Notes under the pieces: model-generated
What the model saw: only the letters and a program-made list of their open reading frames with translations
The model's database searches: none
Told to the model about the DNA's origin: nothing
In this document: piece after piece, positions 1-64,000 of the stretch
How positions within the stretch are numbered: position 1 is the stretch's first letter
How the letters are laid out: every line of letters starts with the position of its first letter
Assembly: GCA_021805545.1 (NCBI GenBank)
Contig: JAJZFB010000068.1
Location: forward strand, 1-64,000
DNA length: 64,000 bases
Direction of reading: 5' to 3'
Origin: Pseudomonadota bacterium
GTDB taxonomy: Bacteria > Pseudomonadota > Alphaproteobacteria > Acetobacterales > Acetobacteraceae
Program-made: the position numbers and the translations under genes

Positions 1-1371
1 TTTGGCCTGCTTGCGGGCACCAGCCTCGCCGCCGCCGCCGTGGTACGCCCAGCACACGCGCAAAGCGCCACGCCCGATGCCACACTGCTCACAACAACGC
101 TCACCCCGCTGGGTGGCGAGCGCGCGGGCAACGCCGATGGCTCAATCCCCGCCTGGACCGGCGGGCTCGTCTCCCCCCCGCTGCCGCCCGGAACCCCAGT
201 AGAGACGCGGCTTTTCGAGGATGAAGCGCCACTCTATGAAGTAAATGCCAGCAACATGCGGCAATACGCCCATATGCTGAGCGAGGGAACAAAATACCAG
301 ATTCAGAATTACGGATATTCCCTCAAGGTTTACAAAACCCACCGCACCGCCGCGGCACCGCAATATGTGTACAATAACACCTACCAGAACGTAACGCGCG
401 CAAAACTGGATCCGCGCGGCGGCCGCTTCGGCTTTACCGGCGCGGTGGGCGGCCCGCCTTTCCCCATCATCAATACGGCAGACCCCCTGGTGGGCGGTGC
501 CCAGGTCATCTGGAATAAACTCACTGCCTGGTACACGTATGCCGATTATTCAAGAGCCAATCCCGGCGTTGTTGTCATCGATGGCCGCATCGTGCTCGTG
601 GCCGACACCCGTGGATATTTTATCTATCCATATTACGCGCCGGATGTAACCCCAGAAAATTACGACGGTTATTACAGCAAACTTCATGTTTATACAATTG
701 CACCTGGCGCATCTGTGGGTCAGGAGACGCTGGTGTGGCACAGCACCAATGTTAACATCCATCCAGACATTGTATGGAGTCTTCTCAACGGTCAGGGCCG
801 CGTGCGAAAAGATCCCAACGAGGCTTTCGATTCACCAAACCCTGAAGGTGATGGGATCGACAATGAAGATGAAGCCCAATGCTTCTACGGCAATCCATCG
901 CAGTATAACTGGACGTGCATCGGCAAAAGGGAGATGCTCATTCCCTACAACACCAACAAGATGCTGTTTTCCACCATCCAGGACCTGCTCAAGCCGCGCT
1001 TCCCAAATCCTGATATTGTCCGCTGGGAAAAGCACCGCGTCTGGGTGATTGAAGCGAATCTGGCGCCTGGAAATCATAATGTTAACGCTAAACGCCGTTA
1101 CTATATCGACGAAGATAGCTGGTGGGGCTGCCTGGGTGAAGGCTACGATGCGGACGGAAAACTGGTGAAAGGCTACGCAGTCTACAATGCTTGTTTTCCT
1201 TCATTCCCCGCAACCTGTGAAGGGTCCGAGGCGGTCTTCAGCTTTATCACGGGTAACTATGTGTTCAACGGCAACCTCACCTATGCGCCTTATAATGAAG
1301 AATTCTATACGGCCAATCCGTCTCCATCACAGTTCGAACCTGAGGAAATGGCCGCAAAAGCGGCTTTCTGA
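1..1371 (+). CDS. DUF1329 family secreted protein (5'-truncated)
   Basis: The reading frame is open from the first base, so the true start lies upstream. The visible N-terminus (FGLLAGTSLAAAA, then AHAQS) is the hydrophobic end of a Sec signal peptide with an AxA-type cleavage site. The mature protein begins with LTPLGGERAGNADGSIPAWTGG-like sequence, the hallmark opening of DUF1329 (PF07044). About 456 residues are present, so the protein is nearly complete for the family. DUF1329 proteins are periplasmic or outer-membrane associated and are often found beside DUF1302 proteins and RND transporters in lipid, hydrocarbon or steroid degradation loci. Their biochemical role is not settled. The codon use looks less GC-rich than in the housekeeping block. 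It converges on the SDR at 1437. Confidence 0.88.
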   Translation, partial: FGLLAGTSLAAAAVVRPAHAQSATPDATLLTTTLTPLGGERAGNADGSIPAWTGGLVSPPLPPGTPVETRLFEDEAPLYEVNASNMRQYAHMLSEGTKYQIQNYGYSLKVYKTHRTAAAPQYVYNNTYQNVTRAKLDPRGGRFGFTGAVGGPPFPIINTADPLVGGAQVIWNKLTAWYTYADYSRANPGVVVIDGRIVLVADTRGYFIYPYYAPDVTPENYDGYYSKLHVYTIAPGASVGQETLVWHSTNVNIHPDIVWSLLNGQGRVRKDPNEAFDSPNPEGDGIDNEDEAQCFYGNPSQYNWTCIGKREMLIPYNTNKMLFSTIQDLLKPRFPNPDIVRWEKHRVWVIEANLAPGNHNVNAKRRYYIDEDSWWGCLGEGYDADGKLVKGYAVYNACFPSFPATCEGSEAVFSFITGNYVFNGNLTYAPYNEEFYTANPSPSQFEPEEMAAKAAF

Positions 1372-1381
1372 TTCATCGGGC

Positions 1382-1416
1382 AAAAACACAGGCGGCGCGC
1401 TCTCCCCGCGCCGCCT
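1382..1416 (-). terminator. Rho-independent terminator after the SDR/ALDH operon
   Basis: A perfect 10-bp inverted repeat (AGGCGGCGCG at 1390–1399, CGCGCCGCCT at 1407–1416) has a 7-nt loop. The left side carries a run of A, which reads as a U-tract on the minus strand. It lies between convergent genes and best serves the leftward operon ending at 1437. Confidence 0.6.
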
Positions 1417-1436
1417 CTGGCTCGTGCAAAGCCCAC

Positions 1437-2231
1437 CTATCCCGGCCGCTTCACCGGCACACCCGCGGCCAAACCGCCATCCACCGGCAGATTAACGCCC
1501 GTAATGTTGGAGGAAAGATCGCAGGCAAGAAACAGGGCGGCACTCGCGCATTCGGCGGGGTCCACGGGCCGGCCCAGCGGGTGGGCTTGCGCCATGCTGG
1601 CCATGGCGCGTTCCGAGCTGCTGCCGGGCATGAAATTAGTCGGCATGCCGGCAGGGCATACCGAATTAACGCGAATATTCTGCCCCGCCACTTCCAGCGC
1701 CAGCGTGCGGGTAAGCGCCACCACCGCCCCCTTGGTGGCGCCATACACAACACCGCCATAACCAACCAGCCCAGCAACCGAGGCCGTGTTGACCATAACC
1801 CCCCCGCCGCCCTGCGCATCAAACTGGCGGATGGCGGCCTGGCAGCCATTCATCACGCCATACACATTCACGCCAAACAGCCGGTCCATATCCGCCTGGG
1901 TGGACTCCACAAGCCGCTTCAACCCCTTGCCCGGCTCGGGCTGAATGGTGATGCCCGCATTATTATACATCACATCCAGCCGCCCAAAGGCCTTCACGGT
2001 GTGCGCAACCAGCGCCTCCACCTCAGCCGCGCTGGCAACATTGCAGGCCATGGCCATAGCTTCGCCGCCTTGCGTCCGCACATCGGCGGCTGTTTTCGCC
2101 GCGGCTTGCGCGTTAATATCCGCCAGCGCCACGCGCGCGCCATGCTGCGCGAAAAGCAGCGCCGCCGCACGCCCCACGCCCGAGCCGGCGCCGGTGATGA
2201 TTGTAACCTTACCCCGCAGCAACCCATCCAT
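1437..2231 (-). CDS. SDR family NAD(P)-dependent oxidoreductase
   Basis: A 264-residue classical short-chain dehydrogenase/reductase. The N-terminal dinucleotide motif TGAGSGVG is present, NNAG follows in the middle of the Rossmann fold, and the catalytic Tyr-x3-Lys is seen as YGATK. The C-terminal part has the usual PAGMPTNF-like and LPVDGG features. Start: ATG at 2231 with a GGGAGG Shine-Dalgarno about 9 nt upstream. It lies 4 bp after the aldehyde dehydrogenase stop and is clearly co-transcribed with it and with the phosphotransferase at 3747. Together they could oxidise an alcohol to an aldehyde and then an acid. The substrate cannot be told from sequence. Confidence 0.9.
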   Translation of the reverse strand: MDGLLRGKVTIITGAGSGVGRAAALLFAQHGARVALADINAQAAAKTAADVRTQGGEAMAMACNVASAAEVEALVAHTVKAFGRLDVMYNNAGITIQPEPGKGLKRLVESTQADMDRLFGVNVYGVMNGCQAAIRQFDAQGGGGVMVNTASVAGLVGYGGVVYGATKGAVVALTRTLALEVAGQNIRVNSVCPAGMPTNFMPGSSSERAMASMAQAHPLGRPVDPAECASAALFLACDLSSNITGVNLPVDGGLAAGVPVKRPG

Positions 2232-2235
2232 GTCA

Positions 2236-3693
2236 TTATCCTCCCAAATTCAGGCAGCTCATATTCTGGTAGAGCCTGAGCCCCTCCACGCCGCGCTCGC
2301 GGTTTATGCCGCTCATGCGCTGGCCGCCGGAGGAGATGTAGCTGCTCATCATTCCGGCATTGACATTGACCGTGCCGCTCCTGATTCCAAGGCCAACTTT
2401 CAGTGCCAGCGCCTTGTCCTGCCCATGCACGTAGCCGGATAATCCGTAGCGGGAGTCATTGGCCATGGCCACGGCATGGTCCAGGTCCCGGTAGCCGATC
2501 ACCGTTACAACCGGGCCAAAAATCTCTTCCTGCGCGGCGGGGTTGGCATTATCCGGCACATCCAGCGCCGTGGCTTCGAAAAAGAAACCGGTATCGAGAT
2601 GAGAAGGCCGCTTGCCGCCCGCCGCCACGCGGCCGCCATGCAGTTGCGCCAGTTCCACAAACCGCTCGCACCGCGCACGTTGGGCAGCGCTTATCACCGG
2701 GCCAAGCTGGGCCTGCGGATCATCGGCGCGGCCCACGCGGATTTTGCTGAATGTTTCCGCAATCTGCGCCAGCACCTCCGGCTTCGCGCGCTCGGGCACA
2801 AATAACCGCGTGCCAAGCGCGCAGCCCTGGCCGGCATGGGCGGTGCAAACACTGGCGGCAATATGCGCGGCGCGGCTGGCGGAGTCGGGCAGGAAAATCT
2901 GCGCCGATTTGCCGCCCAGCTCCAGTTGCAGCCGCTTCATGGTGGGTGCCGCCTGTGCCATCACCAGCGCGCCAACATTGCTGGACCCCGTAAACGCCAC
3001 CATATCCACCGCCGCATGCGTGGTCATAAGCTGCGCGCCCTCAACGCCCGGCTCCACAACAATATTCAGCACGCCTGGCGGCAGTGCTGCCTCGGCCGCG
3101 GCCTCGGCAAACACGGTGGCGGAAAGCGGGGTGAGCGGGCTGGGGCGCAGCACCACGGTATTGCCGGTAACAAGGGCGGGGATGATCTTCCACAGCGCGG
3201 TGAGAAACGGAAAATTATAGGCGGCAATGGCGGCAACAACGCCAATGGGCGTGTAGCGCCGGTGGCTTTGTATAACCGTGCCATAAGGGGTGATGCGGCT
3301 GGCCAGCGGCAGCGGATTCTCATCGGTTTCTGGAAGGCTGAGGAACAGGCTGAGAATTTCCGGACCCTGCCCAAGCGGTACATCAATCTGCGAACTCATG
3401 CTCGGCGTGGCGCGCGGGCACCCGGCTTCGCGCATAATGGTGTCAACCAGCCAGTCCCGGCGCTTGCCCAGCGCGGCTATAAAGCGCCCCAGCATTTCGG
3501 CCCGGGCCTGGGCGGGCATGGTGCTCCACGGCCCGGTGTCAAAGGCCCGGCGTGCGGCGAGAATGGCATCTTCCACCTGCGCCGCGGAAAGGCCAGAGAA
3601 AGAGGCAATTTCAGCCTCGGTCGAGGGGCATTGAACAATATGTTCCGCCCCCGCGCCGGTGGTGAATACGCCATCAATAAAGCCTGCTTTCAC
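2236..3693 (-). CDS. Aldehyde dehydrogenase family protein
   Basis: About 485 residues, of normal family length. The glutamate motif LELGGKSA and the catalytic cysteine motif (GQGCALGTR) mark an NAD(P)-dependent aldehyde dehydrogenase. EIFGPV and a C-terminal SGGQ..GINRE region are also typical. Start: a TTG at 3705 is possible, but GTG at 3693 with GGGGG 5 nt upstream fits better and keeps the short N-terminus usual for the family. It is the middle gene of the leftward operon phosphotransferase–ALDH–SDR. It oxidises an aldehyde to a carboxylic acid in the cytosol; the identity of the aldehyde is unknown. Confidence 0.9.
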   Translation of the reverse strand: MKAGFIDGVFTTGAGAEHIVQCPSTEAEIASFSGLSAAQVEDAILAARRAFDTGPWSTMPAQARAEMLGRFIAALGKRRDWLVDTIMREAGCPRATPSMSSQIDVPLGQGPEILSLFLSLPETDENPLPLASRITPYGTVIQSHRRYTPIGVVAAIAAYNFPFLTALWKIIPALVTGNTVVLRPSPLTPLSATVFAEAAAEAALPPGVLNIVVEPGVEGAQLMTTHAAVDMVAFTGSSNVGALVMAQAAPTMKRLQLELGGKSAQIFLPDSASRAAHIAASVCTAHAGQGCALGTRLFVPERAKPEVLAQIAETFSKIRVGRADDPQAQLGPVISAAQRARCERFVELAQLHGGRVAAGGKRPSHLDTGFFFEATALDVPDNANPAAQEEIFGPVVTVIGYRDLDHAVAMANDSRYGLSGYVHGQDKALALKVGLGIRSGTVNVNAGMMSSYISSGGQRMSGINRERGVEGLRLYQNMSCLNLGG

Positions 3694-3746
3694 GAACGCC
3701 CCCAATTTTCAAAAATTTTCAAACGATGGGCACATTGCCCCGTCCT

Positions 3747-4805
3747 TCAGGCGGATGCCGCCACCTTCATGCGCCGTGCCAGGGCTGCCGGATCGGGCCG
3801 CGGGTGGCGCCCCAGTTTAGAGGTGGTCAGCGAGCAGCAGGAGAGCTTCAGGTGTGTAAAATCCTCGTACCACTCAATATCATCGGTGCGGATGCCGGTA
3901 ATCTCGCGCCAGAGCGCGATGCTCTCTTCGCGCGTGCCCATTCCGGCCAGGCCCGCGCGCGCGGGCGTGGCGCCGTGCATGGCCTGCGCGATGGTAAGCC
4001 ACCAGGCCAGGTCATGCAGCGCACCGCCCAGCGAGGGCTGTTCCCAATCCATCACCGCCACAACGCTGAAATCATCGCCGAACATCATATTGCCCAGCCT
4101 TGCATCGCCCCATACCAGGCCGGCGGGCTGGTTTCTGGGCCATAATTTTTCCAGCCGTGCCGAGGCGGCGTGGAATACGGGGGCAAAATGCTCATCGGCG
4201 GCCCAGGCAATAAAGCGCTGGTACTTGTCCCATTCCTGCGCCAGCCCGTCTTCCGCGCCGGGTGTGGCGCCGCGCAAAAAGCCAAGCCCTGCAAGCGGCA
4301 TGGCTTGCACGGCGGCAAGCTGGCGCACGCCATTCTCCCACATTCTGGCCCGCTGCGCCGGGCTTGCCTCGGCCACCCAGCCGGTTGCGGCATAGGGCGG
4401 AATGCTCACCGGCACGCGGCCATGTTTTTTCTCCATCACAAAAAACGGCGCGCCGAGAATGGAGGCATCCGGCTCAAACCAGTACGGCTCGGCCACACGC
4501 ACGTGCCCGTGCGCATGCAGGGTCTGCATCAGCTGGTATTGCTCTTCAAATAACACATCCGGGAACACCTGGTGCCCCGTGGGCTTGATGCGCAGCACGC
4601 AGCCGCGCTCGTGGCGCGCCCTGCCTTGCCGCCACGAGGCATCAAACAGGACGGTTTCGTGCGACATCCCAGCGCCGCGCGGATAGTCGAGATTGACGAT
4701 GCTGATATTGCTGGCTCCCTCCAGCTTGGTTTGCAGCCAGGCAGAGAGCGTAGCGGCGAGTTTGGTAAGGTCTCGTGTTTCGGGGGCGACGATGATGCCG
4801 GACAT
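3747..4805 (-). CDS. APH-type phosphotransferase family protein
   Basis: 352 residues of the protein-kinase-like aminoglycoside phosphotransferase superfamily (PF01636). The catalytic loop is GLVWGDARLGN, in which the usual His of HGD is Trp, as in several acyl-CoA-dehydrogenase-associated members. The metal-binding DWE motif follows (AVMDWEQPSLG). Members of this branch lie in fatty-acid, steroid or alcohol catabolic loci and act on small-molecule alcohols or have unknown substrates; antibiotic resistance is not implied. The start is ATG at 4805. The gene leads a three-gene operon, with ALDH starting 53 bp downstream. A palindrome in the promoter region (4829–4852) may be an operator. Confidence 0.82.
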   Translation of the reverse strand: MSGIIVAPETRDLTKLAATLSAWLQTKLEGASNISIVNLDYPRGAGMSHETVLFDASWRQGRARHERGCVLRIKPTGHQVFPDVLFEEQYQLMQTLHAHGHVRVAEPYWFEPDASILGAPFFVMEKKHGRVPVSIPPYAATGWVAEASPAQRARMWENGVRQLAAVQAMPLAGLGFLRGATPGAEDGLAQEWDKYQRFIAWAADEHFAPVFHAASARLEKLWPRNQPAGLVWGDARLGNMMFGDDFSVVAVMDWEQPSLGGALHDLAWWLTIAQAMHGATPARAGLAGMGTREESIALWREITGIRTDDIEWYEDFTHLKLSCCSLTTSKLGRHPRPDPAALARRMKVAASA

Positions 4806-5167
4806 TCTGGTCCCTAATTTTTCACTATTTAGAATTTATATTCTAATTCTAAGATGGGTTGGCGGGAGAAGTCAATGTGCGGGTGCCATGGCCGGGCAGG
4901 CCAGCTTTATGGGCATATTTGCCGTGAACGCAGGAATATCCTCTGGCCGCAGCTGTGCTGCTCGATCATCGCAGCAGCCGCATTCAGGCCACCCCGTCAT
5001 GCTGCGCGGCAGTAAGCGCTCTCCATCGTCCGGCAACGCCATGGCGGCAGTGCGGAAGCCTGCAAAACCGCCTGGCGCGGGCCCATCGCAGCCCCCGCAC
5101 ACATAAACACAATCGGAACACGGGGGTGGGGAGTTAGCCGGGCTGGCCCAAGGCTTATCAGGCCACC
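4806..5167. other. 362-bp intergenic region
   Basis: It separates the phosphotransferase operon from the flavoprotein gene; both are leftward. The first 55 bp are AT-rich with the palindrome described above. The remainder is GC-rich. A cysteine-containing reading frame of 76 codons exists on the minus strand (4872–5102), but it has no recognisable family or good ribosome binding site. No RNA gene or repeat is seen. Confidence 0.5.
4829..4852. promoter_or_regulatory. Possible operator upstream of the phosphotransferase operon
   Basis: A 7-bp perfect inverted repeat TTAGAAT-TTAT-ATTCTAA (4829–4846) is followed by an overlapping direct copy of ATTCTAA (4846–4852). It sits in an AT-rich island 24–47 bp upstream of the ATG at 4805, where a regulator or RNA polymerase would bind. 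No regulator gene is adjacent, so the function is inferred only. Confidence 0.3.
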
Positions 5168-6175
5168 CTACGGCACGCCCTTGCTTGTGGAATACTCAAA
5201 ATGCAGTGCTTTATCCGGGTACACAATCGGGTGGATGGCATGCGCGGCCATGGCGGCTTCAGCGAAGCCTTGCAGGATGAGTTTCAGCTTGCCGGGGTAG
5301 GTGGCGATGTCGCCAATGGCGAACATGCCCGGCGTGGAGGTTTCCAGGGTTGAGGGGGTGACGTTTACGTGACGCTGGGCAAGATCCAGCCCCCATTCGG
5401 CGATGGGGCCGAGCTCCATGGCCAGGCCAAAGAAGGGAAGCAGCACATCGGCGTGCAGATGCTTCGTGCCGCCGTCCAAATCCGCCACTTCCACGCTGGC
5501 CAGCCTGCCATCGGCGCCGTGCAGGGCGTGGAGCTGGTAGGGGATGACCATCTCCACCTTGCCTTCGGCGGCCAGAACGTCGAGCTGGGCGGCGCTTTCG
5601 GGTGCCGCGCGGAACTTCGCGCGGCGGTGGACGATGGAGATGCTCGCGGCAATGCCTTGCAGGGCCAGCGCCCAGTCCACGGCGGAGTCGCCGCCGCCGG
5701 CGATGATAACGCGCTTGCCGCGCAAATCCTCGCGGCGCTTGACGTAATAGCGTACCGCCCCCGTGGCCTCGTAAGCGGAGAGGTTATCCAGCGGCGGGCG
5801 GTTGGGGCCAAAGGCGCCAGCCCCGGCAGCGAGGATGATGGCCTTGGCCTTCACTGTTTTGCCAGCACTGGTGGTGAGGGTGAAGCCGCCTTTCTGCCCG
5901 CTGAGGGTGAGCACTTGCTGGCCGAGCAGGGTAACGGGCTTGAAGGGCGAGATTTGCTGCTCAAGCTGGGCGATGAGCGCCGCACCCTCGATGGCCGGGT
6001 GGGCCGGAATGTCGTAAATGGGTTTTTCGGGGTACAAAGCGACGCATTGGCCGCCCAGCTCTTCCAGCGTGTCGATGAGCACGCAGGAGATTTTCAGCAT
6101 CCCGCATTCAAACACCGCGAACATGCCGGTGGGCCCGGCGCCGATTATCGCCACATCGGTAGAAATCTGGTCCAT
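5168..6175 (-). CDS. Ferredoxin–NADP reductase-like NAD(P)/FAD-dependent oxidoreductase
   Basis: 335 residues from the ATG at 6175 (MDQISTDVAIIGAGPTG). Longer upstream in-frame sequence is low-complexity and overlaps the tsaE region, so it was discarded. The FAD-binding GAGPTG lies near residue 10, LGGQCVALYPEKPIYDIP follows, and a second nucleotide motif, GGGDSA, lies near the middle. The C-terminal GDIA contacts FAD. There is no CxxC redox pair, which separates it from thioredoxin reductase and matches the TrxR-like ferredoxin/flavodoxin–NADP reductases (YumC type). It probably moves electrons between NADPH and ferredoxin. It is divergent from tsaE with 59 bp between the starts. Confidence 0.86.
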   Translation of the reverse strand: MDQISTDVAIIGAGPTGMFAVFECGMLKISCVLIDTLEELGGQCVALYPEKPIYDIPAHPAIEGAALIAQLEQQISPFKPVTLLGQQVLTLSGQKGGFTLTTSAGKTVKAKAIILAAGAGAFGPNRPPLDNLSAYEATGAVRYYVKRREDLRGKRVIIAGGGDSAVDWALALQGIAASISIVHRRAKFRAAPESAAQLDVLAAEGKVEMVIPYQLHALHGADGRLASVEVADLDGGTKHLHADVLLPFFGLAMELGPIAEWGLDLAQRHVNVTPSTLETSTPGMFAIGDIATYPGKLKLILQGFAEAAMAAHAIHPIVYPDKALHFEYSTSKGVP

Positions 6176-6234
6176 GCGCCAAGCTGTGCCGCAGCGCCCT
6201 TCCACAATCAAGCGCGGGCAGGCAAAACGGGGGT

Positions 6235-6669
6235 ATGCGGATGTTTCTTGCCAATGATGACGCCACCGCCGCACTGGGGGCCAAGCTGGCCGCGCGGGCC
6301 AGGCCGGGCGATGTGCTGCTGCTGCAAGGCCCGCTGGGGGCGGGTAAATCCACCCTGGCACGGGCGTTTATCCGCGCGCTGGCGGGCGACCCGGGGCTGA
6401 CCGTGCCCAGCCCTACGTTTACGTTAGTGCAGGCCTATGAGACCCCGCGCGGCGAGGTCTGGCATTATGATTTGTGGCGGCTCGGCGGGCCGGAGGGGTT
6501 GACCGAGCTGGGCTGGGACGAGGCCGGGGACAAAATTACCCTGGTGGAGTGGCCAGAGCGGCTGGGGGGTTTGGCCCCGGCGGAAGCGCTGCGTGTAGGG
6601 CTCTCGCATGCCGGGGCGGGGCGTGAGATAGAGCTGCTAGGCGAAGAGAGGTGGCTGAATGGGCTTTGA
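6235..6669 (+). CDS. tsaE: tRNA threonylcarbamoyladenosine biosynthesis ATPase TsaE
   Basis: 144 residues. The Walker A motif GPLGAGKST lies near residue 35, then PSPTFTLVQAYE and the WHYDLWR motif typical of TsaE (YjeE). The protein works with TsaB and TsaD to make t6A37 in ANN-decoding tRNAs. A second ATG at 6241 is an equally possible start. The gene overlaps the following nucleotidyltransferase by 11 bp. In many alphaproteobacteria an AmgK-type sugar kinase lies between, or fused to, these two genes; it is absent here. Confidence 0.93.
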   Translation: MRMFLANDDATAALGAKLAARARPGDVLLLQGPLGAGKSTLARAFIRALAGDPGLTVPSPTFTLVQAYETPRGEVWHYDLWRLGGPEGLTELGWDEAGDKITLVEWPERLGGLAPAEALRVGLSHAGAGREIELLGEERWLNGL

Positions 6670-7384
6670 TACGGCTGTGATTTTAAGCGCGGGGCTGGGT
6701 ACACGCATGCGCCCTTTGACCGAGGCCACGCCCAAGCCGCTGCTGCCTTTGGGTGGGCGGCCAATATTGGCGCATACGCTGGACCGGCTGAAAGAGGCCG
6801 GGGTGAAGCGGATTATCGTGAATGCGCATTATCTGGCCGGGCAGATTGAGGCGTTTTTGCGCCCCTGCCCTAACGTAACCGTGACGCATGAGGGCGAGCT
6901 GCAGGATACGGGCGGCGCGATTACCGCCATGCGGGCCCAGGGATTGCTGCCGGATAAGCCGTTTTTTGTCGTGAACGGCGATACCTATTGGGTGGATGGG
7001 CCAACCCCTACCCTGCCCCGGCTGGAGCGGGCTTTTAACCCCGCCCATACCGATGTGGTGCTGCTGCTGGCGCGCGCCGCCGGGGCCGTGGCGGAAACCG
7101 GGCAAGGCGATTTTGTGTGGCCGCGCGATGAAGGGCTGCGGCGGCGGGGCGAGCGCGAAGTGGCGCCGCTGCTTTATGCCGGTGTGCAGCTTGTGGCGCC
7201 TGGTTTGTTCGAGAGTTCTCCCAAAGAGCCATTCAGCATGAATCTGCTTTGGGATAAGGCGCTAAAAGCCGGGCGGCTGGGGGCGATTATGCATGACGGG
7301 GTGTGGTTTCATCTTTCCACGCCGGAGGATTTGGCCCGGGCGCAGGCCACGCTGGATGCGCGGGCCGTGGGGAATACCACTTGA
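6659..7384 (+). CDS. Sugar-1-phosphate nucleotidyltransferase, MurU-like
   Basis: 241 residues. The signature LSAGLGTRMRPLT near the N-terminus and the KPLLPLGGRPI segment define the NTP-transferase family. NGDTYW is the metal-binding region. Size and synteny (tsaE–this gene–addB) match MurU, the N-acetylmuramate-1-phosphate uridylyltransferase of the AmgK/MurU peptidoglycan recycling route. The gene overlaps tsaE by 11 bp with GAGAGG upstream, and its stop overlaps the addB start. No AmgK kinase accompanies it, so a different sugar phosphate (for example mannose-1-P) remains possible. Confidence 0.82.
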   Translation: MGFDTAVILSAGLGTRMRPLTEATPKPLLPLGGRPILAHTLDRLKEAGVKRIIVNAHYLAGQIEAFLRPCPNVTVTHEGELQDTGGAITAMRAQGLLPDKPFFVVNGDTYWVDGPTPTLPRLERAFNPAHTDVVLLLARAAGAVAETGQGDFVWPRDEGLRRRGEREVAPLLYAGVQLVAPGLFESSPKEPFSMNLLWDKALKAGRLGAIMHDGVWFHLSTPEDLARAQATLDARAVGNTT

Positions 7385-10287
7385 AAATTGGCGCCTTCCC
7401 GCCGCGGGCGCCGTTTTTGCCGTCTTTGGCGCGGCTATGGCTTGCGGCGGCGGCGCCGTGTGGTGAAGGGCTGATTATTCTGCCCAGCCGCCGCGCGGCG
7501 CAGGCGCTGGCGGGGGCGTTTTTACAGGCGAATAAGGGCAAGGCGCTGCTGCTGCCGCGCATTATCGCGCTGGGGAATATAGACGAGGCGGGACTGCTGC
7601 TTTCCACCGGGTTCGCGCTGCCGCCCGCCATTGCGGGCACGCAAAGGCAGGCGCAACTGGCGCGGCTGATTCTGGCCATGAATGGCGCGGGCGGGGCGCC
7701 GCGCAGGCCGCATGCGGCCTGGGTGCTGGCGGCGGAGCTGGCCGGGCTGATGGATGAGGCGGATTATGCCGGGGTGGATTTGGCCGAGGCGCTGCCCAAG
7801 CTGGTGGAGGGCGAGCTGGCCCAGCACTGGCAGACCACGCTGACGTTTTTGAAGATTGTAACGCAAGCCTGGCCCGCATTTTTGCAGGCCCAGGGCATGG
7901 TTAACCCGGCGGCGCGGCTGGCGGCCCTGGTTAAGGCGCAGGCGCAGGCCTGGCGTGACGCCCCGCCCCGGCACCGTGTGTGGATGGTGGCGGCGGAAGG
8001 CACGCAGGCCGTGGCGGCCATGGCGCGGATTGTGGCGGGGCTGCCGGAAGGGATGCTGCTGCTGCCGGGCTATGATCCGGTTGTGAGCGATGAGGCCTGG
8101 GACGCGCTGGATGAGACGCATAACCAGGCCGGGATTGCCGCGCTGCTGGCGGATATGGGCGCGCGGCGCGTGGAGGTGAAACTGCTGGATTCGGCGGAGT
8201 CTGCCGTGCCTGAAGGGCGGGCGGCGCTGCTTTCTCGCGCATTGCTGCCTGCCGCCGCCTTGGGGGCGTGGCAGGACAAGGTGGCGCTGGATATTACGGG
8301 TGTGACCCGGCTGGAGACGCCGGATGAGGCGCAAAATGCGCTGGCCATTGCGATGATTCTGCGCGATGCGCTGGAGCAGCCCGGCAGCACGGCGGCTTTG
8401 ATTACGCCGGACCGGCAATTGGCGGCGCGCGTGGCGGCGGCGCTGAAGCGTTTTGGCATTACCGCCGATGACAGCGCCGGCGAGGAGCTGGCCGAGACGC
8501 CGCCCGCGGTGTTTTTGCGCCTGCTGGCGCGGGCGGCGGCCAGCGAATATGCGCCTCTACCGCTGCTTTCGTTATTGAAACACCCTTTGGCGGCGGGCGG
8601 GTTGCCGCCGGGGCGGTTCCGCGAGGCGGGGCGGCGGCTGGAGTTGCGCGCCCTGCGCGGGCCGCGGCCAGGGCCGGGGTTTGATGGCATAAAATTCCGG
8701 CTGCGCGAGGCGAAGCAGGACATGCGGGATTTTGTGGACAGGCTGGAATGGCTGCTGCGGCCTTTGCATTTGGCGCAGGCGGTGAATCCGGCGGCGGCGT
8801 TGCGGCTGCTGGCCGAGGCGGGCGAGGCGCTTGCCGCGACGGATGCGCTGGCGGGCGCGGAAGTGCTGTGGGCGGGCGAGGCGGGAATCGCGCTTTCCGA
8901 GCTGTTCCGCGAGATGTTTGTGGCGCTGGCGGATTTGCCTGATATGGCGCCAGGCGATGTGCCGGATTTGCTGGATGCGGTGCTGGCGGGCCAGGCGGTG
9001 CGCAAGCCGCGCGCGAAGGATGGGCATCCGCGCATTGCCATTTGGGGCATACAGGAAGCAGCATTGCAGAATGTGGATGTTGCCGTGCTGGGCGGGCTGG
9101 TGGAGGGCGTGTGGCCAGCACCCGCCGAGCCTGGGCCATGGCTCTCGCGCCCCATGCGCAAGCAGGCCGGGCTGGCGGCGCCCGAGCAGAAAATAGCGCA
9201 GGCCGCGCATGGGTTTTTTGCGCTGGGCTGTGCGTGCCGCGAGATTGTGCTGGCCGCCCCCGCGCGGCGCGAGCGCGCCCCCGCCGTGCCCGCGCGCTGG
9301 CTGACGCGGCTGGAGGCGCTGCTGGCCGGGGCGGAGATGAAATTACCGCTGCATGATGCGGCATTATGGGCCGCGCAGTTGGATGTGCCAGTGCGGCGCG
9401 AATGGCGCGGGCGGCCTTATCCGCGCCCACCCGCCACTGCGCGGCCGCGGCAGCTTTCCATTTCGGATTTCGGCACGCTGATAACCGACCCTTATGCGAT
9501 TTATGCCAAGCATGTATTGAAGGTTGAGGCACTGAGCGGGCTGGATGAGGAAAGCGATGCCAGCCTGTTTGGCGAGATTGTGCATGCAGGGCTGGCGGCG
9601 TTTTTTGGCGCCGGCAAGGATGAGGTGATACGGCCCGGTGCCGTGGAATTGCTGACGGTGAAGCTGCAAACGGCGATGCGGGAGAAACGCCCGCGCGCGG
9701 CGCTGGAGCATTGGTGGGCGGCACGGCTGGCGCGTATTGCGCAATGGGTGGTGGCGCTGGAGCGCGCGCGGCGTGAGGCATTTGGAACACCCCAGGCGCT
9801 GGCGCATGAATTGGCCGGTACGCTGCCGCTGCCCGGCGGGTTTGCGCTGACCGGGCGCGCCGACCGGATTGAGCGTGGCGCGGATGGAAATGTTGCGCTG
9901 ATTGACTACAAAACCGGAACAATACCCGCCGCCGCCGCCGTAGAGGCGGGCACGGCGCCGCAATTACCGCTGGAAGCGGTGATGGCGGAGGCTGGTGTAT
10001 TTGGCGCGGATTTTCACGCCAGCGTGACGGAGCTGGCTTATGTTAAGCTCTCGGGCCGCGCGGAAGCGGGCGAGGAAATGCGGTTGTTTAAGCGCAAGCC
10101 TGAGACGTTGCGCGCCGCCGTGGCGCAGGCAGGTGCTGCGCTGCAGGATTTGTTTGATAAATTCGCCGATGAGAGCGTGGCTTACCTGGCCATGCCGCAT
10201 CCGGGCCGGGTGAATTCTTATGATGCCTATGGCGGGATTTCACGCCGGGCGGAATGGGCCGGGGAGGATGAAAATGACGGCGATTGA
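7381..10287 (+). CDS. addB: Double-strand break repair protein AddB
   Basis: About 968 residues if translation begins at TTG 7381, which overlaps the upstream stop as TTGA and suits coupled translation. Further in-frame sequence to 7303 lies inside the previous gene. The N-terminal region (LIILPSRRAAQAL) is the degenerate helicase-like start of alphaproteobacterial AddB. The C-terminus has a PD-(D/E)xK nuclease core: GRADRIE near residue 825 and LIDYKTG near 841. With AddA it forms the helicase-nuclease that resects double-strand ends and loads RecA. The start codon is inferred; the identity is firm from sequence and from addA following directly. Confidence 0.92.
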   Translation: MKIGAFPPRAPFLPSLARLWLAAAAPCGEGLIILPSRRAAQALAGAFLQANKGKALLLPRIIALGNIDEAGLLLSTGFALPPAIAGTQRQAQLARLILAMNGAGGAPRRPHAAWVLAAELAGLMDEADYAGVDLAEALPKLVEGELAQHWQTTLTFLKIVTQAWPAFLQAQGMVNPAARLAALVKAQAQAWRDAPPRHRVWMVAAEGTQAVAAMARIVAGLPEGMLLLPGYDPVVSDEAWDALDETHNQAGIAALLADMGARRVEVKLLDSAESAVPEGRAALLSRALLPAAALGAWQDKVALDITGVTRLETPDEAQNALAIAMILRDALEQPGSTAALITPDRQLAARVAAALKRFGITADDSAGEELAETPPAVFLRLLARAAASEYAPLPLLSLLKHPLAAGGLPPGRFREAGRRLELRALRGPRPGPGFDGIKFRLREAKQDMRDFVDRLEWLLRPLHLAQAVNPAAALRLLAEAGEALAATDALAGAEVLWAGEAGIALSELFREMFVALADLPDMAPGDVPDLLDAVLAGQAVRKPRAKDGHPRIAIWGIQEAALQNVDVAVLGGLVEGVWPAPAEPGPWLSRPMRKQAGLAAPEQKIAQAAHGFFALGCACREIVLAAPARRERAPAVPARWLTRLEALLAGAEMKLPLHDAALWAAQLDVPVRREWRGRPYPRPPATARPRQLSISDFGTLITDPYAIYAKHVLKVEALSGLDEESDASLFGEIVHAGLAAFFGAGKDEVIRPGAVELLTVKLQTAMREKRPRAALEHWWAARLARIAQWVVALERARREAFGTPQALAHELAGTLPLPGGFALTGRADRIERGADGNVALIDYKTGTIPAAAAVEAGTAPQLPLEAVMAEAGVFGADFHASVTELAYVKLSGRAEAGEEMRLFKRKPETLRAAVAQAGAALQDLFDKFADESVAYLAMPHPGRVNSYDAYGGISRRAEWAGEDENDGD

Positions 10288-13200
10288 CCTGGCCAATGAG
10301 GAGCAGCGCCGGGCATCCAACCCGCTGGTTTCAACATTTACCGCGGCCTCGGCGGGCAGCGGCAAAACCAAGCTGCTGACGGACAGGCTGTTGCGGCTGA
10401 TGCTGGGCGGGGCAAGGCCGGAGAAGATTTTATGCCTGACCTACACCAAGGCGGCGGCGGCGGAAATGCGCATGAGGCTGAATGCGCGGCTGGGCAAATG
10501 GGTGGCGCTGCCGCGCGCGGCGCTGGAGGCCGAGCTGCGCGCGCTGGACGTGGCGCCGGATGCGAAAACCCTGGTGCTGGCGCGCAAGATTTTTGCCGAT
10601 GTGCTGGATTTGCCAGGCGGGATGCGGATTGAGACAATCCATGCGTTTTGCCAGTCGCTGCTGCGGCGGTTTCCGCTGGAGGCGGAGTTATCGCCGCATT
10701 TTGAGGTGGCGGATGATGCGAAGGCGGCATTGCGGCTGCGCGAGGCGCGCGAGGCGGTGCTGGCGGATGTGGATGCGCGCGACGCGGTGGCGCTGCTGGC
10801 CGGGGAGATTGACGAGCAGCGCTTTGCCAAGCTGACACAGGAGTTTTGCACAAGCCCGGAAGCGGCGGGGCTGCGCGGCACGGCGGAGGCTGTGGCCGCG
10901 TTGCAGCGCGCGGCGCTGGGAGCGGGCGACGAAGGCGAAGAGGAGATTCTGGCGCGGGCGGTGGTTGTGCCGGGTGAGGAGGCGCTGCGCGATGGGCTGA
11001 ACTTGCTCGTGGAGCGGGGCAATAGCAAAGGCGCAAAATGGGCATACCCCTTGCTGGACTGGCTTGCGCTGGCACCGGCAGAGCGCGCCGCTTGCTGGGA
11101 TAATTGGGTGTGCGGCTTTTTTACGGATAACGGTAAAGGGCATCCCAATACACTCCACCAATTTTTTGGCAAAAAGCTGGTGGATGAAGAGGCATGGATA
11201 CGCGAGAAAGTTGAGGAGGAATGCCAGCGTATTGCGCTGAAGCAGGAGCAGCTTCGCACCGCGCGGCTGGCGGCGCTGAACGCGGCGGTGGCGCGCCTGC
11301 TGCTGCCGGTTGCGGCGGGGGAACGGGGCGCGAAAAGCCTCGCGGCCCAGCTCTCTTACGGCGATTTAATTGCGTATACGGAAAAACTTCTCGTGGACCC
11401 GGGGGCGGCCTGGGTGCTGTACAAGCTGGATGGCGGGATTGAGCATCTGCTGCTGGACGAGGTGCAGGATACCGCGCCCCAGCAATGGGAAATTGCCAAT
11501 GCCATCGCCGCGGAGTTTTTTGCTGGCGAGGGCGCGCGGGAGGCGGCGCGCAGTATTTTTGCCGTGGGCGACCCTAAGCAGTCCATCTTCTCGTTCCAGG
11601 GCGCGGATTTGACGAGTTTTGCCGCGTACAAGGCAAAATTCAAAGACCAGGCGGTGAGCGCTGGGCGGGAATGGCTGGATGGGAGATTGTCTGTCTCGTT
11701 CCGCTCTACCGCGCCGGTGCTGGCGCTGGCGGATGCGGTGTTTGCGGAAGGGTTCGCGCGGCAGGGTGTGTATGGGCCAAGCGAGGTGCCGCTGCATGTG
11801 GTGAGCCGCACGGGCCAGGCCGGGCGGGTAACGCTATGGCCGCTGACAAAGGCGCAGGCGGTGGCGGAATTGCCGGCCTGGCAGGTGCCGGATGAGTATG
11901 ACAGCGCGGAATCGGCCTATGCGCTGCTGGCGCGGCAGATTGCGGCGTTTGCCGTGAAGCGGCTGGAAGAGCCGCTGGCCTCGCGCGGCCGCCTGGCCCG
12001 GGCTGGAGATTTTTTGATTCTGGTGCGAAGGCGCGATGCCCTGATGGGGGCGATGACGGCGGCGCTGAAGGCGCGCGGCATTGCCGTGGCCGGGCTGGAC
12101 CGCATGGTGCTGACCAGCCAGGTGGCGGTGAGCGATTTGCTGGCGCTGTGCGATGCGCTGCTGCTGCCCAATGATGACCGGGCCTTCGCGCAGTTTCTGG
12201 TCTCGCCGCTGGGCGGGCTTGCTGACGAGAGCTTGATGGCGTTGGCGCTGGGGCGGGCGCGGCGGCTTGTGGATGTGCTGTATGCGCGGGCGGGGGAGCG
12301 CGCGGACTGGGATTCGGCGCGGGCGTTTTACGAGGCGCTGCGGCAGAAGGCGGATTTTATGCCGCCTTACGCGCTGCTGGAAGAGGCGTTGGGGACGCTG
12401 GGCGGGCGGGCGAAATTGCTGCGCCGGCTGGGGCCGGAGGCGGCGGAGCCATTGGATGAATTTCTGGCCGAGGCGCTGAATTACACGCGCACCGAGCCGG
12501 GCTCTCTGCAGGGGTTTGTGCAGAATATGCGGCTGGCCAATGCCTCGATAAAGCGTGAGGCCGAGGCGGGCGGCGATGCGGTGCGGATTATGACCGTGCA
12601 TGGCGCCAAGGGGCTGCAGGCGCCGATTGTGATTCTGCCCGATACCACCTGCCTGCCCAAAATGGATAAGACGCTGTTCTGGCTGGAGGCGCCGCAGCAA
12701 GGGGGCAAGGTGCCCATTTACTGCCCGCGCGCGGAAATGCGCGCCGGGGCGGTGGCGCGGGCGGCGGATAAGGATAAGCAGGCCATGCTGGCCGAGTATA
12801 ACCGGCTGCTCTACGTGGCGCTGACGCGGGCGGAGGATGAGCTGCTGATTTGCGGGGCTGAGGGCAAGCGCAGCCTGCCGGAAACATGCTGGTATAATGC
12901 CGTGGCGCAGGGGGTTGCCCGGCTGCCCGCGCGGGACGAGGAGGGGGTGCTGGTGCTGGATTGCGCGCAGAGCGCAGCACCCGACCGCGTGGCCAAGCTG
13001 AACGCCGCGCGCCGCGCCGCGCCGCCGGGCTGGGCGGGGGCAGCGCCAGGCTGGCGGGCCACGCCGCCGCCGCAGGAGGTGACCAAGCCGGAACGCATTG
13101 TGCCGAGCCGCAGCCCGGAGGAAGAGGCGCGGCGGGCGGTGGCGGTAAGCCCGCTGAGTGCCCCGCCGCGCGGGGCGCAGAGCACGGCCATGAGCCGGGG

Positions 13201-13678
13201 CACGGCGATTCACGCGCTGCTGCAGCATTTGCCGGGGCTGCCGCCGGAAGCGCGGCGGGGCGCGGCGATGAAGTATCTGGCGGCGCAGGAGGCGGGCATT
13301 GCCGCGCAGGCGGAGGCCATTTGCGGCTTGGTGCTGGCGGTGCTGGGGCGGCTGGAACTGCATGATTTATTTGGGCCGTCATCGCTGGCCGAGGTGCCTT
13401 TGGCCGGTGTGGTGGCGGGGCGCGAACTGGGCGGCATTGTGGACCGGCTGGCGGTGACCAGCACGCAGGTCTGGCTGGCCGATTATAAAAGCGACCGTGC
13501 CCCGCCTGGGACGCATGGCTTGATCCCGGAAAAATATGTCAGCCAGCTTGCCGCCTATAGGCGGATTTTGCAGCAGATTTACCCGGCGCACGAAATTCGC
13601 ACCCTGCTGATATGGACCGAGACGGCCGCCGTGATGGAAGTGCCCGTGGCGCTGCTGGAGCGGGCCGGGCCGGGTTGA
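10274..13678 (+). CDS. addA: Double-strand break repair helicase-nuclease AddA
   Basis: 1134 residues from ATG 10274, which has GGGGAGG 6 nt upstream; an ATG at 10268 is too close to it. The gene overlaps the addB end by 14 bp. UvrD-type helicase motifs are seen: Walker A (AASAGSGKT) near residue 25, the DEVQDT Walker B near 395, [13 protein letters not shown] near 430, and [10 protein letters not shown] with [12 protein letters not shown] in the second RecA lobe. A C-terminal nuclease carries IVDRLAV and LADYKSDR near residues 1055–1075. It is the ATP-driven 3'-5' helicase and nuclease partner of AddB. Length and motif set are complete. Confidence 0.95.
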
Positions 13679-13737
13679 TCGGCGGGCGGATAGGCGCCAT
13701 GTTACCGGAAATTCCTTATTCACCAAGGACCGCTGAT

Positions 13738-14055
13738 ATGACCAAAGCCGTTACCGACGAGACTTTCGAGACCGATGTGCTGAAATCCGGCGCGCCCGTG
13801 CTGGTGGATTTCTGGGCGGAATGGTGCGGCCCGTGCCGGTCCATCGCGCCCTCGCTGGAGGATCTCGCCAAGGAATATGAAGGCAAGCTCGAGATCGTGA
13901 AGGTGAATATCGACGAGAACCCGATGACACCGAGCCAGTTTGGCGTGCGCGGGATCCCGACCCTGCTGATCTTCAAGGACGGCAAGGTAGCGGCCCAGCA
14001 GGTGGGCGCGGCGCCGAAATCGGCGTTGAAGGCCTGGATTGAGAAAAGCCTGTAA
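13738..14055 (+). CDS. trxA: Thioredoxin
   Basis: 105 residues, of standard size. The active site WCGPC (Cys30 and Cys33), the buried VDFWAEW strand and the cis-proline segment RGIPTLL are all present. It is a cytosolic disulfide reductase kept reduced by thioredoxin reductase. The start at ATG 13738 (MTKAVTD) has AAGGA upstream. An earlier ATG at 13699 would add a non-conserved leader. It follows addA by 59 bp, the usual alphaproteobacterial order, and precedes the thioesterase by 1 bp. Confidence 0.97.
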
Positions 14056-14056
14056 G

Positions 14057-14452
14057 ATGACCGAGGGCGCGAAGCCCCCGGCGCAGATGCCGATGATCCG
14101 CACCATCGCCATGCCGGCCGATGCCAATGCCAATGGCGATATTTTCGGCGGCTGGCTGATGAGCCAGATGGACCTGGCCGCCGGTAACCTGGCCGTGCGG
14201 GTGGCGCATGGGCGCTGCGTGACCGTGGCGGTGGAGGCCATGAGCTTTCTGCGCCCGGTGAAGGTGGGTGATGAGGTGACGGTGTATTGCGAGCTGCTTT
14301 CGACCGGGCGCAGCTCGATGAATATTTCCGTGGAGGCCTGGCGGCGGGAACGCTCGGAAGAGGATGACCACCAGGTGACGAAGGCGGTGTTCAAATTTGT
14401 GGCCATAGATGCCGAAGGCCGGTCCAGGCCGATCAAGAAGGACGCCGGTTAG
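14057..14452 (+). CDS. Acyl-CoA thioesterase, YciA-like
   Basis: 131 residues forming one hotdog domain. The conserved block with ANANGDIFGGWLMSQMDLAAG matches the acyl-CoA hydrolase YciA/ACOT family, including the catalytic Asp of the GDIFGGW segment. The C-terminal half has the VEAMSFLRPVKVGDEV strand. It hydrolyses acyl-CoA to free acid and CoA. The ATG follows the trxA stop by 1 bp, so the two are likely translated from one mRNA. Confidence 0.93.
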   Translation: MTEGAKPPAQMPMIRTIAMPADANANGDIFGGWLMSQMDLAAGNLAVRVAHGRCVTVAVEAMSFLRPVKVGDEVTVYCELLSTGRSSMNISVEAWRRERSEEDDHQVTKAVFKFVAIDAEGRSRPIKKDAG

Positions 14453-14626
14453 CGGGCCGCCAGAAGCTGCCGGGTAAGGCGGACATAGCGGCATCTTGCG
14501 TTGACTTAATGCGGCATTGCTTGACCTGACTCGCGGCGCTGCGTAACGCGGGAATGGTTATGATTGCAAGTTACCACCCGGCAGGCCGGATAATACGGGA
14601 CGGCGTTGGAATAATAGGGCGCGCCC

Positions 14627-15349
14627 ATGCCAAATGACACTCCGGCCCTGCCGCAATTACGGGTGCGCGGGCGCAGCTTCATGGCGCTTATCCTGGTGCC
14701 AGAACCGCCCGTTACGGGATGGCTGGCGGCGCTGGATGCGCAGATGGAGCGGGCAGCCGGGTATTTTGCGCAAAAACCCGTGGTGGTGAATTTTTCGGCC
14801 CTGGAAGATGACCGCGCCGACCCCGCCGCGCTGCTTTATGCGCTGGATATGCGCGGGTTGCAGATTATTGGCCTGGAGGGCATTGCGCGCCGCAGGCTGG
14901 CCGGGTCGCGCTTCGCCAATCTGCCGGATTTGCGGCAGAAAACCGGGGCCGAGGATGAGCTGGGACGCGAGATTACGCTACCAAGCGTGGCGGAACCTGT
15001 GCCCGCCCCGGCGCCCGCGACAACGTCGTTGCTGATCGACCGGCCGGTGCGCTCGGGCCAGTCGATTATTTTCGAGGATGGGGATGTGACCATAATCGGC
15101 GCGCTTTCATCGGGCGCGGAGGTGGTGGCTGGCGGCTCGGTGCATGTTTACGGGGCGCTGCGCGGGCGCGCGATTGCGGGGGTGAAATCTGGCGCCAATG
15201 CACGGATTTTCTGCCGCAAGCTGGCCGCGGAGCTTGTAGCCATAGATGGAATTTACGGCACGGCGGATGATTGGAACAAAAGTTTCGAGGATTGCGCGGT
15301 GCAGATACAACTGGACCAGGGCGGGCTGAAGATTTCCGCACTGGGATGA
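14627..15349 (+). CDS. minC: Septum site-determining protein MinC
   Basis: 240 residues. The C-terminal third has the glycine-rich beta-helix of MinC: VRSGQSI, DVTIIGALSSGAEVVAGGSVHVYG and LRGRAIAG. This binds MinD and FtsZ. The N-terminal domain (from about residue 8) is less conserved, as usual. A proline/alanine linker lies near residue 125. It inhibits FtsZ polymerisation away from mid-cell. It starts the minCDE operon, with minD 36 bp downstream. The 174-bp upstream spacer holds TTGACC- and TTGCAA-like hexamers but no clear promoter. Confidence 0.93.
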   Translation: MPNDTPALPQLRVRGRSFMALILVPEPPVTGWLAALDAQMERAAGYFAQKPVVVNFSALEDDRADPAALLYALDMRGLQIIGLEGIARRRLAGSRFANLPDLRQKTGAEDELGREITLPSVAEPVPAPAPATTSLLIDRPVRSGQSIIFEDGDVTIIGALSSGAEVVAGGSVHVYGALRGRAIAGVKSGANARIFCRKLAAELVAIDGIYGTADDWNKSFEDCAVQIQLDQGGLKISALG

Positions 15350-15385
15350 GAATTTTACCGCCAAACAGGTAAGGAGTTTACACAT

Positions 15386-16207
15386 ATGTCTAAAGTTATG
15401 GTGGTGACCTCGGGCAAGGGGGGCGTGGGCAAGACGACCAGCAGCGCCTCTCTGGGTGCGGCCCTGGCGCAGACCGGGCAGAATGTTGTGCTCATCGATT
15501 TTGACGTGGGTTTGCGCAACCTGGACCTGGTGATGGGGGCCGAGCGGCGCGTTGTGTTCGATTTGGTGAATGTGGTGCAGGGCGATGCCAAGCTGCCGCA
15601 GGCGCTGATCCGCGATAAGCGCATCGAGACGCTCTCGCTGCTGCCGGCCTCGCAGACGCGCGACAAGGATGCGCTGACCGAGGAAGGCGTGCTGGGCGTG
15701 ATTAACGAACTGCGCGGGAAATTTGACTGGATTATCTGTGACAGCCCGGCAGGCATTGAGAAAGGCGCGCAGCTTGCCATGCGGTTTGCCGACATGGCGG
15801 TGGTTGTGACGAACCCGGAAGTGTCCTCGGTGCGCGATTCCGACCGCATTATCGGCATGCTGGATTCCAAGACGCTGCGCGCCGAAAATGGCGAGCATTT
15901 TGAGAAGCATTTGCTGCTGACGCGCTATAACGCGGCGCGCGCGGCCAAGGGCGAAATGCTGAACGTGAAGGATGTGCTGGAGATTCTGGCGATTCCGCTG
16001 CTGGGCATTGTGCCGGAGAGCACGGATGTGCTCAACGCCTCGAACCTCGGCTGCCCGGTGACGCTGCATAACCCGGAATCCGCCGCGGCCAAGGCCTATG
16101 CGGATGCGGCCAAGCGGCTGCGCGGCGAGATGCTGGAGATTGTGGAGCCAGTGGAGAAAAAAGGGCTGATCGGCCGGCTGTTTGGGCGGAAGGCGGCGTT
16201 GGCATGA
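15386..16207 (+). CDS. minD: Septum site-determining ATPase MinD
   Basis: 273 residues. The deviant Walker A motif [10 protein letters not shown] is near residue 10, the switch I region [13 protein letters not shown] follows, and DSPAGIE is the switch II segment. The C-terminus ([14 protein letters not shown]) can form the amphipathic membrane-targeting helix. MinD binds the membrane as an ATP dimer and recruits MinC and MinE. The ribosome binding site AAGGAG is clear. The stop overlaps the minE start by 4 nt (ATGA). Confidence 0.97.
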
Positions 16208-16467
16208 GCATATTCAAGTTTTTCACCCGTACACGCACGGCGCCCGTGGCGCGGGACAGGTTGCAGATTTTGCTGGCGCATGAGCGCGCACTCTCTGGCC
16301 GGGCAGATTTGGCGGCGATTTTGCGCGAGGAGATACTGGCGGTAATTGCCAAGCATGTGGCGATTGACCCTGGCAAGGTGAATGTGAAGCTGGAGCGGGG
16401 GGACCATGTCTCGACGCTGGAAGTGAATGTGGAAATGCTGGACGAGGCGAAAGCCAAGGCAGGCTAG
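16204..16467 (+). CDS. minE: Cell division topological specificity factor MinE
   Basis: 87 residues, of normal length. The N-terminal anti-MinCD segment includes [13 protein letters not shown], and the topological-specificity domain follows ([16 protein letters not shown] at the end). It stimulates MinD ATPase, giving pole-to-pole oscillation and restricting division to mid-cell. It overlaps minD by ATGA. A strong palindrome follows the stop after 8 bp. Confidence 0.96.
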
Positions 16468-16475
16468 AGCCGGAT

Positions 16476-16514
16476 GATTTTAGACCGGATCACGTTGTGA
16501 TCCGGTCTAAAATC
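16476..16514. repeat. Perfect 18-bp inverted repeat downstream of minE
   Basis: Two perfect 18-bp arms (16476–16493 and 16497–16514) are separated by GTT. The hairpin would be very stable, but the right arm ends in ..TAAAATC without a long U-tract. It may act as a weak bidirectional terminator or be a dispersed palindromic element. It is next to two further palindromes in the same spacer. Confidence 0.75.
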
Positions 16515-16539
16515 TGAATCCGTCTCTAAATCAATGAGG

Positions 16540-16603
16540 TAGAGCGCGATTCAGACTTTCGAATCGCTCGCAAAGCGAGCGCATCTCAAGTCATCGCGCT
16601 CTA
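16540..16603. repeat. AGAGC-type palindromic element
   Basis: TAGAGCGCGAT (16540–16550) pairs with ATCGCGCTCTA (16593–16603). Inside lies a second hairpin, CGCTCGC-AAA-GCGAGCG (16565–16581). Such TAGAGC-bounded nested palindromes resemble REP-like elements known from many alphaproteobacterial spacers. A related element is at 25638. Confidence 0.65.
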
Positions 16604-16660
16604 GTGTCCCGGTTCTGAAATTCGCGATATTTCACATCACGAATTTCAGAACCATCACAC
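16603..16660. repeat. MITE-like dispersed inverted repeat, copy 1
   Basis: The 58-bp block opens with AGTGTCCCGGTTCTGAAATTC and ends with AGAACCATCACAC. Internal perfect 14-bp arms lie at 16611–16624 and 16640–16653, and the outer ends GTGT/ACAC also pair. A second copy with the same ends and a shorter core is at 25741–25784. Confidence 0.75.
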
Positions 16661-16676
16661 CAGACCCTGCGTGGCG

Positions 16677-17684
16677 CTATTGCCCGCTTAGGAAGATGGT
16701 TGCCTCGCTCGGTGCCGCGGATGGCAGGCTCCGGCTTTGGATATAGGCGAGGATGTCGGCATCCGGCGTGGCGCGTTGCAGGTCGCGTGTGATGAGGTGG
16801 TAATCGGGCGGGTAGTAGGCCAGGGTTACAGGGGCGTTGGCGGGGATGGCCTTCCAGCAGCTTCTCATGGCCTCTTTGGGGATAAGCTGGTCGTGCCCGC
16901 CATACAGGATGAGGGCGGGCTGCCGAAAGGACGCGCAGGCCGCCTGCGCCTGGCCCATGAGGGTGACCAGGCCTTCTATATTGGCAATGCTGGGGGCGTG
17001 GAGGGTGAGCGGGTCTTCGCCAAAGGCGATGAGGGCCGGGATGTTGTCTGACGCCATGACATGGACGGACTGGCCGGTGAGGCGCTTGCCGGGGGCAAAA
17101 AAGGCGGCGATGCGCAGGGTTTCATGGTAGAACGGGTTCATGGCCGGGCCGCCCCAGACGGCGGGGGCGGAGAGAATATAGCCATCCACCGGTGGCGGGC
17201 TGGGTGAGGCGCCAAGGAGCAGGCCGATGGCGCCGCCCATGGATTCGCCCATGATGAAGAGCTTGGTGTGCGGGTATTTGGCGCGGAGCTGCTCGGCTTC
17301 GGCGCGGGATTCGTCCACCAGCGTGGCGGTGCCGGGCCAATGGCCGCGGTTTTTGCTGGCGCCGAAGGAGGAGAGGTCCGGGGCGTAGATTTGTATGCCA
17401 TGGGGGTTGAGGTAGCTGGCGAGCATGGCCCAGCCGTCGCGGCTGTCGGTATAGCCGTGCAGCGCCAGGATAACGGCTTTAATAGGGCCATGAGCGGGGT
17501 AGAGGCGGTAGGGCTGCGCCGCGCCATCGGGCACATGGAAGTAACCCGAGGTGATGATGGGGTGGCCCGGATAAGGCTGGGGTACGCGGTACGGGGCGGC
17601 GGCGCAGCCGGCCAGGGCGGCCAGCATGGCCAGCTTGGGAAACGCGCCAAGCCACGCTAAGATGCGCGGCAGTTTCTTATTCAG
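16677..17684 (-). CDS. Alpha/beta hydrolase, probable lipoprotein (monoglyceride lipase-like)
   Basis: An alpha/beta hydrolase with LALHGYTDSRDGW near the oxyanion hole, the nucleophile elbow GESMGG and a late YGGHDQLIP segment bearing the acid; a His-containing end (DYHLI) completes the triad. This resembles monoglyceride lipase/lysophospholipase enzymes. The N-terminus LAMLAALAGCAAAP is a lipobox, so the protein is probably lipid-anchored in the periplasm. The start is uncertain. A CTG at 17684 gives a good signal peptide (NKKLPRILAWLG), TTG at 17714/17717 would overlap the divergent gene, and ATG 17627 leaves too short a signal. Confidence 0.8.
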   Translation of the reverse strand: MNKKLPRILAWLGAFPKLAMLAALAGCAAAPYRVPQPYPGHPIITSGYFHVPDGAAQPYRLYPAHGPIKAVILALHGYTDSRDGWAMLASYLNPHGIQIYAPDLSSFGASKNRGHWPGTATLVDESRAEAEQLRAKYPHTKLFIMGESMGGAIGLLLGASPSPPPVDGYILSAPAVWGGPAMNPFYHETLRIAAFFAPGKRLTGQSVHVMASDNIPALIAFGEDPLTLHAPSIANIEGLVTLMGQAQAACASFRQPALILYGGHDQLIPKEAMRSCWKAIPANAPVTLAYYPPDYHLITRDLQRATPDADILAYIQSRSLPSAAPSEATIFLSGQ

Positions 17685-17696
17685 GGGCAGGTTTTC

Positions 17697-17882
17697 ATGA
17701 GTGCGCAGACCCAACAAACCGAGATTGTTCACGTCCACAGCCGTACCGTCTCCTGCGATGGCGGTGTGGGGCCGCTGGGCCATCCGCGCATCTATCTGCG
17801 AATCACTGACCACCAGGTCACCTGCCCTTATTGTTCGAAAATTTTCGTGCTGGAAGAGGGCGCGGCGGGCGACGCGCATTGA
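17697..17882 (+). CDS. Zinc-finger domain protein, NDUFS6-like (zf-CHCC)
   Basis: 61 residues. The pattern VSCDGG, LGHPRIYL, then TCPYCSKIFVL gives the Cys-His-Cys-Cys zinc site of PF10276, the family that includes the mitochondrial complex I accessory subunit NDUFS6. Alphaproteobacterial members are short stand-alone proteins. The stop overlaps the polA TTG start (TTGA), so the two are probably translated together. It is divergent from the lipoprotein hydrolase with almost no spacer. Confidence 0.88.
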   Translation: MSAQTQQTEIVHVHSRTVSCDGGVGPLGHPRIYLRITDHQVTCPYCSKIFVLEEGAAGDAH

Positions 17883-20569
17883 AGCTCGTTCTGGTTGACG
17901 GCTCGGGGTATATTTTCCGGGCCTTCCATGCGCTGCCGGACATGACCCGGCCGGATGGGGTGCATGTGAATGCCGTGTTCGGCTTTTGCAACATGATCCA
18001 CCGGCTGTTGAAGGAGCATACCGGCACGCATATTGCCGTGGTGTTTGATGCCGGGCGGCATACGTTCCGCAACCGGCTGTATGACCAGTACAAGGCGCAC
18101 AGGCCAGAGCCGCCGGAGGAGCTGCGGCCGCAATTTGCCCTGTGCCGCGAGGCCACGCGGGCTTTTGGGCTGCCCAGCATAGAGCTTGAGGATTGGGAGG
18201 CGGATGATTTGATTGCCGCCTATGCCAAGGCCGCGGTGGAAGCCGGGGGCGAGGCGGTGATTGTGTCTTCCGACAAGGATTTGATGCAGTTGCTGCGGCC
18301 GGGTGTTTCCATGCTCGACCCGATGAAGAATGTGCCGATTGGGCCAGCCGAGGTGGAGGCCAAGTTTGGCGTGACACCGGACAAGGTGGTGGAGGTGCAG
18401 GCGCTGATCGGCGATCCGGTGGATAATGTGCCGGGTGTGCCGGGCATTGGGCCGAAGGGCGCGGCGCAGCTTATTGGGGAATATGGCGCGCTGGAGGCGG
18501 TGCTGGAGGCAGCACCCGGCATGAAGCCGTCCAAGCGGCGGGACGCATTGATTGAACATGCGGACAAGGCCAGGATTTCGAAAGAGCTGGTGATTCTGCG
18601 TGACGATGCGCCGCTGCCCGCGCCACTGGATGAGCTGGCGGTGAAAGCCTGGGATGCCGCGGTGCTGCGGGCGTTTTTGGAAGCTAATAATTTTAAGAGC
18701 ATAAGGCACAGGCTGGGGCTGGAGGAGGATGCCGGGGAGGCACCGCCGCAAGCGCAGGAGGTGGCGTTTGGGCCTTATAAACGGGCGGATGCGCTGGACG
18801 AGGTGTTGCGCGCGGCGCGCGCGGGTGGGGTTTTGGCGCTTTCCGTGCAGACGGATGATCCGGCCTCGCTACATGGCAATTTGGTGGGGCTGGGGCTGTG
18901 CGCCGTGGCGGGGCAGGCGGTTTATCTGCCGCTGAAGCATAATCTGGGCCTGGAGGATGCGCCGCAAATGCCGCTGGAGGCCGCGCGCGAAAAGCTGGAT
19001 GCGGTGCTCGAAGATGTTTCGGTATTAAAGGTGTTTCACGACGCCAAGCGCGGGCTTGAGGTTTTGAAACGCGCCGGGTTTGCGGCGGTGGCGCCTCTGG
19101 ATGATGTCATGCTGATGTCTTACGCGCAGGATGGCGGGAGTTTTGCGCATGACGCGGCCACGCTGGCGCGGGTGCATTTGCACCATACGGCGCTGGATGT
19201 GGAGAGTGTTACGGGCAGCGGGCGGGGCCGGGTGGCGTTTGCCAATGCGCCGCTGGACAAGGCCGTGGCGTTTGGCGGCGCGGCGGCGGATGTTTCGTTA
19301 CGGTTATGGGGTGTGCTGAAGCCGGCTTTGCGCGTGCATAAAGCGCTGGCGCTGTATGAGCTTTTGGAAAAGCCCCTGATTTGCGTGCTGACGGAGATGG
19401 AAGACTATGGGGTGATGGTGGACAGGGAGAACCTGTCTGCCATGTCCGCCGGGTTTGCCGGCCGGATGGGGGAGATTGAGAAGCACATTCACAAGCTAGC
19501 CGGGCAGGACTTTAACGTGGGCAGCCCGAAGCAGCTGGGCGAGATTCTGTTTGAGCAGATGAAGCTGCCGGGCGGCAAAAAGGGCAAGACCGGGGCTTGG
19601 GGGACTGATTCCGCGGTGCTGGAGGAACTGGCCGAGCAAGGGGCGGAGATTGCGCAGCGCGTGATGGATTGGCGCCAGCTTGCCAAGCTGAAGAGCACTT
19701 ATGCGGATGCGCTGGTGGAGCAGATTGATGCGCGCACGGGCCGGGTGCATACGAGCTTCCAGATGGCGGTGGCGGCGACGGGCCGGCTTTCTTCCACCGA
19801 CCCGAACTTGCAGAATATACCTATAAGAACACCGGAGGGGGCGCGGATACGCGAGGCGTTTATCGCGGCACCCGGGTGCAGCCTGGTTTCCGCCGATTAT
19901 TCGCAGATTGAGCTGCGGCTTTTGGCGCATATGGCGGATATTCCGGCATTGAAGGAGAGTTTTGCCAGGGCTGAGGATATTCATGCGCGCACGGCCTCGG
20001 AAGTGTTCGGGGTGCCGATGGCGCAGATGGATGGGGCGACAAGGCGGCGGGCGAAGGCGATTAATTTCGGGATTATCTATGGCATTTCCGCCTTTGGGCT
20101 GGGCCGGCAGCTGGGGATTCCGGCGGCGGAGGCCAAGGCTTATATTGCCGCGTATTTTGAGCGCTACCCGGAGATACGCGCCTTTATGGAAAAGATGAAG
20201 GAGCAGGCACGGGAAAATGGGTTTGTGACAACGCCGTTTGGGCGGCGGATTTGGGTGCCGCGGATTAAGGATAAAATTCCGGCCCTGCGCGCTTATGCGG
20301 AACGGCAGGCGATTAACGCGCCGCTGCAAGGCGGCGGGGCGGATATTATAAAAAAGGCGATGATTAAACTGCCCAAGGCGCTGCATGAGGCAGGGTTGAA
20401 GGCAAGGCTGATTTTGCAGGTGCATGACGAATTGCTGTTTGAGGCGCCGGATATGGAAGTGGAGCGCGTGGCGAAGCTGGCGCGGGAGGTTATGCAGGGG
20501 GTTGTGGCGCTGAACGTGCCGCTGGTGGTGGAGGCCGGGGTTGGAAAGAACTGGGGCGCGGCGCATTGA
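17879..20569 (+). CDS. polA: DNA polymerase I
   Basis: 896 residues from TTG 17879, which overlaps the previous stop as TTGA. The N-terminal 5'-3' flap nuclease is intact: VLVDGSGYIFRAF, VVFDAGRHTFR, WEADDLIA, SSDKDLMQ and GDPVDNVPGVPGIGPKGA. The polymerase domain has motif A (SADYSQIELR), motif B (RRRAKAINFGIIYG) and motif C (LQVHDELLFE). The central 3'-5' exonuclease domain is degenerate. Exo I reads ALSVQTDD near residue 320 where DxE is expected, and exo II reads FHDAKRGLE, lacking the Asp. Proofreading is therefore probably lost. It acts in Okazaki fragment maturation and repair synthesis. Confidence 0.95.
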   Translation: MKLVLVDGSGYIFRAFHALPDMTRPDGVHVNAVFGFCNMIHRLLKEHTGTHIAVVFDAGRHTFRNRLYDQYKAHRPEPPEELRPQFALCREATRAFGLPSIELEDWEADDLIAAYAKAAVEAGGEAVIVSSDKDLMQLLRPGVSMLDPMKNVPIGPAEVEAKFGVTPDKVVEVQALIGDPVDNVPGVPGIGPKGAAQLIGEYGALEAVLEAAPGMKPSKRRDALIEHADKARISKELVILRDDAPLPAPLDELAVKAWDAAVLRAFLEANNFKSIRHRLGLEEDAGEAPPQAQEVAFGPYKRADALDEVLRAARAGGVLALSVQTDDPASLHGNLVGLGLCAVAGQAVYLPLKHNLGLEDAPQMPLEAAREKLDAVLEDVSVLKVFHDAKRGLEVLKRAGFAAVAPLDDVMLMSYAQDGGSFAHDAATLARVHLHHTALDVESVTGSGRGRVAFANAPLDKAVAFGGAAADVSLRLWGVLKPALRVHKALALYELLEKPLICVLTEMEDYGVMVDRENLSAMSAGFAGRMGEIEKHIHKLAGQDFNVGSPKQLGEILFEQMKLPGGKKGKTGAWGTDSAVLEELAEQGAEIAQRVMDWRQLAKLKSTYADALVEQIDARTGRVHTSFQMAVAATGRLSSTDPNLQNIPIRTPEGARIREAFIAAPGCSLVSADYSQIELRLLAHMADIPALKESFARAEDIHARTASEVFGVPMAQMDGATRRRAKAINFGIIYGISAFGLGRQLGIPAAEAKAYIAAYFERYPEIRAFMEKMKEQARENGFVTTPFGRRIWVPRIKDKIPALRAYAERQAINAPLQGGGADIIKKAMIKLPKALHEAGLKARLILQVHDELLFEAPDMEVERVAKLAREVMQGVVALNVPLVVEAGVGKNWGAAH

Positions 20570-20641
20570 ACCGGAGCGGCATGGCATCTTGCGCATAAAA
20601 CGCGCGTTGGAGGATTGCCCCAGCGGGGACGCGGCTCTGGC

Positions 20642-23164
20642 TCAGCCGGCAGCCACATGCCTTTCTGCCGGCGTGGCGGCAGCGCAGAGTGTCCCGATCC
20701 GGTTGGCGAGGCGCCTATAAACATCGCGGCTAAAATGTGCCCCTATATCATCAGGATTATCGAGGTCTTCTGGACCACGAACAAAATCCGCGAGATCAAC
20801 AACGGTAAATCCAAACTGCTCAGCCAGCGGTATGACAATCTCGTTGATCCGCCCAAACCACTCCAGCTCCCAGCATTTTTTGCCAACGCTTGTATTGAGC
20901 CGTAGAATGATGACGGTTTTGCCGCGCAGCGTCTCGAACATCGCGGTTACATCACACGCCAATTGCGCCATGCCGAGCACCCCGGTGAAAGCGAACTCCT
21001 CCTGCATGAAGGTCCAATCGGCGGCACTGAAGGACGGATTGCGCCCCTGTGTTTCGCAAATCCGTTCATAGCTGGTTTCCGCAAAATCCCGGTCATTAAC
21101 AACGCCGCATGTGAACGTCATCAGTATCCCTGTACTATGCGAGCGATACAGGGACGACCTCAGTTCCGGCGAGAAGGACAGAACATAGGCATCGGCTGCC
21201 CGGGAGTTGATGGCGGTCTTAAACCGCCCTTCCGGCAAGCCGGGCATACGGGTGAGCAAGTTACGCCCCTCTGGCGTATCCAATTCACGTTCAAGTGCAA
21301 CAGCGCGCGCGACCGGGTGAATGCCCCATTCCTGATAAGGGTATGGAAACTCTTCTATCATATCAAATTTAGGGCGCAGATAATGCGTCATCATGCTCAG
21401 ATCACACGCGCCGCGTACGCAGATCACCGGTTTTATGGTGTCAGATTCCATCTCCGGCGCATGATCAGCATCATCAACCACGTTGATCCAGTCTGGCATG
21501 CTGCCTTCAAGGCCTGTGCTCACCTCGCCATTAACCCGCACAAGCGGCTTGCCCAAACGCGACCAGACAAATTGTTCCACGCCCATATTCATGGCCCGGC
21601 ACGAAAACAGGAAATGCCGCGCCACGCGCTCCTGCACCATGAAGAAGCCGCAAATGCCATAGCTGCCGTAACGATCCGCCACCTTCACATAAGCCGCATG
21701 GGTATCGAAGCGCTCCGTCATCTCGCCTGCCATGGTGGCACGCGCCTCATCCTCATTCTCGGGCCAGCGGTGTTTGGTGAAGTTAAGCTGGTTGGTACGG
21801 TTCACCAGCTCATGGATACGCGGAAACGCCGCTGCAATGTCGTAATGAAAACTCACGCGCACCTGGCTTTGGCGGAGGAAGGCGAGATTGTCGCCGGCCT
21901 GCCTTTGCTCATTATTCTTCTGTTCCAATAATTTATAGCGTGCGAGGCGTACCATGTCCGGGTCTGGCTTGCCGGCAAGGCGCGGGTCCGCGGCCAGGCC
22001 CGGCAGAATATCGTCTCCCGCCACTTGCAGGCCGGGGTTGTAATGCTGCGCCTCGTGCAAATTCATCGGGTTGTCATCGATGAATAGCACCGAGGCGGCA
22101 CGCAATTGCGCCATGCCGATGATGCCGGCAATGAGCTGCCCCTTGGGCGCGAAGGCGATGCGCGGAAATACGATATAGTCCCACGCCCCGCACTCACGCA
22201 GTTTGCGTTCGGCGGCCTCCGGGTCGTTCTTCGAGCAAACGGCGTTGACAATGCCCCGCGCCGAAAGGGTTTTCAGCAACGCGACATGCGCGGGAATGAT
22301 CGTGGCACCACCCTCGGTCAGCGTGCCTTTCCAGAATGTGTCGTCGAGATCCCAGATGACCAGCCGCACGGCCTCAGCAGGGGGTTCCGGCAAACGGGCC
22401 TTGATCTCGTCCATACGCTGTTGCAACGCGGGCATCAGCCCCCCTGCGAGCGGCATGGCGCGCTCACAGGCTGCCAGTGCCTCCGGCAGGCGGCCCAAAC
22501 GGCTCAGTAATCCTGCATGGGTGAAAAAATAGTGGAATGAAATGCCACCCGCCATGGCCCGCGCGCACGCTTCCAGCGCCTCATCCAACGCCCCCGTGGC
22601 TTCCAGCGCGTTGGCGAGCAGATGATCGTAATGCGCTGACAGCGGGCCCAGACGGCGCGCCGCTTGCAAGGCCAGCGGCAGCGCGGCAAAATCGCGCTGC
22701 CGGTAGAGAATCTCAGCTTCCTGTATATAAAATTCTTGCCGGTCTGGCGCGGCGGCGATTGCCCGGTGGATACAGCGCAAGGCTTCGGGAAGGTTGCCCA
22801 GCTTGAACAGCAGGCTTGCTGTTTCGGCGTGCCAATCCGGCGGAACATCCTGGGTATCGGGCAACGGCAATAGCGCGGCCAAAACTTCGTCTTCACCCAA
22901 TGAGCCAGCGTGCCCGCGGGCAAGTGTTGTGATGTAGAAGGCCGCTGGATCACCTGGCGCGCGGGCGAGGGCGATCAACGCCTCATGCTCAGCCTCGGCC
23001 CAGGCTTCTTTCGCCATCAATAACCGCGCCAGCTTCAGCCGGAGGCTGTTTTTTTGTGGATCAGCGGCAATGGCCGCGCGTAATTGCGTTTCGCTGAGGT
23101 GGTTCGTATCGTGAGCGTTCCAGGCAGGGGGGAATGCCGCCACTGCATCGTCTGACTGGTGCAT
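20642..23164 (-). CDS. TPR–HAD-IIIC (FkbH-like) multidomain protein
   Basis: 840 residues. Residues 1–255 form TPR-like helical repeats (LGNLPEALRCIHRAI; LGRLPEALAACERAM). An FkbH-type HAD-IIIC domain follows, with DLDDTFWKG near 271 and FIDDNP near 361. Its GNAT-like companion region (NQLNFTKHRWPE, then GICGFFMV) runs to about 555. The C-terminal 270 residues contain VRGACDLSMM and AHFSRDVYRRLA, resembling an SGNH-hydrolase or DUF6270-like domain. FkbH proteins prime glyceryl units onto carrier proteins in polyketides, and related fusions modify surface glycans. The start at ATG 23164 has GAGGAG upstream. It stands alone, convergent with polA, with lower GC than its neighbours. Confidence 0.8.
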   Translation of the reverse strand: MHQSDDAVAAFPPAWNAHDTNHLSETQLRAAIAADPQKNSLRLKLARLLMAKEAWAEAEHEALIALARAPGDPAAFYITTLARGHAGSLGEDEVLAALLPLPDTQDVPPDWHAETASLLFKLGNLPEALRCIHRAIAAAPDRQEFYIQEAEILYRQRDFAALPLALQAARRLGPLSAHYDHLLANALEATGALDEALEACARAMAGGISFHYFFTHAGLLSRLGRLPEALAACERAMPLAGGLMPALQQRMDEIKARLPEPPAEAVRLVIWDLDDTFWKGTLTEGGATIIPAHVALLKTLSARGIVNAVCSKNDPEAAERKLRECGAWDYIVFPRIAFAPKGQLIAGIIGMAQLRAASVLFIDDNPMNLHEAQHYNPGLQVAGDDILPGLAADPRLAGKPDPDMVRLARYKLLEQKNNEQRQAGDNLAFLRQSQVRVSFHYDIAAAFPRIHELVNRTNQLNFTKHRWPENEDEARATMAGEMTERFDTHAAYVKVADRYGSYGICGFFMVQERVARHFLFSCRAMNMGVEQFVWSRLGKPLVRVNGEVSTGLEGSMPDWINVVDDADHAPEMESDTIKPVICVRGACDLSMMTHYLRPKFDMIEEFPYPYQEWGIHPVARAVALERELDTPEGRNLLTRMPGLPEGRFKTAINSRAADAYVLSFSPELRSSLYRSHSTGILMTFTCGVVNDRDFAETSYERICETQGRNPSFSAADWTFMQEEFAFTGVLGMAQLACDVTAMFETLRGKTVIILRLNTSVGKKCWELEWFGRINEIVIPLAEQFGFTVVDLADFVRGPEDLDNPDDIGAHFSRDVYRRLANRIGTLCAAATPAERHVAAG

Positions 23165-23386
23165 TTCTGCTCTTTCTCCTCGGGCGGGGGTATTATCCTA
23201 TGTGCATAATCAAGGGCTGGCACAGGGCGGCCGGGCGACTACAGCAGTTGCATGCATGGGTTGGCAACACCTAACCTCAGCCACCCCCAACTTGACGGTT
23301 TTTCCCCCCGCCTCTAAGCCCAAGGGCAGGCAAGCCGCCCTGCCTGGCGCAGATAGCGGCCCAGAATAGCAAGCAGAGGGGATGAT

Positions 23387-24244
23387 ATGGCCAAGGTTGT
23401 CGTCAACGGGATCGGCATCGCCTACGAGATTATCGGCACGGGCGATAAATGCGCCGCCATTACGCCGGGCGGGCGTTTTTCCAAAGATACGCCGGGCGTG
23501 CGCGAGCTGGCCCAGGAACTCGCCGGGCAGGGCTACAAGGTGCTCATCTGGGACCGGCCGAATTGCGGTGAGTCCGATGTGTGCTTCGATGCCGGGACCG
23601 AATCTGTGATGAACGCCGACACGCTGGCCGGGCTGTTGAAGGCCGTGGGCTTTGGCCCCGCGCTGCTGGTTGGCGGTTCCGCCGGGTCACGCGTTACGCT
23701 GCTTACCGCCACCCGCCATCCTGAAGTGGTGGCGGGCCTGTTCCTGCTCTGGATCACGGGCGGGATTATCGGCCTGTCCTCGCTGGCCGTGCATTATTGC
23801 GCCGCCAATGCGGTTATGGCGCGGGCCAAAGGTATGGAGGCCGTGGCCGCCCTGCCGGAATGGGAAGAGCAGATCCGCCGCAACCCCGGCAACCGTGACC
23901 GTATTCTGGCCCAGGACCCAGAGACATTTGTGAAAACAATGGAGCGCTGGGCCGATTCCTTCTTTCCCAAGAGCGATGCGCCGGTGCCGGGGCTTAACCC
24001 GGCGGAGCTGGCCGCGTTCAAATTCCCCGTGGTGGTGCTGCGCAGCGGCCATTCCGATTTGTACCACACGCGTGAGACCAGCGAGGCGCTGGTGACCATG
24101 ATCCCTGGCTCCGCACTGCAGGAGCCGCCCTGGGGCGACCAGGAGTGGAATGACCGGCTGTTTGACGCGGGCAAGGGGCTGTTCTGCAACTGGCCCAAGC
24201 TGGCGCCACAGATTTTGGCTCTGGGCAAGAAAATCTGGGCTTGA
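23387..24244 (+). CDS. Alpha/beta fold hydrolase
   Basis: 285 residues with an alpha/beta-hydrolase core: GGRFSKDTPGVRELAQEL in the first half, WDRPNCGESD after strand 4, and a nucleophile elbow LVGGSAGSRV near residue 100. A late HSDLYHTRE segment could supply the acid, and no obvious EHxxHP appears, so the exact catalytic residues are uncertain. The RP(N)CGESD motif is typical of C–C bond or ester hydrolases of small acids. Start: ATG 23387 with a GAGGGG upstream. It is followed by a terminator hairpin and, 127 bp later, a CoA transferase. Confidence 0.75.
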   Translation: MAKVVVNGIGIAYEIIGTGDKCAAITPGGRFSKDTPGVRELAQELAGQGYKVLIWDRPNCGESDVCFDAGTESVMNADTLAGLLKAVGFGPALLVGGSAGSRVTLLTATRHPEVVAGLFLLWITGGIIGLSSLAVHYCAANAVMARAKGMEAVAALPEWEEQIRRNPGNRDRILAQDPETFVKTMERWADSFFPKSDAPVPGLNPAELAAFKFPVVVLRSGHSDLYHTRETSEALVTMIPGSALQEPPWGDQEWNDRLFDAGKGLFCNWPKLAPQILALGKKIWA

Positions 24245-24266
24245 ATGCCGTAAGCCGAAGCTGAGC

Positions 24267-24306
24267 AGCGCCGCCCTGTCCCATCGGGCGGCGCTGGTCT
24301 GTTTTG
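24267..24306 (+). terminator. Rho-independent terminator
   Basis: A perfect 10-bp stem AGCGCCGCCC/GGGCGGCGCT (24267–24276 and 24286–24295) with a 9-nt loop is followed by GGTCTGTTTTG. It lies 22 bp after the hydrolase stop and ends that transcript before the CoA transferase. Confidence 0.6.
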
Positions 24307-24371
24307 CGGCCAGGCAGCTTGCCCGGCTTGGGCATCATGGCTTTATGGCGCCACGAATTTGAGGATTTTCG

Positions 24372-25586
24372 ATGGCTGACACAGACACATCCCGCTGGGC
24401 AGGCCCGTTGCAGGGCGTGCGCGTGCTGGATTTTACCCGCGTGCTGGCCGGCCCCGCGGCGGCGCTGGCATTGGCCGATTTGGGTGCCGAAGTATGGAAG
24501 CTGGAGCCGCCCGGCACTGGCGACGATACGCGCGGCTTTCCGCCCCACCGCGATGGGGAGAGCCATTATTTTCTCTCCATCAACCGCGGCAAAAAAAGCA
24601 TTGTCGTGGATTTGAAGACGAAAGAAGGCGTGGAGCTGGTGCGCGGCATGGCGGCGCAGTGCGACGTGCTGATCGAGAATTACCGCCCCGGCGTGATGGA
24701 CCGGCTGGGGCTGGGGTACGAGGCGCTTTCCGCCATCAATCCGCGCCTCATCTACTGCGCCATTTCCGGCTACGGCATGACTGGCCCCTTACGCGACCGC
24801 CCGAGCTTCGACATTGTGCTGCAGGCCATGTCCGGCGTGCTGAGCGTGAATGGCGAGGCCGGGCGCGCGCCCACCAAGCTGGGCGTGCCGCTGGGCGATT
24901 TGGTGGGCGGCATTAACGGCCCCATTGGTATTCTCGCCGCGTTGTATGAACGCAGCGTGACCGGCAAGGGACGGCTGATTGATGTGAGCCTGATGGACGG
25001 CATGATCGGCATGCTGGCCTATCTGCCGCAACTGGCCTGGTTTACCGGCCAAGACCCGCTGCCGCAGGGGGCGGAGCACCCTAATTTGGTGCCCTATGGC
25101 ATTTTTCCCGCCAAGGATGGCTCCATCATCGTGGCCTGCCTGACCAATCTGTTCTGGAAGCGCATTTGCGAGGCGCTGGAGATGGAAGAGCTGATCGAGG
25201 ATCCGCGTTTTAACACCATCCAGCAGCGGCGGGATAACCGCGCCGGGGTGAATGCGCGTATTTCGGCCTTCACCAGCCAATGCAAGGTGGATGAGCTGGT
25301 GGAGCGCTTCACCAGATACGAGGTGCCGCACGCGCCCATCCTGGGCGTGCTGGAGGCGCTGAACCAGCCCCAGGCCGTGGCGCGCGAGATGGTGGTGGAG
25401 ACTGAGCACAAGACGCTCGGCAAAATCCCCATCGTCAACAGGCCCATAAAATTCCCCGGCGCGGCGCAGCCCGTGCCCGCCGCCCCGCCCGTGCTGGGGC
25501 AGCATACCGATGAAATTCTGCGTAACGGGCTGGGCCTGACCCAGGCGCAGATTGATGGGTTGCGGGCGCTCAAGATTGTTGCGTGA
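24372..25586 (+). CDS. CaiB/BaiF family (class III) CoA transferase
   Basis: 404 residues, the usual size. Conserved segments include GVRVLDFTRVLAGP at the N-terminus, DLGAEVWKLEPP, NRGKKSIVVDLK, and VPLGDLVGG, which carries the catalytic aspartate of family III CoA transferases. It moves CoA between a thioester and a free acid, or racemises 2-methylacyl-CoA. The partner acids cannot be named. Start: ATG 24372, where the upstream GAGGA is well spaced. It stands alone with its own terminator-like hairpin and a repeat spacer behind it. Confidence 0.92.
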   Translation: MADTDTSRWAGPLQGVRVLDFTRVLAGPAAALALADLGAEVWKLEPPGTGDDTRGFPPHRDGESHYFLSINRGKKSIVVDLKTKEGVELVRGMAAQCDVLIENYRPGVMDRLGLGYEALSAINPRLIYCAISGYGMTGPLRDRPSFDIVLQAMSGVLSVNGEAGRAPTKLGVPLGDLVGGINGPIGILAALYERSVTGKGRLIDVSLMDGMIGMLAYLPQLAWFTGQDPLPQGAEHPNLVPYGIFPAKDGSIIVACLTNLFWKRICEALEMEELIEDPRFNTIQQRRDNRAGVNARISAFTSQCKVDELVERFTRYEVPHAPILGVLEALNQPQAVAREMVVETEHKTLGKIPIVNRPIKFPGAAQPVPAAPPVLGQHTDEILRNGLGLTQAQIDGLRALKIVA

Positions 25587-25593
25587 AGCGGCA

Positions 25594-25626
25594 GCCCGGC
25601 GGGCCATTTGGCAGCCGGGCATTTTG
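25594..25626 (+). terminator. Weak terminator-like hairpin after the CoA transferase
   Basis: GCCCGGC (25594–25600) pairs with GCCGGGC (25614–25620), followed by ATTTTG. The stem is short and the loop is 13 nt, so its strength is doubtful. Confidence 0.35.
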
Positions 25627-25637
25627 AGCCGATAAGC

Positions 25638-25740
25638 TAGAGCAATATCCGATCAGCTTGAATCGAAGATTTAAGCTGATCGGATGAAATTGCTCGCCCA
25701 AGCAAATTTAGCGCGTTTCCGATTGATCGGAAAATGCTCC
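25638..25740. repeat. AGAGC-type palindromic element
   Basis: TAGAGCAATATCCGATCAGCTT begins at 25638 and pairs with AAGCTGATCGGATGAAATTGCTC, ending at 25695. A second small palindrome, TTTCCGATTGATCGGAAA, follows near 25716–25733 and leads to GCTCC. The nested form and TAGAGC edge match the element at 16540. Confidence 0.65.
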
Positions 25741-25784
25741 AGTGTCCCGGTTCTGAAATTCAACGGATTTAAGAACCATCACAC
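25741..25784. repeat. MITE-like dispersed inverted repeat, copy 2
   Basis: The first 21 bases (AGTGTCCCGGTTCTGAAATTC) and last 13 (AGAACCATCACAC) are identical to the copy at 16603–16660, while the core is 14 bp shorter. In both places it directly follows an AGAGC-type palindrome. Confidence 0.75.
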
Positions 25785-25869
25785 TAGAATTGGGCGCGGC
25801 AAGGGGGCATAAAGGATCATACGCAGTGCGGTATTCGGGCAAATTCGTGGGTTTTAGGCTGGTGTCCTC

Positions 25870-27870
25870 ATGATCATCGCCGCGCCGCGCCTGTTTCTGG
25901 GCGAGGCATTTTCTGGCCCGGGCGCTGTTGCTGTGGAAAATGGGCGGATTACGGCGGTGCTGCCGGGCGAAACGCGCGGCGATATTGTGCTGCGCCACGG
26001 TTTTATTGGCCCGGGGCTGGTGGATTTGCACAATAACGGCGCCTTCGGGGTGGATTGCGCCACGGCCAGCGCGGCGGAATGGGATGTATTCATTGCCAGC
26101 CTTACCGCGCGGGGGGTTACCGCGGTGCTGCCCACCATCATTACCGCGCCTTTGCCCGCTTTGCGCGGGGCGGCGCAAGGTGTGGCCGCCGCCATGGCGC
26201 GGCACGCCGCCATTCTGGGCTTGCATGTGGAAGGCCCGTTTCTGGCGCCGGAAAAACGCGGCGCGCACCCGCGCCAGTTTCTGCGCCTGCCCGATGATGC
26301 GGCGCTGGACGAAATACTGGCCCTGCCCGGCCTGCGCGTTATTACCCTGGCGCCAGAACTGCCCGGCGCCCTGCCCGCCATTGCCCGGCTGCTTGCGGCG
26401 GGCGTGCTGGTCTCGCTGGGCCATACAGGGGCCGATGCCGCCGCCATGCGCGCCGCCGCCAGCGCCGGGGCCAGCCTGGTTACCCATGTGTTCAACGCGC
26501 AATCCCCGCTCTCGCACCGCGCCCCGGGCGCGCCGGGCGTGGCGCTTACCGATTCGCGGCTTCACCCGTGCCTGATCGCCGATGGCGTGCATACCGACCC
26601 GGCGATTCTGGCCCTGAGCTTCGCCGCCTGCCCGCGGGCCATCGCGGTGTCGGACTCCATCCTCATCGCCGGGCTGGCACCGGGCGAAACCCGGCCCTTT
26701 GGCGGCGCGCCCGCCACGCTGGGGCCGCAAGGCGTGGGGCTGCGGCCCGATGGCACCATCGCCGGGGCGGGCATTATTCTGGATGAAGGCGTGCGCCGCC
26801 TGGTGGCCGCCGGGGTAGCGCCAGACATTGCCCTGGCCGCCGCCACATCGCGCCCCGCCGATGCGCTGGGCCTGGCGGATAGGGGCCGCCTTACCCCCGG
26901 CGCGCGGGCGGACCTTGTATGGTGGAGCGATGATTTGCACCCGCAACAGGTTTGGATAGGCGGCAACAGCGCCACCCCGCCCCCCAGGCCGCGCGGCACC
27001 GAGGCCGCGCGGGACGAGCTGGCCGGTTTGGATGAGCGTCCCATGCTGGCCATCGTGCAGAGCTTTCTGGCCCAGGAGCAGGCGGCACAGCGCGCCTTGG
27101 CCAACGCCGCCCCCGCCTTGGCCCGGCTGGCCGAGGCCGTGGCGGCAAAAATGCAGGCGGGCGGGCGGTTATTCTATGCCGGGGCTGGCACATCCGGCCG
27201 GCTGGGGCTGCTGGATGCGGTGGAATGCGGCCCCACTTTTGGCGTGGAGGATGGGGTCATCATCCCGCTGCTGGCCGGGGGGCAAAGCGCCTTCATCAAG
27301 GCCGCCGAGGGCGCGGAGGACGACGAAGACGCCGCCCGCGCCGCGCTGGCCGCGCACGGGTTTGGCCCCGCCGATGCGCTGGTGGGCATAGCCGCCTCGG
27401 GCACCACGCCCTTTACCCTGGCCGCCTTACGCGCGGCGCGGGCAGCGGGCGGGCTTACAGGTGCCATCGTCAACAACCAAGGCACGCCCATGGCCGATGC
27501 CGCCGGTATTGCCGTGGAGCTGCTCACGGGCGCCGAGATCATTGCCGGGTCCACCCGCCTGTCCGCGGGGTCGGCGCAGAAAATCGCGCTCAACATCCTG
27601 TCTTCCAGCGTGATGATAAAGCTGGGTAAAACCTATGGGCCGTACATGGTGGATATGCGCGCCACCAACGCCAAGCTGCGCCGCCGCGCCCTGCGCATGC
27701 TAACCGCCATTACCGGCGCGAATGAGGATAAAGCCGCCCTTGCGCTTGCCGCGTGCAATATGCATGTTAAAACCGCGGCCCTTATGCTGCTGCATAATGT
27801 TTCTGCCCAAGCTGCGGCGCGGAAACTGGCGGCGGCTGCGGGGTCGCTGCGCCAAGCCCTTAAGGAATAG
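25870..27870 (+). CDS. NagA–MurQ fusion: GlcNAc-6-P deacetylase / MurNAc-6-P etherase
   Basis: 666 residues in one frame. Residues 1–370 are an N-acetylglucosamine-6-phosphate deacetylase: GLHVEGPF near 117 (metal Glu), LGHTGAD near 183 and THVFNAQ near 206 (His ligands), and AVSDS near 260 (catalytic Asp). Residues 378–666 are a complete N-acetylmuramic acid 6-phosphate etherase with AGAGTSGRLG near 438, DAVECGPTFG near 449 and EGAEDDED near 480, which hold its two catalytic glutamates. In cell-wall recycling MurQ makes GlcNAc-6-P plus lactate and NagA deacetylates GlcNAc-6-P, so the fusion joins consecutive steps. Start: ATG 25870. The only gap between the domains is a proline-rich linker (PPPRPRG). 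Confidence 0.9.
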   Translation: MIIAAPRLFLGEAFSGPGAVAVENGRITAVLPGETRGDIVLRHGFIGPGLVDLHNNGAFGVDCATASAAEWDVFIASLTARGVTAVLPTIITAPLPALRGAAQGVAAAMARHAAILGLHVEGPFLAPEKRGAHPRQFLRLPDDAALDEILALPGLRVITLAPELPGALPAIARLLAAGVLVSLGHTGADAAAMRAAASAGASLVTHVFNAQSPLSHRAPGAPGVALTDSRLHPCLIADGVHTDPAILALSFAACPRAIAVSDSILIAGLAPGETRPFGGAPATLGPQGVGLRPDGTIAGAGIILDEGVRRLVAAGVAPDIALAAATSRPADALGLADRGRLTPGARADLVWWSDDLHPQQVWIGGNSATPPPRPRGTEAARDELAGLDERPMLAIVQSFLAQEQAAQRALANAAPALARLAEAVAAKMQAGGRLFYAGAGTSGRLGLLDAVECGPTFGVEDGVIIPLLAGGQSAFIKAAEGAEDDEDAARAALAAHGFGPADALVGIAASGTTPFTLAALRAARAAGGLTGAIVNNQGTPMADAAGIAVELLTGAEIIAGSTRLSAGSAQKIALNILSSSVMIKLGKTYGPYMVDMRATNAKLRRRALRMLTAITGANEDKAALALAACNMHVKTAALMLLHNVSAQAAARKLAAAAGSLRQALKE

Positions 27871-27918
27871 CGGGGCAGGCGTGGAAACACCAAGGTCTCT
27901 TCACTCCAGGAGATTTAC

Positions 27919-28446
27919 GTGGCCGGCAGGCCGGGCAAATTTTTAGGCGCCGCGCGCAGGCTGGATGATTTCATCATCGACCGGCTGCTGCAGCCTGGCA
28001 TAAACGTGGCGGAGTGGCATTTAGGCCTGAACCCGCACAAGCTGGCGCGGCTATGCGCCATGCTCGGCGGCGCCGTGGGGCTGCTCTGGGTCCATGCGTT
28101 CGACCCGCCCTTCTCGGCCGATTTCTGGCAGGATTTGCTCTGCCTGCTCATCATGACCGGCGCGGCCTGGATGCAAATCCGCACCACTGAGGCCACGCAC
28201 CCGCGCCGCCCCGCGCTCGCCCCCGCCGTGCGGCTCACCGGCCTGTTCTGGCGCACCCTCTGGCTGGCCGATTTGGCGCTGCTGCCCGCGCAAAGCCCCG
28301 TGGAGTCCTGGGCTGAGCTGCTGGGCAATGTGCTGTGGACCGCGCTGCTGGTGCTGCCCTACTGGATCATCTGCTGCCATACCGCGCCCCCGCCGGAGCG
28401 CCGCATGGCGGGCGCGTTCCGCTACGCCACCATCCCGGTGCGGTAG
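27919..28446 (+). CDS. Hypothetical membrane protein
   Basis: 175 residues; I do not recognise the family. Start GTG 27919 has AGGAG 6 nt upstream, which strongly supports it. The N-terminal third is amphipathic and basic. Hydrophobic stretches lie near residues 45–60 (LCAMLGGAVGLLWV), 72–86 (LLCLLIMTGAAW), 105–122 and 133–150 (VLWTALLVLPYWIICC), suggesting three or four membrane helices. A CC pair is in the last helix. It follows the NagA–MurQ gene by 48 bp on the same strand and may be co-transcribed. It converges on malate synthase. Confidence 0.72.
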   Translation: MAGRPGKFLGAARRLDDFIIDRLLQPGINVAEWHLGLNPHKLARLCAMLGGAVGLLWVHAFDPPFSADFWQDLLCLLIMTGAAWMQIRTTEATHPRRPALAPAVRLTGLFWRTLWLADLALLPAQSPVESWAELLGNVLWTALLVLPYWIICCHTAPPPERRMAGAFRYATIPVR

Positions 28447-28460
28447 GCGGTACGCCCCAA

Positions 28461-30617
28461 CTACCCCGCCTTGGCCTCGCGGCGGCGGCGGGTCAGCACA
28501 AATTCGGTATAGCCATTGGCCTGCACCCGGCCCTCGAACACCAGCTCGCACGCGCCCTTGAAGGCCGGGCCGTCATAGCCGGGCGCCATGGGCTTATAGG
28601 CGGCATCGCCCGCGTTCTGCCGGTCCACCACCAATGCCATGCGCTTCAGCGTCTCCATCACCTGCGCCTCGCTCACCACGCCATGGTGCAGCCAGTTGGC
28701 GATATGCTGCGAGGAAATACGCAAAGTGGCGCGGTCTTCCATCAGCCCCACATCGTGAATATCCGGCACTTTGGAGCAGCCCACGCCCTGGTCCACCCAG
28801 CGCACCACATAGCCCAGCAGGCCTTGCGCGTTATTATCCAGCTCCTGTTGAATTTCCTCAGCGCTCCAGTTCACGCCATGCGCCAGCGGAATGGTCAGCA
28901 GGTCCGAGAGTTTGGCGGGGGCACGCGATTTCAGCTCATCCTGGCGCGCAAACACATCCACCTGGTGGTAATGCATGGCATGCAGCGTGGCGGCGGTGGG
29001 CGATGGCACCCAGGCCGTGTTGGCGCCAGCGCGCGGATGGGCGATTTTCTGCTCCAGCATCCCGGCCATCTGGTCGGGTGCGGCCCACATGCCCTTGCCA
29101 ATCTGCGCCTTGCCCTGCAACCCGCATTCCAGCCCGAAATCAACATTCCGGTCTTCATACGATTTGATCCAGGGCTGGGCCTTGATGTCGTTCTTGCGCA
29201 AAAACGGCCCGGCCTCGAACGAGGTGTGGATTTCATCCCCCGTGCGGTCCAAAAAGCCGGTGTTGATGAACACCACGCGGTTCTTCGCCGCCTCGATGCA
29301 GGCTTTCAAATTCACCGAGGTACGGCGTTCCTCGTCCATGATGCCCATTTTCAGCGTATTGGCGGGCAGGCCCAGCAGCTCTTCCACCGCGCCGAACAGC
29401 GCATTGGCGTTGGCCACCTCTTCCGGCCCGTGCAGCTTGGGCTTGACGATATAAACCGAGCCGGCGCGCGAATTGCGCCTGGCCGTGAGGTCATGAATCG
29501 CAATCAGCGAGGTGATGACCGCATCGATCACCGTTTCGGGCAGGAAATTTCCGTCCACATCGGTAATGGCATCGGTCAGCATATGGTGGCCGACATTGCG
29601 GACCAGCAACAGCGAGCGCCCGTGCAGGCTGAGCTTGCCGCCATTAGGCGCGGTGTATTCACGGTCCGGGTTGAGCGCGCGCTGGAACACCTTGCCGCCC
29701 TTCTCCACCGGCGCCGTAAGCGTGCCCTGCATCAGCCCCAGCCAGTTGCGGTACACGGCCACCTTGTCTTCGGCATCCACCGCCGCCACGGAATCCTCGC
29801 AATCCATAATGGTGCTGATGGCGGATTCCAGAATAATATCGGCAACCCCCGCCTTATCGGTTTTGCCGATATTATTGGTGGCATCGATGAGAATATCGGC
29901 ATGCAGATTATGGTTCTTCAGCAGCACGCTGGCGGGGCGCTTGGCCTCGCCCGTATACCCCGCGAATTGCGCGCCATCCTTCAGCCCCACCTCGCCTGAT
30001 TCCAGCAGCGCGGCCAAATGCCCGTTATGCACCTTGTACGCCTTAACATCGGCATGGCTGCCAGTGGCCAGGGGGAAATGCGCGTCCAGAAAGGCACGGC
30101 CACGGGCGATAACCGCCGCCGCGCGGGCCATGTTGAACCCCTTGCCACGGGCAATCTCGCCTTCATCCGGCAGGGCATCTGTGCCGTACAGCGCATCGTA
30201 CAGGCTGCCCCAGCGCGCATTGGCGGCATTCAGCGCGTAGCGTGCGTTGGAAACAGGCACCACGAGCTGCGGCCCGGCGATGCGGGCAATCTCGTCATCC
30301 ACATTTTGCGTGCCGATGCTGAAGGCCGCCGGCTCGGGCAGCAGATAGCCGATTTCGCGCAGAAACGCCTCGTAAGCCGCTGCATCGTGCGGCTGGCCCT
30401 TGCGGGCGGTGTGCCAGGCATCGATTTTGGCCTGCAGCGCATCGCGCTTGGCCAGCAGCGTGGCATTGGTGGCGGCAAACTTGCCCAGCAGCCCGGCAAA
30501 GCCCTGCCAGAACGGCCCAGCCTCCACCCCGGTGCCGGGCAGGGCCTCGTTGTTCACGAAATCATACAGCACCGTGGCGATGCTAAGGCCGTGCAGGGCA
30601 ATACGGGGTTCGGGCAT
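28461..30617 (-). CDS. glcB: Malate synthase G
   Basis: 718 residues from ATG 30617 ([11 protein letters not shown]), which has AAGGAG about 8 nt upstream. A longer form from 30635 or beyond is less likely. The family features include [47 protein letters not shown] and [20 protein letters not shown], which bind glyoxylate, acetyl-CoA and Mg2+. It condenses glyoxylate with acetyl-CoA to malate, allowing growth on glycolate or C2 compounds. No isocitrate lyase or glycolate oxidase gene is near. It is 62 bp after the upstream glycosyltransferase. Confidence 0.97.
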
Positions 30618-30679
30618 AACAGGCTCCTTCGTCATTCTCCTGCCCTGATGCCGCAAAGGCGGGCGGGCTGGCAAGGGCG

Positions 30680-33103
30680 CTAAAACCGGCCAAACACCTC
30701 AACCTGGTTAAGGTGCAAATAAGCCCGCCCCAGCGCCGTAACCCGCACGAACCGCGCCCAGGCCGCGCCGGGGCCGTTCCACACATAAGGCGCCTCCACC
30801 ACCGCGCCATCGTGCTTTTCCACCAGCGCCACCCAGCTTGCGCCATCTATCGAAACGCTGAGGGCGAAGTCCCGGAACCGCTCGCGCAAAGGCTCGGTGG
30901 TGTTGTGGATGTGGATTTCCGTAATGGTGGCAATGCCGCCCAAATCCACCTGCCACCAGGGATTATCCTCCAAATCCGTATGGAATTTACGCGCGCCATC
31001 CAGCACGCCATTCACCCCGCCCGCTGCATCCTCCTCCAGCGTAGGGGCGAAGGAAAAGCGGCAATGCGAGCTTTGAGCGGCGGGCTTGTGCCGGCTGATA
31101 TTATCGGGGCGCGTTGGCGTGGCGGCATGGGCAGGCAGGCCCGTGCCAAATGCCGTGGCACGCTGGCGTATCCCGGCCCAAAACCCGGCCAGGCTTAAAT
31201 CCTCCACGGCGTTCATCGCCGCCAGCACGTTGGCGAACTCATCCGGGTCCTCGGCCAAGCGTTTCCATATGTCCTGGCCATTGAAATCGCCTTTCAGCCC
31301 GCGCGCGGCACGCTCCACATAGGCCTGCTCGGAGCGAAACGCGTAATGGTGAATAATCGCGGTTTCCAGCAACCGCTCGCGCCGCTCCGGCGCGTTCGCG
31401 AATGTCTGCGCCCCGTCGGGAAACGCATCATAATATTGGCCCATCGGCTCACCCAGCGCATTAACCGCAACCACTGGCCGCTCGCTCTTGCTCATAATCT
31501 CATGCCAAAATCCATGTGCATGGCTACGGCTGACAAACTCAATCTCCGCCACTGTGCTGGCGCGGGCAACATATTTCGTATAGGGATGAATCCGCGCCTC
31601 GCGCCGCGTCAACGCCTCCAATACCGGGCCATCCGGCGGCGTTTTATGCCCGTTGGGGCCAAAAAACACCCAGTTGAACAGCACGCATTCCACCTCAGGC
31701 GTAAACCGCGCCATGAAATCGGCAATCTTCATCCCCGGCGGCAGGCGCAGATATTCGTCTATGTCGAAAAACGACACCCATTCCGTTTCCGCCAGCCCAT
31801 TGGCCGCAAAATGCACATACATCTCGTATTGCTGGCCCTGGTGCGGGTGGTAGCGGAAGGTAACGAACGGGTCCTCGCCCTGGATGAAAGGCAAAATGCG
31901 CTCGTAAAACGGGCCGGGATCGTCATCGTTGCAGTAGAGATACACATGCTCAAAACCCAGCTCCCGGTAATAGGCGAGCCATTCAGCAATATACGGCGTT
32001 TCCCAGCGCGCGCAGGCGCAAATCGCAAAACGGTATTTGGCCGCCGCCGCCGCCTTTGCCACGCGCCGGGCAAGGGGCGTTGCAAACCGTTCCAGCCTGC
32101 GCAGAAACGCCTCCGCCAGCCGCGCCGGATCGGCCATCTCAAAATGATTCAGAAAACCGCTGCCGCTAACACGCCTTGTATCATCACCATACATATACAC
32201 CGCATCATTCCCATTGGCGCGGTCGATCAGAATCTGGTTGGACCACACCATAGGCTCGTAATTAAGCACCAGCATACGGCTTTGCGGCGTGAATAGCGTG
32301 GTATGGAAGGCCGAGCCTATAAGCCCGCTGATGACGCTATTCTCCCGGAACAGCGCCACCTGCTCCGCGAAGGGCAGCCTCTCCGGCGCGATAATCCGCA
32401 CCCCGGCGCGGGCCAGAACCTCGGTAAAGCGCGCCTCATTCACAAAATGCGACACGCCCTCCGGCACGTATTGCTTGGTCAAATATACCGGCACGTCACT
32501 CTTGGAAGTTACGGGCGCCGGGCAAATAATATCACCAATCTCATTGAAACGCCGGGCAAAGGCCGTGTGAATGAAGTTCAGCTCCTCGATGGCTGGAAAC
32601 GCCACAATAACCTGGCCCAGCCGCACCGGCTCATCGAATTTGACGAAATCCTCCGGCCCCAGCCCGGCGGCGCGGCAAATGGCGGCGGCAAAGGGCAGCT
32701 CGAACATTTGCGCCGGGCTGACCCCGCCATGATACAAAATTTTAACACCCGGCAGCCCGCCTGTTGGCCAGGCCCAGAAGCGGCACAGCGTATCCAGCAG
32801 AAAATGCCCGTAATGGGGGGTAAAGCGGCCCAGATAAAAGAAGGGGCCATGATGCACCGGCAACCCCGTCAGCCTTTGGGTGGTGTAAATCAGCGGCCCC
32901 GCATTTTCCCGCGCCGGCCCGCGGAACCGGGCCGCCGCCTCCAGCAGCCTTCCCTCGCCATCGTACAACCCATGCGAGCGTTGGCGCTGCACATCCTCGC
33001 CCGCATCGGGCATATACAAAATATTCTCGTAAACCCCGCATCGCGGGTTTTGGGTATGCAGAATGGTGTTGCCGTGAATCCGGTCGCACGTCACCAGAGC
33101 CAT
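30680..33103 (-). CDS. Mosaic glycosyltransferase: GT61-like + GT92/GT2-like + discoidin domain
   Basis: About 807 residues from ATG 33103 (MALVTCDRI), which has GGGAGGG 10 nt upstream; an ATG at 33226 adds 41 unconvincing residues. Residues ~80–330 match GT61/DUF563 transferases ([30 protein letters not shown]). Residues ~355–620 match the GT92/DUF23 type ([32 protein letters not shown] with a DxD-like metal site, TKYVARAS). The last ~140 residues form an F5/8 type C (discoidin) carbohydrate-binding domain ([17 protein letters not shown]). It probably builds or decorates surface polysaccharide. No membrane segment is seen. Confidence 0.8.
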
Positions 33104-33529
33104 GGTCAGCCAGCCCTCCCGCAGCGTTAATACGAGGTTATACACGGCAGACGAACCGCCCAGCCATGTTTGGCCTGAAACCTTGGGCTGAACAACCCTC
33201 TTGCGGGACAAGGGGTTTTGCGCCATCTAGCGTAACAGGTGCCGGGTTTCCGGCGGAGACCAGCCTTATGCGGCCGGTTCCGCGCCCCCTGGCGCCAACT
33301 GCAGACCATAATCCAACTGCAGACCATAATGCAGCACCAAACGACCCATGGCCGGGGTTCGCCCGGCGAGTTTAAGGACCAATGAGCGCTTTGCCTACCG
33401 GATTTCTTCCTGTTTCCCTGGTCAAGGCGCCGCGCGGTTCCGTTTCTACCTTCACATCCCTTTTTCGCGCGGCCGCCGCCTTGAGCCTGTATGCTCGGGC
33501 CCCGGCCTTGCGCGCGCACCGGAGTTTTT
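33104..33529. other. Spacer and leader upstream of RNase E
   Basis: This 426-bp interval separates divergent genes. It contains two perfect 18-bp tandem copies (33295–33330) and would hold the long 5' leader that RNase E often uses for autoregulation. No clear -35/-10 pair or conserved RNA fold could be assigned by eye. Confidence 0.4.
33295..33330. repeat. 18-bp tandem duplication
   Basis: CCAACTGCAGACCATAAT occurs twice head to tail (33295–33312 and 33313–33330) with no mismatches. Each copy contains CTGCAG. It may be a simple duplication or a doubled protein-binding site. Confidence 0.8.
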
Positions 33530-36217
33530 ATGACCAAAAGAATGTTAATCGACGCCAGCCATGCGGAAGAAACCCGCGTGGTGGTTCTGGATGGCAACCG
33601 GCTTGAGGATTTCGACGTTGAGACCGTCAGCCGCAAGCAGATAAAAGGCAATATCTATCTCGCCAAGGTTATACGGGTAGAACCCAGCCTGCAGGCCGCT
33701 TTTGTGGAATATGGCGGCAACCGGCACGGCTTCCTCGCCTTTGGCGAAATCCACCCGGATTATTACCAGATTCCGGTGGCCGACCGGCAGAAGCTGCTGG
33801 CCCTGCAGGCCGAGGAAGAAGCCCTGGCCCAGGCCGAGGAAGAGGAGGCCGGGCCTGAATCCGCCCAGGCGCTGGAGGTGAAGTCCATCGGGATTATCTC
33901 CGCCCCCCCGCCTGATGAGGCGGTGCCGGAGGGTGAAATCCTCGTCGAGACCCCCGCCATTCACGAAGTGCTGGGCGAGGACGCGGCGCCGCAGCCTGGG
34001 TTCGCCCCCGATGCGGAGGCCCCGGCCGATGATTCCGTGGCGGAATCGCTCCCCGCTGAAATTGCCGCCGAGGCTCTGGCGGAAGGTGCGGCACCCCTGG
34101 CGGAGGCCCCGGCGGACGCGGTGGAGAACGACGCGGTGGAGAACGACGCGCTGGAGAACGACGAGGTGGTGGAAATCATCGCCCCGGAAGCGCCGCCGCC
34201 CGAGCAGATTGGCGGTGATGGCGACGATGCGGCGGAAGCCCGCGAGCGCCGCCTGCGCCAGCGCTTTTTGCGCAACTACAAAATTCAGGATGTGATTCAC
34301 CGCCGCCAGATCATGCTGGTGCAGGTGGTGAAGGAGGAGCGCGGCAATAAGGGGGCGGCGCTCACCAGCTATTTGTCTTTGGCCGGGCGCTTCTCTGTGC
34401 TCATGCCCAACTCGCCCACGGGCGGGGGCGTGTCGCGCAAAATCACCTCGCAGGCCGACCGCCGCCGCCTGAAGGAGGTGATGGCGGAGCTGGATGTTCC
34501 CGCTGGCATGGGGCTCATCGTCCGCACCGCCGGGGCCAACCGGCCCAAGCCGGAAATCAAGCGCGATTGTGAATATCTGCTGCGCCTGTGGGACGATATT
34601 CGCGACAAGACGATGGAATCCGTCGCCCCGGCGCTGATCTATGAGGAAGCCAGCCTCATCAAGCGCGCCATACGCGATGTTTACACGCGCGATGTCGAGG
34701 AAATTCTGGTGGATGGGCGCGATGGCTTCTCCGCCGCGCGCGATTTCATGCGCATGCTCATGCCCAGCCATGCCAGCAAGGTGCAGGCCTGGGGCGACGG
34801 GCAGCCGCTTTTTTCCAAATACCAGGTCGAGGCGCAGCTCGATGCCATGCTCTCGCCCGTGGTGCAGCTCCGCTCCGGCGGCTACATCGTCATCAACCAG
34901 ACGGAAGCCCTGGTCGCCATCGACGTGAACTCCGGCCGCTCGACGCGCGAGCGCAGCATCGAGGACACGGCGCTGCGCACCAATATGGAAGCCGCCGAGG
35001 AAGTGGCCAAGCAGTTGCGCATGCGCGATCTGGCCGGGCTTATCGTCATCGACTTCATCGATATGGAGAGCCGCAAGAATAATTCGGCGGTGGAGCGCAA
35101 GCTGAAGGACGCGCTCAAGCATGACCGCGCGCGCATCCAGGTGGGCAGCATCAGCCATTTCGGGCTGATGGAGATGAGCCGCCAGCGCCTGCGCCCCTCG
35201 CTGACCGAGGCCTCGCTGATTACCTGCCCGCATTGCAGCGGCATGGGCCACATCCGCAGCCCCGAGAGCGCGGCGTTGCATATTCTGCGCGCCATCGAGG
35301 ATGAAGGCGCGAAATTCCGCGCGGCGGAAATTTCCGTCATCCTGCCGCCGGAAATTGCCTTCTATCTGTTCAACCACAAGCGCGAGCGGCTCTCGGTTAT
35401 CGAAGCGCGCTACAATATGCGCGTGGTGTTCACGCCCGATGCCACCATGGCCGGCACGAATTTCCGCATAGAGCGGCTGCGCGCCCAAACCGCGCCGCCG
35501 CCCGCCCCGGAGCGGCAGGTTGCCGCGCCCGCGCCGCAGGCCGTGGAAGACGAAGAGGCCGAAACCGCCGAAGCCATGGGTGAGGCCACGGAAGACGCCA
35601 CGGAAGGCGCCACGGAAGAAAAAGGCGAGCGCGCCAAACGCCGCCGCCGCCGCCGCCCCAAGCGCCGTGACGGCGCCCCGGACCAGAACGCCGCGGCTGA
35701 TGCCGCCGATGCTGGGCCAGCCAGCGAAGCGGACGAGGCGCCCTTGCCCGCGGATATTGAATCCGAGCTGGACGCCGTGCTGGCCGCCGTCCTTGGCGCG
35801 CCAGACACCGAAGCTGAAACCGTGGCGATTGTGCCCGCCCCGGCAGCCGAAGCTGAAGCAGGGGTTGAATCAGAAGCAGGGGCCGCGCCCAAGCGCCGCC
35901 GCCCGCGCCCGCGCCCGCGCCGCCGCCCCGGCGCGGAAACCGCGGGAACCCCGGCTGAACCTCCCGCCATCCCGGCCTATACGGACATCGCGGATATTTT
36001 TGAAGCCGCTGAGCGCGCCGAGGAAGAAGCGCGCGCCGCGCGCCGTGCCGCGCAACCTGCGCCAGCGGCAGAGGAACCGGCCATGCCGCTGCGGCAAGTG
36101 GCGGTGCCCACCCCGGAAGAGGCCAAGCCCGGCAAGCCGGAGCCGGTGGTCAAGCCCATTGTCATTGGCGAGGGCGAGCTGCCCGTTGAGAAAAAGCGCG
36201 GCTGGTGGCGGCGGTAA
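33530..36217 (+). CDS. rne: Ribonuclease E
   Basis: 895 residues from ATG 33530 (MTKRMLIDASH) with GGAG upstream. The N-terminal catalytic half starts with an S1 domain (GNIYLAKVIRVEPSLQAAFVEYGGNRHGFL) interrupted by a long acidic insertion of ~150 residues, then resumes (NYKIQDVIHRRQIMLVQVVKEE). The DNase I-like site has NQTEALVAIDVNSG and IVIDFIDME, and the zinc link is TCPHC. The C-terminal half is disordered, with arginine-rich blocks (KRRRRRRPKRRDG) for RNA or degradosome partners. The insertion carries three 15-bp tandem repeats coding AVEND/ALEND. It performs mRNA decay and rRNA/tRNA processing. Confidence 0.95.
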   Translation: MTKRMLIDASHAEETRVVVLDGNRLEDFDVETVSRKQIKGNIYLAKVIRVEPSLQAAFVEYGGNRHGFLAFGEIHPDYYQIPVADRQKLLALQAEEEALAQAEEEEAGPESAQALEVKSIGIISAPPPDEAVPEGEILVETPAIHEVLGEDAAPQPGFAPDAEAPADDSVAESLPAEIAAEALAEGAAPLAEAPADAVENDAVENDALENDEVVEIIAPEAPPPEQIGGDGDDAAEARERRLRQRFLRNYKIQDVIHRRQIMLVQVVKEERGNKGAALTSYLSLAGRFSVLMPNSPTGGGVSRKITSQADRRRLKEVMAELDVPAGMGLIVRTAGANRPKPEIKRDCEYLLRLWDDIRDKTMESVAPALIYEEASLIKRAIRDVYTRDVEEILVDGRDGFSAARDFMRMLMPSHASKVQAWGDGQPLFSKYQVEAQLDAMLSPVVQLRSGGYIVINQTEALVAIDVNSGRSTRERSIEDTALRTNMEAAEEVAKQLRMRDLAGLIVIDFIDMESRKNNSAVERKLKDALKHDRARIQVGSISHFGLMEMSRQRLRPSLTEASLITCPHCSGMGHIRSPESAALHILRAIEDEGAKFRAAEISVILPPEIAFYLFNHKRERLSVIEARYNMRVVFTPDATMAGTNFRIERLRAQTAPPPAPERQVAAPAPQAVEDEEAETAEAMGEATEDATEGATEEKGERAKRRRRRRPKRRDGAPDQNAAADAADAGPASEADEAPLPADIESELDAVLAAVLGAPDTEAETVAIVPAPAAEAEAGVESEAGAAPKRRRPRPRPRRRPGAETAGTPAEPPAIPAYTDIADIFEAAERAEEEARAARRAAQPAPAAEEPAMPLRQVAVPTPEEAKPGKPEPVVKPIVIGEGELPVEKKRGWWRR

Positions 36218-36308
36218 GTGTAGCCGCCGCGGGCTTGCCAAGGATGGGCAGAAATCCATCCGGCTCTCAACGCCGTGGCTTCCGCTTTTTCTGATCCCCT
36301 GGCCCGCC

Positions 36309-37499
36309 TCACCCAGCCGGGTTAAGCAACGCCATGGCCGCGGCATTGCCCGAGCGTATCGCGCCCTCGATGGTTGCGGGCAGGCCGGTGCCGGTCCAAT
36401 CGCCGGCCAGCACCACGTTGGGGTTGGGGGTGTATGGGCCAGGCCGGCGTTTCATCTGCGCGGGTGTGGCGCGGAAGGTGGCGCGGCGTTCCCAAAGCAC
36501 GCGGTGGGGCGGCAGCGCGCCGGCTTCCAGCCCGAATAATTTGGCCAGTTCGCCCCATACGGCGCGGGCCATATCGGCGGCGGGCATTTCCACATAGCGG
36601 TTGGCGGCGGAGATGGTGACGGAGACGATTTCCGGCCGGGCGAACACCCATTCCGCCAAGCCGCCCACCAGGCCCCAGAAACCGGTTTCCCCCGGGTTCA
36701 TCTGGTATTTGAAGTGAAGATTGCAGATCGATTCGAACTCATCGGGCACGGTCAGCCCTGGGATCAGTTCCGCCGCCACCCAGGGCGGGGTAGCCACCAC
36801 GGTGGCCTGGCCAGGCCGCAACGCGGTTACACGCTCACCCAAGCGGATTTCCGCGCCATGGGCGCGCAGCCATTCCAGGGCCGGGTCTATAAAGGTTTCC
36901 GACAGGCCAATACGCGCCCAGCGGGGCAAGGTGGCATAGCCGCCGCGCTCCATGGTTTCCGCCAGCACCGGGCTTAGCGCGGCGGCGGCGGCGTCTTGCG
37001 GCATGGTGTTAAGGGCGGAGATGGCCAGCGGCTCCAGCAGCTTGCGGTAAAGCGCGCCAGAGCCGCCGAGCAGCCCCGCCACCGTATCCGCGGGCTTGGC
37101 GCCCTGGATTTTACGCAGGCGCAGGTAATTGAACCAATACGTGCCCGGCACGCGGCGGCCAGGGGTGAAAATCCACCACGGAAAGCTGCCCGGGCTCATC
37201 CGCACGGTCCAGGCCGCGCCGGTTTTAGCATCGCGGAACGGGAAAACGGGTTGCGCCGGGCCGGTGAGCGAGCGCCTGGCGCCGATGCGGTGCAGGTAGG
37301 ACAGGGCCGAGATGTTGCCCGAGAGCAGCATGTGGTTGCCGTTATCGATACGGCAGCCGAGCTGTTTATCGAAATACGAGCGCGCCCGCCCGCCCGCCTG
37401 GGGAGCGGCTTCGAACAGCACCACATGGTGGCCCAGCTCGGTAAGCTGGCAGGCAGCGGCCAGGCCGGCGAGGCCAGCACCAATGACGTGAACGCTCAT
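36309..37499 (-). CDS. hpnE: Hydroxysqualene dehydroxylase HpnE
   Basis: 396 residues. An FAD-binding GAGLAGLAAA starts the protein, followed by FEAAPQAGGRARSY and the GNHMLLSGN segment typical of squalene-associated FAD-dependent desaturases. The C-terminus has LAGDWTGTGLPATIEGAIRSG, which binds the isoalloxazine. HpnE reduces hydroxysqualene to squalene, the last step of the HpnCDE pathway that feeds hopanoid synthesis. It is the last gene of the operon, 10 bp after hpnD, and converges on rne. Confidence 0.95.
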   Translation of the reverse strand: MSVHVIGAGLAGLAAACQLTELGHHVVLFEAAPQAGGRARSYFDKQLGCRIDNGNHMLLSGNISALSYLHRIGARRSLTGPAQPVFPFRDAKTGAAWTVRMSPGSFPWWIFTPGRRVPGTYWFNYLRLRKIQGAKPADTVAGLLGGSGALYRKLLEPLAISALNTMPQDAAAAALSPVLAETMERGGYATLPRWARIGLSETFIDPALEWLRAHGAEIRLGERVTALRPGQATVVATPPWVAAELIPGLTVPDEFESICNLHFKYQMNPGETGFWGLVGGLAEWVFARPEIVSVTISAANRYVEMPAADMARAVWGELAKLFGLEAGALPPHRVLWERRATFRATPAQMKRRPGPYTPNPNVVLAGDWTGTGLPATIEGAIRSGNAAAMALLNPAG

Positions 37500-37509
37500 G
37501 ACCCCGCTT

Positions 37510-38349
37510 TCATGCTAGGAATAGCCGCGCGGCCAGAAGAAGTTTGCGCCATTTGGGCAGTTTTACCCGGCCTTGGGCATAGTTAAAGTCACGTTTTCGT
37601 AACATGTCCAGCAGCGGCCTGTAGCTGGCCTCCATAAGCCGGGCCGGGCGCATGGCGGCTTGGTTGCAGCTTGCCATGGCGGCGTTGGCGCGGGTGAAAT
37701 ACTGGTCCGCCATGTCCGCCATCTGGTGGCACAGACGGGGCAGGTTGGGCGAGGCCAGGGCGGCGGCGGGCGTGGCGGGCACGTTGTGCTGGTCCAGCAG
37801 CTCGCGCGGCAGGTACAGGCGGCCATTGGCGGCGTCTTCCGCCACGTCGCGCAGTATGTTGGTGAATTGCAGCCCGCGCCCTAGCGCGTAGGCTACGTCC
37901 TGCGCGTTGTCCGAGGCATCGCCGAACACGCGCACGGAAAGCCGGCCCACGGCGGAGGCCACGCGGTCGCAATACAGGTCCAGCCCGGCCAGGCTGGGGG
38001 CGATGATGGGCTCGCCGGCATCCATCTCCATGCCGTCGATGATGGCCAGGAAATCTTCCTGCCTTACACCGTAATCCTCGATAACCGAGAGCAAGGCGCG
38101 GGCGATGGCTCCGTCCGCCTTGCCTTGGTACAGCGCGGCGATGCGGGCGCGCCACTCATTCAGCTCCGCCTGCTTGGTGGCGAAGCCGCGCCCTTCCTCG
38201 TCGGCAATATCGTCCACCACGCGGCAGAAGGCGTAGATGGCGTACATGGCATCGCGCCTTGGGGCGGGCAGGATTTTCATGCCCTGGTAGAAGGATGTGC
38301 CGGATTGTTTCACCAAACCGGTAACGTAGGCGGTGTCCTCTGGCGTCAT
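37510..38349 (-). CDS. hpnD: Presqualene diphosphate synthase HpnD
   Basis: 279 residues of the trans-isoprenyl diphosphate synthase (head-to-head) family. The first aspartate-rich motif is CRVVDDIADEEG; the second is in LRDVAEDAANGRLYLP. GTSFYQGMKILP near the N-terminus is typical of HpnD. It condenses two farnesyl diphosphates to presqualene diphosphate. The start ATG at 38349 overlaps the hpnC stop by 4 nt, so translation is coupled. Confidence 0.95.
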   Translation of the reverse strand: MTPEDTAYVTGLVKQSGTSFYQGMKILPAPRRDAMYAIYAFCRVVDDIADEEGRGFATKQAELNEWRARIAALYQGKADGAIARALLSVIEDYGVRQEDFLAIIDGMEMDAGEPIIAPSLAGLDLYCDRVASAVGRLSVRVFGDASDNAQDVAYALGRGLQFTNILRDVAEDAANGRLYLPRELLDQHNVPATPAAALASPNLPRLCHQMADMADQYFTRANAAMASCNQAAMRPARLMEASYRPLLDMLRKRDFNYAQGRVKLPKWRKLLLAARLFLA

Positions 38350-39200
38350 GGCGCGTATTTCAGCCCGGTGAGGGTGGCGGTGAAAAGGTCGAGTTTGGAG
38401 AGCTTCACCCGCGTGGCCAGAGGGTCTTCATGGCGCAGGCGCGCGGCCAGGCGCAGGGCCAGGCGCACGATGATGGCGGCTTCGATGCGCATGCGGCGGT
38501 CCTTGATCTGGCCGGGCAGGGTGGCGGCCAGGGCGTTGAGCCTGTCTGTTTCGTCCAGCATTTTGGTGAAGACGCGGCGCAGGCCGGGGGTGGTTGCGGC
38601 CTGGGCGATGCTGTCCGTGGTCAGGCCTTCCGCCTGCAGCCAGTCCTGCGGGATATAGCAGCGGTCCAGCTCGCGCAGATCCTTGGCGCAATCCTGCATG
38701 TGGTTGAGCACTTGCAGGCTGGCGCACAGCGCGTCCGAGGCAGGCCAGGTATCGTGGCTCTCGCCGTGCAGGTCGAGCAGGAAGCGCCCGACCGGGGCGG
38801 CGGAATAGCGGCAATATTCCATGAGTTCGGCCCAATTGGCGTAGCGGCCCTTCATGGCGTCTTGCCGGAAGGCGATGAGCAGCTCGGTGGCGTGGATATT
38901 GGGCACGCCGGAGGCGGCGAAGCTCTGGCGCAGGCGCAGGGCGGCGGGCGAGCCGCCATTGCGCTGGCCTTTCAGCACGGCTTCCATCAGGCCGAGCCTG
39001 GTGATTTTTTCCGCCGGCGGCAGGCTCGGGCTGTCGCCAATATCGTCCGCGTTGCGGGCGAAGGCGTAATAGGCATGCACATGGGCGCGCAAGGCCGGGG
39101 CGATGAGGACGGAGCCGACGGGAAAATTCTCATCGCCGCGGCTTTTGCCGGACCAGGCCTCCACGGTGCCGCTTGCGGTATTGTCGTTGGCGCTTGTCAT
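38346..39200 (-). CDS. hpnC: Hydroxysqualene synthase HpnC
   Basis: 284 residues, a paralogue of HpnD. ENFPVGSVLIAP and AFARNADDIGDSP are the N-terminal and first aspartate-rich segments; the second is DCAKDLRELDRCYIPQ. HpnC converts presqualene diphosphate to hydroxysqualene. Its ATG overlaps the hpnB stop by 4 nt, with GGGGGAG as ribosome binding site. Both overlaps make the HpnB–C–D block tightly coupled. Confidence 0.94.
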   Translation of the reverse strand: MTSANDNTASGTVEAWSGKSRGDENFPVGSVLIAPALRAHVHAYYAFARNADDIGDSPSLPPAEKITRLGLMEAVLKGQRNGGSPAALRLRQSFAASGVPNIHATELLIAFRQDAMKGRYANWAELMEYCRYSAAPVGRFLLDLHGESHDTWPASDALCASLQVLNHMQDCAKDLRELDRCYIPQDWLQAEGLTTDSIAQAATTPGLRRVFTKMLDETDRLNALAATLPGQIKDRRMRIEAAIIVRLALRLAARLRHEDPLATRVKLSKLDLFTATLTGLKYAP

Positions 39201-40294
39201 GCGGCTCCCCCATAGGCGCGGCTTTTCCAGGTGGCGCCCGTGCCGCGCCAGTAATGCACGGCCGAGGCGATGGTGGCGGCCATGTAGAAGGCGGCGATGC
39301 CGGGCAGCGCCAGGGCCAGCCAGCGCGGCTGCTGGTAGCGGCGCAGCGTGGGCAGGTAGGTGTAGATGGCGATGCCATAGGTGATGAGGCCGAGCCAGAA
39401 GCGCCAGCCGCTGCTGAACAGGATGGCGGCGGGGGCCACGAGCCAGACCAGGGTGAGGCCGAGCACCGTGCCGGCGAGGTTGAGCGCCGAGTAATTAAGC
39501 TGGGTGAAGGCGCTGCGCGCAATCATGTTCCATATATCCCGCGCCTGGGGGTAGGGGCGGATGGAGCGGGCAAGACCGGAATGGCCGAGATAGATGGCGC
39601 CGCCTTTTTTCACCGCGCGGGCGAGTGTAACATCGTCGATGAGCGCGCCCTTTATGGCCGCGATGCCGCCGATGCGGCGCAGGGCCTCGCGCCGGATGAG
39701 CACCGTGCCGCCCGCGGCGCCCGCCATGCGGTGGCGCGGGTTGTTAACCCGCGCGAACGGGTAGAGGAGCTGGAAGAAATAGACGAAGGCGGGGATGAGG
39801 AAGCGCTCGGGCCAGGATTGGCAGTTGAGGCGCACCATCTCGGAGACCATGTCCACGCGCGGCGTGTTGAGCCGCGCCGCCAGGGTGGCCAGATGGCGCG
39901 GGTCGTGGGTGATGTCGGCATCGGTGAAAAACAGCAGGGGCGCGGTGCTGGCCTCTACCCCTTGCGCCAGCGCCCAGAGCTTGCCGGCCCAGCCCGGCGG
40001 CTTGGGGGCAGCTTTAAGGATGGTAAGGCGCGGATGCGCGCCCGCGGCCTCGGCCGTGCCGTCGGTGGAATTGTCGTCCACCAGGATGACGCGGAGATTG
40101 CCGGGATAATCCTGCGCCACCAGAGAGGCGATGACCGGGCCGATGAGCGCTGCCTCGTCGCGCGCGGGGACGATAATGTCCACATCCGGCGCGGTATGGG
40201 GCAAGGCGGGTTTCAGCTCGGGCGTGGAGTGCCAGAATTTGCCGTGCAGCAGGAGCAGATAGAGCCAGATGAGGCAGGCGAGCGCGATAATCAC
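39197..40294 (-). CDS. hpnB: Hopanoid-associated glycosyltransferase HpnB
   Basis: 365 residues starting at GTG 40294, which overlaps the hpnA stop as GTGA. An N-terminal membrane helix (IIALACLIWLYLLLL) precedes a GT2 domain: VDIIVPARDEA, VILVDDNSTDGTAE and FFTDADITHDP (metal-binding DxD). Further hydrophobic helices are near the C-terminus. HpnB is a conserved member of hopanoid clusters, thought to act in side-chain or lipid glycosylation. Its exact acceptor is not established. Confidence 0.93.
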   Translation of the reverse strand: MIIALACLIWLYLLLLHGKFWHSTPELKPALPHTAPDVDIIVPARDEAALIGPVIASLVAQDYPGNLRVILVDDNSTDGTAEAAGAHPRLTILKAAPKPPGWAGKLWALAQGVEASTAPLLFFTDADITHDPRHLATLAARLNTPRVDMVSEMVRLNCQSWPERFLIPAFVYFFQLLYPFARVNNPRHRMAGAAGGTVLIRREALRRIGGIAAIKGALIDDVTLARAVKKGGAIYLGHSGLARSIRPYPQARDIWNMIARSAFTQLNYSALNLAGTVLGLTLVWLVAPAAILFSSGWRFWLGLITYGIAIYTYLPTLRRYQQPRWLALALPGIAAFYMAATIASAVHYWRGTGATWKSRAYGGAA

Positions 40295-41283
40295 TTCAGC
40301 ATACCCTCCTTGCGGAACCAGCTCAGCGCGTCGCGTACCGCCATGGCGGCGGGGCGGGGGGCGTAGCCCAGCTCTCGCCGCGCCTTGGCGGAAGAAAAAA
40401 ACATTTTCTTGCGTGCCATTTTCAGCACATCCCGGGTCATCAACGGGGTTTTGCCGGTGCGCGCGGCGATCTGCTCCATGATGGCGGCGATGGGCACAAG
40501 CGGGGCGACGGGCAGGCGGATGAAGGGCGCGCGGCGGCCGGACTGGATGGCGACCATGTGCAGAATGTCGCGCAGCATCATGTTCTCGGCACCCAGAATA
40601 TAGGCCTGGCCGGAAATGCCCTTGTGCAGCGCCAGCAGATGGCCCTGGGCCACGTCATCAACATGCACGAGGTTGAGGCCGGTATCGACAAAAGCGGGGA
40701 TTTTGCCGCGCGCGGCGTCCAGGATCATCTGGCCGGTGGGGGTGGGCTTTACGTCGCCAGGGCCGATGGGGGTGGAGGGGTTGACGATGACGATGTTCTG
40801 CCCCTCCGCGGCCAAAGCGCGCACTTCCTGCTCGGCGTCGTATTTGCTTTGCTTGTAGGCGCCTACATGGTGGGCGGGCAGCACGGGTGTTAGCTCGCCG
40901 GCGGGGGAGCCGTCTTCCGTCAGGCCCAGCGCGGCGACTGAGCTGGTATAGACCGAGCGCTCCACCCCGGCCTGCGCGGCGGCGCGCAGCAGGGCGCGGG
41001 TGCCGTCCACGTTCACGCGGCGCATGGCGGCTTCATCGGGCACCCAGAGCCGGTAATCGGCCGCGACGTGGAAAAGATAGCGGCAGCCCGCCAAAGCGGG
41101 GGCGAAGCTGGACGGGTCGGCGAGGTCCAGCGCCACGGTTCCAGCGTTAAGCCCGGCCAGGTTGCGCTTATCCGAGCCCGGCCGGGCCGTGACCCGCACA
41201 TTGAACCCGGCCGCCGCCAATGCCCGCGCCACGGCGGCGCCGACAAAGCCGGTGGCCCCCGTTACCAGTGCCAGATCACCCAA
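40291..41283 (-). CDS. hpnA: Hopanoid-associated sugar epimerase HpnA
   Basis: 330 residues from TTG 41283 (LGDLALVTGATGFVG), with GGGAG about 10 nt upstream. The in-frame stretch further upstream runs into the divergent gene's leader and is not conserved. It is an extended SDR with TGATGFVG, a VYTSSVAALG serine segment and YKQSKYDAE holding the catalytic Tyr-x3-Lys. HpnA is the first gene in many hpn operons and is annotated as a NAD-dependent epimerase/dehydratase of hopanoid side-chain metabolism. It heads the leftward hpnABCDE operon; 101 bp separate it from the divergent ferritin-like gene. Confidence 0.92.
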   Translation of the reverse strand: MGDLALVTGATGFVGAAVARALAAAGFNVRVTARPGSDKRNLAGLNAGTVALDLADPSSFAPALAGCRYLFHVAADYRLWVPDEAAMRRVNVDGTRALLRAAAQAGVERSVYTSSVAALGLTEDGSPAGELTPVLPAHHVGAYKQSKYDAEQEVRALAAEGQNIVIVNPSTPIGPGDVKPTPTGQMILDAARGKIPAFVDTGLNLVHVDDVAQGHLLALHKGISGQAYILGAENMMLRDILHMVAIQSGRRAPFIRLPVAPLVPIAAIMEQIAARTGKTPLMTRDVLKMARKKMFFSSAKARRELGYAPRPAAMAVRDALSWFRKEGMLK

Positions 41284-41384
41284 AATCCCACTCTCCCTGT
41301 TTGCAAGCCCCTGCACCCGCCATATACCAAGGCCTGATATTCTTGGAACCATCGCCCCATTGGTGCAACCGCAGGGATTTGAAC

Positions 41385-42317
41385 ATGGACGACATGACCA
41401 CCGCCACGGCCGCCCCCACACCCACCCCCGTAGAGCAAGCCGATTATAATGCCCGCTATTGGAATTTTGCCAAGCCAGGGCCGATAAAGATTGGATCGCC
41501 CGAGCATTTGGAAATGCTGACCGAGCTTTTGGGCGCAACCTATAACCCGTATAAGCCCGCCGTGCTGGATTGGCCGCACTTGGAGCCGGAGACACGGCAG
41601 CGCATCATCTCGCTGCCCATATGGGACATGGCGGTGCAGGCCGAGAACAAGGCGGGGACACGGATCGAGTTTTTCGCCCAGACCGTGAAGAATAAGCGGG
41701 TGCGCGACGCGCTGCTGCACATGGCGGGCGAGGAGCGGCGCCACCGCGAAGTGCTCTCCAAGCTGGTGGCGGCCTATGACATTCCCATTCTGCCGGATGA
41801 GGAATATGCCCTGCCGGTGGATGCGGAATGGGCCTTTCTGGTGACGGGTTACTCGGAATGTATCGACAGCTTCTTTGCCTATGGGCTGTTCGAGATGGCG
41901 CGCCGCTCCGGGTTTTTCCCCGAAAAGCTGGTGGAGACGTTCGAGCCGGTGATTCAGGAGGAAGGGCGGCATATTCTGTTCTTCACCAATTTCGTGGCCT
42001 GGTACCGGGCCAACATGCCGTGGTGGCGGCGCGTTTTGTTCGAGCTTAAAGTGGTGCGGGTTTACGCCTTTCTGGCCTGGGAGCGCATGGGCATCGCCAA
42101 GGAGGTGGACGGGATGGAAAATGCCGACGCCAATTTCACGGTGAGCGGCACAAACTCGCTGGTGGACGAGCTGGACCCGGCGCTGCTGCTGGATATTTGC
42201 CTGCGGGAAGACAAGCGCCGCATGGCGGGCTATGATGCGCGGCTTAAGCGCCCCGCCACCGTGCCCTTCGTGGCCCGGCTGGTCCGGCTGGTATTGAGGC
42301 CAAAGAAGAAATCCTGA
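41385..42317 (+). CDS. Ferritin-like domain protein, putative diiron enzyme
   Basis: 310 residues from ATG 41385 (MDDMTTATAA) with AGGGA upstream. A four-helix bundle with diiron-type ligands is visible: Glu87 or Glu95, ERRH (117–120), Glu158 and EGRH (193–196). This is the E, ExxH, E, ExxH pattern of carboxylate-bridged diiron proteins. The C-terminal ~100 residues form a helical extension ending in a basic tail (RPKKKS). There is no signal peptide. It may be a diiron oxidase or hydroxylase; the substrate is unknown. It lies divergently beside hpnA and directly upstream of hpnL, so a role in hopanoid modification is a fair hypothesis but unproven. Confidence 0.75.
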   Translation: MDDMTTATAAPTPTPVEQADYNARYWNFAKPGPIKIGSPEHLEMLTELLGATYNPYKPAVLDWPHLEPETRQRIISLPIWDMAVQAENKAGTRIEFFAQTVKNKRVRDALLHMAGEERRHREVLSKLVAAYDIPILPDEEYALPVDAEWAFLVTGYSECIDSFFAYGLFEMARRSGFFPEKLVETFEPVIQEEGRHILFFTNFVAWYRANMPWWRRVLFELKVVRVYAFLAWERMGIAKEVDGMENADANFTVSGTNSLVDELDPALLLDICLREDKRRMAGYDARLKRPATVPFVARLVRLVLRPKKKS

Positions 42318-42367
42318 GTGCAGAAATCCTGAGTGCAGAAATTCCAAGTGCAAAAATCTTGAGTTCA
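42308..42367. repeat. Four tandem 15-bp repeats
   Basis: Units GAAATCCTGAGTGCA (42308–42322, and again 42323–42337), GAAATTCCAAGTGCA (42338–42352) and AAAATCTTGAGTTCA (42353–42367). The first two are identical and the last two diverged. The array spans the ferritin-like stop codon and fills the gap to the hpnL GTG. Confidence 0.85.
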
Positions 42368-42369
42368 AT

Positions 42370-43353
42370 GTGAGCCAAAAGACTAAAATTCTGCCTGCCG
42401 CGCTCGCGCTGGCGGGGCTTGCCGTCATCACGGCGCTGGTCATCTATTTTGGCGCGGCGCGTGTGCTGGCCGTGCTGGCCTCGGTGCACCCGCTTGGGTT
42501 TGCCGCCTATGTTATGGCCCAGATTTGCATTGTGCTGGGGCTGGGGCTGTGCTGGCGCATGCTGTTGCGCTCACACCATGGGGGCAGTTTCTGGCTATGC
42601 GTATGGGGCCGGATGGTGCGCGATGCCACGGGTGAGTTCCTGCCTTTTTCGCAGGTGGGCGGGTTTGTGCTGGGCGCGCGCGTTATTAATTTGGGCGGGG
42701 TGAGGATGACGGATGCCGTTGCCTCCACCCTGGGCGATGTGACGACGGAATTCCTGGCTCAGCTTTGTTTTGTGGGCATTGGGCTGGCGGTGCTTGTACG
42801 CAAGATGCCCGGCTCGGACCTGGTGATGCCCATTGCCGTGGGGCTGTGCGTGGCGCTGCTGGCCAGCGTGGGGCTGGTGGTGGCGCAACGCGGCACGGGC
42901 ACCAGGCTGTTCCGTGGCCTGGCGCGTAAAATCGCCGGTACGGTGGGTGAGGGGGCGGCGGCCAACATGGAGCGGCTGCAGGCCGCGCTGGATATTATGT
43001 ACGGCGAGCGCGACCGGCTGGGCTGGAGCGCGCTTTTCCACCTGATTTGCTGGCTGGGCACCGCCACGGCCTCTTATATCGGCTTTCATGCGCTGGGCGT
43101 GCCGCTTTCCTGGCCGGATGCCATGTGCATCGAGGCACTTTTGCACGCGGTACTGGCGCTGGCTTTTTTCATTCCCGGCCGTGCCGGGGTGCAGGAGGCG
43201 GCTTATACATTGCTGGGCGGGCTGTTTGGCATTCCGCCGGATGTGGCGCTTTCGCTCTCCTTGCTGCGCCGTGCCCGCGACTTCCTCATCGCCGTGCCGG
43301 TGCTGATTATCTGGCAGGGGCTGGAGGCCAAAAAGCTGCGCACCGCCGTGTAA
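42370..43353 (+). CDS. hpnL: HpnL-type flippase-like membrane protein
   Basis: 327 residues, GTG start at 42370. About seven or eight hydrophobic segments, for example ALALAGLAVITALVIYFGA, QICIVLGLGLCW and LLHAVLALAFFIPG, match the lysylphosphatidylglycerol-synthase-like transmembrane family (UPF0104) and its hopanoid-associated branch HpnL. GRMVRDATGEFLPFSQVGGF is the conserved loop, and PGRAGVQEAAYTLLGG is near the C-terminus. It is likely to act in transport or arrangement of hopanoid lipids in the inner membrane. It is 52 bp downstream of the ferritin-like gene, on the same strand. Confidence 0.85.
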   Translation: MSQKTKILPAALALAGLAVITALVIYFGAARVLAVLASVHPLGFAAYVMAQICIVLGLGLCWRMLLRSHHGGSFWLCVWGRMVRDATGEFLPFSQVGGFVLGARVINLGGVRMTDAVASTLGDVTTEFLAQLCFVGIGLAVLVRKMPGSDLVMPIAVGLCVALLASVGLVVAQRGTGTRLFRGLARKIAGTVGEGAAANMERLQAALDIMYGERDRLGWSALFHLICWLGTATASYIGFHALGVPLSWPDAMCIEALLHAVLALAFFIPGRAGVQEAAYTLLGGLFGIPPDVALSLSLLRRARDFLIAVPVLIIWQGLEAKKLRTAV

Positions 43354-43441
43354 AACGGCCAGAACGCATGAAAAGCCCGCTTTAATCTTGTCCCGCGTCA
43401 ATTCGTGGCCATGTGCTGATAAGGCAACGAGGAGGAATGAG

Positions 43442-43699
43442 ATGTCTCTGCTGGGCTGGATTTTTCTGGGGCTCTTGGCTGGCTGGATTGCCAGTCATAT
43501 CGTTGATAATGGCGGCAAGGGGCCGTTTTTGGATATTGTGCTGGGCATTGTTGGCGCGCTGGTGGGGGGCTTTATTTTCAACACCCTGGGGGCGCTGCCG
43601 GTTACCGGCTTCAACCTTTATTCGCTTGTGGTTTCGGTGGTTGGCGCGGTGGTGGTGCTGGTGTTGTACCACGCCATTGCCGGGCGGCGGGTTTTGTAG
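43442..43699 (+). CDS. GlsB/YeaQ/YmgE family membrane protein
   Basis: 85 residues from ATG 43442 (MSLLGWIFLGLLAGWIA) with GAGGAA upstream. Three hydrophobic helices with glycine-rich faces (LDIVLGIVGALVGGFIF; LYSLVVSVVGAVVVLVLYHAI) fit the transglycosylase-associated/GlsB stress protein family (PF04226). Members are small inner-membrane proteins induced by stress, and their mechanism is unknown. It is followed by a strong terminator. Confidence 0.92.
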   Translation: MSLLGWIFLGLLAGWIASHIVDNGGKGPFLDIVLGIVGALVGGFIFNTLGALPVTGFNLYSLVVSVVGAVVVLVLYHAIAGRRVL

Positions 43700-43720
43700 A
43701 AGCCGCGCTCCGCGCCCGCA

Positions 43721-43754
43721 AAAAACGCCTGCCGGGCAACCGGCAGGCGTTTTT
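43721..43754. terminator. Bidirectional Rho-independent terminator
   Basis: The 15-bp perfect stem AAAAACGCCTGCCGG/CCGGCAGGCGTTTTT (43721–43735 and 43740–43754) has a GCAA tetraloop. A-tract and T-tract on opposite sides serve both convergent genes, GlsB-like and Hint-domain. Confidence 0.92.
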
Positions 43755-43766
43755 GCTGGCATTGTT

Positions 43767-45377
43767 TCAGGCCGCGCGCAGGCGTTCCTGGCAGCCAGAG
43801 GCCATGGGCAGAATTGTTGTGTCTCCCGCGCGGCGGACAGACAGGCTTGTGCCAGCCTCATCGGGCAGCGCGAAGGTGAAGGCGCAGCGCCCGGAGCCTT
43901 TTCCAGCGGCTTCCAGGTCGGCACGGTGCTCGCAGGCCAGCACCGTGCCTAATTTTGTGGTGCCGGACCATACATCCAGCCATACCGGCATTTCTGGCTG
44001 CTGAGTGTCTATGGCCCAGCCGGTGATGTGGCCATCGGCGATGTCGTCGATCCAGCCTTCCAACGGGCCGGGTGTGCCGCCGGCCTTGGCCAGTATGGCG
44101 GTGGCCCGTGCCAGTACGGGGGCCAGGGCCTGCGCAAGCGTGGGGCCGGATTCCGGGCGCGGGGCGCATAGTAATGTCTCGGGGGGTTCTACATAATCCG
44201 GGCGTTCGCGCAGATATTCGGCGGCATTGTGGAATTGCGCGCGCAGCCCCGGGCCGTCGATGAAACTTTCCGACCAGCAGCCCTCGGCCAGAACACAATC
44301 ATGCGTGCTGAATTCAAGCTGGAAGTAAGTGACGGTTTCCGGCACGCTGTCCTGGGTGATGGTGACGCCGTTGACCAGGCTACGGGCCAAAACCAGCACA
44401 CCATCGAGCAGCATGGAATGGCCGGGAGAGACGAATAAATCGCGCTCTGGCAGGCCGCCGCCAAGCGCGCCAGCCCGGATGCGGACAGGTATTTTGCCGC
44501 GATTATTCTGCACGAAGCGGCGGGCGAAATTTTGCCAGCCAATCCAGCGTACGGGTTGCAGCCCGCCCAGGCGCGTGGCCACCAAATCTCCGGTGCGAAT
44601 ATCCTCGATTTTCATCTCGCCCCTGGCGGTTAGAATGCGCGTGCCAGCCAAATAGCAGATGGCGGCGATGCTGAGCCCGCCAGAGGGATCTTCGGAAAGA
44701 TGCAGCGGGCCGGTAGTGGTGCTGAAGGAGCCGAGCGCCAGGCTGGAATTGGCGAGGGCGAATGTGAGGTTTGAATGATCGCTGGTGAGGACAGTGATTG
44801 TTTCCGTTCCGCCATCGGTGCCAGAGATGGAGTAGCCGGTGGCGGCGGTATAGTTCAGGTTCTGGTCGTCGATAACATCGCCATTGCTGAACCCCGTTAT
44901 GGGAGCGTCGGCATTCAGCAGGTTGATGGAGAGAAAAGAGCCGGGGGTCGCGCTCTCGATAACATAAGTTCCCGCCGTGGCACCGGAGAAGCCAATATCG
45001 GTGGCGCTGAGGAGAGAGGCCGTGATGATGCCCGCGGCTTCCTGGAAGGAACCGCCGTTAATGTCGATTGTGGTGCCGCTGATGAGCTGGGCTGAAGCGA
45101 GGGCGCCCTCTTGCAGGCTTACGGTGGCGCCATTGGTCTCGATGTGGAGGGTGGAAAGCAGGTTAATGCCGATGCCGAGGCCCAATGTAGGATTGACGGT
45201 GACATCAGAACCCGAAGACCCAATGATGGTATAATTGCTGGCGATGCCGAGTTCTGGCTGAACCGTGACGCCGGTGAGGCTGGGGTTTGTAAGAATTGCC
45301 GTCGTGTAGCCAATGCCTAAAATATTTCCGAGGCCGGCGACGGTATTGCTCGTGCTGATGGATATTGTTCCGGACAT
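43767..45377 (-). CDS. Hint-domain protein with beta-rich N-terminus
   Basis: 536 residues. Residues 1–235 are rich in Gly, Ser, Thr and Asn with short beta repeats (TLHIETNGATVSLQEGA; SGTTIDINGGSFQEAAG), like bacterial extracellular repeat modules. A Hint_2 domain begins at Cys241 (CYLAGTRILTARG), with GDLV, SPGHSML near 317 and THDCVLAEG near 358. Hint domains catalyse an N–S acyl shift that can cut the chain at the cysteine. The last ~150 residues contain a module (GHITGWAID) of unknown role. No Sec signal is seen; export may be type I. Start ATG 45377 has GGGAGAAG upstream. Confidence 0.85.
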   Translation of the reverse strand: MSGTISISTSNTVAGLGNILGIGYTTAILTNPSLTGVTVQPELGIASNYTIIGSSGSDVTVNPTLGLGIGINLLSTLHIETNGATVSLQEGALASAQLISGTTIDINGGSFQEAAGIITASLLSATDIGFSGATAGTYVIESATPGSFLSINLLNADAPITGFSNGDVIDDQNLNYTAATGYSISGTDGGTETITVLTSDHSNLTFALANSSLALGSFSTTTGPLHLSEDPSGGLSIAAICYLAGTRILTARGEMKIEDIRTGDLVATRLGGLQPVRWIGWQNFARRFVQNNRGKIPVRIRAGALGGGLPERDLFVSPGHSMLLDGVLVLARSLVNGVTITQDSVPETVTYFQLEFSTHDCVLAEGCWSESFIDGPGLRAQFHNAAEYLRERPDYVEPPETLLCAPRPESGPTLAQALAPVLARATAILAKAGGTPGPLEGWIDDIADGHITGWAIDTQQPEMPVWLDVWSGTTKLGTVLACEHRADLEAAGKGSGRCAFTFALPDEAGTSLSVRRAGDTTILPMASGCQERLRAA

Positions 45378-45763
45378 TTACGCTTCTCCCGCATTTCAAG
45401 AACGCAAAACGCTTTTTGGTTTTTTAGAAAATAACAGACACTATGCGAACCGGGCCATTCACGCCCGCGATTTTATCGCCGTTTTTCTGCTGATAGGGAT
45501 AATGTGTATCATTGCGAAAAACGAGTCGTATTTAATTAATCTTGGTTAACTGTGCAGGCTATTCGCAGCGTTTAAGTATTTTTCTTCATGATACGAAATT
45601 TTCGGATATCTTTACGGCGGTCCCAATTTGGAATGATTCGGCTTGGTGTTTTGTTACATGCAAGGCAATATCGTAGAACTTGTCTAAAAAATTATTATAA
45701 CATTATGTTAGGGTAATTTTTGGCGTGGCGTGTTCTGAGTTTATTACATGGCGGTAATTCTTT
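45378..45763. other. 386-bp AT-rich intergenic region
   Basis: It lies upstream of the Hint gene and behind the leftward methyltransferase. It is markedly richer in A and T than the rest of the window, with runs such as TTTTTTAGAAAATAAC and AAAAAATTATTATAAC. It must contain the Hint promoter. No gene, RNA or repeat can be assigned. The base composition suggests acquired or silenced DNA. Confidence 0.5.
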
Positions 45764-46474
45764 CTACCGCCCAGCATCCACCAATACGCGCCGGGCGGCG
45801 GCGCGGGCGCGGGCGGGAATGATGCCGTGAACCTCCTTGGTGGCTTCGGCAATGGTGAGCCCGGCAAATTGCGGCGCCAGGGCACGCCCGGTTTTTTCCC
45901 ACAAATTGAACAGGCGCAGGCATGGCCCCCAATCCAAGGGCGGGGCGAATAAAAGTGTATCCTGGTATTCCACATGGAAAAACAGGCTCGTGAGCAGGCG
46001 GGAGAGCTGGGTTTCGGAATAAGGCTGGCCATGGCCGAAGGGCGTGCTCTCCATATAGGCCCACATGCCGCGCCGGTTGGGGGTTACCACAATCAGCCGC
46101 CCGTCATCTTTCAGCAGCCGCCAGGCCTCGCGCAGGGCGCGCCTTGTGTTTTCCGCCTGCTCCAGCCCATGCAGGATGAGAATGCGGTCGAAGGACAGAT
46201 CGGCGAAGGGCAAAGCCTCTTCTTCCGCCACGCAGGCCAGGCCAGGCCGCCCGGCGGGCCAGGCGGCCTGGCCCATGGCGGCGGGAGAAACGGCCAGGCA
46301 GCGCGCCTGTTCGCGCCAAAGAGAAAGATAAGGGCCGGTAAAGCCGAGGCCAAGAATGGACAGGCCCCGGCATTCGGGCCAGAGCGCCTGGAGCTTACCG
46401 CGCAGCAACCCGGCCGCCAGCCGCCCCAAAGGCGTGGCGTAGAAGGCGGCGGCATCTCGTGCATCGAAGGCCAT
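45764..46474 (-). CDS. Class I SAM-dependent methyltransferase
   Basis: 236 residues from ATG 46474 (MAFDARDAAAFY); a TTG 27 bp further is possible. The glycine-rich SAM motif is degenerate (SILGLGFTGPYL), followed by ALPFADLSFDRILILHGLE, the motif IV region, and LKDDGRLIVVTPNR. Alphaproteobacterial homologues typically sit divergently beside gloB, as here. The substrate is unknown. A TATACT box ends 6 nt before the ATG, which suggests leaderless transcription. Confidence 0.82.
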   Translation of the reverse strand: MAFDARDAAAFYATPLGRLAAGLLRGKLQALWPECRGLSILGLGFTGPYLSLWREQARCLAVSPAAMGQAAWPAGRPGLACVAEEEALPFADLSFDRILILHGLEQAENTRRALREAWRLLKDDGRLIVVTPNRRGMWAYMESTPFGHGQPYSETQLSRLLTSLFFHVEYQDTLLFAPPLDWGPCLRLFNLWEKTGRALAPQFAGLTIAEATKEVHGIIPARARAAARRVLVDAGR

Positions 46475-46480
46475 TGCCCT

Positions 46481-46486
46481 AGTATA
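46481..46486 (-). promoter_or_regulatory. Candidate -10 box (TATACT) for leaderless methyltransferase mRNA
   Basis: TATACT on the minus strand is followed by AGGGCA and then the ATG at 46474, so transcription would begin at or next to the start codon. No good -35 is seen 16–18 bp upstream. The spacing is identical to that at 51974. Confidence 0.35.
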
Positions 46487-46513
46487 GCGCGGCAGAGACA
46501 AGGAGTGACAGAG

Positions 46514-47239
46514 ATGGCGGTGACGGCGCAGGCGATTCCCATGTTGTCAGATAATTATTCCTGGCTGCTGACCGAAGCGGTGACGGGCAAAATTGGGATT
46601 GTTGACCCGGCGGAAGCCGCGCCCGCGATTGCCGTGCTGGAGGAAGCGGGGCTGAAGCTGGACATTATTTTTTTAACCCATCACCACCCCGACCATGTGG
46701 GCGGGGCGGAAGAGCTGCGCGCGCATTATGGTGCCAAGATTGTAGGTAACCAGGCCGATGCGCACCGCCTGCCCGCGCTGGATGTGCCGGTTTATGAAGG
46801 AGCGATGGTGGAATTTGGCGTGGCGAATGCACGGGTTATTGAAGTGCCAGGGCACACGCAGGGGCATATAGCCTATTATTTTGCCGATGGCGGGCTGCTT
46901 TGCGCGGGGGATACGCTGTTCTCCATGGGCTGTGGCCGGTTATTTGAGGGCACGGCGGAGCAGATGTTCAACTCGTTTGGCAAATTCGCCGATTTGCCGG
47001 ATGAGACGCTGCTTTGCTGCGGCCATGAATACACCCAGGCCAATGCGCGGTTCGCGCTGAGCGTGGAACCGGATAATGAGGCGTTGCGGGCCCGGGCTGA
47101 GGAAGTGGACAGGCTGCGCGCGCAGGGGCTGGCAACCTTACCGGTGAGCCTGGGGGTGGAGCGGGCCACCAACCCGTTTTTACGTGCCAGAAGCGCCGAG
47201 GAGTTTGGCGCCAGGCGCAGGGCGAAAGATAATTTTTAA
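46514..47239 (+). CDS. gloB: Hydroxyacylglutathione hydrolase (glyoxalase II)
   Basis: 241 residues from ATG 46514, with AGGAG 8 nt upstream. The metallo-beta-lactamase fold is shown by THHHPDHVGG, VPGHTQGHI, AGDTLFSMGCGRLFEG and CGHEYTQANARFA, which include all dinuclear metal ligands. The C-terminal substrate-binding region (RATNPFLRAR) is glyoxalase II specific. It hydrolyses S-lactoylglutathione to lactate and glutathione in methylglyoxal detoxification. It is divergent from the methyltransferase and followed by a terminator. Confidence 0.95.
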   Translation: MAVTAQAIPMLSDNYSWLLTEAVTGKIGIVDPAEAAPAIAVLEEAGLKLDIIFLTHHHPDHVGGAEELRAHYGAKIVGNQADAHRLPALDVPVYEGAMVEFGVANARVIEVPGHTQGHIAYYFADGGLLCAGDTLFSMGCGRLFEGTAEQMFNSFGKFADLPDETLLCCGHEYTQANARFALSVEPDNEALRARAEEVDRLRAQGLATLPVSLGVERATNPFLRARSAEEFGARRRAKDNF

Positions 47240-47241
47240 CA

Positions 47242-47271
47242 AAAAGGCCTGGGCTGGACCCCAGGCCTTTT
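47242..47271 (+). terminator. Rho-independent terminator
   Basis: Stem AAAAGGCCTGGG (47242–47253) pairs with CCCAGGCCTTTT (47260–47271) around a 6-nt loop. It lies just after the gloB stop and before the convergent chemoreceptor; A and T tracts make it usable from both sides. Confidence 0.85.
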
Positions 47272-47292
47272 GCTGCTGCCCGATGCAGCTGT

Positions 47293-48810
47293 TTATGCGG
47301 CGGCAACACGGCGCTTGGCGGGTACGGGCAGGCGGTTATAATCCGCCGCCGCGCCCCCGCGGGCGAGCTTGAAGGCTGTTATGGATTTGTTCAGCCCGTC
47401 AATCTCGCCGCGCAGCGAATGCACCGCCGCCGTGGTTTGCTCCACCATGGCGGCATTTTGCTGCACGGCCTGGTTCATTTGCCCCACGGCCTCGCTTACC
47501 TGCGCCAGCCCGCCGGACTGGTTGCGCGCCGCGCTGGCGATGCCGGACACCAATGTTTCGATTTGTGTGACATTGCCGCCGATGGAATCCAGTGCCTGAC
47601 CCGTTTTGCGCACCAGCTCCACACCCTGCGCCACCTGCGCGCCAGAGGTGGAGATGAGGCCCTTGATGGCCTTGGCGGCATCGGCGGAGCGTTGCGCCAA
47701 GGCCCGTACCTCGGAGGCCACCACGGCGAAACCGCGCCCGGCATCGCCCGCGCGCGCGGCCTCTACCCCGGCATTAAGGGCGAGCAGATTGGTCTGGAAG
47801 GCGATGTCGTCGATCAGCCCGATAATCTGCCCGATCTCGCGCGAGGAGGTCTCGATCTGCTCCATGGCTGCCCCCGCCTCGCCCACCACGTTGCGGGAAT
47901 TGGCGGCGCCGCTGTTGGCCGCGCTTACCGCGCCATTGGCTTGCGATGCACCGTCGGCCGTGCGTTTCACCCCTTCGCTCAGCTCGTTAAGCGCCGTGGT
48001 GGTTTGCAGCAATGCCGCGGCCTGCTGCTCGGTCCTGCGGGACATATCATCCGCCGCCTGGGCCAGCTCCTCGATGCTGCTGTTGATGATGTGCGAGGCG
48101 TTCTGGATGGTGGAAAGCGTGCCGGAGAGTTTGTCCATGGCGTTGTTGAAATCGGCGCGGAGCTGCGCGTATTCGGCCGGGATGGCATCGCCCATGCGGT
48201 GCGCGAGGTCGCCCGCCGCCAGGGCGCGCATCGCCTCGCTCATTGCGGTTACAATCTGCGCTGTGCTCTGCTGCACCTTTGCCTCGGCCTCGTGCCGCTG
48301 CCGTTCAGAGGCTTCCAGGTACACGGAAATAGTCATGTCCATGTCGAGAAACGTGGCTTTCACCAGCGCCGTTACTTCTTCGGCAAGCTGTTGGGCAGCG
48401 GCCTGGCTGGGCCGGCCGAAGCGGCGCTTGGGCCAGCGCGCGGCCACGGCGGCATGCAGCAAATGCTCCAGCACCAGCGTGTAGCCGCCAATATACCAGC
48501 GCGGCGCCAGGCCGATTTTGGCGTGGATTTCGCCCACATGGCTTGAGGATTTGGCGTAGGCTTCATCCAGCGTGCCGCTGGTTATCAGGTCCCAATGCGC
48601 CTGCTGCTTGGCTTTGGCGTGCTGCATGGCGGCCTCGCTACCAAAAAGCCTGGCGATTTCGGGCGTGGCGCGGATGCGGTTGTAAAGCGCGTCCAGCGCC
48701 GCGGGCAGGGCGCCCATGGTAACGGCCTTGGCGCCGCGCAGCCGGCTTTGCAGCTGCGGGCTGATCTGCATGAAGTTCAGGCGTTCGTTAAGGTCTCTAA
48801 GGTTCGACAT
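47293..48810 (-). CDS. Globin-coupled methyl-accepting chemotaxis protein
   Basis: 505 residues without membrane segments. Residues 1–165 form a protoglobin (globin-coupled sensor) domain: QAHWDLITSG, SSHVGEIHAKIGLAPRWYIGGY, where the H of HAKIGL is the likely proximal haem ligand. A HAMP-like linker (LAAGDLAHRM) lies near residue 205. The rest is the coiled-coil MCP signalling region, with the conserved hairpin tip containing IDDIAFQTNLLALNAGVEAARAG. It is thought to sense O2 (HemAT type) or another haem ligand and signal through CheW/CheA. No che genes are nearby. Confidence 0.9.
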   Translation of the reverse strand: MSNLRDLNERLNFMQISPQLQSRLRGAKAVTMGALPAALDALYNRIRATPEIARLFGSEAAMQHAKAKQQAHWDLITSGTLDEAYAKSSSHVGEIHAKIGLAPRWYIGGYTLVLEHLLHAAVAARWPKRRFGRPSQAAAQQLAEEVTALVKATFLDMDMTISVYLEASERQRHEAEAKVQQSTAQIVTAMSEAMRALAAGDLAHRMGDAIPAEYAQLRADFNNAMDKLSGTLSTIQNASHIINSSIEELAQAADDMSRRTEQQAAALLQTTTALNELSEGVKRTADGASQANGAVSAANSGAANSRNVVGEAGAAMEQIETSSREIGQIIGLIDDIAFQTNLLALNAGVEAARAGDAGRGFAVVASEVRALAQRSADAAKAIKGLISTSGAQVAQGVELVRKTGQALDSIGGNVTQIETLVSGIASAARNQSGGLAQVSEAVGQMNQAVQQNAAMVEQTTAAVHSLRGEIDGLNKSITAFKLARGGAAADYNRLPVPAKRRVAAA

Positions 48811-48907
48811 GCGGCTCCACCCGGGTTGGACAGTATGCCGCTGTTGTTTGACGGGGATTGTTTAAGCCGCGCTTAAAACCAGAAGAGATTTAGGCGCGGC
48901 GGGCATT

Positions 48908-50317
48908 TTACGGGCGCGGCAGCAGCTTGCCCGCTTGCGGCGCCTTGAACGCGCAGAGCCGGTAACGCGCGAATACCTCGCTGCCGCGGTGGCGTGTGAT
49001 CGTGCCAAGGAGTTTGCGGCAAGGGGCGTCCGGGTGGCGGGTGAGCATTATGCCCATTGTGCCAGGCGCCACGGCGGGAGGGTAGCTGAAATAGCGCCAG
49101 CGCGGCTGCCAGCGATTATAAAAGCCCGCCACCTTCACGCTGGGCAGGCCTTCCACCGCCAGGGCGGCCATGGTGGCGTAATCGTCGCTGGTAATGAAGG
49201 CGGGGTGGCTGGCCATGGCGTTCCGCGCCAGGGTGCGCCATCCGGCAAGCTGGTTGCCCGCCGTGTCTAGCCGCGCGGGCAGGGCAATGGGCGCGGCAAC
49301 GGCCTGCACGTAAACCAGGGCCGTGATACCAAAACCCAGCCGCAGCGCGGGCTTGCGCCAGCGCGCCAGCACCGGCGCGGGCAGCATGGCGGCGGCAATG
49401 CAGGCGCTGGGGTAGACGATGGCGGCCCAGTTGCCCTGCACCCGGCTGGAGATGACATATTCCAGCATCACCGCGCTGGGCACCAGGGTGACCCAGAGCA
49501 GCAGCCTTGCGCCGGGAGAGGCATCGCCCCGCAAATGCCACACCCCCAGCACCGCGAGCCAGGCGATGAGCGGTGTCGCCAGCAGGGCCTGGCCGCCAAC
49601 CAGCTCCGCGAGGAATTGCGCGGCGCGGGCTGGGTCGAATAATGCCTCGCGCCCGCCTTGCTTAAGGTAGCTGACCCAGCCATGGGCTGCGTTCCAGGCG
49701 ATGTCGGGGGCGAACAGGGCAAAGGCAAGGATGATGGCCGCCCAGGGCCAGGGCGTGGCAAGCTGGCGCCGCCCCCAGGGGCTGAACAGCAGCCAGAAGA
49801 ACACCGCGGCGATGAACAGCACGGAGGTGTATTTGGAAAGAAGCAGTGCGCCCGTGGCCAGCCCCAGGGCCAGCCACCAGCGCGGGGCGGGCGTGCTGAT
49901 GAGCCTGACGCAAAGGTAGAGGCAGAGCGTCCAGAAGAAGATGAGGGGGGTGTCGGGCGTGATGATGATGCAGCCCGCGCCGACCATGAGTGTGGCGTTG
50001 AGCAGCAGCGCGGCCAGCAAGCCCCGCCCTGGCGCCAGCCTTTCGGCCGTGGCCCACAGCAATACGGAGCCTAAAGCGGCCGATAACGGGCCGAGCAGAC
50101 GGACACCGAACGGGGTTTTGCCGCATATGGCGGTGCCGGCCTTGATCCAGAGCGCCACCATGGGTGGATGGTCGTAATAGCCGGGTTGGAGATGCTGCGC
50201 CCAGAGGAAGTAATATGCCTCGTCCGGCGCGAGCGGCAGGGCAGCGGCCATGGCCAGGCGGAGGAGGGTGAGCGCCAGCAAAGCTGCCAGCGCCCAGGGC
50301 AAGGGGGCTGTCCGCAT
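48908..50317 (-). CDS. GT39 (ArnT/PMT-like) membrane glycosyltransferase
   Basis: 469 residues from ATG 50317, which overlaps the upstream stop by 1 nt (TAATG). About ten hydrophobic helices follow an N-terminal loop with PDEAYYFLW (the conserved acidic site) and YYDHPPMVALW. These are typical of GT39/PF13231 enzymes that transfer sugars from polyprenyl phosphate to lipid A, protein or glycans outside the membrane. The GT2–GtrA gene directly upstream can make the lipid-linked sugar donor, so the pair forms a simple two-step module. Confidence 0.85.
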   Translation of the reverse strand: MRTAPLPWALAALLALTLLRLAMAAALPLAPDEAYYFLWAQHLQPGYYDHPPMVALWIKAGTAICGKTPFGVRLLGPLSAALGSVLLWATAERLAPGRGLLAALLLNATLMVGAGCIIITPDTPLIFFWTLCLYLCVRLISTPAPRWWLALGLATGALLLSKYTSVLFIAAVFFWLLFSPWGRRQLATPWPWAAIILAFALFAPDIAWNAAHGWVSYLKQGGREALFDPARAAQFLAELVGGQALLATPLIAWLAVLGVWHLRGDASPGARLLLWVTLVPSAVMLEYVISSRVQGNWAAIVYPSACIAAAMLPAPVLARWRKPALRLGFGITALVYVQAVAAPIALPARLDTAGNQLAGWRTLARNAMASHPAFITSDDYATMAALAVEGLPSVKVAGFYNRWQPRWRYFSYPPAVAPGTMGIMLTRHPDAPCRKLLGTITRHRGSEVFARYRLCAFKAPQAGKLLPRP

Positions 50318-51399
50318 TAGCGCAGGCGCCATACCAAAGTGGCGGAGACGGCGTAGTTCCATACCACCCCCACCGCGGCACCCGCCGCGCCAGAGGCCAG
50401 GCCATGCCCGTTTTCGGCGTATAAGGCGCGGGCAATGCCTATATTGGCGTAGGCGCCCAGGCTGCAAACCAACAGAAACAGTACCAGCCCGCGCCAGGCC
50501 CTGGTGCCCTTAAGCCGCTGCGCCCGGTAGGTGAGCTGGTTGTTGAGCTGGAAATTGGCGACCATGGCGATGATGGTGCCGAGCGTCTGCGCCGCCGTGA
50601 ATTCCAGCCCTGCCGCGCGGGCGAGCTGCAGCACGGCGAGGTTGATGAGCACGCCGACCCCGCCCACCAGGGCGAAGGAGATGAAGCGCAGCGGCACCAG
50701 CCCGTGCAGAGCTTTGTCGATGAGCAGCCCGGCGAATTGCGCCAGCACCAGCACGTCCAGCTTGCTCTCGCCGGCCGCGCGCGGGCGGAATTTATACGGG
50801 ATTTCGGCGATATTGAGGCGCCGGGGCGCGGCCAGGATGAGGTCGAGCAATATTTTGAAACCCTGGCCGGTGAGCCGCCCGGCGAGCTGCTCGAACAATT
50901 CCTGGCGCAGCAGGAAGAAGCCGCTCATCGGGTCGGAAACGCTGGTGCGCGTCATCATCTGCGCCAGTTTTATGCCGGTTTCCGAGAGGCGCACGCGTAA
51001 GGGGGAGGACAGGCCGGAGGCATCGCCGCCCTGCACATGGCGGCTGCCCACGGCCATGTCGGCGCCGTTGCGCACGGCGTCCAGCATCAGCGGCAGGCGG
51101 GTTTCATCGTGCTGCATATCGCCATCGATTACGGCGACATATTCGGCGGAGGAGGACAAGGCGCCCTCGATAACGGCGGAGGAAAGGCCGCGCCGCCCGG
51201 CGCGCTTGATGCAGCGCACGCGGGAATCCTGGCTGGCCAAAGCGCGCGCGGCGGCGGCGGTGCCGTCCGGGCTGTCATCATCGACGAACACCACCTCCCA
51301 GGTGATGCCGGCGAGCGCTTTATCGAGTGCGGCCACCATGGGCGCGACATTGTCGCGCTCATTATAGCATGGCACCACGACCGTTAAGGTGGCAGGCAC
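50317..51399 (-). CDS. Polyprenyl-phosphate glycosyltransferase (GT2, DPM-like) with GtrA domain
   Basis: 360 residues. The GT2 part (1–230) has VVVPCYNERDN, VVFVDDDSPDGTAA and IDGDMQHDE (metal-binding DxD), and RPRAAGESKL, as in dolichol-phosphate-mannose synthases. The C-terminal 130 residues are a GtrA domain with four hydrophobic helices (FISFALVGGVGVLINLAVLQL to VWNYAVSATLVW). The enzyme charges a polyprenyl phosphate with a sugar and the GtrA part helps membrane placement or flipping. It is 6 bp after the peroxiredoxin gene. Confidence 0.9.
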   Translation of the reverse strand: MPATLTVVVPCYNERDNVAPMVAALDKALAGITWEVVFVDDDSPDGTAAAARALASQDSRVRCIKRAGRRGLSSAVIEGALSSSAEYVAVIDGDMQHDETRLPLMLDAVRNGADMAVGSRHVQGGDASGLSSPLRVRLSETGIKLAQMMTRTSVSDPMSGFFLLRQELFEQLAGRLTGQGFKILLDLILAAPRRLNIAEIPYKFRPRAAGESKLDVLVLAQFAGLLIDKALHGLVPLRFISFALVGGVGVLINLAVLQLARAAGLEFTAAQTLGTIIAMVANFQLNNQLTYRAQRLKGTRAWRGLVLFLLVCSLGAYANIGIARALYAENGHGLASGAAGAAVGVVWNYAVSATLVWRLR

Positions 51400-51405
51400 G
51401 GAGGC

Positions 51406-51885
51406 TTACAGCGCTTCGAGTACCGCCTCGGCGCGGCTGACCTCGAACCCGCCTGGTTCCTCGACGGCCAGATGGGTGACCACGCCATCTTCCGCCACCA
51501 GGGCGAAGCGCTGGCTGCGCAGCCCCATGCCGCGGGCGGCAAGGTCCAGCTCCAGCCCCAGCGCCTTGGTGAAGGCGCCGGCGCCATCGGCCAGCATCAC
51601 CACCGCATCGCCTGCTTTCTGGTCCTTGCCCCAGGCGCCCATCACGTAGGCGTCGTTAACCGCCAGGCAGACGATTTTGTCCACGCCCTTGGCCTTGAAC
51701 TCGGGTGCCAGCTTGATGAAGCCGGGCAGGTGCTTGGCGCTGCAGGTGGGGGTGAAAGCGCCGGGCACGGCAAACAGAACCACCTTGCCACGCCCCAGCA
51801 GCTCCGCCGTGTCGGCCTCGCGCGGGCCTTCGGCGGTTGCAACCATGAGCTTCATGGATGGAAGTTTATCGCCAGTTTTGATCAT
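51406..51885 (-). CDS. Peroxiredoxin (Prx5-like)
   Basis: 159 residues. The peroxidatic site is PGAFTPTCS with Cys48; a second Cys is near 73 and no AhpC-type C-terminal resolving Cys is present. This fits the Prx5/glutaredoxin-type peroxiredoxins, which reduce H2O2 and alkyl hydroperoxides using glutathione or glutaredoxin. It starts at ATG 51885 and lies 6 bp before the GT2–GtrA gene on the same strand. Confidence 0.93.
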   Translation of the reverse strand: MIKTGDKLPSMKLMVATAEGPREADTAELLGRGKVVLFAVPGAFTPTCSAKHLPGFIKLAPEFKAKGVDKIVCLAVNDAYVMGAWGKDQKAGDAVVMLADGAGAFTKALGLELDLAARGMGLRSQRFALVAEDGVVTHLAVEEPGGFEVSRAEAVLEAL

Positions 51886-51973
51886 AATGCCCCGTTATGT
51901 GTCGTAGCCGATGAATCTCCGTACACGAAGCGCCAAGGCGCGTGAAGGGTTGGCGCGCGGCGGAGGGGACGGC

Positions 51974-51979
51974 TATACT
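51974..51979 (+). promoter_or_regulatory. Candidate -10 box for leaderless yqgE mRNA
   Basis: TATACT is followed by six bases and the ATG at 51986. TTGGCG at 51950–51955 is a plausible -35 with an 18-bp spacer. The transcript would start at about the initiation codon. Confidence 0.4.
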
Positions 51980-51985
51980 GGTGTA

Positions 51986-52564
51986 ATGACGGCCTCGAAA
52001 CATACCCAGCCGGACTGGCTTACCGGGCAACTGCTCATCGCCATGCCCGCAATGCGGGATCCGCGCTTTGCGCAAAGCGTTATCTTCATCTGCGCCCATA
52101 ATGCCGAGGGCGCCATGGGGGTGCTGCTGAACCGCCCGGTGAAGGCGCCGGGCTTTGCCGAGCTTTTGCAGCAGCTGGGCGTGGCGCCAAACCCGCCCAG
52201 GCGGGAATTGCCCGTGGGCAATGGCGGCCCGGTGGATGACCAGCGCGGCTTTGTGCTGCATTCCAGCGATTGGAGCGCTGGGGGCAGCCTGGAGATTGAT
52301 GGCGCGCATGTGCTCTCCGCCAATCTGGATATTCTGCGCGCCGTGGCCGAGGGCGGCGGGCCGGAGCGGGCCTGCCTGGTGCTGGGCTATGCCGGCTGGG
52401 GCGCGGGGCAGTTGGACGAAGAGATGAAGCAGAATAGCTGGCTGAACGTGCCCGCGGATGAGGCGATTATTTTTGATACCAATTACAACACCAAATGGCA
52501 GCGCGCGCTGGCGAAGCTGCATATAGACCCGGCGCAGCTTTCCGCCGGTGCCGGGCACGCATGA
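51986..52564 (+). CDS. YqgE/AlgH family protein
   Basis: 192 residues from ATG 51986 (MTASKHTQPD); an earlier in-frame ATG at 51911 lacks support because a TATACT box lies between. Conserved segments LTGQLLIAMPAMRDPRFAQSVIFIC, GAMGVLLNRP and GYAGWGAGQLDEEM are diagnostic (PF02622). The function is not well defined. The stop overlaps the rdgB start by ATGA. Confidence 0.92.
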   Translation: MTASKHTQPDWLTGQLLIAMPAMRDPRFAQSVIFICAHNAEGAMGVLLNRPVKAPGFAELLQQLGVAPNPPRRELPVGNGGPVDDQRGFVLHSSDWSAGGSLEIDGAHVLSANLDILRAVAEGGGPERACLVLGYAGWGAGQLDEEMKQNSWLNVPADEAIIFDTNYNTKWQRALAKLHIDPAQLSAGAGHA

Positions 52565-53136
52565 GCCGGATTGTGATTGCCACCCGCAACCCGGGTAAAA
52601 TTAAGGAATTTCTGCCGCTGCTGGCGCCCTTGGGGCTGGAGCCGGTTGCGGCTGGGGCGCTGGGGCTGCCGGAGCCGGAGGAAAGCGCGCCCGATTTTGC
52701 CGGGAATGCGCGGATAAAGGCGCTGGCGGCGGCCAAGGCCTCTGGCTTGCCCGCCCTGGCCGATGATTCCGGGCTTTGCGTTGCCGCCATGGGCGGGGCG
52801 CCGGGTGTGCGCTCGGCGCGGTTTGCGGCGGGGGATTATCCGGCGGCGTTTGCGCGGATTCTGGCTGCCGCCGGGGCCGCCGGAGAATGGCGTGCCTGGT
52901 TTACCTGCGCTTTGTGCCACGCGCTGCCGGATGGTGGCACCGCCACTTATATTGGCGAGGCCCATGGCCGCCTTGCCCCGCCGCAGGGTGGCGAAGGGTT
53001 TGGCTATGACCCGATTTTTATTCCCGATGGTTATGGGGAAAGCTACGCCCAGCTTGGCGCTGAGGTGAAAGACAAGATCAGCCACCGCGCCCGCGCCTTC
53101 GCGCAATTCGCGGCGGCGCGGCGCCTTGCCCCCTGA
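52561..53136 (+). CDS. rdgB: Non-canonical purine NTP pyrophosphatase (RdgB/HAM1)
   Basis: 191 residues from ATG 52561. The nucleotide-binding start IATRNPGKIKEF, the central ALADDSGLCV, GFGYDPIFIP and SHRARAF motifs are all present. It hydrolyses dITP/ITP and XTP to monophosphates, keeping deaminated purines out of DNA. ATGA overlap with yqgE indicates coupled translation. Confidence 0.95.
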   Translation: MSRIVIATRNPGKIKEFLPLLAPLGLEPVAAGALGLPEPEESAPDFAGNARIKALAAAKASGLPALADDSGLCVAAMGGAPGVRSARFAAGDYPAAFARILAAAGAAGEWRAWFTCALCHALPDGGTATYIGEAHGRLAPPQGGEGFGYDPIFIPDGYGESYAQLGAEVKDKISHRARAFAQFAAARRLAP

Positions 53137-53172
53137 ACCCCTGGCGGGGTTCAAGGGGCAAAGTGCCCGCCC

Positions 53173-54600
53173 TTAATTGCCGTAGCCGACGATGCCCTTG
53201 ATTTCCATGAAATCGTTGAGCGCGAAATCGGCATATTCGCGGCCATTGCCGGATTGTTTGTACCCGCCGAAGGGCGCGAAGAAGTCGATATCCGGCGCGT
53301 TGACGTAGATGCTGCCCGCGCGCAGGCGCGAGGCGACGCCGCGGACCTGCTCCATGTTATTGCCCTGCACATAGGCGGCGAGGCCGTACACCGTGTCGTT
53401 GGCAATTTCGATGGCTTCGTCCACTGTGTTGTAAGGGATGATCGAGAGGACGGGGCCGAAGATTTCCTCCTTCTCGATGGTCATGCCGGGCTTCACATTC
53501 CCGAACACGGTGGGGCGGGCGTAATAGCCTTTGCTCAGCCCATCGGGCTTGCCCAGGCCGCCGCAGGCCAGCGTGGCGCCTTCGTCGATACCGGCCTTGA
53601 TGAGGCGCTGCACCTTGTCCCACTGCATCTGGCTGACGAGCGGGCCGAGCACCGTGCCTTCGGCCAGCGGGTTGCCGGTAACCTGCTTGGCGGCTTCGTC
53701 CGCCGCGATTTCCAAGGCTTTGTCGTGCAGGTGGCTGGGCACCAGCATGCGGGTGGCGGCATCGCAGCTCTGGCCGGAATTGATGAAGCAGGCGCCGATG
53801 CCCTGGCGCACGCGCAGGCCGAGATCGGCATCCGGCAGGATGATGTTGGCGGATTTGCCGCCCAGCTCCTGGCATACGCGCTTGACGGTGGCGGCGGCCT
53901 CGCGCGCCACGATGATGCCGGCGCGGGTAGAGCCGGTGAAGGACACCATGTCCACATCCGGGTGGCCGGCCAGAACCTGGCCCACATCCGGCCCGGTGCC
54001 GTTGACGAGGTTGAACACGCCCTTGGGCACGCCGGCCTCGTGCATGATCTCGGCGAAGATGAGTGCGTTGATGGGCGCGATTTCAGAGGGTTTAAGCACC
54101 ATGGTGCAGCCCGCGGCCAGGGCGGGGGCTACCTTGCACACAATCTGGTTCAGCGGCCAGTTCCAGGGCGTAATCAGCCCGCAAACGCCGATTGGCTCTT
54201 TCACCACGCGGGTGGTGCCGCGGGTTTCGTAATACGCGAAGGTCTCGAATTTATCGATGAGGGCCTGGAAATGCCCCTGGCCGACAAACACCTGCGCTTC
54301 CTTCGCCAAGCCGGTGGGCGCGCCCATTTCCTGCGTCACGGCCGCGGCGATTTCGTCGTAACGGCGGTTATAGATTTCCAGGCAGCGCTTCAGCAGGTTT
54401 AATCGCTCTTGGTGGCCGGTGCGCGAATAGGTGCGGAAGGCAGTCTTGGCGGCGGCCACGGCGCGGTCCACATCGGCGCGGGAGCCGCCTGAGATTTCAG
54501 TGAACGCCTCTTCCGTGGCGGGGTTGATGACGGGGATGCGGCGGGGTGCCACGGGGTCCACCCATTCACCGTTTATGTAGAATTTCAGGTTGCGGGTCAT
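53173..54600 (-). CDS. Aldehyde dehydrogenase family protein
   Basis: 475 residues from ATG 54600 (MTRNLKFYING), with AAGGAGG about 8 nt upstream; longer in-frame sequence to 54636 is unsupported. The catalytic motifs are CQELGGKSANIILPDADL and the cysteine in NSGQSCDAATR. PWNWPLNQ and EIFGPVLSI are also conserved. It is NAD(P)-dependent and acts on an unknown aldehyde. It is distinct from the ALDH at 2236 and stands alone between rdgB and DUF2244. Confidence 0.93.
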   Translation of the reverse strand: MTRNLKFYINGEWVDPVAPRRIPVINPATEEAFTEISGGSRADVDRAVAAAKTAFRTYSRTGHQERLNLLKRCLEIYNRRYDEIAAAVTQEMGAPTGLAKEAQVFVGQGHFQALIDKFETFAYYETRGTTRVVKEPIGVCGLITPWNWPLNQIVCKVAPALAAGCTMVLKPSEIAPINALIFAEIMHEAGVPKGVFNLVNGTGPDVGQVLAGHPDVDMVSFTGSTRAGIIVAREAAATVKRVCQELGGKSANIILPDADLGLRVRQGIGACFINSGQSCDAATRMLVPSHLHDKALEIAADEAAKQVTGNPLAEGTVLGPLVSQMQWDKVQRLIKAGIDEGATLACGGLGKPDGLSKGYYARPTVFGNVKPGMTIEKEEIFGPVLSIIPYNTVDEAIEIANDTVYGLAAYVQGNNMEQVRGVASRLRAGSIYVNAPDIDFFAPFGGYKQSGNGREYADFALNDFMEIKGIVGYGN

Positions 54601-54698
54601 ATCACCATCCTCCTTACAGGCGGGTCCGGTTGTCAATGGTTTACGCGATAACGCTTCAAGCCTTTGTTTGGTGTTTCATGGTACATCTGGGGCTGGTC

Positions 54699-55205
54699 TC
54701 AGGCCGGAAAATCCCACAAATGCGGCGTCCGCCGCCGCTCCAGCGCGCGTTTCAGCGCTGCCGCCAAATCCCGCTTCTGCGCCGCGCCAAGCTGGCGGCC
54801 AATTTCCTGCGCCGCGCCGCGCGCGCGTAACCGCAGCACCGGCACGGCGGCTGGGCGCTCTTGCAGTTCCACACGCGCCCAGTCGGGGGAGAGGCTTACA
54901 ATCTCCTGCCGCCCATCAGGGGCGATGCGCGTGATTTCCAGTACGGCCTCTTTCACGCGGATAATTTCGCACGCCCGCGCGGCGCGCGCGTTCAGCCAGA
55001 ACAGCAGTGCCGCCAGCGCGATGTCCACGCCATTAAAGCCCATCACCGGCCAGGCGCCGAGGAAGTACATCAGCGTGGTGACGTAGAGCGAGGCCACGGC
55101 CATGCCGCCAAACACCAGCCATAGCGCCCGGCGCGAGAGGCTGCGGTGCGGGCGCAGCACGGCCTCGAAATAAAGCGGGCCATCCTTGCTGTCTGGCGTG
55201 TCCAT
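54699..55205 (-). CDS. DUF2244 domain membrane protein
   Basis: 168 residues. LYFEAVLRPHRSLSRRALWLVFGGM at the N-terminus, two adjacent hydrophobic helices (about residues 28–50 and 53–72), and VLEITRI...WARVEL followed by a basic cytosolic tail match DUF2244 (PF10003). The family is common in alphaproteobacteria, often beside nth as here, and its role is unknown. It is divergent from nth with 41 bp between starts. Confidence 0.88.
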   Translation of the reverse strand: MDTPDSKDGPLYFEAVLRPHRSLSRRALWLVFGGMAVASLYVTTLMYFLGAWPVMGFNGVDIALAALLFWLNARAARACEIIRVKEAVLEITRIAPDGRQEIVSLSPDWARVELQERPAAVPVLRLRARGAAQEIGRQLGAAQKRDLAAALKRALERRRTPHLWDFPA

Positions 55206-55246
55206 GCCGCATAAACCGCTCTGCCCATGCTTTTGCCAAGGACAAA

Positions 55247-55921
55247 ATGCCGAAACTCATGAAGCGCGCCGATATTCCGGCCTTTCTCACCGCCATTGCC
55301 CAGGGCAACCCAGACCCGAAGACGGAGTTGCACTACGCCACGCCGTTCCAGCTTCTCGTCGCGGTGGTGCTCTCGGCCCAAACCACGGATGTGGCGGTGA
55401 ACAAGGTTACCCCCGCCTTGTTCGCCAAGGCGCCCGATGCCAGGGCGATGGCGGAACTGGGCGAGGCGGGGATTGGCCCGTTGATTAAAACCATCGGGCT
55501 ATGGAGCGCCAAGGCCAGGAACGTGGCCGCCCTGGCCGTGCTGCTGCAAGAGCGCCATGGCGGCGAGGTGCCGGAAAGCCGCGAGGCGCTGGAGGCCCTG
55601 CCCGGCGTGGGGCGCAAAACCGCAAACGTGGTGCTGAACGAAATTTTCGGCCACCCCACCATGGCGGTGGACACGCATATATTCCGCCTGGGCAACCGCA
55701 CCGGCTTGGCGCTGGGCGCCACACCGCGCGCGGTGGAAGACCAGCTTGTAAAGCGCATCCCCAAGGAGATGCTCAAACCCGCGCATTTATGGCTGATTCT
55801 GCACGGGCGCTATTTATGCAAGGCGCGCACGCCGGAGTGCTGGCGCTGCCCAGGTGCCGCCTGGTGTGCCTATACCGAAAAAACCCCGGTGCCTTCAGGC
55901 AAAAAACCCGCCAAGGCGTAA
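55247..55921 (+). CDS. nth: Endonuclease III
   Basis: 224 residues. The helix-hairpin-helix with catalytic Lys is LPGVGRKTANVV, and the catalytic Asp is in AVDTHIFR. The C-terminal 4Fe-4S loop is complete as C-x6-C-x2-C-x5-C (CKARTPECWRCPGAAWC). It is a DNA glycosylase/AP lyase removing oxidised pyrimidines in base-excision repair. The start ATG 55247 has AAGGA upstream. Confidence 0.96.
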   Translation: MPKLMKRADIPAFLTAIAQGNPDPKTELHYATPFQLLVAVVLSAQTTDVAVNKVTPALFAKAPDARAMAELGEAGIGPLIKTIGLWSAKARNVAALAVLLQERHGGEVPESREALEALPGVGRKTANVVLNEIFGHPTMAVDTHIFRLGNRTGLALGATPRAVEDQLVKRIPKEMLKPAHLWLILHGRYLCKARTPECWRCPGAAWCAYTEKTPVPSGKKPAKA

Positions 55922-55947
55922 GGCTGCTTGACGCTGCACACCCGTCA

Positions 55948-55969
55948 TCCCCGCGCAAGCGGGGATTTT
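55948..55969. terminator. Terminator or REP-like hairpin after nth
   Basis: The stem CCCCGC–GCAA–GCGGGG (55949–55964) is followed by ATTTT. The surrounding ACCCGTCATCCCCGCGCAAGC resembles a common proteobacterial dispersed hairpin. It lies between the convergent nth and sulfotransferase genes. Confidence 0.6.
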
Positions 55970-55992
55970 GTGAAATCAAAACGGCTTCCGGC

Positions 55993-57147
55993 TCAGCCTT
56001 CCATTTCCACAGGGTAGCGCTTCAAATATTCCGCGAACATCGGCTCCAGCGCCTCTTTCGTCAGCCCATATTGCGCCAGCTTGTATTCATGCCGGCCAAA
56101 TTTGTCCTGCGGGTTGTCATCCACCCAGGCCTGCATCGCGGCTTCGGCCCCGGGCGTGAATTCATCGCCCAGCGCCTTGTATAGTTTGCGCATCGTGCCA
56201 ATCGGGTCGCGCATCATATCGGCATAATGCACGTCTATCACGCGGTCCTCGCCAATCTCATCGCGCGCCGCCATGCCGCGCCGCGCGTGCTCCGCCGCCT
56301 GCCACGGGTAGTTCCAGCCCAGCCACGCCGTATCCACCTTGCCCATATAGGCCATGTGCCCCAGCGAGATGAGGCTGCACAGCGAGCCGGTTGCGGCGTA
56401 GGGGTCGCGGTGCGTCCATACCAGCCGCGCATCCGGGTAGATTTTCAGCAGAGTCTGGAGGTTGAGGATGTGCGACGGCATCTTCAAATTCCACATTCCG
56501 GGCGCATCCGCCTGATGAAGCTGCAGGAATTTTTTGTGGTATTCGTAAGCTGGCGTGGCATCGGCGGCGAAATACCATTCCCGGTATTGCGGCAGCTTGC
56601 CGGCGGATTCCCACATCAGCGTGCGGAAATCATGCGCCAGAATCCACACGCATTCATGCGGGTAAATGGCCGAGCCGCGGTAATATTTGCTGGCACTGGG
56701 CGCCGCCGCCTGCATCTTGCGGTCCATCTCCAATGCCGCCATGGCGCGCGGGCCGGTGTAAAGCTCATCCGCCGCAGGCGGCGGCACCGGGTCGTCCAGC
56801 TCCCATTTCAGCGGCGAGCGCCGGTTGGGGTCGGCGGCGAGCAGGTTGTTCAGCAGCGTGGTGCCGGTGCGCGGCAGGCCGAACACAAAAACCGGCTTTT
56901 CCACCTTGCGGCTCAGCAACTCCGGGCGCTTGGCCAGCGCATCAATCACCTTCAGCCGGTCGCTCAGCGCCTTCACCAGCCCGTATTGCAGGCGGCCCAG
57001 CAATTCAGGCGGGCGCTCATTATCCTTGTTTACGTCAGAGACGATAATTTCCAGCCCCTCGCGGAAGCTATCGCCGCCGAAATCGCCAAGGCCGGTGGCG
57101 CGTTGTGCCTCTTCGATAAGCTGGTCCGTGACAAATTTCGCTGCCAT
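55993..57147 (-). CDS. Sulfotransferase family protein
   Basis: 384 residues. The 5'-phosphosulfate-binding loop VFVFGLPRTGTTLLNNLL lies at about 86–103, and the 3'-phosphate region is near WTHRDPYAATGS. LKMPSHILNLQTLLKIYPDARLVW is typical of the Sulfotransfer_3 family, which uses PAPS. In bacteria such proteins often lie in lipid or steroid degradation loci and their acceptors are unknown. The start ATG 57147 has GGGAGGG upstream. An AraC regulator gene lies upstream on the same strand. Confidence 0.85.
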   Translation of the reverse strand: MAAKFVTDQLIEEAQRATGLGDFGGDSFREGLEIIVSDVNKDNERPPELLGRLQYGLVKALSDRLKVIDALAKRPELLSRKVEKPVFVFGLPRTGTTLLNNLLAADPNRRSPLKWELDDPVPPPAADELYTGPRAMAALEMDRKMQAAAPSASKYYRGSAIYPHECVWILAHDFRTLMWESAGKLPQYREWYFAADATPAYEYHKKFLQLHQADAPGMWNLKMPSHILNLQTLLKIYPDARLVWTHRDPYAATGSLCSLISLGHMAYMGKVDTAWLGWNYPWQAAEHARRGMAARDEIGEDRVIDVHYADMMRDPIGTMRKLYKALGDEFTPGAEAAMQAWVDDNPQDKFGRHEYKLAQYGLTKEALEPMFAEYLKRYPVEMEG

Positions 57148-57269
57148 ATGGCGCCCTCCCGTATTTTTCTCCGGGGCAGTTTTGCGCGGCGGCGCGGGCC
57201 GGGCAAGCAGGCCAGATGGCTGGGCCCGGCCAGATTATCCAGGCCGGGCCGCATTCGGCCAAGAGCGCG

Positions 57270-57311
57270 TTTGCAAAACCGCTCTGGCTGCCGCTAGAGC
57301 GGCTTTGCAAA
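57270..57311. repeat. Inverted repeat (AGAGC-type)
   Basis: TTTGCAAAACCGCTCT (57270–57285) and AGAGCGGCTTTGCAAA (57296–57311) pair over 15 of 16 positions around a 10-nt loop. It sits just after the AraC regulator stop, and may act as a terminator for that leftward gene or as a REP-like element. Confidence 0.65.
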
Positions 57312-57317
57312 GAGTCT

Positions 57318-58214
57318 CTAATGCGGCAGCGTGCCCGAGCTGGCGGTAAGCTGCATGCGGTACTGGCGCGGCGTGTGCCCGGTGGCGCGGCGGAACGCGT
57401 AGCAAAAGCCCGAAGGCGAGCCAAACCCCATGGAATAGGCAATGGCCTTCACGCTCTCGCCGCTGGCCAGCAGGCGCTTGGCGTTATCGATGCGCGTGCG
57501 CGCGATATAATCGCCGATCGAGCATTCGCGGCTGGCGCGGAAGCCGCGCGTGAGCTGGCGGATGGACAGGCCGCACAGGCTGGCGAGTTCCGAGAGGGTG
57601 GGCGGGCTGCGTACCTCGCGCAGGCGCTCGTCAATCATGCGCAGGCGCCACCCGGCCAGGCCGCCCGAGGCGCATTCCTTGTCCAGCGAGAGGTAGTAGC
57701 GGTTCAGCTCAATGGCGATCTGCACCGCCATTGCCTCGGAATAGGCATGGCTGGCAAAGCCGGGGTTGCGCGCCTCCTGGCCCAGCCGCAGCAGCAAATT
57801 CTGCACTTCCTCGGACGGCACGCTCAGCGTGGCTTCCAGGCGCCGCCCCGTCCACTCAAAATCGTGCCCCAGCCAGCGCTGGAACATATCGCGTTGCAGC
57901 AGGCAGAGAATGGAGACCTGGCTGCCGGAATCACCCCGCACGCGCATTATCTCGTCTGGCGGCGCCATGAATACACGGCCCAGCGGCTCAAACCGGTGCG
58001 GCGCCCAATGGTTCTTGAAGCAGGCCCGGGCATTGTTGCGGGGGGTAACGGCAAGGTCGAGCCAGTAAAAATCGCGGCATACGGAATTCTCGCCCGGATT
58101 GGCAATGTCGAAACGCACCACCTGGACGGTGGCGGTTGGCACGCTCAATTCGGCATCGACGGTCATGACACCCCGCGAATTGGGGGCGCCGCTTTCGCCA
58201 ACGGCTAAGGCCAT
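57318..58214 (-). CDS. AraC family transcriptional regulator
   Basis: 298 residues from ATG 58214 (MALAVGESG), preceded by GGAAGAGAG; a TTG at 58259 is an alternative. The N-terminal ~190 residues are a sensing domain without a clear family signature. The C-terminal ~100 residues have the double helix-turn-helix: LSELASLCGLSIRQLTRGFRAS and the second, VKAIAYSMGFGSPSGFCYAFRRATG, typical of AraC/XylS. It probably controls the divergent SDR and dehydrogenase genes from 58425 and/or the sulfotransferase, in response to an unknown compound. Confidence 0.9.
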   Translation of the reverse strand: MALAVGESGAPNSRGVMTVDAELSVPTATVQVVRFDIANPGENSVCRDFYWLDLAVTPRNNARACFKNHWAPHRFEPLGRVFMAPPDEIMRVRGDSGSQVSILCLLQRDMFQRWLGHDFEWTGRRLEATLSVPSEEVQNLLLRLGQEARNPGFASHAYSEAMAVQIAIELNRYYLSLDKECASGGLAGWRLRMIDERLREVRSPPTLSELASLCGLSIRQLTRGFRASRECSIGDYIARTRIDNAKRLLASGESVKAIAYSMGFGSPSGFCYAFRRATGHTPRQYRMQLTASSGTLPH

Positions 58215-58424
58215 GTAATTCGGTCTCTCTTCCCGGTCTGTCTCTTGTGTTTCTGGCAAGTGCTGGGCAGCTTATCACGGCTGGAGAAATTCTGGCAATT
58301 CGCTTTGCGTCCCGCCGCCGCCACAACGGCCCATGCTCGACATAACAGGCGATTGCGGGCTTTGGGCGGCAAAGAGATAACCCGCGCGAATGCGGGTGCG
58401 CCCGGCGAATGAAGGAGAGATTGC

Positions 58425-59207
58425 ATGTCCAAGGGGCTTTTCGACCTTACCGGCAAGGTCACGCTGGTAACTGGCGGCAATAGCGGCATTGGGCTGGGTT
58501 TTGCCCGCGGCGTGGCCAAATGCGGCGGCGCGGTGGAAATCTGGGGCCGCTCGGCCGAGAAGAACGCGGCGGCCAAGGCCGGGCTGGAAGCGTTCGGCGG
58601 GCGCGTCGTCACGCGGCAGGTGGATGTGTCGAAGGAAGACCAGATCATCGCCGGGTATGAGGCGCTGATGAAGGATTTCGGCCGCATCGATTGCGTGTTC
58701 GCCAATTCCGGCGGCGCGGCCAAGGTCAACTCCATGCTGGACCTGACGAACGAGGAGTATCACGACCTTATCAACCTGAACCTGCACGGTGCCTATTATA
58801 CGCTGCGCGAGGCGGCCAAGCTGATGGTGAAGCGCGCCGAGGCCGGGGAGCCGGGCGGCTCGCTGGTGGCGTGCGGCTCGCTTTCCATGTTCATGGGCCT
58901 GCCAGGCAAGGCGCATTATGCCGGGTCCAAGGCGGCTTTGGGCGCCATTATCCGCGGCATGGCGGTGGAGTTCGGCAAACATGCCATCCGCGCCAATATC
59001 ATCGCGCCGGGCCTCATCTCCACGGGCATGACGGGTGACGACCAAAGCCCGGTGGCCAAGTTCATGTCCGCCAAAACCCCCATCCCGCGCGTGGGCTACC
59101 CGGAAGATTTCGAGGGCATCGGCGCGTACCTGGCCAGCGATGCCTCTTCCTTCCTCACAGGTGAGACCATCACCATCGATGGCGGCTATATGGTCCGCCC
59201 GATGTAA
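58425..59207 (+). CDS. SDR family oxidoreductase
   Basis: 260 residues. TGGNSGIG is the cofactor motif, ANSGG replaces the usual NNAG, and the catalytic YAGSK has Tyr-x3-Lys; FLTGETITIDGG closes the fold. The family reduces or oxidises a hydroxyl/keto group. Start ATG 58425 has AAGGAG 8 nt upstream. A zinc dehydrogenase gene follows after 73 bp, divergent to the AraC regulator, which makes a likely regulated catabolic unit. Confidence 0.92.
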   Translation: MSKGLFDLTGKVTLVTGGNSGIGLGFARGVAKCGGAVEIWGRSAEKNAAAKAGLEAFGGRVVTRQVDVSKEDQIIAGYEALMKDFGRIDCVFANSGGAAKVNSMLDLTNEEYHDLINLNLHGAYYTLREAAKLMVKRAEAGEPGGSLVACGSLSMFMGLPGKAHYAGSKAALGAIIRGMAVEFGKHAIRANIIAPGLISTGMTGDDQSPVAKFMSAKTPIPRVGYPEDFEGIGAYLASDASSFLTGETITIDGGYMVRPM

Positions 59208-59216
59208 TTGCCCCCG

Positions 59217-59244
59217 GGGGCCTTCATCTCGCGGTGAAGGCCCC
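59217..59244. other. Hairpin between the SDR and dehydrogenase genes
   Basis: GGGGCCTTCA (59217–59226) pairs perfectly with TGAAGGCCCC (59235–59244) around an 8-nt loop. No U-tract follows, so it is more likely an mRNA-stabilising or attenuating hairpin than a terminator. Confidence 0.5.
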
Positions 59245-59280
59245 TAATTCGTTCAACAAACAACAATCTGGAGAGCGGCC

Positions 59281-60300
59281 ATGCGAGTTCTCAATATTCA
59301 CGGCGTCAACGATGTCCGGCTGGACCCCAAAACCCCCACCCCGCCCGGCGATGCGGATGTGGTGGTGAAGGTGAAAGCCTGCGGCATTTGCGGCAGCGAC
59401 CTCACCTACATCAAATTCGGCGGCATCCACCGGCCAGAAGGCGGTGTTACCCCCATCGGGCACGAGGCCGCGGGCGAAATTGTGGCCGTGGGCGCGGGCG
59501 TTAAGGATGCGTTTGTCGGCCAGCATGTGGTCATCAACCCCATGAACACGCCCAGCTTCATCGGCAGCGGCGGGCCGGAAGGCGCGTTTAGCGACGAGGT
59601 GCTGGTGCGCGACGCCCGCGTGGGCGACAGCCTGCTGCCCATCAGCAACGACCTGCCCTTCGAGATCGCCGCCCTGGCCGAGCCGCTGGCCGTGGCGCTG
59701 CATGGCGTGAACCGCTCCAAGGCCAAGCCGGGCGACAAGGTTGTGGTGTTCGGCTGCGGCCCCATCGGCCTGGCCATGGTGCTGTGGCTGGCGGACCGCG
59801 GGGTTGAGGATGTGATTGCCGTGGACCTGGCGCCAGAGCGGCTGGAGCGCGCCAAGGAGATGGGCGCCAGACACGTCATCAACGCCGCCACCGAAAATCT
59901 GCGCGAGCGCCTCTTCGCGATCCATGGCTCGCACCATTATTTCGGCCGCGACGTTGCCAATACCGATGCGTTCATCGACGCCGCCGGCGGCCCGAACATC
60001 CTGTCCGATGTCATCAGCTTCATCCGCCATCAGGGCCGCATGGTCATCACCGCCGCGTACATGAAGCCGGTGACCATAAGCCTGGGCGCGATGCTGACCA
60101 CCGAGATGGAGCTGACCACCGCCGTTGGCTACCCCACCGAGATGTCCGAAGTGGTGGCTGCCCTGCCGCGCCTGCAAACCAAGCTGGCGAAGCTCATCAG
60201 CCACCGCTTCAATTTCAACGACGTGCTGAAGGGCTTCGAAATCGCCGCCACGCCGCAATCGGCCAAGGTGATGATCCAGTTCGAGGACCAGCCCGCCTAA
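59281..60300 (+). CDS. Zinc-dependent alcohol dehydrogenase family (MDR) protein
   Basis: 339 residues. Catalytic zinc ligands are in CGICGSDL (Cys) and GHEAAGE (His-Glu). The NAD-binding Rossmann motif is FGCGPIGLAMV. The structural four-cysteine zinc loop is missing between about residues 85 and 115, as in some sorbitol/threonine-dehydrogenase relatives. It oxidises a secondary alcohol or polyol with NAD(P). It is probably co-transcribed with the SDR upstream; a terminator follows it. Confidence 0.9.
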   Translation: MRVLNIHGVNDVRLDPKTPTPPGDADVVVKVKACGICGSDLTYIKFGGIHRPEGGVTPIGHEAAGEIVAVGAGVKDAFVGQHVVINPMNTPSFIGSGGPEGAFSDEVLVRDARVGDSLLPISNDLPFEIAALAEPLAVALHGVNRSKAKPGDKVVVFGCGPIGLAMVLWLADRGVEDVIAVDLAPERLERAKEMGARHVINAATENLRERLFAIHGSHHYFGRDVANTDAFIDAAGGPNILSDVISFIRHQGRMVITAAYMKPVTISLGAMLTTEMELTTAVGYPTEMSEVVAALPRLQTKLAKLISHRFNFNDVLKGFEIAATPQSAKVMIQFEDQPA

Positions 60301-60326
60301 ACACGCTGGGGCCGCACAAAAACCAG

Positions 60327-60357
60327 CGCCGTCAGGGGCAACCCTGGCGGCGTTTTT
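60327..60357. terminator. Rho-independent terminator
   Basis: CGCCGTCAGGG (60327–60337) pairs with CCCTGGCGGCG (60342–60352) with one G·U wobble around GCAA, then TTTTT. An A-run on the left makes it usable from the convergent isomerase gene as well. Confidence 0.85.
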
Positions 60358-60360
60358 GCT

Positions 60361-61167
60361 TCAACCCATCAAGGCCCGTGTGGCGGCCACGGCAGGCGCC
60401 AGCCGCTCTTGCGGCCCTATCCCGGCCCTGGCGGCATCCAGCATCGGCACTTCCAGCCCCAGCATCAACCCTGGCGGCAGGGCGGCTATAAACCCCCGCA
60501 AGGGCAGCTCGCCCTGGCCCGGCGGCAGGCGGTTATCGCGCGCCTCCTCGCCATAGCTGGCATGGCGCGAGACCAGCGGCACATCGCAAAGCTGGGCGTA
60601 GAAAATGCTGGCCGGGTCCAGCGCGGCAATATCCGCGATAGTGGCGCCGGAGCGGAACACATGCATGGAATCGAGCAGCAGGCCGAGATTGGGCGCGCCC
60701 GTTTGCGCGATGGCGGCGGATGCGGCGGCAAGGCTGCCCAGCGGCAGGCCCGGCATCATCTCCAGCGTTGCCTGCATGCCATGGGTGGCGGCCAAACCGG
60801 CAAACGCCGCAAGCTGGGCTATGGCGCGGCCATGGTCCGGCTCCAGGCACACGGTGTTTACAATGGGTGCGCCCAGCTCGCGCATCAGCGCCATATCTGT
60901 TTCGGCATCGGCTATATCGGTGCCCGGGCGGATCAGGAATCCCTCGCCCAGCGAGATGCTGATGCCGCATTCACGCAGCGCCGCCGCCAGATCGCGCCGC
61001 AGCACCTTATCCTCTCGCAGCGACCAGGCGGGGTAATTATGCGGGTTGGCGGTAAACGGGGCAGGGGCGATGCTGATATGCCGGCAGCCCAAATCCGCCG
61101 CCAGCTTAACAAACGCCACCGGCGGCAGGCCGAGGGCGGAGATGAAATCTATCCCAATGGCGCGCAT
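60361..61167 (-). CDS. Sugar phosphate isomerase/epimerase (TIM barrel)
   Basis: 268 residues. The AP-endonuclease-2-like/xylose-isomerase-like TIM barrel is shown by LGCRHISIAPAPF, ISLGEGFLIRPGTDIADAE, MQATLEMMPGLPLG and LGLLLDSMHVFRSGA, with Glu, Asp and His metal ligands, and AQLCDVPL near the C-terminus. The substrate is an unidentified sugar, polyol or dehydratable keto-acid. It follows the SDR at 61182 by 14 bp on the same strand. Confidence 0.82.
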   Translation of the reverse strand: MRAIGIDFISALGLPPVAFVKLAADLGCRHISIAPAPFTANPHNYPAWSLREDKVLRRDLAAALRECGISISLGEGFLIRPGTDIADAETDMALMRELGAPIVNTVCLEPDHGRAIAQLAAFAGLAATHGMQATLEMMPGLPLGSLAAASAAIAQTGAPNLGLLLDSMHVFRSGATIADIAALDPASIFYAQLCDVPLVSRHASYGEEARDNRLPPGQGELPLRGFIAALPPGLMLGLEVPMLDAARAGIGPQERLAPAVAATRALMG

Positions 61168-61181
61168 GGCCGTGGCTCCTT

Positions 61182-61994
61182 TTACAGCAATGTGCCGCCA
61201 TCCACCTGCATCACCTGCCCGGTGACGAAATCTGCGCGGTTACAGGCAAGGTAAAGTACGGCGGCGGAAACTTCCTCGGGCCGCGCCACGGGGCGGCTTA
61301 GCGGGCCGGTGCGGGCGCGCTTTTTCATGTCCTCGGGCGCCGTGCCTTTGAAGGCGCTCATGAAAAACCCCGTCTCGCGGTTGAAGCGGCTGCCTTTGCT
61401 GAAGGCTTCCGGGTCTTCCGCCACCGTGCCGTAAGGGGCGACGCAATTTACGGTAATATTGTGCTGCCCCACCTCTTTGGCCAGCACGCGGGTAAAACCA
61501 TGCACGGCGGCCTTGGCGGCGGAGTATACGGGCAGCATATAATCGCCCACCAGCCCGGCGGTGGAGCCTATATTGATGATGCGCCCGGCCTTGCGTTCAA
61601 TCATGCCCGGCAGCACGGCATGGGTCATGCGCAAAGTGGTCATAAAATTAATGTCTATATCGCCCTGCCAGCTTGCCGGGCTTGAGTCCACAAAAAACCC
61701 CGCCCCCACATTGCCGCCCACATTATTTACCAGCACATGCACCGGGCCGAGTGCCGCGGCCGCCGCCAGAATACGCGCGGGTGCTGTGGCATCCAGCATG
61801 TCGGCCTTTACGAACACAGCCGCCTGGGCGCCGCGCTCCAGCGCGGTTTGCGCCACGCGCGCCCCTGCTTCTTCATCGCGCCCCACAGCCACCAGTTTTG
61901 CCCCCTCGGCGGCGAAATCCAGCGCGATAGCGCGGCCAATATTGGCCGTGGCGCCCGTGACGATGACAATTTTCCCGGCAAGCCCAGTGTCCAT
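61182..61994 (-). CDS. SDR family oxidoreductase
   Basis: 270 residues. TGATANIG in the cofactor loop, VNNVGGN, and the catalytic PVYSAAK with Tyr-x3-Lys; the C-terminal FVTGQVMQVDGG is standard. It heads a leftward pair with the isomerase. Start ATG 61994 with GAGAG upstream. The substrate is unknown. It is the third SDR in this window and is not closely similar by eye to the other two. Confidence 0.9.
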   Translation of the reverse strand: MDTGLAGKIVIVTGATANIGRAIALDFAAEGAKLVAVGRDEEAGARVAQTALERGAQAAVFVKADMLDATAPARILAAAAALGPVHVLVNNVGGNVGAGFFVDSSPASWQGDIDINFMTTLRMTHAVLPGMIERKAGRIINIGSTAGLVGDYMLPVYSAAKAAVHGFTRVLAKEVGQHNITVNCVAPYGTVAEDPEAFSKGSRFNRETGFFMSAFKGTAPEDMKKRARTGPLSRPVARPEEVSAAVLYLACNRADFVTGQVMQVDGGTLL

Positions 61995-62185
61995 TATGCT
62001 CTCTTTCGCGTGGTTGCGGCGAGTATAATGCCCGGCGCGCGCGGCGGGGCTGGTGTTTTATATTCGGTCAGGCCAAAATATCGCGGCCCGGACAGAGAGC
62101 GTTACGCGAGATTGCGGCGGCGGAAGGCGCGGCATTAGGGTTGGACGTAGAAAATGTGGAACATAATGAAAATGATGGAGGGCGT

Positions 62186-63109
62186 ATGAAACTGGGCTTT
62201 GCCATGCCGCATATGCTGCGGCTGAAAGCAACCTTGCAGCCATGGGAAGCCGCGGTAACCGGGGCGGACCAGAAAAAACTGGCGCGCTGGGCCGATAAAT
62301 TGGGCTTCGCGCAAATCGCCGTGCCGGAGCACCACATCATTCCGCGCGCGCATGTCGGTCTCTCCGGCCCGCATTATTTCAACGCCTTCACCGCTATGTC
62401 CTACTACGCGGGCGCCACCGACAATATCCGGGTGAATTCCTGCATCTCCATCCTGCCGGTGCAGCATCCCATCATCACCGCCAAGGCGCTTGCCACAATG
62501 GATTGGCTGAGCGGCGGGCGGGTGAATGTCACCTTCGCCGTGGGCTGGCTGAAGGAGGAGTTCGATCTGCTCGGTGTGCCGTTCCATGAGCGCGGGCGGA
62601 TGAGTGATGAATACCTCGCCGCCATCGTCGAGCTCTGGACCAAGGACGATCCCGTATTCGAAGGCAAATACGTGAATTTCCGCGATGTGGCCTTTGAACC
62701 CAAGCCGGTGCAAAAGCCGCACCCGCCTATCTGGATGGGCGGCGATGCCGATGCGGTGCTGAAACGCGCCGCGCGCTACGCCACGGGCTGGTGGCCCTTC
62801 CTCACCAAGCCGGAGACCATCCCGGAACGGATTGATTTCATCAAATCCCAGCCTGATTATAATGGCAGGCTGGAAGACGTGTTCTACGGCATGTCCACCA
62901 GCCGCGTGGGCGAGGGGCATGTGGTGCTCGACGACCCCAAGGCGCGGCCAGGCATGACAAAAACGGAAATCATCGACCGGCTAGGGTATTTCAAAACGCT
63001 CGGTGTCACCATGAGCTCAGTGCCCATGCCGCAGCTCAAGCATATCGGCGAATATTACGACTACACGCAATGGATCGCGGAGGAGATCATGCCCGCCATG
63101 GCGGGATGA
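62186..63109 (+). CDS. LLM class flavin-dependent oxidoreductase
   Basis: 307 residues from ATG 62186, with GGAGGG upstream; an earlier ATG at 62141 is less supported. A luciferase-like TIM barrel is seen: MKLGFAMPH, KLGFAQIAVPEHH, FAVGWLKEEFDLLGVPFHERGRMSDEYL and PPIWMGGDADAVLKRAARYATGW. The family oxidises or reduces substrates using FMNH2 or F420. The pattern resembles the TIGR03619 group. It lies between divergent SDR/isomerase genes and the E1 beta–lipoyl operon, suggesting a catabolic monooxygenase. Confidence 0.85.
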   Translation: MKLGFAMPHMLRLKATLQPWEAAVTGADQKKLARWADKLGFAQIAVPEHHIIPRAHVGLSGPHYFNAFTAMSYYAGATDNIRVNSCISILPVQHPIITAKALATMDWLSGGRVNVTFAVGWLKEEFDLLGVPFHERGRMSDEYLAAIVELWTKDDPVFEGKYVNFRDVAFEPKPVQKPHPPIWMGGDADAVLKRAARYATGWWPFLTKPETIPERIDFIKSQPDYNGRLEDVFYGMSTSRVGEGHVVLDDPKARPGMTKTEIIDRLGYFKTLGVTMSSVPMPQLKHIGEYYDYTQWIAEEIMPAMAG

Positions 63110-63129
63110 ACGCCCCCGCGAGGGTGTGG

Positions 63130-63360
63130 TTACGAAATTTCGCCAATCAGCGTGCCTACCTCGTAGGTCTGCCCCGTGGCAGCCATATGTTTCAGCGTGC
63201 CGGTGGCGGGCGCGGCAATATCCTGCGTCGCCTTGGCCATCTCGATGGTGTAAATCGGGTCGCCCTCGCTCACGGCCGCGCCATCGGGCACCAGCCATTC
63301 CACCAGATCGGCTTCGGTCATCGACATCTCAAGGCGGGGGATCAGTAATTGTGTGGTCAT
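63130..63360 (-). CDS. Stand-alone lipoyl/biotinyl domain protein
   Basis: 76 residues from ATG 63360, forming only one lipoyl-attachment domain. The target lysine is Lys43 in TIEMAKATQDI. PRLEMSMTEADLVEWLVPDGAAVSEGDPI before it matches E2 lipoyl domains of 2-oxoacid dehydrogenases. It has no peripheral-subunit-binding or acyltransferase domain, so the E2 core must be encoded elsewhere, or the domain serves another carrier role. It starts 11 bp after the E1 beta stop on the same strand, so both belong to one operon. Confidence 0.85.
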   Translation of the reverse strand: MTTQLLIPRLEMSMTEADLVEWLVPDGAAVSEGDPIYTIEMAKATQDIAAPATGTLKHMAATGQTYEVGTLIGEIS

Positions 63361-63371
63361 GGTCTCTCTTC

Positions 63372-64000
63372 TCAGCTTGCAACAATCTGGCGCACGCGCG
63401 CGGCAATGGAGCCGGCATTGGGAATCTGGTTCGTCTCGATCTCGCGCGAATAGGCGATGGGCGCGAAGGCCGCGCCAAAGCGCGTGGCCGGGGCTTTCAG
63501 CGTGGTGAACAGCTCCTCGTTGATGGTGCTCGCAATCTCGCCGCCAAAGCCGCAAAACTCGGTAGCCGCATGCACCACCAGGGCGCGGCGGGTTTTCTTC
63601 ACGGAATCCAGCACGCGGTGGTAATCCAGCGGCACCAGCGAGCGCAAATCGATCACCTCGGCGCTGATGCCGTCCTTTTCCAGCTCCTCGGCGGCCTTCA
63701 GGCATTGCGCCACCTGCCAGCCATAGGTCACGAGCGTAATATCCGTGCCCGGCCGCCGCACTTTGGCCACCCCCAGCGGAATACGGTAATCCTCCACCGG
63801 CACCTCGCCTTTCAACGAGCGCAGCAGCGCCATCGGCTCCAGATGCACGCAGGGGTCTTCGTCAAAAATGCAGCTCAGCAGCAGGCCTTTGGCATCGAAC
63901 GGGGTGGAGGGGTACACCACTTTCAGCCCCGGCGTATGCAGCAGCCACGCTTCCAGCGATTGCGAATGTTGCGCCCCCGTGCCGCCCAGCCCGCCGCCCA
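63372..64000 (-). CDS. 2-oxoacid dehydrogenase E1 component, beta subunit (5'-truncated)
   Basis: The last ~209 residues are visible and the frame runs off the window end, so the start is missing. GGTGAQHSQSLEAWLLHTPGLKVVYPSTPFDAKGLL-type sequence, LEPMALLRSLKGEVP, EVIDLRSLVPLD and GFGGEIASTINEELF match the C-terminal transketolase domains of pyruvate/acetoin/branched-chain dehydrogenase E1 beta. With E1 alpha and lipoylated E2 it decarboxylates a 2-oxoacid with TPP. The next gene is the lipoyl-domain protein, which supports an acetoin- or 2-oxoacid-type complex. Confidence 0.9.
   Translation of the reverse strand, partial: GGGLGGTGAQHSQSLEAWLLHTPGLKVVYPSTPFDAKGLLLSCIFDEDPCVHLEPMALLRSLKGEVPVEDYRIPLGVAKVRRPGTDITLVTYGWQVAQCLKAAEELEKDGISAEVIDLRSLVPLDYHRVLDSVKKTRRALVVHAATEFCGFGGEIASTINEELFTTLKAPATRFGAAFAPIAYSREIETNQIPNAGSIAARVRQIVAS

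Follow-up and report, generated by a model that had tools for sequence, protein, structure and literature searches.

Why should two consecutive enzymes of cell-wall sugar recycling, the N-acetylglucosamine-6-phosphate deacetylase NagA and the MurNAc-6-phosphate etherase MurQ, be carried on a single polypeptide? The question is raised by a 666-codon frame within a 64,000-nucleotide stretch of an Acetobacteraceae genome, the whole of which is called the window here. We conclude that the frame encodes a genuine NagA-MurQ fusion that is old in this group. It very probably acts as a bifunctional enzyme of E. coli-type cell-wall sugar (MurNAc) recycling that carries out both steps. Both catalytic activities, the fusion event and the metabolic role are what we infer from comparison with relatives. 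The component enzymes and the pathway are well known. A literature search, mostly of papers outside subscription, found no description of a NagA-MurQ fusion in titles and abstract openings.

The fused frame and its two halves

The frame contains no internal stop codon (Table 1). Pfam assigned residues 46-366 to Amidohydro_1 (E 2.6e-19) and the region from residue 406 onwards to SIS-type domains. The NCBIfam nagA model TIGR00221 matched residues 18-357 (E 6.7e-60), below its equivalog cut-off; the scores for two further equivalog models, PRK11170 (nagA) and TIGR00274 (MurQ), are likewise below theirs and are given further on. Two MurQ subfamily models were matched above their cut-offs: PRK05441 at residues 377-665 (341.6 bits against 168) and PRK12570 (291.1 against 255). 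An AlphaFold2 model built from 70 window and locus sequences reached a mean pLDDT of 95.5 and a pTM of 0.78. Model residues 1 to ∼371 fit 14 structures annotated as NagA or as human AMDHD2 (Z 47.3-51.7, rmsd 1.6-2.1), and residues ∼373-666 fit solved MurQ structures with Z up to 38.3. For example, all 293 of the 293 residues of H. influenzae MurQ (4lzj) were covered by model residues 374-666 (Z 38.2, rmsd 1.4). In the predicted structure, both domains are thus complete, with ∼11 residues between them.

Table 1. Features of the fusion locus, in window coordinates
Feature	Coordinates	Strand	Remarks
nagA-murQ fusion gene	25870..27870	+	666 aa; ATG start; genus-conserved
NagA half, residues 1-365	25870..26964	+	key residues E121, H133, H185, H206, R217, H241, D262
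Linker, residues 366-376	26965..26997	+	variable among relatives
MurQ half, residues 377-666, SIS fold	26998..27867	+	glutamates E452, E483
175-aa protein, no Pfam/NCBIfam match	27919..28446	+	follows the fusion closely in many Acidocella loci

The key residues of both halves are strictly kept. Every NagA residue listed in Table 1, and both MurQ glutamates, are present in all 41 distinct fusions, the window included. NagA position 54 is the exception, with H in 38 of the 41 and Q in 3. We take the E. coli counterparts of the NagA metal ligands and catalytic aspartate to be E131, H195, H216 and D273, and those of the catalytic MurQ glutamates to be E83 and E114. In alignment, D262 falls on the residue mutated in the D273N structure of the E. 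coli enzyme (2p53), and E452 and E483 align with glutamates of solved MurQ. In eight chosen comparisons against the window, dN/dS was 0.18-0.36 for the NagA half and 0.17-0.33 for the MurQ half. Both halves are therefore under purifying selection of similar strength.

The linker, bounded by G365 and T377, is 11 residues long in the window and 10-19 across the 41 fusions. The first-pass annotation had described one 666-residue frame holding a complete NagA followed by a complete MurQ, with catalytic residues in both halves and a short, proline-rich linker between them. The frame and its two complete enzymes are borne out by conservation in the genus, key residues, purifying selection and predicted structure, and the catalytic residues by their presence in all 41 fusions. 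As to the linker, its shortness holds and prolines do occur in it, but its sequence is variable and fast-changing among the 41.

The surroundings of the gene offer two further observations. The 175-aa protein encoded downstream is a possible operon partner of the fusion; no match to it was found in the Acidiphilium loci examined. Upstream, an inverted repeat was noted by eye at window positions ∼25648-25690. A 23-base part of this repeat occurs once in the window; when the pattern was loosened, all matching loci came from this same place.

Conservation, probable origin and apparent later loss

The fusion was matched in 35 of 38 genomes of the window's genus, probably Acidocella, and a stop-free frame runs over the junction in all 35. 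Matches cover at least residues 3-637 in 29 of them; the other six are cut or in pieces, which we read as contig ends. All 23 genus genomes that are ≥90% complete and ≤5% contaminated have the open junction; completeness is 81-85% in the three genomes that gave no match. Relatives were also scanned locus by locus with two peptide patterns, and the best 80 of 199 were kept. Among the 44 best named loci (L042-L085), NagA, at least in part, is joined to MurQ by a stop-free frame in 43, including those of the named isolates A. aromatica, A. aquatica, A. aminolytica and A. facilis. One of the 43 (L075) has a NagA half broken further upstream and an open junction; the remaining locus (L083) holds MurQ only and begins at contig base 1. 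None of the next 36 loci (L086-L121) is fused: 31 hold MurQ only and five hold both in separate frames or places.

The fusion does not appear to be widespread. Among the matches listed for 150 family genomes, four carry an intact fusion and one, the metagenome-assembled genome (MAG) G023, a broken one. In a set of 299 order genomes, for which those lacking a match were listed in part, the fusion occurs in the 16 genomes listed for genus g1 and, within the Acidiphilium group (g96), in six of seven listed. Only the window's own match spans both halves among those listed for 398 phylum genomes. Outside the Acidocella/Acidiphilium group and the broken G023, these family, order and phylum sets, which are samples of larger groups with only the stronger matches listed, gave no stop-free match to both halves. 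A few NagA matches in family genomes, such as G107 and G119, pass the junction through stop codons, and we read these as over-extension. Among plasmids, two records had one place covering ≥80% of the query (Chelatococcus and Mycoplasmopsis), and both were rejected as annotated separate genes. Both scan patterns derive from MurQ and only 80 of 199 relatives were kept, which could have left independent fusions with other types of MurQ undetected; such fusions may exist elsewhere.

Where did the fusion come from? Trees of each half were built from a fixed list of 17 of the 41 distinct fusions, with midpoint roots for drawing only. Matches below ∼300 (NagA) or ∼240 (MurQ) query residues were excluded, as were L063 from the NagA tree and L008, L074, L077 and L080 from the MurQ tree. 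In the MurQ tree, the 17 fusion halves form one clade with G023 and A. iwatense (99/99), and the sister of this clade is the unfused murQ of G006 (87/80). The G006 nagA and murQ genes lie in different frames with an overlap of 8 nt, given the murQ start that we chose, and an anmK-like gene comes next. A tandem overlapping nagA-murQ pair of this kind most likely gave rise to the fusion by a single loss of its gene boundary, in the ancestor shared by Acidocella and Acidiphilium.

The fusion label does not map onto either tree as a single change. It needs three changes on the MurQ tree; the starred branches force at least two, and none of 200 bootstrap trees has one. This count arises because G023 and A. 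iwatense, neither with an intact fusion, sit inside the clade. Two changes are needed on the NagA tree, because the NagA sequences of G006, G026, G058 and G134 fall among the fusions, a placement with weak support (84/67); 12% of bootstrap trees need only one. The simplest history, as we interpret it, is a single fusion event after which A. iwatense lost its NagA half and that of G023 was damaged.

A. iwatense seems to have lost its NagA half later. Its MurQ groups inside the Acidiphilium fusions (95/81 and 100/86), and a search of the locus for remnants of NagA detected none. There, 96 bases separate the stop of the upstream gene, which we read as HIT-like, from the MurQ start at 7998, and another in-frame ATG lies at 7920. 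A divergent NagA, with 41% identity to the window's NagA half, is encoded elsewhere in the genome. With MurQ lacking NagA at its site in this species and the NagA half broken in G023, the fused state is not essential to all species. As a separate observation, a Mycobacterium MurQ (L114, 8001-8840; 53% identity) groups with the Acidocella/G006 branch of the tree rather than with other actinobacterial MurQs, possibly by horizontal transfer.

Proposed metabolic role and possible reasons for fusion

The proposed role begins with AnmK, which would supply MurNAc-6-phosphate. The C-terminal MurQ half is predicted to convert this into D-lactate and GlcNAc-6-phosphate, and the N-terminal NagA half to deacetylate the latter to glucosamine-6-phosphate, which could go back into UDP-GlcNAc synthesis. 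The window's own genome encodes AnmK (471 bits against a cut-off of 352), as do 32 of the 38 genus genomes by match. The GH3 family, to which NagZ belongs, was matched in 36 of 38; the own copy that was scored reaches 200.4, short of the 207 set by the NCBIfam beta-N-acetylhexosaminidase model. A genome search detected no AmgK in the own genome, and AmgK matches occur in three of the 38 genus genomes, all divergent (33-39% identity). With AnmK present and AmgK not found, MurNAc-6-phosphate most likely goes to the fusion. The whole-fusion query hit one place in the own genome, with all 13 candidates scored; no second NagA or MurQ was found there, and full-length MurQ occurs in one place. The NagA half must therefore presumably also take GlcNAc-6-phosphate from other sources.

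This division of routes extends to the family. Across 150 family genomes, MurQ and AmgK are nearly mutually exclusive: 65 have MurQ only, 58 AmgK only, one both and 26 neither. The counts come from lists transcribed by eye, with the MurQ list reaching down to ∼6e-30 so that fragments may be missing and a weak AmgK match in G070 (6.2e-7) left out, and the Fisher value ignores relatedness. The same exclusivity is already reported for beta- and gammaproteobacteria (PMC5371407).

Other candidate steps in the own genome were examined. Neither of two weak SIS matches is read as NagB-II: one lies in GlmS and the other in a gene that we take to be KdsD-like, adjoining one that we take to be KdsA-like. 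No certain GlcNAc kinase was found in the own genome. A ROK kinase there matches best as a fructokinase, below that cut-off, and a BadF-type GlcNAc kinase was dismissed as a weak, below-cut-off match inside this ROK kinase.

The window also holds a MurU homolog, an orphan in a genome without detectable AmgK. At 6235-7384 a TsaE gene overlaps this homolog; addB and addA come next, and no amgK intervenes. The homolog scores 183.7 bits, below the MurU cut-off of 370. Among 30 loci compared, the tsaE-murU gap is ∼1.0-1.3 kb in 17, which leaves room for amgK, ≤132 bases in 10 (the window included) and 534 bases in one; in the remaining two TsaE was not found. The own genome (G000) further carries a second nagZ-region copy on contig C38 and a partial second MurU homolog on C57 (61% identity). 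These copies suggest either slight assembly contamination by a relative or paralogs.

If the enzyme is bifunctional, does fusion serve to channel GlcNAc-6-phosphate between the active sites, a possibility that the first-pass annotation raised, or to hold down a harmful level of it? The two reactions are consecutive, and the fused state has been kept in 35 of 38 Acidocella genomes and six of seven listed Acidiphilium-group genomes. Work on Caulobacter failed to yield a strain deleted for both nagA genes, and its authors propose that a build-up of GlcNAc-6-phosphate may be toxic (PMC13046382). Toxicity of the kind suggested there would favour tight coupling of MurQ and NagA. Nonetheless, the linker is short, variable and fast-changing, A. 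iwatense keeps a MurQ without a NagA half at its site and a divergent NagA elsewhere, and NagA presumably also serves GlcNAc-6-phosphate from other sources. The order of the domains argues the same way: NagA comes first in the chain, the reverse of the reaction order, and mirrors gene order. The nearest unfused relative has its genes in this nagA-murQ order, so a simple joining of the two genes is enough to account for the layout, with no need for channelling.

Either purpose of the fusion is unlikely. The specific proposal that the Acidocella-Acidiphilium lineage exchanged two separate recycling enzymes for a bifunctional one whose joined active sites hand over GlcNAc-6-phosphate, and so stop a harmful build-up, is likewise unlikely; if true, it would provide a natural channelling module in peptidoglycan recycling. 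With an order that follows the genes, an unconserved linker and one apparently unfused species, equal dosage or a neutral fusion is sufficient. Equal dosage and prompt removal of GlcNAc-6-phosphate would be the simplest benefits.

It is improbable that one half has ceased to work as NagA or MurQ and has taken on another substrate or a regulatory role. Such a reading draws on the annotation thresholds, which are not biochemical features: the window scores below the equivalog cut-offs of TIGR00221 (203 bits against 225.65), PRK11170, the E. coli-type nagA model (143.6 against 483), and the MurQ model TIGR00274 (288.7 against 302). SIS-fold relatives also include the glucokinase regulatory protein, which has a Pfam match on the fusion; this protein regulates and does not catalyse. 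However, two orthologous fusions exceed the TIGR00221 cut-off (226.5 and 253.3), and these same two fall below TIGR00274 (296.7 and 252.9) and PRK11170. The PRK11170 cut-off was missed by all five NagA scored, and the matched stretch of the unfused G006 NagA is also below TIGR00221 (216.6). Unfused MurQ stretches straddle TIGR00274, with G006 above (315.7) and G020 (253.8) and A. iwatense (278.6) below. Universal key residues (bar position 54), similar selection on both halves and the lack of any other NagA or MurQ found in the own genome likewise speak against an inactive half.

That the single frame yields two proteins, through linker cleavage or an internal start, is highly improbable. The linker is variable, and A. 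iwatense indicates that a MurQ starting near the linker position can be maintained. Yet the window has no methionine codon between residues 193 and 392, the latter already inside MurQ, and model confidence stays fairly high through the linker (mean pLDDT 88 at residues 361-370 and 80 at 371-380). Finally, a sequencing or assembly error that joined two genes, the frameshift against which the first-pass annotation had cautioned, has next to no probability: G023 shows that frame errors or real breaks in this gene happen in some MAGs, but the open junction in each of the 35 matching genomes among 38, independent of one another, and the named isolates among the fused loci rule it out.

Significance and comparison with known systems

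An annotation limited to a single name would presumably call the protein NagA or MurQ and miss half of it. The fusion marks the MurNAc route predicted for this acidophile lineage. The choice of route matters for fosfomycin sensitivity: intrinsic fosfomycin resistance has been reported for bacteria that use the AmgK-MurU route (PMC5371407). Why enzymes of successive recycling steps become joined can also be tested here on natural material: a single family includes an overlapping but unfused gene pair, many fusions and an apparent secondary loss of one half, which allows direct comparison of fused and unfused forms.

The AmgK-MurU route of Pseudomonas and Caulobacter also starts from MurNAc-6-phosphate made by AnmK, and a MurU homolog lies in the window at 6659-7384. 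That route, however, needs AmgK, and none was detected in the own genome. The separate NagA and MurQ of the E. coli type share with the fusion the consecutive reactions (by homology), the folds and the key residues. There, two genes encode two proteins, whereas here one chain carries both and no second copy was found in the own genome.

Fusion of the MurQ N-terminus to another enzyme domain is shared with the BadF-type kinase-MurQ protein of G026 (L012, 3-1529, minus strand). In contrast to the window, MurQ is joined there to a BcrAD/BadFG-family kinase, and a separate nagA gene lies immediately upstream. The G026 MurQ resembles that of G006 by eye and is not among the tree sequences. The nagA-murQ pair of the Acetobacteraceae-type genome G006 supplies the closest unfused MurQ in the tree and has the same gene order with an anmK-like gene next. 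Unlike the single chain of the window, this pair remains two unfused genes in different frames, overlapping by 8 nt.
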